From positions 1-21,213 of the IMG/VR virus record IMGVR_UViG_3300027833_001638: a stretch of DNA of 21,213 bases; one strand, written 5' to 3'. Below are positions 1 through 21,213 of the stretch, piece after piece (position 1 is the stretch's first letter; every line of letters begins with the position of its first letter). The notes beneath the pieces are model-generated. The model was not told the origin of the DNA. It did no database searches and saw only the letters and a program-made list of their open reading frames with translations. The DNA comes from a virus. A program made the translations under genes and the position numbers.

Positions 1-807
1 AGTTTGATTTATAAGATTGACCCCTACACCGATATCCTATTACAGGAATACATTGAGTCAGATTATGATGTCAGATGTGTGATAGTGAACAAAGAAATTG
101 TTGGTGCAATGAAACGAAATAAAATTACAGACGACTTTAGAAGTAACGCATCACAAGGTGCAACTGTAGAATTAATTACATTGACAGAATTAGAGAAACA
201 AGAATGTCTCAAAGCTGCAAAAGGTGTAAACGGTCAGTGGTGTGGAGTGGACTTCATTCCTGCAGAGAATCGTAAGACAGATGCACCTTACATATTAGAA
301 GTGAATCACAGTGCAGGAAGTAAAGCAATCTCAGAAGCACTAGAAGAAGACATCACTAAGATGGTTCTTAAACTTTACTTCGACAGAGACATTTGGAGAA
401 AGGAACCTAAACAATGTGGTGTCCTAGAGACCTTTGAGGTGGACGGTACTGTACTTACAGGTAAATTAGATACTGGTAACAGTACTAGTGTTTGTAGTCT
501 CCATGCAGACGATGTGGAGGTCAAGGGTAAGAAGGTCACTTGGACTATGAATGGGGATAAACATTCTAAACCCCTACATAGAACTATCGAATTAATCAAA
601 CCAGTGGAGTCACGACCTGTTGTATTAATGGATGTAGAATTCTTAAATACTACATATGAAGTGGAAGTGTCTTTAGACAAGAGAAACCAAATACCGTTTC
701 TCGTGAATAGGGACTTTATGCAGAGAGCTAATCTTATGATTAATCCTGCTCGTAAATTTATGTTAACAAATAAAAGTGAAGATGGAATCGGAGATATTAA
801 AAAGTAA
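1..807 (+). CDS. RimK-like ATP-grasp ligase fused to RimB-like retropepsin domain (5'-truncated by window edge)
   Basis: The reading frame is open to the left edge, so the true start lies outside the window; the TTG at 4 is only the first possible codon. Residues (counted from position 4) of about 1-125 are the C-terminal part of an ATP-grasp ligase: the FRSNASQGA stretch matches the RimK FRSN..RGG motif, and GVDFI followed by ILEVNHSAGS supplies the metal/ATP-binding Asp, Glu and Asn. From about 140 a second domain begins, with KLDTGNSTS (catalytic-type Asp about 156), LHADDVEV, RPVV and FLVNRDFM, the signature order of the RimB/'ATP-dependent zinc protease' (PF05618) retropepsin-like family. 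Cellular RimK adds glutamates to ribosomal protein bS6 and RimB trims them; here both are in one chain. Substrate in the phage is unknown. The next gene overlaps its end by about 26 nt. Confidence 0.8.
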   Translation, partial: SLIYKIDPYTDILLQEYIESDYDVRCVIVNKEIVGAMKRNKITDDFRSNASQGATVELITLTELEKQECLKAAKGVNGQWCGVDFIPAENRKTDAPYILEVNHSAGSKAISEALEEDITKMVLKLYFDRDIWRKEPKQCGVLETFEVDGTVLTGKLDTGNSTSVCSLHADDVEVKGKKVTWTMNGDKHSKPLHRTIELIKPVESRPVVLMDVEFLNTTYEVEVSLDKRNQIPFLVNRDFMQRANLMINPARKFMLTNKSEDGIGDIKK

Positions 808-1501
808 ACCAACCATACAAGAACGAATGGAACTTAAAGCGTTCGATGCATATGGTGAGGTTGAATTCGCAATTGACAAATGGTTAGACGGTGACACATC
901 GTTTGACATGTCAAAGTACCTTAAACAATTAGACTACTCAAGTAGAGTGATTAAGTTTATGAAAGGTCAGACACAATCTCTGATAGAAGAAGTTGAAAAC
1001 AAAGAAGGTTGTGAACAGTTAGAAGAGGCTTGGAACCACCTTACTAAGACAAGGAAGAAACAGTTCATTAAGTTTCTACACTCCATCGAGAAATCAATTG
1101 ACACTTACTTAGAGAACTATACCCCAGTTCGTAAACCACCTAAACCAAAAACCCCTGCTCAGTTAGTTAAGAAACTTCCCTACTTAGATAAATGGGAGAA
1201 GTACACTTCAATTAATCCCGAAGAAATCATTCGTGCAAAGATGTTATTCACTTGGAACACTTCAAGTAAGAAGATGACTTGTTTCGAATCTTATGGTGGA
1301 CTCAAGGTCAGAGGAAGTGATATTATTGATTTTGATGTATGTACAGAAAAGACCTTGACAGATACCAAGTTACTTGATAGAATAGTTACTGGTGGTAATA
1401 TTATTGCAAAAGGTTTTATGGACGAGATACCTCGTTCCAAATCAAAAGACGGAAACAATAGAATTACCAAAAACACATTATTAATAAAAGTGATAAAATG
1501 A
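782..1501 (+). CDS. Hypothetical protein, 239 aa
   Basis: I do not recognise this family. The protein is soluble and highly charged. The N-terminal 110 residues look helical and rich in K, E and Q; a proline/lysine linker (RKPPKPKTP, about residues 118-126) follows; the C-terminal 110 residues look mixed alpha/beta and end in a basic stretch. I chose ATG 782 over the in-frame GTG at 776; neither has a strong Shine-Dalgarno sequence, and both overlap the preceding gene. Its stop overlaps the RNase H start by 4 nt (ATGA), which suggests coupled translation with that replication gene. No catalytic motif is visible. Confidence 0.75.
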   Translation: MESEILKSKPTIQERMELKAFDAYGEVEFAIDKWLDGDTSFDMSKYLKQLDYSSRVIKFMKGQTQSLIEEVENKEGCEQLEEAWNHLTKTRKKQFIKFLHSIEKSIDTYLENYTPVRKPPKPKTPAQLVKKLPYLDKWEKYTSINPEEIIRAKMLFTWNTSSKKMTCFESYGGLKVRGSDIIDFDVCTEKTLTDTKLLDRIVTGGNIIAKGFMDEIPRSKSKDGNNRITKNTLLIKVIK

Positions 1502-2340
1502 TTTTAATAGACTTTACCCAAACCATAATAGCCAGTATGATGGCACAACTGAAAATGAATGATGGAGAGATATCGGAAGATATGCTCAGACACATGATTA
1601 TCAATTCAGTTCGTAATTACCAAAAGAAATATCAAGAGGAGTATGGACAGATAACACTCTGTACCGATGCACCCCATACTTGGAGAAAGGACTACTACCC
1701 ACAATATAAAGCAAACCGAAAGAAGACTAGAGAAGCTAGTGATATGGATTGGGGTCTTTTATTTGCAACACTTAATAAAGTCAAACAAGAGATTAAAGAA
1801 AACTTCCCATACAAATACATGTATGTCGAGACTGCAGAAGCAGATGACATCATTGCAGTGTTAACCAAACATGCACCCTTTGGTGAGAAGGTATTGATTG
1901 TCAGTGGAGATAAAGACTTCCAACAGTTACATAAATATGGGTATGTAAAACAGTGGTCACCCAATGTAAACAAAATGATTCATTGTGAAGACCCTTACTT
2001 ATTCCTTAAGGAACATATCCTTAGTGGAGATAAGTCAGATGGTGTTCCTAATATTCTATCAAGTGATACTTGTTTGGATGAAGGTATCAGACAGACACCA
2101 TTGAGAAAACCAATCAAAGATAGTTACCTAAAAACACCTATCGAAAAAGACGATAAATACTATCGTAACTATTTAAGAAACCAAACTCTCATCGACCTAG
2201 AGTTTATTCCAAAGAACTTGGAAGAGACTATTCTAGAGGAGTTCGAAAAGACAGAACCAGTACATGGTAAAGTCTTTGACTACCTCAGAGTAAATAGATT
2301 GAATGAGTTATTAAATCATGTAGAGGATTTTAGAGTATGA
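1498..2340 (+). CDS. rnh: RNase H / 5'-3' exonuclease of the FEN family (T4 Rnh type)
   Basis: T4-type RNase H removes RNA primers and adjacent DNA from lagging-strand fragments. The acidic metal-binding landmarks of the FEN/PIN-like family appear in order: an N-terminal Asp (ILIDFTQ, residue 5), TDAPHTWRKDYYPQYKANR (about 58-76) with the typical Y..YK.NR substrate clamp, ETAEADDI (about 116-123), VSGDKDF (about 136-142) and the helix-hairpin-helix-type SGDKSDGVPNI (about 176-186). At 280 residues it is a little shorter than T4 Rnh (about 305). Translation is probably coupled to both neighbours: the start overlaps the upstream stop and its own stop overlaps the next start by 4 nt (ATGA). The family assignment is secure. 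Confidence 0.93.
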   Translation: MILIDFTQTIIASMMAQLKMNDGEISEDMLRHMIINSVRNYQKKYQEEYGQITLCTDAPHTWRKDYYPQYKANRKKTREASDMDWGLLFATLNKVKQEIKENFPYKYMYVETAEADDIIAVLTKHAPFGEKVLIVSGDKDFQQLHKYGYVKQWSPNVNKMIHCEDPYLFLKEHILSGDKSDGVPNILSSDTCLDEGIRQTPLRKPIKDSYLKTPIEKDDKYYRNYLRNQTLIDLEFIPKNLEETILEEFEKTEPVHGKVFDYLRVNRLNELLNHVEDFRV

Positions 2341-2855
2341 CAACAGAAGTAAAAAAAGGAAGAGGAAGACCGAAGGGTGCTCCTAACAAAGCACTAATGA
2401 CATTAGTGACTGAAAGAAAAAAATTGATGAAGGATGCAGACGTATATGAAATACTATGTCAAGCAAACATCGTTGCAGGTGAAGACGTAGACAAAGCTGC
2501 ACACGGATTGCAAGTGTATGGTAAAACTAATGGTGCAGTGAAACCTATACTACAGTGGATATTTTCACCTAGTGTAAATTCAACACTACCCGAAGGGAAG
2601 ACTCCTTACGGAAGTAACACAGCACCATCATCTGATTTAACAGAAACAAGTCTAAGGTTTGAACACAAGTTGTTTAAATACTTTGTAACAAACCAAATCC
2701 CATTGGTCAAACAAGAACATATGTGGATTGGTCTATTAGAAGGTATCCCTAGAAAGGAAGCAGAGATGCTAGACTTAGTGAAAGACGGAAAGAACCCGTT
2801 TAAAAATATTACGAAAGAGATTGCTCAAAAGGCCTTCCCCGACATAACAATTTAA
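2337..2855 (+). CDS. DUF6433-like marine phage protein with AT-hook-like N-terminus
   Basis: A 172-residue protein of unknown function that resembles a conserved T4-like marine phage family (DUF6433, from memory). Residues about 6-16 contain KKGRGRPKG, an AT-hook-like motif that can bind the minor groove of AT-rich DNA. The middle (about 60-95) looks structured, with QWIFSPSVN and a Ser/Thr/Pro-rich loop; the C-terminal half has helical LFKYFVTNQIPLV and LLEGIPRKEAEML. It directly follows RNase H with a 4-nt overlap, which fits a nucleic-acid-related role, but that is inference from context. It is the last gene before a 119-nt gap. Confidence 0.8.
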   Translation: MTTEVKKGRGRPKGAPNKALMTLVTERKKLMKDADVYEILCQANIVAGEDVDKAAHGLQVYGKTNGAVKPILQWIFSPSVNSTLPEGKTPYGSNTAPSSDLTETSLRFEHKLFKYFVTNQIPLVKQEHMWIGLLEGIPRKEAEMLDLVKDGKNPFKNITKEIAQKAFPDITI

Positions 2856-2861
2856 TAAATA
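2853..2861 (+). promoter_or_regulatory. Possible late-promoter-like TAATAAATA element
   Basis: TAATAAATA overlaps the end of the DUF6433-like gene and lies upstream of the 24-codon ORF and the 436-aa gene. It resembles the T4 late-promoter core TATAAATA with an inserted A. There is no recognisable -35 box. Weak evidence, recorded because it opens one of the few real intergenic gaps. Confidence 0.25.
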
Positions 2862-2892
2862 TAACTGTAAAGAATGAAGACTATACATACTA

Positions 2893-2967
2893 ATGGATGC
2901 AAGTTCAGTAGAGATGCATCAACTCATCAACTATCTAGTCGAGTCTTTACACCGATACTTGGAGTAA
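2893..2967 (+). CDS. Possible small ORF, 24 aa
   Basis: An ATG-started 24-codon ORF occupies most of the gap before the 436-aa gene. The peptide begins MDASSVEMHQLINYL and ends in LHRYLE; hydrophobic residues recur every 3-4 positions, as in an amphipathic helix. There is no clear Shine-Dalgarno sequence (AAGAAUGAAGA lies further upstream). It could be a leader peptide, a tiny conserved protein or chance. Homologues at the same place in related phages would decide. Confidence 0.3.
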   Translation: MDASSVEMHQLINYLVESLHRYLE

Positions 2968-2974
2968 GTAAATA

Positions 2975-4285
2975 ATGAGTAATGAATTTAATATGGGGTC
3001 TACAAATCAAGAAGTAGAACCTTTAACACCAGTAGCCGAAAACTACACTATGAACCACATCACCTTTGAAGATGTCAGAGGTATATTATCACTAGTAGAG
3101 ATTGCTCTTACTAGAGGTGCATTGAAAGGTGACGAGATTGAAACTGTAAATGCAATTCGTAAGGACTGTGTTGCAGAAGTCAATGGTTATCAAAACTGGG
3201 TTCAAGCAAGAAACCAATACCTTCAAGACCGACAAGTTCGTCAAGAACAGAAACGTCTTATCGATGAACAGAATCTTAGAGAACTAGAGAAAGTAGAACA
3301 AGAAGCTAGAATCTCTCAACAGATAATGTTAAGAAAAGAAATCCAAAAAGAGTTAGAAGAACTCAAAGCACAAGTTGGTCTTAATGTCCCTCAAGTTACA
3401 CAAGAGGTTCCTGTACCACCAGTGTCTAAACCTAGTGGTGCATTCAAACTTGCAAGGATGTTAAATCCCGAGTCTGAAGAAATCACAGATAACGATTATC
3501 AACCAGTGCCCGTTTTATCTATGAAAGATGCACACACATTTATTGATGATGAAATGGATGATACTGCAGAGTCCGAAGGTAAAGATATTTACGGTGGTAG
3601 GATTACAAGTTCAACTGCACCAATTATTAGTGGTGGTAATGCACCTAGTGTTACTTTTGAAGGTCAAGAAGAAATTCAGTTTGAAGAACCACTTGCATCA
3701 TCTATTCAAGAAGCTAGAGGTGCATTCCAAGAATGGGATATGGATAATGCACCAGCCGTACCATTAGATACACCTCAATCACATACAGTGGTTCCTTCCC
3801 CAGTGGAAACAAATGCACCAATCGAAGATAAGATTACACCTATCGCAGATGGAGTGTATATCAGAGAATCTCATGTTGAAGATGAACCATTTAATACAGA
3901 TGCATTGTTAGATATGCCTAATGTAACAGAAGAGGGTTCTACTCTAGACATTGGTTACGAACAACCAGTAGTTGGAGAAGATGATATCGTTCTAAAAGCA
4001 TCTGATATCAAAATCTTTGATGAACAACCTGCAGAAGAAGAATACGATGAAGTTGTAATTCCATCTGCAAGTGAATTGCAGAGTATGACTAAATCTAGAA
4101 TTCAAGACGCTGCATCTAAGTTAGAGTTTACAGGAATTACTGGAACTAAAGCTTCAATGATTAAAGAGTTCACTGCACAGTCCGAACAGTTAATTGCTGA
4201 TTTGACTGCACAAGAAGGTTTTGTTGATGCATCGGAAACAGTTATCGATTCAAACGATGAACGTAGAGATGGTGGATACTTCTAA
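2975..4285 (+). CDS. Large acidic protein with N-terminal coiled coil and SAP/Rho-N-like C-terminus
   Basis: A 436-residue acidic protein I cannot name. Residues about 25-75 look globular and helical. From about 75 to 135 there is a long charged coiled coil rich in Q, E and R. Residues about 140-370 are low-complexity, rich in P, E, D, S and T, and likely disordered. Around 370-415 the pattern SELQSMTKSRIQDAASKLEF followed by GTKASMIKEF resembles the two-helix SAP or Rho-N DNA/RNA-binding fold (L..MTK..I...A..L...G..G.K..MI). That suggests a scaffold with a nucleic-acid-binding tail. The 82-aa gene starts 2 nt after its stop. Function unknown. Confidence 0.8.
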   Translation: MSNEFNMGSTNQEVEPLTPVAENYTMNHITFEDVRGILSLVEIALTRGALKGDEIETVNAIRKDCVAEVNGYQNWVQARNQYLQDRQVRQEQKRLIDEQNLRELEKVEQEARISQQIMLRKEIQKELEELKAQVGLNVPQVTQEVPVPPVSKPSGAFKLARMLNPESEEITDNDYQPVPVLSMKDAHTFIDDEMDDTAESEGKDIYGGRITSSTAPIISGGNAPSVTFEGQEEIQFEEPLASSIQEARGAFQEWDMDNAPAVPLDTPQSHTVVPSPVETNAPIEDKITPIADGVYIRESHVEDEPFNTDALLDMPNVTEEGSTLDIGYEQPVVGEDDIVLKASDIKIFDEQPAEEEYDEVVIPSASELQSMTKSRIQDAASKLEFTGITGTKASMIKEFTAQSEQLIADLTAQEGFVDASETVIDSNDERRDGGYF

Positions 4286-4287
4286 AC

Positions 4288-4536
4288 ATGACTGTTGAAT
4301 ATAACGACTTTGGTTTTACAGCGATGGATGCAGACGAACTTGCATCCATCGATACCAAGATAGTAGAGAAGACCACTTCTGCAACGGAAGTGATTAACAA
4401 GTTAGACAACTTTGTTCGTCCTCTACTAGAGAATCTTGCAAAGGATTCAGACAAGGACTACATCTATTGGCCTAATAGAGTAGATATCATAAACAAAAAA
4501 TTACAAGAATTAGACGAAATCCAAAAGAAATTGTAA
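4288..4536 (+). CDS. Conserved small marine-phage protein, 82 aa
   Basis: A short acidic protein opening VEYNDFGFTAMDADEL and ending with DYIYWPNRVDIINKKL. The FGFTAxDxDEL opening and the YIxWPNR motif recur, as I remember, in small proteins of marine T4-like phages of unknown function. It is predicted mostly helical with no membrane segment. It starts 2 nt after the preceding gene and is the last gene before the first of three repeated promoter cassettes, so it probably ends an upstream transcription unit. Confidence 0.75.
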   Translation: MTVEYNDFGFTAMDADELASIDTKIVEKTTSATEVINKLDNFVRPLLENLAKDSDKDYIYWPNRVDIINKKLQELDEIQKKL

Positions 4537-4543
4537 ATACCCC

Positions 4544-4573
4544 TTTACAATGACCCCCACTTTTTAGTACAAT
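4544..4573 (+). promoter_or_regulatory. Early-type sigma70 promoter, cassette copy 1
   Basis: TTTACA (4544-4549), an 18-nt spacer and TACAAT (4568-4573), placed 29 nt before the ATG at 4603. The spacer, ATGACCCCCACTTTTTAG, is nearly the same as in the two copies at 4857 and 5277. This is the most diverged copy: one mismatch in -35, one in -10, and no shared sequence downstream of -10. It should be read by host vegetative RNA polymerase. Confidence 0.75.
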
Positions 4574-4602
4574 AGACTCTTAATAAACAACAAGAGAAAA
4601 CT

Positions 4603-4854
4603 ATGTACAAAGAATACTATAAAGATGACGAAACTGTAATGCAGATTGTTCGTCTTGGCCGTGATTTAATCACCAAGTGTGAAGAGAATGGTATCTTCTT
4701 CGAGAACACTGAAGAGGACTATGTCAAGTGGAATGCAGCTGTTACTGCTGGTAACAAGTTGACCACCTATGGAACTCCATGGGGTCTCAAGAGTACTGAA
4801 CAACTATTACCCCTTGAAAGGAAGGTCATCTTAGAGTATCTAGATTCGAAATAA
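4603..4854 (+). CDS. Hypothetical small protein, 83 aa
   Basis: A compact soluble 83-residue protein beginning MYKEYYKDDETVMQIVRLG and ending in helical LLPLERKVILEYLDSK, with no recognised motif. A Shine-Dalgarno-like AAGAGA lies 5 nt before the ATG. It is the only gene between promoter cassettes 1 and 2, so it probably forms its own strongly expressed early unit, the usual setting of small host-takeover proteins; that role is inferred from context only. The next cassette begins 3 nt after its stop. Confidence 0.8.
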   Translation: MYKEYYKDDETVMQIVRLGRDLITKCEENGIFFENTEEDYVKWNAAVTAGNKLTTYGTPWGLKSTEQLLPLERKVILEYLDSK

Positions 4855-4856
4855 AC

Positions 4857-4886
4857 TTGACAATGACCCCTACTTTTTGGTATACT
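4857..4886 (+). promoter_or_regulatory. Early-type sigma70 promoter, cassette copy 2
   Basis: A consensus TTGACA (4857-4862), an 18-nt spacer and TATACT (4881-4886), starting 3 nt after the preceding stop codon. A second -10-like TATAAT sits at 4892-4897. The stretch from 4857 to about 4921 is almost identical to 5277 to about 5341, including the untranslated leader and ribosome-binding region. It should drive the gene at 4920. Confidence 0.88.
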
Positions 4887-4919
4887 ATGTATATAATGAA
4901 AAATCAAGAGGAAACAAAT

Positions 4920-5273
4920 ATGAAAGAATCTAACCTAATCGAGAAGGTCGAAGTCCTATGTAAGGAATTGACTGATACTCTACATGCAGCTTACAAACAC
5001 ACTGCAAATGACTACTACGACTATTCAGTTGGTAAGAAGTATATCAAAATAATCTCTAATGGAAGTCAGACTTCTGTTTGGGGTTTCATCAATATCAGTG
5101 AGTTCGTTAAAGAACGTAAGATGACTAATGAGATTAAAAAGGTTACCTTCAAAGAAGGTGATGTGTTAATGTCTGCAGGTTGGAATACTCCAGCTTTGAA
5201 TGCACCAAGGGGTAATCTCCTTAAAGGGTATTCTGCACAAGGTAACATGCACGGCCCAAGTTACTTAATCTAG
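4920..5273 (+). CDS. Hypothetical protein, 117 aa
   Basis: The open frame extends up to 4857, but that extension runs through the promoter; I place the start at ATG 4920, which follows a purine-rich AAGAGGAAA ribosome-binding site at the same position as in the sister cassette. The 117-residue product begins MKESNLIEKVEVLC, includes a tyrosine-rich stretch (DYYDYSVGKKYIKI) and SVWGFI, and has a C-terminal half that looks beta-rich with Gly and Pro. No domain is recognised. Expression should be early and strong. It is flanked on both sides by promoter cassettes, like the 83-aa gene before it. Confidence 0.75.
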   Translation: MKESNLIEKVEVLCKELTDTLHAAYKHTANDYYDYSVGKKYIKIISNGSQTSVWGFINISEFVKERKMTNEIKKVTFKEGDVLMSAGWNTPALNAPRGNLLKGYSAQGNMHGPSYLI

Positions 5274-5276
5274 GGG

Positions 5277-5306
5277 TTGACAGTGACCCCCACTTTCTGT
5301 TATACT
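5277..5306 (+). promoter_or_regulatory. Early-type sigma70 promoter, cassette copy 3
   Basis: TTGACA (5277-5282), an 18-nt spacer and TATACT (5301-5306), with a second TATAAT at 5312-5317. It starts 3 nt after the TAG of the preceding gene, the same offset as copy 2. It heads the long run of overlapping small genes from 5339 to 8495, for which it is the only convincing upstream promoter. Confidence 0.88.
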
Positions 5307-5338
5307 ATGTATATAATGAAAAATCAAAGGAAAAAAAT

Positions 5339-5605
5339 ATGAATGTTCAAACTATAAAAACCGCAATGTTAACAATGAGTCAAGATGAATTGAGTCAGAT
5401 TGTTCACTATGCAAATCAAATAAAATCGGTATCTGCAACTGCAACTTTTTCAGTTGGTCAGAGTGTGATGGTGGTTCAAAAGACCAAGTCTACTGCTGCC
5501 AAGATTCTGAAAATGAACCCCAAGAAAGCAGTTGTTGAAATGCTGTGGAATGGAAGAGGACTGCAAAAAGTTAATGTCCCTTACTCAATGTTACAGGTAG
5601 CTTAA
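5339..5605 (+). CDS. Small SH3/KOW-like protein, 88 aa
   Basis: Residues 1-35 form a helical segment (MSQDELSQIVHYANQIK). Residues 37-88 look like a small beta-barrel: FSVGQSVMVVQKTKSTAAKILKM, then KAVVEMLWNGRGLQKVNVPYSML, the pattern of SH3/KOW/Tudor-like domains. Short proteins with this layout are common in marine T4-like phages and remain uncharacterised. The ATG follows an AAAGGAAAAAAAT ribosome-binding region within promoter cassette 3. Nucleic-acid binding is possible but not demonstrated by any specific residue. Confidence 0.8.
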   Translation: MNVQTIKTAMLTMSQDELSQIVHYANQIKSVSATATFSVGQSVMVVQKTKSTAAKILKMNPKKAVVEMLWNGRGLQKVNVPYSMLQVA

Positions 5606-5606
5606 T

Positions 5607-5990
5607 ATGATAATAAAAGATTACGAAGTGTGTTCTCCCGATATGACATCGGGTGGAACTTCTCTTAAGGGAACTAAGATAACAACCTATGACAGGTTGT
5701 GTCAAGTTCTCGGCCCCCCTACTTTTACTAGTGCTGACCCATATGACAAAGTGTCATGTGAGTGGTACATAGATGCAAAGTGGTACGATGCAAACAATGT
5801 CGATGAAATTGACTATGATGATTGGGAGTATGAGACTGTCACCATCTATGCATGGAAGTATGGTCGCATTCCTCTTGAAGAGTGTCAGTGGAATATCGGT
5901 GGAACATCCTACAATGCAACAGAGGTTGTCGATATGATTGTTGACAACTTTAATAGAAACGGTGACAATCATAATGGAGAAAGAGTATGA
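5607..5990 (+). CDS. Hypothetical acidic, tryptophan/tyrosine-rich protein, 127 aa
   Basis: Not recognised. The protein has 5 Trp and many Tyr and Asp residues, including the acidic run [20 protein letters not shown] (about 67-86). The N-terminal part ([17 protein letters not shown]) looks like a small alpha/beta unit; the C-terminal part ([14 protein letters not shown]) is helical. It starts 1 nt after the previous stop and overlaps the next gene by 4 nt (ATGA). Its acidic character would fit a protein-binding inhibitor, but nothing specific supports that. Confidence 0.75.
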
Positions 5991-6241
5991 TTACAACTAC
6001 CCCAATTGATAAGACAGAGTACAACGGAGGTTGGCAGTTCTTATATAAATTTAAAAACGGTTACGGTGCAAGTGTCGTAAAACATGATGGTTCTTATGGA
6101 AGTAAGAAAGGTCTGTGGGAACTTGCAGTGTTGAATGAGGAGGGGGAAATTTGTTACCACACCCCCATCACTCAAGATGTCATTGGATATCTTACTGAAG
6201 AAAAAGTGGAAGAATATTTAACGGAGATTAAAGAACTATGA
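5987..6241 (+). CDS. Hypothetical small protein, 84 aa
   Basis: An 84-residue protein that looks like a small beta-sheet ([20 protein letters not shown], then [16 protein letters not shown]) followed by a C-terminal helix ([16 protein letters not shown]). No family is recognised. It overlaps the gene before and the gene after by 4 nt each, so the three are translationally coupled. Function unknown. Confidence 0.75.
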
Positions 6242-6411
6242 TTACATATGCAGATGCAAAATTGATTGCAGAAAATACGGATGGGAAATTAACGGCAGAC
6301 GATGTCATGAACTTAGTGGAGTATGGTACGATGAACTCACAAGACATGTCACCCGATACAGAAACTAAGGGTCTTGAGTTAACTTACTCAGACATGACAA
6401 GTGGTTACTAA
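6238..6411 (+). CDS. Hypothetical small protein, 57 aa
   Basis: A 57-codon ORF filling the space between two better-supported genes. It starts with ATGA over the upstream stop and ends 1 nt before the next ATG. The product begins [20 protein letters not shown], has a helical [10 protein letters not shown] and an acidic, Thr-rich tail. Gene-like spacing, ATG start, full occupancy of the gap and codon use like the neighbours (GCA for Ala, GAT for Asp) support it as real. No function can be read from it. Confidence 0.65.
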
Positions 6412-6412
6412 A

Positions 6413-6613
6413 ATGTTTGAGGGGAAGAATCAAAATCAAATTCCTTTCGAACCCGCTGAGTGGTTTCCCGAATTGGACGAATTGCAAAAGAGTCGAGAGA
6501 TGAATATGTTTGGAATGACTTTACACGCTCCAAGGTGGTTGAGAGATAACTTTGGTTTCAGTGAAGAACACGCATTTGAACTTGTAAGTGCGTGGATAGA
6601 GTACAAATCGTGA
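6413..6613 (+). CDS. Hypothetical small protein, 66 aa
   Basis: A 66-residue protein with PFEPAEWFPELDELQKSREM and WLRDNFGFSEEHAFELVSAW, amphipathic helices around conserved-looking aromatics. I chose ATG 6413 over the in-frame GTG at 6401, because the latter would overlap the 57-aa gene by 11 nt. Its TGA overlaps a possible GTG start of the cell-wall hydrolase (GTGA at 6610-6613). Not recognised. Confidence 0.7.
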   Translation: MFEGKNQNQIPFEPAEWFPELDELQKSREMNMFGMTLHAPRWLRDNFGFSEEHAFELVSAWIEYKS

Positions 6614-6615
6614 AG

Positions 6616-7113
6616 ATGAGATACCTTTGGTTAATAGGTGGTGCATTACTAGGTTTCCTAGTGGGTTCACTTACACAATCAGTTCATGCATCCGATGAAA
6701 ACGGAGATGTCTTTTGTCTTGCACAAAACATCTATTTTGAGAGTGCCAATCAACCTCTAGCAGGAAAGATTGCAGTTGCACAAGTAGTTCAGAATAGAGT
6801 GGTACATCCATCCTATCCCGACACTATATGTGGTGTAGTGTTACAAGCAAAAGTTAAAGAGAATTGGTTGGGTAACATTGTCCCTATCAGAAACATGTGT
6901 CAGTTCAGTTGGTTCTGTGATGGTAAGTCTGATGAACCAGTTGACTCAACTACTTGGTTACTCTCTTTACACATTGCAAGAAATGTGTTACAATCTAACT
7001 ATGGAGATATTACTGAAGGTTCAACTCACTATCATGCAACTAGTGTTCACCCTTACTGGGCAGACTCACTTACTGAAGTTGTAACTATAGACCAACATAG
7101 ATTTTACAAATGA
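6616..7113 (+). CDS. Secreted cell-wall hydrolase, SleB/Hydrolase_2 family (endolysin candidate)
   Basis: Residues 1-25 are a hydrophobic signal sequence or anchor (LWLIGGALLGFLVGSL) ending in VHA followed by SDE, a plausible signal-peptidase site. The rest matches the SleB/Hydrolase_2 family: LAQNIYFESANQPLAGKIAVAQVV (the E of YFES is the expected catalytic acid), NRVVHPSYPDTICGVV, and QFSWFCDGKSDEP, then a C-terminal THYHATSVHPYW. In other phages these act as lytic transglycosylase-type endolysins. Export would let it reach peptidoglycan without a classical holin. ATG 6616 or GTG 6610 may start it; GTG 6592 would spoil the signal peptide. It overlaps the next gene by 4 nt. It sits among early-type small genes, not beside tail genes. 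Confidence 0.88.
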   Translation: MRYLWLIGGALLGFLVGSLTQSVHASDENGDVFCLAQNIYFESANQPLAGKIAVAQVVQNRVVHPSYPDTICGVVLQAKVKENWLGNIVPIRNMCQFSWFCDGKSDEPVDSTTWLLSLHIARNVLQSNYGDITEGSTHYHATSVHPYWADSLTEVVTIDQHRFYK

Positions 7114-7649
7114 AAGTTACAAATATAGAAAGAACTAAGTGGGGTTCGTATGAAGACAGAACCAATAGTTATGATGACAATACAGATATTCAAATTTTTT
7201 GCAATATGGTAAAAACTAATGAGTCTCTAAAGAATTATCTTACTTCTTTCTTAACTGAAACACCCGATGTCCTTAGACCAAAACCTCATGGTGATTATGG
7301 TGTGGATTTGGGTATTGTTCATAACGATGAATTAGTTGCAACAATTGATTTAGAAAGGTGGAGTGCATGGAACGAGGAATGGCCTAGTTACTATAGATAT
7401 ATTCACTTCCTTGCAAGAAAAGAGAAGTTCCTTAACCAACACGAATCCCCATTCTTCATGGCATTTCTCAACTTTAAACGAGATAAAGTGTTGATGATAT
7501 CAAAAGACGATATACAAAAATATCCAACTAAAGAAAAGTTTTTCCAAGTAAAAAATAGGACAGACATGGTAAGAGAATTGCCTCTATCGGTTGGACATGT
7601 ATTTGGTGAGAATATTACTGAAAAGGAAAGGAGTATATTTTACAAATGA
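7110..7649 (+). CDS. Hypothetical protein, 179 aa
   Basis: Not recognised. The middle (about 55-85) reads DYGVDLGIVHNDELVATIDLE, a beta-hairpin with spaced acidic residues, followed by aromatic-rich WSAWNEEWPSYYRYIHF and a strand FFMAFLNFKRDKVLMIS. The C-terminal region has several basic residues. The layout recalls small restriction-fold nucleases, but the required lysine is not in place (ID-L-E-R), so I do not call it one. It overlaps both neighbours by 4 nt (ATGA), so the SleB gene, this gene and the next are translationally coupled. Confidence 0.75.
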   Translation: MKVTNIERTKWGSYEDRTNSYDDNTDIQIFCNMVKTNESLKNYLTSFLTETPDVLRPKPHGDYGVDLGIVHNDELVATIDLERWSAWNEEWPSYYRYIHFLARKEKFLNQHESPFFMAFLNFKRDKVLMISKDDIQKYPTKEKFFQVKNRTDMVRELPLSVGHVFGENITEKERSIFYK

Positions 7650-8188
7650 ACATATTTTACTTAGACAACGACCCAGTCAAATGTGCAGAGATGCATTGTG
7701 ACAAACATATAGTCAAGATGATTATAGAGTATGCACAACTCATGTCCACAGCACATAGAATGTTAGATGGAGAACATTACATCGATGCATCTAGTGGTCG
7801 TAGAATACAAAGATGGAGATTACAAGATGGAGATATGGATGCAGTTGTTTATAAAGCAGGTCACACAGGACACCCTAGTGCAATTTGGACAAGAGAGAAT
7901 GCAGTTCATTACCAATATGTTTACGACTTATTTGTTGCCTGTTGTGATGAGTACACATTACGTTATGGTAAGATACACCTTACTGATTCAAAACTAAGGG
8001 ACTGTCTGAACGTCCTACCGAACAATATTAGTCTTTGTGGATGGAGAGAACCACCTCAGTGTATGCCTGATGATGTCAAGGATAAATCAGTCATCAATGC
8101 ATACCATAAATACTATCAAGAATATAAAAAGGATTTTGCAGTATGGACTGCAAGACCAACACCCGAGTTCATGTATGCCAACTTATGA
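7646..8188 (+). CDS. Conserved phage protein with His/Cys-rich helices, 180 aa
   Basis: Residues 1-40 contain NIFYLDNDPVKCAEMHCDKH and a helix IVKMIIEYAQLMSTAHRML; about 70-105 read GHTGHPSAIWTRENAVHYQY and then EYTLRYGKIHL; the C-terminus has YHKYYQEYKKDFAVWTARPTP. Proteins with this His/Cys-bearing opening and HPS..W..E...Y segment are, as I remember, widespread in marine T4-like phages and unnamed. Clustered His, Cys and Asp suggest metal binding. The gene overlaps its neighbours by 4 and 14 nt. Function unknown. Confidence 0.8.
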   Translation: MNIFYLDNDPVKCAEMHCDKHIVKMIIEYAQLMSTAHRMLDGEHYIDASSGRRIQRWRLQDGDMDAVVYKAGHTGHPSAIWTRENAVHYQYVYDLFVACCDEYTLRYGKIHLTDSKLRDCLNVLPNNISLCGWREPPQCMPDDVKDKSVINAYHKYYQEYKKDFAVWTARPTPEFMYANL

Positions 8189-8495
8189 TTTTAAAAACAG
8201 TGAGACAGGTGAAGTCACAGAACACTTCATGTCTTATAAAGTTTTAGACCAATTCAAAAAAGATAATCCTTCACTATCACAAGTTATCGGAGCTCCACAA
8301 ATCGTGGGTGGTACTGGTGACAGAGTTAAGACAGATGATGGATTCAAAGCAGTTCTATCTAAAATCGGAGAGAACTATAAAGGTTCTGATTTAGATAAAA
8401 AGGTAAACCCACAATCTGCAAAGGATATCAAGACAAGACAGATTGTTTCAAAACATATGGATATCCAATCGGGAAAGACAAAGTTCCAAAAATAA
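8175..8495 (+). CDS. FmdB-like N-terminus protein lacking zinc cysteines, 106 aa
   Basis: The start is ATG 8175, inside the previous gene; a longer open frame to 8037 is only read-through of the overlap. The opening MPTYDFKNSETGEVTEHFMS follows the layout of FmdB-type zinc ribbons (MPTYxYxC..CG..xE....), but the CxxC is replaced by NSETGE and the whole protein has no cysteine. The rest is basic and helical with NPSLSQVIGAPQIVGG, which also fits the FmdB pattern (P.V..G), and a Lys-rich tail. Such versions are known to me from marine T4-like phages. Role unknown. It is the last gene of the unit begun at cassette 3. Confidence 0.75.
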   Translation: MPTYDFKNSETGEVTEHFMSYKVLDQFKKDNPSLSQVIGAPQIVGGTGDRVKTDDGFKAVLSKIGENYKGSDLDKKVNPQSAKDIKTRQIVSKHMDIQSGKTKFQK

Positions 8496-8503
8496 AAAAC
8501 CCC

Positions 8504-8532
8504 TAGACAAACATTGACATACAGAGTATAAT
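8504..8532 (+). promoter_or_regulatory. Sigma70-type promoter ahead of the exonuclease gene
   Basis: TAGACA (8504-8509), a 17-nt spacer and a perfect TATAAT (8527-8532). The -10 box is only 5 nt before ATG 8538, so a transcript from it would start at about the start codon. A perfect TTGACA at 8514-8519 is also present; its matching -10 would be TATGAA at 8537-8542. This promoter does not share the spacer of the cassettes at 4544, 4857 and 5277. It likely starts the replication block. Confidence 0.65.
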
Positions 8533-8537
8533 ACATT

Positions 8538-9209
8538 ATGAAAGAATTTACATGCACACTGGGTGATTTAGAATCACTACAAGATAACATGACTCGTGGT
8601 CAAGAGAACGGGAAGAGGTTTTATCAAACACCCGATGGACAAAAATACCCAAGTGTTACAACCGTAACAGGACTACTCACAAGAGACCACATTAAGTTGT
8701 GGAGAGAACGAGTAGGTGAAGAAGTTGCAAACAAGATTTCAAGTGTCGCTGCAAGACGTGGTACTAAGATGCATTCTTTGTTTGAACAATACCTTCGTGC
8801 AGAAGAAGAGTTAGTCTTTGAAAATATCTTAGACGAGTCTATGTTCAAAGCAGTACAACCAGTTTTAGACGATATCATTCCAGTTGCTTTAGAAGCAGGA
8901 ATGTATAGTGACTCCTTACAAATGGCAGGTCAAGTAGACTGTATTGGTTTTTGGGATAACGAACTTTGTATTATAGACTTTAAGACTAGTGCAAAGTATA
9001 AAGAAGAATATATGGCCGACCCTTGGTTTCATCAGATGACTGCATATGCAATCATGGTTGAGGAACTTACAGGTGAGGAAATAGATTCAATAGTAGCAGT
9101 TGTTGCTGTTGATGGAGGAGGGGTTCAAGTCTTTGAGGCAGACCCTAGAGATTATGTTGAGAAACTATACGAGTTAAGAAATCGTTATAGTACATTATAC
9201 GGAGTATAA
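8538..9209 (+). CDS. PD-(D/E)XK exonuclease (RecB-like nuclease domain)
   Basis: A 223-residue single-domain nuclease of the RecB/Cas4-like PD-(D/E)XK superfamily. Visible landmarks: KYPSVTTVTGLL near the N-terminus (about 36-47), the helical GTKMHSLFEQYL (about 75-86) with the conserved His, AGQVDCIGFWD (about 134-144) giving the catalytic Asp, IIDFKTS (about 149-155) giving the D-x-K pair, and the Gln/Tyr helix FHQMTAYAIMVEEL. A 5'-3' DNA exonuclease role in replication or recombination, or degradation of host DNA, is likely. Start choice is uncertain: ATG 8538 has no Shine-Dalgarno and lies at the expected transcription start; the next Met (8589) would still leave the domain intact. The next gene follows after 2 nt. 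Confidence 0.88.
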   Translation: MKEFTCTLGDLESLQDNMTRGQENGKRFYQTPDGQKYPSVTTVTGLLTRDHIKLWRERVGEEVANKISSVAARRGTKMHSLFEQYLRAEEELVFENILDESMFKAVQPVLDDIIPVALEAGMYSDSLQMAGQVDCIGFWDNELCIIDFKTSAKYKEEYMADPWFHQMTAYAIMVEELTGEEIDSIVAVVAVDGGGVQVFEADPRDYVEKLYELRNRYSTLYGV

Positions 9210-9211
9210 GA

Positions 9212-9484
9212 ATGGGAATTAGATTTATAGAAAACGAATGGCATCAAACTAAAATTGCTAATCAGAAGGAAGTTGAGTTAGAAATGTTAACAGAGATTGG
9301 AGTCACAGAAGAAGAGTTCATGTGTTTCCTTGAAGATGAGTTTGAAGAACTTTCAGACGATAAACAAGATGCAATCAATAATCTTATAATGGATTTAGAT
9401 ACACTTGACTCATACGAAGATATGTGGACTATGAGAAAAGGTGGTTTCGATACTACTTACGAACTAGGTGAACTAGAAGGATAG
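9212..9484 (+). CDS. Hypothetical acidic protein, 90 aa
   Basis: A strongly acidic 90-residue protein (many Glu and Asp, e.g. LEDEFEELSDDKQDAINNL) predicted all-helical. It begins 2 nt after the exonuclease stop and ends 2 nt before the gp33-like gene. Its acidity would fit an inhibitor or DNA mimic that binds a basic protein surface, but that is a guess from composition and context. No family is recognised. Confidence 0.75.
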   Translation: MGIRFIENEWHQTKIANQKEVELEMLTEIGVTEEEFMCFLEDEFEELSDDKQDAINNLIMDLDTLDSYEDMWTMRKGGFDTTYELGELEG

Positions 9485-9486
9485 TC

Positions 9487-9720
9487 ATGATAAGTAAAAA
9501 AGAATTTACAGATAAAGTAGAGAAGTTGGTGTTAATGGGAAGTGATGTACTAAGTGCAATCATTAAAATTTGTGAGGACAACAACCTCGAACCCGAAGCA
9601 TCAAAGAGATTAATCTCAACTCCTCTCAAAGAGAAGTTAGCTGATGAAGCAAAGGGACTGAACCTTATCAATCGTGGTGAGAATTCAGTCGGAACAATAA
9701 CCAAGTTTTTCACACAATAG
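9487..9720 (+). CDS. 33: Probable late-transcription coactivator (gp33-like)
   Basis: A 77-residue helical protein. The pattern FTDKVEKLVL...LSAIIKICEDNNLEPEASKRLISTPLKEKL..EAKGLNLI resembles, from memory, the short gp33 homologues of marine T4-like phages (V.KIV....Y.DAVI.YCE...LE......LI...LK.K.E.EA..LN). In T4, gp33 bridges RNA polymerase, the sliding clamp and gp55 to activate late promoters. It is shorter than T4 gp33 (112 aa), as in other marine relatives. Late-promoter-like sites at 18558-18595 fit the presence of such a factor. The assignment rests on pattern similarity alone. Confidence 0.6.
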   Translation: MISKKEFTDKVEKLVLMGSDVLSAIIKICEDNNLEPEASKRLISTPLKEKLADEAKGLNLINRGENSVGTITKFFTQ

Positions 9721-9729
9721 GAGAAAATT

Positions 9730-10047
9730 ATGAAAAAAGGTGATATCGTCACAGTAGTGACAATTAGTGGTGAGTATGTAGGTGTACTCGAATCAACAAC
9801 AGATGCTGGAGTTGCAATAGAAGACCCAAGGATGATTCTATCTAACCCGAATGATGGGTCGATGGGATTTGCAAAAGGACTAGCTGCAACAGGACAAGAG
9901 AATCCACCCCATGCAATATTTCAACAAGTAGTATTCGTTGTACCAACAGCAGAACATGTTGCAGATGCACATATGATTGCAACTGGTAAAAAGGAAGCTT
10001 CTAAGATTGAAGTACCTGCACAGAAAAAAATTATTGCACCCAAATAA
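9730..10047 (+). CDS. Conserved small protein with Sm-like opening, 105 aa
   Basis: Residues 1-35 (MKKGDIVTVVTISGEYVGVL then a strand with ED-PRMI) look like an Sm/LSm-type beta-barrel beginning: KKGD.V.V.T..GEYVG.L....D..V.I..PRM. The middle contains MGFAKGLAATGQENPPHAIF and a hydrophobic strand QQVVFVVPT; the C-terminus is Lys-rich and likely disordered. Homologues are, as I recall, common in marine T4-like phages without a known role. A strong AGGAG Shine-Dalgarno sequence lies 8 nt before the ATG, the best in this block, which suggests abundant expression. Confidence 0.8.
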   Translation: MKKGDIVTVVTISGEYVGVLESTTDAGVAIEDPRMILSNPNDGSMGFAKGLAATGQENPPHAIFQQVVFVVPTAEHVADAHMIATGKKEASKIEVPAQKKIIAPK

Positions 10048-10060
10048 GGAATCGTAGGTA

Positions 10061-10432
10061 ATGGAAGTAATGACACATACGAAGAAGGCAATTCTATTAA
10101 GAAGTAACGGTACACCCGTTAACGAATATAATACTGTGCCTCAATTGATTCAAAAGATTGCATTGTGGCATCAAGATAGAAACCTCATTGAGGGTTCAAC
10201 AGACAAAGACCAGTACATGAAACTCATACAGGAATGTGGTGAGTTGTCCGATAACATCTGTAAGAACAAAGACATTGCAGATGACATTGGTGACATCATG
10301 GTAGTGTTAATTAACATTGCAGTCCGTAATGGTCTATCCATAGAACATTGTTTAGAGGTTGCATACCACGACATCAAAGACCGTAAAGGTACGATGGTAG
10401 ATGGGGTCTTTATCAAAGAAGACTTACGATGA
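10061..10432 (+). CDS. MazG-like nucleoside triphosphate pyrophosphohydrolase
   Basis: A 123-residue all-alpha NTP pyrophosphohydrolase. After a beta-like opening, residues about 24-45 form helix 1 (LIQKIALWHQDRNLI); the metal-binding signature follows as KLIQECGELSDNI (E..GE, about 53-65) and IADDIGDIMVVLINIA (D..D, about 71-86), with a final helix LEVAYHDIKDRKG. MazG-type enzymes convert NTPs or dNTPs to monophosphates; phage versions have been proposed to act on (p)ppGpp or on the nucleotide pool. Substrate cannot be read here. Start ATG 10061 has AAGGA 10 nt upstream; ATG 10070 is also possible. It overlaps gp59 by 4 nt. Confidence 0.85.
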   Translation: MEVMTHTKKAILLRSNGTPVNEYNTVPQLIQKIALWHQDRNLIEGSTDKDQYMKLIQECGELSDNICKNKDIADDIGDIMVVLINIAVRNGLSIEHCLEVAYHDIKDRKGTMVDGVFIKEDLR

Positions 10433-11022
10433 CCAGTAGAGAAGGATATGATGCATACACATTGTACCTTGGAATAAAGTTACACTTCTATTCTAAAGGT
10501 TATGATTTTATTAAGTACAATGGTAAAGTAAAGTCAGATATCAATTCCTTCTTAAAACGTAAAGACAAGTATCACTTTGGTAAATTGTTTAGAACGTATA
10601 AACAAGAACTGCAAGATTTCTATATTGCAAATCTGTCCTTTAAAGACTATTGGGCGGGTGACCTTTTAGATGCTGAATGTGATAAGAGATATAGAGAATG
10701 GAAAGGTAGACAACAGAAAATGTCTTACATGTTTAAGACTGATGTGTCTGATTTACTTTTAAAGAAAACAATCAACCAAGTACTAGAGGTAAAAAATGGA
10801 CAACATCCTCTTCTACTTAAATCCTATTTAGCTAAGAAGACTTCTTTAGAAACTATGTGCATATTGGATGACATCATAGGGTTTACTAAAGATTGGGAGA
10901 GATTAATATCAGAACAAATCGTGTACCCCGAAGTTCAGTTGAAATTGAACAAGTACAAAGCTTTCGTCTCAGTAGATGTGAACAAGTACAAGAACCTGTT
11001 AATGGACATATGCAAGAAGTAA
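10429..11022 (+). CDS. 59: gp59 helicase loader
   Basis: In T4, gp59 binds fork DNA and gp32 and loads the gp41 helicase. Similarity to T4 gp59 is visible along the length: YDAYTLYLGIKLHFYSKGYD (T4 has a YKLYLMIKQH.....YDVIKYN block), FIKYNGKV, KRKDKYHFGKLFRTYK (T4 RRDKYFFQKLSEKYK), FYIANLSF, and an Asp-rich GDLLDAECDKRYREW (T4 GDISDADALVFYREY). It is 197 residues against 217 in T4. Its stop lies 13 nt inside the following gene. Placement two genes before gp32, its partner, supports the call. Confidence 0.9.
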   Translation: MTSREGYDAYTLYLGIKLHFYSKGYDFIKYNGKVKSDINSFLKRKDKYHFGKLFRTYKQELQDFYIANLSFKDYWAGDLLDAECDKRYREWKGRQQKMSYMFKTDVSDLLLKKTINQVLEVKNGQHPLLLKSYLAKKTSLETMCILDDIIGFTKDWERLISEQIVYPEVQLKLNKYKAFVSVDVNKYKNLLMDICKK

Positions 11023-11720
11023 CAATATTAGGTAACGGCCCAAGTAGAGTAGGTTTTGACTTCTCTAGTGTCACACATGAAGTGTGGGGTTGTAATGCAA
11101 TCCATAGAGACACTAACGAGTGTGACATAGTGTTTGCAGTAGATATGCCTGTACAGAAAGAGTTAGTTACCTCAGATTACTATAGAGGTAATCTAGTTGC
11201 ATTTGCAGATATCGACCCACTACCAATTGAACTGTTTGGAAGTCTTGCTTCTACTATGGAAGGTGTATGTGAAGTCAATATTAAAGATGATGACACACAC
11301 TTTATGATACAAGGTGATGGAGAGTCCACAGATTTTTTGGGTCTAATACGTCCCGATTTAATTGTTACCTATGATACCCCTTTACTGAGAAACCTGTTTA
11401 CAGGAATGTCTGCATTAGGGTTTGCAATGGACAATGGTTATGAACGAGTCAATCTGATTGGTTTTGATGCATTGGAAGGTGACAACTTTGAAAACATTTA
11501 TGAAGGTAGTGTAAACTATATGCATAAATACAATACCGAGTCTGAAGTGCTTAATGCACAACGGAGTCAGTTCATTGCACTCTTAAGGGAGTACAATGAT
11601 TGTTCAGTATACTTAGGAAACCCTCTTGACAAAGGAAGGTCTATGAAGTATAATGAACTATCTTATTATGAAGTAAGTGAAGAATGGATTTTAGGTCAAG
11701 GCCTTAAGTCTTTAATATAA
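11010..11720 (+). CDS. DUF115/sialyltransferase-like fold protein, 236 aa
   Basis: The true start is ATG 11010 (MQEVTILGNGPSR); a longer frame to 10893 is read-through of gp59. An N-terminal Rossmann-like glycine motif, ILGNGPSR (about 5-12), is followed by CNAIHRDT and DIVFAVDMP; later FTGMSALGFAMDNGYERVNLIGFD (about 129-152) resembles the G..A...A...GYK.I.L.G.D segment of DUF115 and GT42 sialyltransferase-like proteins. Those families handle nucleotide-activated sugars or pterin diphosphates. The enzyme activity here is not determined. The position between gp59 and gp32 is surprising for a sugar enzyme, so a nucleotide-related role is possible. Confidence 0.75.
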   Translation: MQEVTILGNGPSRVGFDFSSVTHEVWGCNAIHRDTNECDIVFAVDMPVQKELVTSDYYRGNLVAFADIDPLPIELFGSLASTMEGVCEVNIKDDDTHFMIQGDGESTDFLGLIRPDLIVTYDTPLLRNLFTGMSALGFAMDNGYERVNLIGFDALEGDNFENIYEGSVNYMHKYNTESEVLNAQRSQFIALLREYNDCSVYLGNPLDKGRSMKYNELSYYEVSEEWILGQGLKSLI

Positions 11721-11724
11721 TTGT

Positions 11725-11757
11725 TAATAAAATTGTAATAAAATTGTAATACAATAG
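11725..11757 (+). promoter_or_regulatory. Three tandem 11-mers, putative gp32 autogenous operator
   Basis: TAATAAAATTG occurs at 11725-11735 and again directly at 11736-11746; a third unit, TAATACAATAG (2 mismatches), fills 11747-11757 and runs into the AGGAG Shine-Dalgarno sequence at 11756-11760. The leader has almost no G or C and should be single-stranded in RNA. T4 gp32 represses its own mRNA by binding a similar unstructured A/U-rich stretch over the ribosome-binding site. A role as operator is therefore inferred. Confidence 0.65.
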
Positions 11758-11766
11758 GAGAATACA

Positions 11767-12663
11767 ATGAGTAGTAGTTTAGATAAACTAAGAGCAGCAA
11801 TGGAAACTGCTTCCCCATCCGATGGTGGAAAACAAAAATCCTTCAGTGACGACACAATGTGGAAACCCGAACTAGATAAAACTGGTAATGGTTATGCAGT
11901 GGTTCGTTTCTTACCTACCCCCGAGGGAGAAGAGATGCCATGGGTATCATACTTTGACCACGGATTCCAAGGCCCAGGCGGATGGTATATTGAGAAGTCT
12001 TTAACGACTCTTAGTAAACAAGACCCTGTATCTGAATACAATACCGAGTTGTGGAATACTGGGATTGAAGCAAACAAAGATATTGCTAGGAAACAAAAAC
12101 GCAGACTGCACTATGTTTCTAATGTCTATGTTGTATCAGACCCTAAAAATCCTGCTAACGAAGGTAAAGTGTTTAAGTATAGATTTGGTAAAAAAATCTT
12201 TGAAGCTCTTAAGGAAGCAATCTCACCTGCATTTGAAGATGAGAAAGCAATTAATCCTTTTGACTTGAGAGGAGAAGGTGCTAATTTCAAAATCAAAATC
12301 CGTAAGGTTGATGGTTACTGGAATTATGATAAATCAGAATTTTCTGATACTGCACCATTATTTGATGACGAAAATAAGTTGAGTGGTATATATACACAAC
12401 TACATTCATTATCGGGTATTATTGCACCAAGTGAATTCAAGACTTATGAAGAACTCAAAGAGAAACTTCAAAGAGTACTTGGAAGTGCTGGTACTACTTC
12501 AACTGCAGAAAGTATTGCAGAAGACTTGGACGAAGTTCCATGGTCTAATGTAAACACTGATACAGTTGCAGCGGAACCTGTAATCTCATCAGCTGAGTCA
12601 ACTCCACAAGTGGAAGAAGATGATGCGATGGATTACTTTAAGAACCTAGCTAACGAAAGTTAA
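11767..12663 (+). CDS. 32: gp32 single-stranded DNA-binding protein
   Basis: The phage SSB, which coats single-stranded DNA in replication and recombination and recruits gp59. A basic N-terminal region with SSSLDKLRAAM resembles the cooperativity (B) domain. The core has YAVVRFLPTPEGEEMPWVSY, HGFQGPGGWYIEKS, and DPVSEYNTELWNTG followed by KQKRRLHYVSNVYVVSDP, which is the layout of marine phage gp32. The C-terminus is acidic (VEEDDAMDYFKNL), as needed for partner binding. At 298 residues it is about T4 size (301). There is no cysteine anywhere, so the T4 zinc site (His-Cys3) is missing. Strong AGGAG lies 6 nt before the ATG. Confidence 0.93.
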   Translation: MSSSLDKLRAAMETASPSDGGKQKSFSDDTMWKPELDKTGNGYAVVRFLPTPEGEEMPWVSYFDHGFQGPGGWYIEKSLTTLSKQDPVSEYNTELWNTGIEANKDIARKQKRRLHYVSNVYVVSDPKNPANEGKVFKYRFGKKIFEALKEAISPAFEDEKAINPFDLRGEGANFKIKIRKVDGYWNYDKSEFSDTAPLFDDENKLSGIYTQLHSLSGIIAPSEFKTYEELKEKLQRVLGSAGTTSTAESIAEDLDEVPWSNVNTDTVAAEPVISSAESTPQVEEDDAMDYFKNLANES

Positions 12664-12871
12664 TTAGAGTTCTTAGTTGGGATGGTCTCATTATATTAAT
12701 GATATACTGTGAAAGTGAGACCATACACTAAGACCGTGGATTTACTCTTCTTAGAAGAGTGGGGGTACTTAGTAAGGGAAAGGTTAACAGCAAACATTGC
12801 GGGTTAATCGGTTAGGAGCGGGTATGCTGTAAAGCGTGGGGCGACTTAACACTTTTATTAATAGGAAATAC
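12664..12871 (+). ncRNA. Structured 5' leader (possible cis-regulatory RNA) of phage bS21
   Basis: 208 nt without a gene, containing four hairpins. (1) ATGGTCTCA 12682-12690 pairs perfectly with 12716-12724 around an inner TATAT/ATATA stem. (2) ACTAAG 12727-12732 pairs with 12768-12773, extended by ACC/GGT, with an inner 7-bp stem ACTCTTC/GAAGAGT (12744-12760). (3) TTAAC 12784-12788 pairs with 12803-12807 over GCAA/TTGC. (4) 12823-12838 is a 6-bp hairpin with a GUAA (GNRA) loop. Local G+C and G runs are clearly higher than in neighbours. TTAAC recurs at 12846-12850, an alternative partner for 12803-12807 close to the AGGA at 12863. No U tract follows any hairpin. Autoregulation by bS21 is a hypothesis. 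Confidence 0.55.
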
Positions 12872-13123
12872 ATGAAATACGATAACAAGAATAGACCAAA
12901 AAGAGACTTCAAAAATACTGAAGTTCCCTTCGATATTATGCTCAGACAATTTAAAAAATATTGTGAGAGGAAAGGTATTGTAGAAGAGGTAAGAGAAAGA
13001 AGGTATTTCTTGAAACCATCATTCATTAAGAATGAGAAGAACCAAAAACAAAAACGTAGAAACGAGTTAAATAGAATTCGTGCATCTAAGTCTGTTAGAA
13101 GACCAACAGGATTGCAACGATAG
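12872..13123 (+). CDS. rpsU: Phage-encoded ribosomal protein bS21
   Basis: The 83-residue product has the bS21 core at about residues 18-48: VPFDIMLRQFKKYCERKGIV then EEVRERRYFLKPS, which follows E. coli bS21 (EPFD.ALR.FKR.CE.AG...EVR.R....KP) almost position by position. A very basic helical tail with KNQKQKRRNELNR comes next. A 13-residue basic extension precedes the core. bS21 is the last small-subunit protein to join, near the 16S anti-Shine-Dalgarno region, and affects mRNA choice. bS21 genes are known in some phages, including pelagiphage HTVC008M. Start ATG 12872 has AGGA 5 nt upstream; the frame's earlier GTG 12836 lies in the structured leader and adds a non-homologous extension. Confidence 0.92.
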   Translation: MKYDNKNRPKRDFKNTEVPFDIMLRQFKKYCERKGIVEEVRERRYFLKPSFIKNEKNQKQKRRNELNRIRASKSVRRPTGLQR

Positions 13124-13137
13124 AATAGGAATTAGAC

Positions 13138-13290
13138 ATGAAAAAGACAAGTACCCCTCAAAGACCGAAGTCTCGGTTTGGTAATGTCTTATTTGCTAAG
13201 GACTCACCATTCAAACATCAAGTCGTAAAAGACCGAACCAAGTACACTAGGAAAGATAAGTTCAAAGAACCTCTTCCAGTTAGTTACTAA
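13138..13290 (+). CDS. Small basic protein downstream of bS21, 50 aa
   Basis: A 50-codon ORF starting MKKTSTPQRPKSRFGNVL and containing KDSPFKHQVVKDRTKY followed by TRKDKFK. It is very basic (about 13 Lys/Arg) and probably disordered, which suggests RNA, DNA or ribosome binding. AGGA lies 7 nt before the ATG, and only 14 nt separate it from the bS21 stop, so the two form one unit. It ends in a 4-nt convergent overlap with the tape-measure gene. Not recognised as a known ribosomal protein. Confidence 0.7.
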   Translation: MKKTSTPQRPKSRFGNVLFAKDSPFKHQVVKDRTKYTRKDKFKEPLPVSY

Positions 13291-15428
13291 AACACTCCTA
13301 TTATTCTTGGGTGATTTACGGATGATTGACCACCACCATTATTCAATATAGTATTTTGTGTTGTAGATGCGATTTGTGAAATATTACTAGCACCCGTTAC
13401 ACCCATAGCCTTTATTAATGCTTCGATTTGGTCTATACTATTATCTCCTAGATTTTTCTCTTTTACCATGGACACAACGTCTTCCATAGTCAATGGGGTA
13501 TCGGGTGTAGGGTCTACAAATCCCTCTCCAAGTTTCCCACCCCTTAAGGCACCCAAACGTAGACTATCCATTTCTTCCATTGAGTCTTTTTGGTCACCAA
13601 CTGCAAGAAGACCTGTATCTCTTCCAGTTATTTCGGCTAGTTTATTCTCTTCATCACCCATTGCAACATCAGCTATCCCACCTGCGACAGCAGCACCTGT
13701 CGTTCCAGCAACTGCTAACATGGTAAGACCTGTCGCCCAACCGACTGGATTAGAGAGTATAAACGCTCCAGCAGCTGCTGTGGTGACTGAAGCACCTACT
13801 GCTTTCCAAAATGGTATCATGTAATCTTCTTTTTCTTTGGCAGCAATGTACTCTAAACCTTTATTATATTCTTCATCTTCAATGATTTTGTCATTATGGA
13901 GTTGCTCTAAAGTTGCACGTTGTAGATTTGTATCATCCACATTACCAATATATTCCATATACCCCAAACCCACACTAGCTGCTGGGCCGGCTATCTTGGC
14001 CGCAGCTTTTATACCACCCTTTGCAACCACCTTAGCAGTATCGACTAATTTATTTGGTGGTGCTTCAACTACTTTGGGCATGAATTGACCACCAGTCGGT
14101 TTACCTGTGACAGGGTCAACTGAACCTGCAGGTTGTCTTCCCTGTGGTACTGGAGTCGTAGGTTTTGTAACTGTAGATGTTATTGGTAACGAGTCGGCAG
14201 TACCTTTTACTACCCCTGTCACTGCACCTGATGTCACCATTACTGCTTGGTCAATTTTCTTTTCGGCTAATCTATCCTCTGCTGTCATCTTAAGTGCATC
14301 AGCTTGTTTGGTATAATCCTCAAAAGTCATCTTAGAGTCTTTATTAGAGTAATTCTTATTGAGGTCTTTTTGTCCTTGAAGGGTATCGGAGTCTGAACGG
14401 TTTCCTAAAAGGAACTTGTTTATGAAGTCTGAGAATCCTTCAAATCTTGACATCAATGTGAGAACAGCAGCAACAAATGCACCTAGTATTAATGCACCTA
14501 TTCCTAGTTTACCGATAAATGGAGTCATTGCCGCAGCATTCTTTTTACTAATAAGACTAGTTTCGAAAACATTTGCTTCGACCATCCCAAAGATTTTACC
14601 TTGAGACTCTTCTTGTTGCTCGTTACCTATTACTACACCTTTTATAGAGTCTGCAAGATTATCGGATGCAGCTGTTTGTTGCAACATACCACCAGTCATA
14701 AAGTTTGCAGCTTTACCAATACCACCGAATACATTTTGAACTGCATTAAACTTCTTGGTTGCATCATCTAAGAACCCACCAATGTCTAACATACCACCAC
14801 TTAGTTCTTTAAGACCATCAGTAAAGTCACTGTAACCTTTGCTATCCGTTGATTTTTCGAGGTCAGTCTGTATTGCAGTTCTTATTCTTGTTTCATTTTT
14901 TTGTAGGTTTTCTAAATCCCTTTCGAATGCATCTTTTACTTTCTTAGATTCTGCATCAATAATTTTTTGTTCTTCGTCAATCTTTTCCTGAAGGTCAAGT
15001 CTCTTTACAGCATTTGTGGTCTTAGACTGTTCATTCATTAACACTTCCATCTCAGTCTTAGCTCTAAAGACTTTAATATTTTCTTCTATCTCTTTTGTTT
15101 GTTGTTTTTGTTTAGCAACAAGTGCGTCTGTGGCATCTTTCAATTCTTTATTATTTGCGGCATCTGCCATTCCTTTAGCTAGTTTTCTACTAGTAAGGAA
15201 CCCCTCAAAGCTGTCTTTAGACCCTGTTCTTATGTTTGCAGCTGAGATTGCAAGGTCACCATTAACTTCTGCTAACTTGTTGGTGAGTCCTTTAAACTTT
15301 GTATTTAAGTCCTTGGTTGCTTTTGCATATTCTTCTTGTGACTTGACAGATTTATCTTGAGCTGCTGTCATTGCCCTTTGAGATGCAATCTCTGCCTTAA
15401 GTTTAATGTCGGGGGTTTTATCTGCCAT
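13287..15428 (-). CDS. Probable tail tape-measure protein (gp29 position)
   Basis: A 713-residue virion-type protein. Residues 1-200 are long charged helices and coiled coil (KAEIASQRAMTAAQDKSVK, KQKQQTKEIEENIKVFRAK). Around 310-330 is a hydrophobic segment (IGALILGAFVAAVLTLM); 375-460 is polar with Pro/Thr-rich disorder (KPTTPVPQGRQPAG); 545-605 is Ala/Gly-rich and hydrophobic, with potential membrane segments; the C-terminus ends NHPRIIGVF. Long helices, Ala/Gly-rich hydrophobic patches and location downstream of the gp26 frameshift pair are typical of tape-measure proteins, which set tail length and reach the host membrane. T4 gp29 is 590 aa, and I see no direct sequence similarity. It is the last gene of the leftward block, with no terminator before the convergent gene. 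Confidence 0.65.
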   Translation of the reverse strand: MADKTPDIKLKAEIASQRAMTAAQDKSVKSQEEYAKATKDLNTKFKGLTNKLAEVNGDLAISAANIRTGSKDSFEGFLTSRKLAKGMADAANNKELKDATDALVAKQKQQTKEIEENIKVFRAKTEMEVLMNEQSKTTNAVKRLDLQEKIDEEQKIIDAESKKVKDAFERDLENLQKNETRIRTAIQTDLEKSTDSKGYSDFTDGLKELSGGMLDIGGFLDDATKKFNAVQNVFGGIGKAANFMTGGMLQQTAASDNLADSIKGVVIGNEQQEESQGKIFGMVEANVFETSLISKKNAAAMTPFIGKLGIGALILGAFVAAVLTLMSRFEGFSDFINKFLLGNRSDSDTLQGQKDLNKNYSNKDSKMTFEDYTKQADALKMTAEDRLAEKKIDQAVMVTSGAVTGVVKGTADSLPITSTVTKPTTPVPQGRQPAGSVDPVTGKPTGGQFMPKVVEAPPNKLVDTAKVVAKGGIKAAAKIAGPAASVGLGYMEYIGNVDDTNLQRATLEQLHNDKIIEDEEYNKGLEYIAAKEKEDYMIPFWKAVGASVTTAAAGAFILSNPVGWATGLTMLAVAGTTGAAVAGGIADVAMGDEENKLAEITGRDTGLLAVGDQKDSMEEMDSLRLGALRGGKLGEGFVDPTPDTPLTMEDVVSMVKEKNLGDNSIDQIEALIKAMGVTGASNISQIASTTQNTILNNGGGQSSVNHPRIIGVF

Positions 15429-15443
15429 TTAGATTTCTCTTAT

Positions 15444-15824
15444 TTATTTTCCACCAAAAGCTTTACCAGCTTCTGATATTCCGAATGCACCTAGTGTCAC
15501 AACAACGAATGATGTGTAGATGGTCTCAGAGACTTTCAAGTCCATGTCCCATGCAAGTGCGGTTACTAAGTCAGTTAATCCAAAGACGACCATTAAGAAG
15601 AAGGATATGAATCCTATAATTGACTTCTCATTGACATCATTGTCGTCTAGGAATAAATCCCCAAACTTTCTTACTGGTGGTTCGAGTTGATTCTTCGCTT
15701 TTATGGCTTCTTCTTTCATCTCTTTGATTGCATCTTCTTGTTCATCAAGTTTCTCAATCATCGCCATATACTTGTCTAAATCAATTTCGACTTCGTTTCT
15801 GCTGTTATCTGTATTTTCAGCCAT
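15444..15824 (-). CDS. Coiled-coil protein with two membrane segments, 126 aa
   Basis: I place the start at the ATG at 15824 (MAENTDNSRNE), because a GGAG sits 6 nt upstream; the ATG at 15836 contains that site. Residues 5-55 form an acidic/basic coiled coil (DKYMAMIEKLDEQEDAIKEM). Two hydrophobic spans follow: about 69-90 (IIGFISFFLMVVFGLTDLV) and about 100-120 (IYTSFVVVTLGAFGISEAG). The topology recalls a holin or a membrane-associated tail accessory protein. Its place between gp26 and the tape measure argues for a virion or assembly role. No family is recognised. Confidence 0.75.
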   Translation of the reverse strand: MAENTDNSRNEVEIDLDKYMAMIEKLDEQEDAIKEMKEEAIKAKNQLEPPVRKFGDLFLDDNDVNEKSIIGFISFFLMVVFGLTDLVTALAWDMDLKVSETIYTSFVVVTLGAFGISEAGKAFGGK

Positions 15825-15872
15825 TGTTAACTCCATATTATCTCACGATATTCATAATATAGGTTAATTTAA

Positions 15873-16061
15873 TTAATTACGGTTCTTCCGTTTTTCGTTC
15901 TCTTCCTCAATATGATGTTCAAGGAGTTTAATGTATATCTCTCTTTCCCATGGTATCATATTCTCAAGTTCCGTTAATGAGTATTTATGATGTTGCATCA
16001 GCTGAAAGTTGGTATTATAATAATTAAATACCGACTCATGAGAAAGAGCTATTAAAAAAAA
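15873..16061 (-). CDS. Extension frame of gp26, reached by -1 frameshift at T8
   Basis: This frame is open through the end of gp26 and continues for 60 residues past the slip, ending at 15873. The extension reads LIALSHESVFNYYNTNFQLM, then helical QHHKYSLTELENMIPWEREI and a charged helical end. It has no good start of its own: the only ATG (15998) gives 41 residues, leaves the protein-like NYYNTNFQL uncovered and has no Shine-Dalgarno sequence. The HHKYS.TELENM.PWEREIY pattern looks like real conserved tail-assembly protein sequence. Fusion with gp26 would give about 296 residues. Alternatively it is an independent 41-aa gene. Confidence 0.6.
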   Translation of the reverse strand, partial: FFLIALSHESVFNYYNTNFQLMQHHKYSLTELENMIPWEREIYIKLLEHHIEEENEKRKNRN

Positions 16062-16762
16062 CTTTGTAACCCCGATATTGTTCTACTTTGTTCAGTTTGA
16101 CATGCATTGCACTTAAAGATTGTATCCAATTTAATTGCAGGTAAGTCTTCAAAGAATTTACTTACATCTTCAAGTTGTATAAGTGTTAAACTTTCCAAGA
16201 ATTCTCTAAGGTCTTCACTAGAGATATCATCAGACTCATATCTGTCTTCAGCATCATAGACGTAATCAACACCTGATGCAAGTAGAGCTAAGAGTTTTTC
16301 TTGTCTGTCTTTTATATCTTCTGAACGACCAGTGTCTACTATACTTGGATACTTCAATCCAATACCCACTTCATCATTGATACTAATGACCTTAGACTTT
16401 TCAGAATCTATACCTCTAACTTCTGCATCCTCTATATTGACACTAACTTTCCCTGTTCCACCACAACCCGTTTCACCACATCGTAGATTCAACTCTATAG
16501 TTTCACCTATGGATTTGGCACGGATTTGTAGGAATAGGTATTCGATATCGAACATTGGTAAGTCATCAACATCAAGTTTATTGAAAGTAACTGCAGTTAT
16601 CATATCTCTGATTGCATTTACAACGTCTTCAGCTGTAGATGAGTCCTGAAGTAGTAGTAGGTACTTCTGTTCCTTTACTAAAAAAGGTCTGAACTTAACT
16701 TCTTGACCATTACTTGGCAACTTAGTTGTATAAGTTGGTGCTTTTTGGATTGGTAATCCCAT
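16052..16762 (-). CDS. 26: gp26-type baseplate hub / tail assembly protein
   Basis: A 236-residue protein with the layout of the T4 gp26 family (T4 baseplate protein family PF12322): LPIQKAPTYTTKLPSNGQEV and VKFRPFLVKEQKYLLLLQDS at the N-terminus, then VNAIRDMITAV and LPMFDIEYLFLQIRAKSIGE. Two cysteine pairs, CGETGC (about 109-114) and CNAC (about 220-223), could form a zinc site. In T4 it takes part in hub assembly. It ends AGT TTT TTT TAA, a run of eight T (16061 to 16054), allowing -1 frameshifting into the 60-residue extension. The family is clear; the frameshift is inferred. Confidence 0.85.
   Translation of the reverse strand: MGLPIQKAPTYTTKLPSNGQEVKFRPFLVKEQKYLLLLQDSSTAEDVVNAIRDMITAVTFNKLDVDDLPMFDIEYLFLQIRAKSIGETIELNLRCGETGCGGTGKVSVNIEDAEVRGIDSEKSKVISINDEVGIGLKYPSIVDTGRSEDIKDRQEKLLALLASGVDYVYDAEDRYESDDISSEDLREFLESLTLIQLEDVSKFFEDLPAIKLDTIFKCNACQTEQSRTISGLQSFF
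16054..16061 (-). other. Putative -1 ribosomal frameshift site (T8)
   Basis: Read on the minus strand, the gp26 codons AGT TTT TTT TAA contain the heptamer T TTT TTT with one more T from the stop codon. This is a perfect X XXY YYZ slip site, placed directly on the stop codon. A -1 slip bypasses TAA and enters a frame open for 60 codons. The same logic makes the G/GT tail chaperone pair in lambda-like phages. Confidence 0.6.
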
Positions 16763-16783
16763 AATTTACTCCATAATTTTATT

Positions 16784-17521
16784 TTAGCCACCAGTCAATC
16801 TTTGTACTTTGGCTAGTTTATCGTCTAAACCTCTTAGACGTTTGAATACTGATTGTCCTGCATTAGTGTATTTACCAGTTTGTTGTCCAACACCAATAAG
16901 TGCATCCAATATTCTCCTACCTCTATTTAGACCACCACCACCTGAATCATCAGGAGTGTACTTGGTTTTGAAATAAGTGTATGCCATGGTTACAGTGAAC
17001 GACATTATCTCAGCATTGGAACTATAATCCAAGTCCTGTTGTTCGTATTTGATTGGGTATGCATCTATAAGTTCATAAGTAAGTGTGTCTTTACCACGAC
17101 CATTCATTACAGAGATTTCAACTGTTCCTTTATACTCGTCTTTAAATGAAAAACGAGGTCTTGTTGGGTCTCCACCATATATTGAATCCTGCCATCCTTC
17201 AATTGCAGCTCTATCTAAAAAGTTTTGGTCACAATAGAATGAGAAAGATGCTTCTCCACCGTCATTGGTTTGAAATGGCATATGTCGTTCTGCACCTGAT
17301 TCGGAAAAAGTATATGCTTTCAACTCTCTGCCTGGCAGAGTTGCTTTATGACAACGAAGACCCTCTATACCCAATTTAATACCAGCTTTAGCTTCTGTTT
17401 CATCAGTTGCATCGGATTGGAACAGGGTAGGGCCCATGATATTGACGTTAAATCTATTAGGTCTTGCACCTGCATCGAAATTTGCTTTGAACTTATCTAT
17501 TCTTAAATCGCTTCTTGACAT
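16784..17521 (-). CDS. Tail-tube-fold protein (gp54-type initiator or gp19-like)
   Basis: A 245-residue protein with features of T4 gp19/gp54-type tube proteins: an N-terminal ANFDAGARPNRFNVNIMGP, the loop LPGRELKAYTFSESG, beta-strands ASFSFYCDQNFLDRAAIEGWQ, GTVEISVMNGR, LTYELIDAYPIKYEQQDLDY, and MSFTVTMAYTYF, which parallels T4 gp54 (...FDVTFAYRVM). Residues beyond about 195 form a Gly/Arg/Lys-rich tail not expected of a plain tube subunit, and the gene is close to gp26 and gp48; both favour the tube initiator gp54 over the major tube gp19. The assignment between them is not secure. It overlaps the upstream gene by 1 nt. Confidence 0.7.
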   Translation of the reverse strand: MSRSDLRIDKFKANFDAGARPNRFNVNIMGPTLFQSDATDETEAKAGIKLGIEGLRCHKATLPGRELKAYTFSESGAERHMPFQTNDGGEASFSFYCDQNFLDRAAIEGWQDSIYGGDPTRPRFSFKDEYKGTVEISVMNGRGKDTLTYELIDAYPIKYEQQDLDYSSNAEIMSFTVTMAYTYFKTKYTPDDSGGGGLNRGRRILDALIGVGQQTGKYTNAGQSVFKRLRGLDDKLAKVQRLTGG

Positions 17522-18102
17522 TAAATTTTCCTTCTACTTTCTGCATACACCGTGTTTGCATTTATTGTAAATTGTTGGGATGGTAGCATTGCAACCAAGT
17601 CCCAGTATTTTGGGTCTACTCTCATTATGTTACCAACGGTATGTGAGAATAGATACTTCTTTAAACATGGTTTTGCTAACTTTAACTTACTGATACTTTT
17701 GATATCGTTATATGAGAAGTCAAACCTTAAATCCTTCTCAACTGCTTCCTTAACGGTCATTGCATACAACCCATCCAGTAACTTTACTCTATCCCTAGGT
17801 GACAGGTAGTGTAAGTTCAATCCCTGAAATCCATTCTTAGTTAAATCTGTCACTATCACGAGTGGAAATCTATCCCAGTATGGTAGAGTGTCTTGATACT
17901 TTGCATCATAGACAAACATATACATACCACCCATAAGTTGGTCACCAGTTAAGGTGTCTGTGGCTGTTCCTGATTCTAAAAAAGTTCCAGTATTAGACCT
18001 CACATCTCTAACTCTGTTTCGGAACCACTCTAACCCCTCAACACTTCTTTTCTTTAGGTCGCTGGGGGATAAACCATCTAGTCGTTCAAACAAAGTTGCC
18101 AT
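17521..18102 (-). CDS. Probable DNA end protector (gp2-like), uncertain
   Basis: A 193-residue protein: LFERLDGLSPSDLKKRSVEG at the start, then GGMYMFVYDAKYQDTLPYWD, FPLVIVTDLTKNGFQGLNLH, LSPRDRVKLLDGLYAM, and near the end MLPSQQFTINANTVYAESRR. The M..F.YD.K...LPY.D.FPLV.....G.F.GLN.HYL pattern is one I associate with the gp2-type DNA-end protector of T4-like phages, which binds packaged DNA ends and guards them from RecBCD. In T4, gene 2 is next to gene 4, as here. I cannot confirm the similarity by alignment. The gene follows gp4 by 17 nt and precedes the tube-fold gene with a 1-nt overlap. Confidence 0.6.
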   Translation of the reverse strand: MATLFERLDGLSPSDLKKRSVEGLEWFRNRVRDVRSNTGTFLESGTATDTLTGDQLMGGMYMFVYDAKYQDTLPYWDRFPLVIVTDLTKNGFQGLNLHYLSPRDRVKLLDGLYAMTVKEAVEKDLRFDFSYNDIKSISKLKLAKPCLKKYLFSHTVGNIMRVDPKYWDLVAMLPSQQFTINANTVYAESRRKI

Positions 18103-18119
18103 ATAATCTATTTATGACT

Positions 18120-18560
18120 TTATGTAAGGTGGTCTTCAGTTAAAATCCTAAATTTTAGTTTTCTATCTTTGCAGTACTGTTCTGCAGCCTTGAACTTAGT
18201 CATGTTGACTGCATAGGTCTGACACTCTTCTAGATATCTTTTTGTTTTTCGTTTAGGTTCTTTCGGGGGTTTGGTTTGTTTCTTTGGTTTTACTTCGATA
18301 ATTTCACGAATTGTTTTCCCTTGTGCATTCTCATACTTAATACTAAAGTCAGGGAAGTAACGATGTACCTTATTATCTAGAGGTGAGATGTATGGAATGA
18401 TGATTTCTTCGGAGGCCCATTCTAATACCTTGGTATTGTTGTCACAATATACCATGAATCTACGTTCCCAAAGACTACGATAGAAGATTTTAGTAGGGTC
18501 TCCTTTGTATTTTTTGTAGTTCTTTGGTTTAAACTTTCCGCTATATGATTTTCTCGACAT
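18120..18560 (-). CDS. 4: gp4 head completion protein
   Basis: A 146-residue protein very close to T4 gp4 in layout: SRKSYSGKFKPKNYKKYKGD (T4 SSKKYSGTFTPANPQKYKGD), YRSLWERRFMVYCD (T4 YRSMWERQAFNWCD), EWASEEIIIPYISP, HRYFPDFSIKY, EIIEVKPKKQ, and C-terminal RILTEDHL (T4 QIWTEDTL). PDF and EVK form a PD-(D/E)XK nuclease-type pair, consistent with a TnsA-like endonuclease fold. It finishes filled heads before tail joining. It is the first gene of the leftward block, and its start codon overlaps the late-promoter-like CATAAATA that faces gp48. Confidence 0.93.
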   Translation of the reverse strand: MSRKSYSGKFKPKNYKKYKGDPTKIFYRSLWERRFMVYCDNNTKVLEWASEEIIIPYISPLDNKVHRYFPDFSIKYENAQGKTIREIIEVKPKKQTKPPKEPKRKTKRYLEECQTYAVNMTKFKAAEQYCKDRKLKFRILTEDHLT

Positions 18561-18565
18561 AAATA
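18558..18565 (+). promoter_or_regulatory. Late-promoter-like CATAAATA for the rightward tail genes
   Basis: CATAAATA differs from the T4 late-promoter core TATAAATA at one base and lies 31 nt before the gp48 ATG (18597), with a downstream AGG as ribosome-binding site. The first three bases are the complement of the gp4 start codon. T4 late promoters need no -35 box, and none is seen. A host-type TATAAT at 18575-18580 is a further candidate. Confidence 0.5.
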
Positions 18566-18587
18566 ACTATATATTATAATCTACAGG

Positions 18588-18595
18588 TATTTATG
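18588..18595 (-). promoter_or_regulatory. Late-promoter-like CATAAATA for the leftward tail genes
   Basis: Minus-strand CATAAATA (18595 to 18588) lies 27 nt before the gp4 ATG at 18560. With the plus-strand copy it forms an inverted pair (CATAAATA...TATTTATG) spanning 18558-18595, so one short region would launch both blocks of structural genes. A minus-strand TATAAT-like stretch is also present between them. Confidence 0.5.
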
Positions 18596-18596
18596 T

Positions 18597-19703
18597 ATGT
18601 CCAAAATCGATAAATTACTGGGTAAAATCAGTAAGGCAAAATCATCATTCAAGTCTTTAAAGGGAAGTCTCAGTGACCTCAGTAGTGCATTAGGTGTTGT
18701 TGACACTGATACACTTGGCCAACGGTCAGAACAACTACGAGGTGATTTAGAAAGTCGAAGGAAAGACTTACAAAGTAAAGCAGATAAGTTGCGTGGCAAG
18801 ACCAAAGAGAATAGACAGAATGGTTTGACGATAAATGAACTAACCTTTCCATTCTCTAAGGAAAATGAAATAGATAATTGGATTGTATTTAGAATACTTC
18901 CAAGAGTTGCATTTAAAATAACTGATGCCGAAGAAAAGCTGAGTCAACAAAATGATGAGACTCTTAATGCAACAGAAATTCGACTATATGTTCCCGATGG
19001 TTTAAAATCTGACAGTGCAGTTGCCTATGGTAAAGATAATTTTGGAGTATTAAAACGAGAATTACAAAAAATCTTTTCAGGTGGTGAGATAGATGCAGGG
19101 GCCATATTGTCTAAAGCGGGGTCTTCAATCAAACGACAACTAATGGGTGGTAAGATTAATGATATGATACAAGGTCGTGCAGTTAATCCCATGGATGAAG
19201 TTCTTTTAGATGGGTTAGACTTTAGAGAGTTTACCTTTAACTATGACTTCAATCCTACATCAAAGGAGGAAGCTATAGAAGTTGGTAAAATTATAAACAC
19301 CTTTAGACGTGCTACACTACCGAACACTAGGGACTTTAATGTTGACACAAAAAATGTTGCTGAGGGGAAGAACCTGCACTTTTATAACTATCCAAACAAA
19401 TTTCAAGTCTCCTTCGAGGGGCCGATACAGAATCATGTCGATGGGTTCCTCACAATGGTTTGTAAAAATGTCGAAGTTAACCATGATGGTGGACAAAAAC
19501 TTTCTACATTCTATACTGGTCAACCAGTAAGAACAACAGTAACATTAACTTTTCAAGAAATTATTGTACTTACTCAACAGAATTACGACAATATATCTGC
19601 AATTAACAACAGTGCAAGAACATATAATGACGAAGAATTTGGTATCAGAAACACTGATTATGACCCACCAGCTGGTACACCTGAAAGTGGAGGGAACGGA
19701 TAA
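18597..19703 (+). CDS. 48: gp48 baseplate tail-tube cap
   Basis: A 368-residue protein matching T4 gp48 (364 aa) in length and in its C-terminal signature TVTLTFQEIIVLTQQNY (T4 TLEITMREIITLNRASL). The N-terminal 75 residues are helical and charged (KAKSSFKSLKGSLSDLSSAL). The tube-fold section has FREFTFNYDFNPTSKEEA (T4 FTWDLTPRS.ED), IINTFRRATLPN and FQVSFEGPI. In T4, gp48 sits on the hub and, with gp54, starts tube polymerisation. It overlaps the next gene's start by 1 nt (TAATG). Start ATG 18597 was preferred to the out-of-frame ATG at 18593. Confidence 0.88.
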   Translation: MSKIDKLLGKISKAKSSFKSLKGSLSDLSSALGVVDTDTLGQRSEQLRGDLESRRKDLQSKADKLRGKTKENRQNGLTINELTFPFSKENEIDNWIVFRILPRVAFKITDAEEKLSQQNDETLNATEIRLYVPDGLKSDSAVAYGKDNFGVLKRELQKIFSGGEIDAGAILSKAGSSIKRQLMGGKINDMIQGRAVNPMDEVLLDGLDFREFTFNYDFNPTSKEEAIEVGKIINTFRRATLPNTRDFNVDTKNVAEGKNLHFYNYPNKFQVSFEGPIQNHVDGFLTMVCKNVEVNHDGGQKLSTFYTGQPVRTTVTLTFQEIIVLTQQNYDNISAINNSARTYNDEEFGIRNTDYDPPAGTPESGGNG

Positions 19704-20485
19704 TGTCTAATAAAATGTTTAGTAATTTTTCGGAAGTTCAATACACACTTGGTACAGGTAAGATTGTTACCATTAAGGATTTCTTTAAGAAAGCCTCTGT
19801 TGAACAGGAATCACTTTGGGGAGTTGTTGACTATACCTTCTATCAATTAGAAGATGGGGAGAGACCCGATATAGTTGCAAATAAACTTTATGGTGATTCA
19901 GATTTACATTGGACACTATTTCTTGTAAATGATTTTGCAACTTACGGTGATTGGCACAAGGACAGTATAACATTAGAAAACCATATGTCAAATAAATATA
20001 AAGGACAATGGTTGAATGCAGATTTGGTATCAGACTTGATGACATCATCTACAAATAAGTTATTAATTGGTGAAGAGATATACGAGACATCAAATACAAA
20101 TGTCACTGGTAATATCACGGATGTGGATTTAACTCGGAAGAGAATTTCAGTTGTTGGGGATGTGTTCTCTGCAAATTCAATTACTAGTAAAACTAGTGGT
20201 ACTGAGATTAATAACATCTTTACCAACAGAACTTTCACACCTTCATCTGTAGTAAATAAACGAGATGGTATTCATCATTGGGTAGTGACAGACAGTACAG
20301 GACTTGAATACAAAGTTCATAACGAACCTACGGCCGAACTTACATCCAATCCACCTACAGCTGTAGCAGTTACTTACCAAGACCATGAGTATAATCTAAA
20401 CGAAGAGAAGAGAAGTATTAAGATTATCAGACCTTCAGTAATCAACCAAGTTGTTACCGAATTTGAAGAATTAATGAGAAACTAA
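19703..20485 (+). CDS. 53: gp53 baseplate wedge protein
   Basis: The wedge subunit that joins wedges into the baseplate ring in T4. The first 120 residues follow T4 gp53: IVTIKDFFKKASVEQESL, then DYTFYQLEDGERPDIVANKL, YGDSDLHWTLFLVNDF (T4 YGNPQLYWVLLMCND), YGDWHKDSITLENHM. The C-terminus has the RSIKIIRPSVINQVVTEFEE helix (T4 RQIKIIAKSDINSFMNDL). It has 260 residues against 196 in T4; the difference is a beta- and Thr/Asn-rich insertion at about 125-225. It overlaps gp27 by 1 nt (TAATG), giving coupled translation. Confidence 0.9.
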   Translation: MSNKMFSNFSEVQYTLGTGKIVTIKDFFKKASVEQESLWGVVDYTFYQLEDGERPDIVANKLYGDSDLHWTLFLVNDFATYGDWHKDSITLENHMSNKYKGQWLNADLVSDLMTSSTNKLLIGEEIYETSNTNVTGNITDVDLTRKRISVVGDVFSANSITSKTSGTEINNIFTNRTFTPSSVVNKRDGIHHWVVTDSTGLEYKVHNEPTAELTSNPPTAVAVTYQDHEYNLNEEKRSIKIIRPSVINQVVTEFEELMRN

Positions 20486-21213
20486 TGAGTCAACAAACAG
20501 AAACCGCAGGTAAAATTTGGTTTGAAGCCATAGACCTTATAAATCAAGAAGGTCAAGTCGTTGATATTCAAGAACTGGTTGTGCAATTTGATTTGTATGA
20601 GAGTATATACAATAAATTTGTAACAGCAAGAATGGTTATTGCCGATGGTGTTAATCTACTTAAGAACTATAGAGTTAATGGCCAAGAGTTTATTCGTATT
20701 TCCTGTAAGATGGATGATGGTGAAAGAGTTTCGGATGCAGACTACTCAATAGACAAGACATTTCAGATTCATAAAATACATAATGTTAAAAGGAAGGGTG
20801 TACTAGAAGCCTACGAAATAGAGTTAGTCTCTCCAAGACAGTTTTACACACTAAGGTCAAGAATAAGTAGAAATTATCGTGGAACTTATAATGATATCCT
20901 TGTGCATCTACTAACAAAGGAGGGGTCTTTCAAAGTAAATGAATTTGATTATGCACTTCCCACATCTCCTGAAGTACAATTCATTGTTCCAAACTGGACA
21001 ATAGACAAGACAATAGATTTTATATGTCAACAGGCAGACTCAACATCTGCAGAGGGTGATGGAGCTCCTGCATTTCATAGAGGGTTCTTCTTCTTCCAAT
21101 CACTTAATGGTGGTTTTAGATTTATGGACATAGATGGGATGATGAAATTAGAACAACCTGCAACATTTACTTATGGTATTACACAAGACAAAGAAAATCC
21201 TCAAGATAAAAAC
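20485..21213 (+). CDS. 27: gp27 baseplate hub (3'-truncated by window edge)
   Basis: The first 243 codons are present and the frame is open to the right edge; T4 gp27 has 391 residues. T4 gp27 forms the trimeric hub ring that carries the gp5 spike. Shared features: IQELVVQFDLYESIYNKFVT (domain with D.LY), GQEFIRISCKMDD (T4 GNEIIQISV.NAN), YEIELVSPRQF, QFIVPNWTIDKTIDFI (T4 YVPDIPW.....YLSYV), and FRFMDIDGMM (T4 GVNMMDYDMM). The start overlaps the gp53 stop by 1 nt and has no strong Shine-Dalgarno sequence, so reinitiation is likely. Confidence 0.88.
   Translation, partial: MSQQTETAGKIWFEAIDLINQEGQVVDIQELVVQFDLYESIYNKFVTARMVIADGVNLLKNYRVNGQEFIRISCKMDDGERVSDADYSIDKTFQIHKIHNVKRKGVLEAYEIELVSPRQFYTLRSRISRNYRGTYNDILVHLLTKEGSFKVNEFDYALPTSPEVQFIVPNWTIDKTIDFICQQADSTSAEGDGAPAFHRGFFFFQSLNGGFRFMDIDGMMKLEQPATFTYGITQDKENPQDKN

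Follow-up and report, generated by a model that had tools for sequence, protein, structure and literature searches.

The DNA directly past gp32 in a group of uncultured, mostly marine, T4-like phages encodes a previously unlisted RNA family. In the window, the 21,213-base stretch of an IMG/VR virus record analyzed in the present study, this RNA lies at positions 12679-12856 on the plus strand. Covariation among its relatives showed a four-helix, plus-strand fold maintained by compensatory evolution and, thus, a real RNA family, which evolution has kept folded over a long time. On balance, we favor the view that this structured non-coding RNA of approximately 180 nt is itself the functional product; it would ancestrally have been made late in infection and likely forms an RNA-protein particle.

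The fold and its covariation

The gp32 gene for a single-stranded-DNA-binding protein (11767-12663, plus strand; Pfam gp32, E 4.2e-37; PHROG 224) always precedes the RNA. In the window, its stop is at 12663 and the ATG of bS21 (rpsU; 12872-13123, plus strand; Pfam PF01165, E 2.6e-9; NCBIfam TIGR00030) is at 12872, which confirmed the coordinates; AGGA at 12863-12866 lies ahead of bS21. A preliminary description, made from the letters alone, regarded the 208-nt gene-free stretch before rpsU as highly structured. This was borne out: positions 12664-12900 folded at -60.4 kcal/mol versus -47.0 ± 3.9 in dinucleotide shuffles (z -3.48, with 0 of 200 shuffles as low), the stems that it named are present, and four helices covary. 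The mean folding z was -3.4 across 22 family members.

The close relatives of bS21 say little about the RNA because their leader is nearly identical. The gp32 relatives were the informative set, and the same RNA was found 3' of gp32 in dozens of divergent contigs. A DNA pattern yielded 105 stretches, and 46 sequences were used for alignment A1, from which covariance model R1 was built. R1 matched a 178-nt conserved RNA at 12679-12856 of the window (146.6 bits, E 1.5e-33) and retrieved 72 members, 65 of which were distinct. In these 65 sequences, standard pairs made up 98.1% of cells, double-sided changes occurred in 25 of the 31 pairs of the four helices, and compensatory cells numbered 485 versus 127 ± 9.5 when shuffled. 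Pairing fell to 27-43% in a control in which partners were slid by 1-3 columns. The R1 alignment is biased toward its own structure; however, a MAFFT alignment not fitted to the structure gave the same outcome (199 compensatory cells versus 52 for P2-P4). We also applied a home-made, R-scape-like test (APC-corrected G statistic, FastTree tree, and 60 simulated null alignments), the null of which is simpler than that of R-scape. Against this tree-simulated null, 16 pairs reached E < 0.05, all of which were inside the structure (P1, P2, P3, and P4), with 0 outside. The covariation that the preliminary description had proposed to seek among homologous leaders is, therefore, abundant, and on this ground we consider the RNA to be real.

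All helices are on the plus strand. P1 is a 9-bp hairpin (12682-12690/12716-12724) in which 7 of 7 modelled pairs were compensatory, 6 at E < 0.05. P2 (12727-12732/12768-12773 and 12733-12735/12764-12766) has 6 + 3 bp with a bulged A12767 and compensatory changes in 6 of 9 pairs; its loop carries conserved GUGGA and GGG. A 7-bp stem within the P2 loop (12744-12750/12754-12760) is confined in alignment A1 to window-like members (the window, L012, L108, and L111). P1, and P2 with this insert, are the long stems of the preliminary description (9 bp; 6 + 3 bp around a 7-bp inner stem). The P3 hairpin (12782-12788/12803-12809) has a loop with conserved GCGG and a core common to group 2 (see below), and 6 of its 7 pairs were compensatory (5 of 6 in group-2 P3). 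P4 (12811-12816/12845-12850 and 12818-12819/12841-12842; 6 of 8 pairs compensatory, including GC/GC to AC/GU) encloses GGG...GGGG and P5. P5 (12824-12828/12833-12837), with its GUAA loop at 12829-12832, spans 12824-12837 and is the hairpin already recognized as GNRA-capped; UGCUGUAA is nearly invariant here in group 1 and absent in group 2. The conserved 3' end (12849-12856), ACAC followed by a U run in alignment A1, closes the RNA without a canonical terminator.

A candidate long-range pair, A12774-U12828 on the plus strand, joins J2/3 to P5. It was a standard, Watson-Crick pair in 65 of 65 sequences and occurred as three types (AU 62, UA 2, and CG 1); alone it was not significant against the tree-based null. 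We put this contact forward as a suggestion resting on few events. Two mutually exclusive partners had also been proposed for GUUAA 12803-12807. This proposal failed across the family: P3 was paired in 98.8% of cells versus 53.8% for the alternative (54.5% when shuffled), which is formable in 6 of 65 sequences. The two partners exist in the window solely owing to the UUAA that P3 and P4 share there.

Several further elements were considered and rejected. A G-quadruplex was absent from every minimum-energy fold (0/65 and 0/34). A likeness to RNase P motifs (GAGGAAAG) found no support in Rfam. A pseudoknot joining the P3 loop (AGCA) to P5 (UGCU) showed no covariation and, by eye, was broken in many members of alignment A1. 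A TATAATG-like promoter within the group-1 P1 loop had no -35 partner by eye. In the same loop (12691-12715 of the window), AUG...UGA is kept across the group-1 sequences of alignment A1, often as AUGUGUCC(G/U)UGA, while the stem varies freely. The window had no match in Rfam 15 at the gathering score; below it, only chance-level matches were found, with E up to 10 (the window, L236, L065, and L010).

G-U pairs outnumbered A-C pairs by 101 to 14; therefore, the plus strand is the structured strand. The adjoining replication gene and the single copy per record would also suit an element acting as DNA, for example, a replication origin whose stems function in the single-stranded form. However, the G-U excess fits a plus-strand RNA, although plus-strand single-stranded DNA is also compatible with it, and a late promoter stands in front of the RNA. 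We regard a DNA-level element as very improbable.

Two groups of carriers and the position of bS21

All RNA carriers formed one clade with 100/100 support in a tree of 96 gp32 proteins, and the RNA-less phages were placed outside. Within this clade, group 1, which contains the window, and group 2 (L062-L073 and L199-L245) were sister groups. The group-2 core consists of a G(A/U)GG joint, P3 with GCGGCAG, P4 with GCGGG...GGGGC, and an end resembling ACAC; P1 and P2 are variable, and L236-L239 appear by eye to have P3-P4 only. Model R2, built from group 2 alone and separately from R1, matched 36 group-2 loci. On group-1 loci, 12 of 12 R2 matches up to E 0.33 were at the RNA (E 0.001-0.33), while R1 matched four group-2 loci in the same place (E 0.009-0.3). 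The group-2 helices also covary (87 compensatory cells versus 24). These modest E-values, together with synteny, argue modestly for homology between the RNAs of the two groups.

R1 matched exactly once in 18 of 20 long records; in the other two, both of group 2, the RNA was found by R2. In whole genomes of cultured relatives, no RNA was detected by R1, and R2 gave only weak matches elsewhere (E >= 0.14); blastn to cultured phages returned no match covering the RNA. Two RNA-carrying phage contigs, JAAXIF010000105.1 (L300 and L321) and NYUU01000001.1 (L301 and L322), were among the matches of the bS21 search in bacterial genomes. The MAGs into which they were binned are of Sphingobacteriales and Synechococcus, respectively, but the contigs may be mis-binned and say little on hosts.

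In the preliminary description, the structure was seen as a possible feedback switch of bS21 or, alternatively, as a small RNA of its own. As an autoregulatory leader, it would be bound by phage bS21, which would repress its own translation. The arrangement in group 1 is compatible with this: in most members, bS21 starts 2-51 nt past the RNA with no terminator between them. Among 98 distinct members with sufficient downstream sequence, bS21 was the next gene in 56 by a regular expression, and also in L056, L059, and L118, which the expression missed and which were placed separately. Moreover, every RNA-bearing record tested, i.e., 20 of 20 long records, had one bS21 gene, no more than about 3 kb from the RNA. 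A link to bS21 is possible from this co-occurrence, and shared descent explains it equally well.

However, the RNA does not keep a constant place in the bS21 5' UTR. bS21 is its neighbor in group 1 only; in group 2, bS21 is upstream of gp32, overlaps the gp33 stop, and has no leader (L278 and L281). The next gene in group 2 encoded a small GKGS protein in 18 members, and none was recognized in 10; in seven of these, all distinct lineages, a convergent ORF ends 0-8 nt past the RNA and no same-strand gene was recognized. A gene for an N6/N4 DNA methyltransferase separates the RNA from bS21 in 10 distinct members. At least six group-1 lineages have a sigma-70-like promoter (TAGACA/TTGACA-like, N18, TATAAT) past the RNA, 12-14 nt ahead of the bS21 ATG, and bS21 mRNA from this promoter would, therefore, exclude the RNA. 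The cultured phages HTVC008M, Mosig, and Melnitz carry bS21 far from gp32 and lack the RNA, although their bS21 is intact. The exclusive pairing of GUUAA on which the proposed switch relied is not conserved, as described above. Collectively, these results make a bS21 leader unlikely, and of the two proposals the switch was not upheld, whereas an independent RNA agrees with the absence of a fixed downstream gene. Comparison of these loci showed that gp32 is the constant partner of the RNA.

The methyltransferase carriers (L016, L018, L020, L021, L023, L026, L032, L058, L140, and L147) are scattered in the gp32 tree; therefore, this cassette seems to have been gained or lost several times. In L030, L035, L043, L045, L053, and L190, the sigma-70-like promoter has a spacer of 18 and its -10 element begins only 12-14 nt before the bS21 ATG, and the bS21 mRNA may, therefore, be leaderless. 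A similar TAGACA...TATAAT at 8496-8540 of the window lies just ahead of an ATG at 8538, which suggests that promoters with short leaders are a general feature of this phage. Downstream of bS21, two convergent genes on the minus strand (13287-15428 and 15444-15836) had no PHROGs match.

The gp32 terminator and the late promoter

A canonical terminator follows gp32 in 23 of 23 RNA-less relatives and in 0 of 89 RNA carriers; therefore, the RNA replaced the gp32 terminator. The RNA does not itself contain an intrinsic terminator, defined as a short GC-rich hairpin with a U run immediately behind it, at any of the 89 RNA-bearing loci. The main rival to the RNA as a product in its own right is that it acts in cis at the 3' end of the gp32 transcript: having supplanted the intrinsic terminator, it would govern how the 3' end of this mRNA forms, how the mRNA is processed, or how stable it is. 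The constant position directly past gp32, the exchange for the terminator, and the conserved U run that closes the RNA all suit this explanation, as does the T4 gene 32 mRNA, which is unusually stable and cut by RNase E near the stop codon (PMC3014915). A structured 3' UTR domain has been called highly unusual in bacteria (PMC2864571).

The late promoter of group 2 argues against this rival. An exact TATAAATA, the T4-type late promoter, was present 6-32 nt past the gp32 stop in 30 of 30 of the group-2 sequences listed and also in the basal group-1 members L248, L272, and L276; half of the RNA clade has a perfect TATAAATA between gp32 and the RNA. Transcripts with the RNA and without gp32 are, therefore, expected in group 2. 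Moreover, the four-helix fold and invariant unpaired motifs exceed the needs of a 3' end. We consider the cis-acting element to be a serious but less probable explanation than an RNA that is itself the product.

Among 7-mers upstream of genes, ATAAATA showed the highest enrichment in one group-1 and one group-2 genome (G001 and G005). T4 late transcription depends on gp55 and gp33 (PMC3014915), and the window encodes a gp33-like T4 late transcription coactivator at 9487-9720 (Pfam Trans_coact, E 6.1e-15). By parsimony on the gp32 tree, we infer that the late promoter is ancestral and was lost in derived group 1. No promoter of its own was recognized for the RNA in most group-1 members, including the window; therefore, the RNA there may exist only within a gp32 or gp32-bS21 transcript. 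Among group-2 loci, L062 and others have the TATAAATA promoter flanked by an inverted repeat, GTCAATCC...GGATTGAC, in the first ~60 nt past gp32.

Proposed role and relation to known RNAs

We propose the following model for an RNA that is itself functional. Ancestrally, the phage-modified polymerase would have transcribed the RNA at a late stage of infection. In the lineage of the window, TATAAATA would have been lost with the gp32 terminator gone, such that the RNA would form the 3' portion of transcripts reading through from gp32, from which it may be released by processing. A discrete species would extend from just past TATAAATA (in group 2) to ACACUUUU, ~120-190 nt. Unpaired residues were 34% G and 9% C, and the conserved G-rich, C-poor single-stranded loops of the P3-P4 core most likely bind a phage or host protein. 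The RNA would, thus, act as an RNA-protein particle and not as a leader sensing bS21. More tentatively, it may be a late trans-acting RNA in a dedicated particle, possibly with bS21 or gp32, that aids the late takeover of translation or genome handling; we regard this as possible rather than probable.

Given the same G-rich, C-poor unpaired segments, the RNA might instead pair in trans with C-rich sequences, for instance the anti-Shine-Dalgarno tail, and act as an antisense RNA or a decoy for ribosomes. However, the predicted anti-Shine-Dalgarno duplex was weaker than those of shuffled segments (-6.9 versus -10.5 kcal/mol), pairing of the RNA with the gp32 5' region was also weaker than shuffled, and the loop sequences are not alike between the groups. 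We consider such pairing to be the least probable explanation.

Marine T4-like cyanophages carry other conserved RNAs found by comparative genomics (CFrI, wcaG, manA, PhotoRC-II, and the glutamine riboswitch; PMC2864571, PMC9602691), some of which have no described mechanism. CFrI is antisense to psbA and others lead metabolic genes, whereas the present RNA follows gp32 and has no Rfam match. Leaders of ribosomal-protein genes (20 candidates in PMC7247131, besides earlier ones in Rfam) are likewise structured RNAs ahead of such a gene, as in the window; however, the present family is not consistently located before bS21. PMC7247131 nowhere mentions S21, phage, or viral. Another structured RNA of T4-like phages linked to gp32 is the T4 gene 32 translational operator (PMC3014915); it is, however, a 5' pseudoknot that represses translation, whereas the present RNA is 3' and has a different fold. 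The L17 downstream element (RF01708) and 3'-UTR-derived sRNAs similarly lie behind a gene; however, the gene, organisms, and fold differ, and half of the present family has its own late promoter. According to passages of PMC6375957, viral bS21 enters ribosomes and, when in E. coli, impairs translation, and passages of PMC9723584 describe late expression of bS21 in other phages; the passages searched in these papers mention no leader or ncRNA. A search of literature available without subscription found no description of this RNA.

With this family, a large group of marine T4-like phages gains an RNA whose covariation is unusually clean. Its locus is at the boundary between a core replication gene and structural genes. 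It is also a case in which a ribosomal-protein neighbor hints at a leader and comparison then rejects it. With a single RNA at a single locus, a late promoter, and a ready covariance model, this family offers a bounded system for testing the function of phage non-coding RNA. If the RNA acts in trans as an RNA-protein particle, it would represent a functional class among phage RNAs for which no counterpart has been described.
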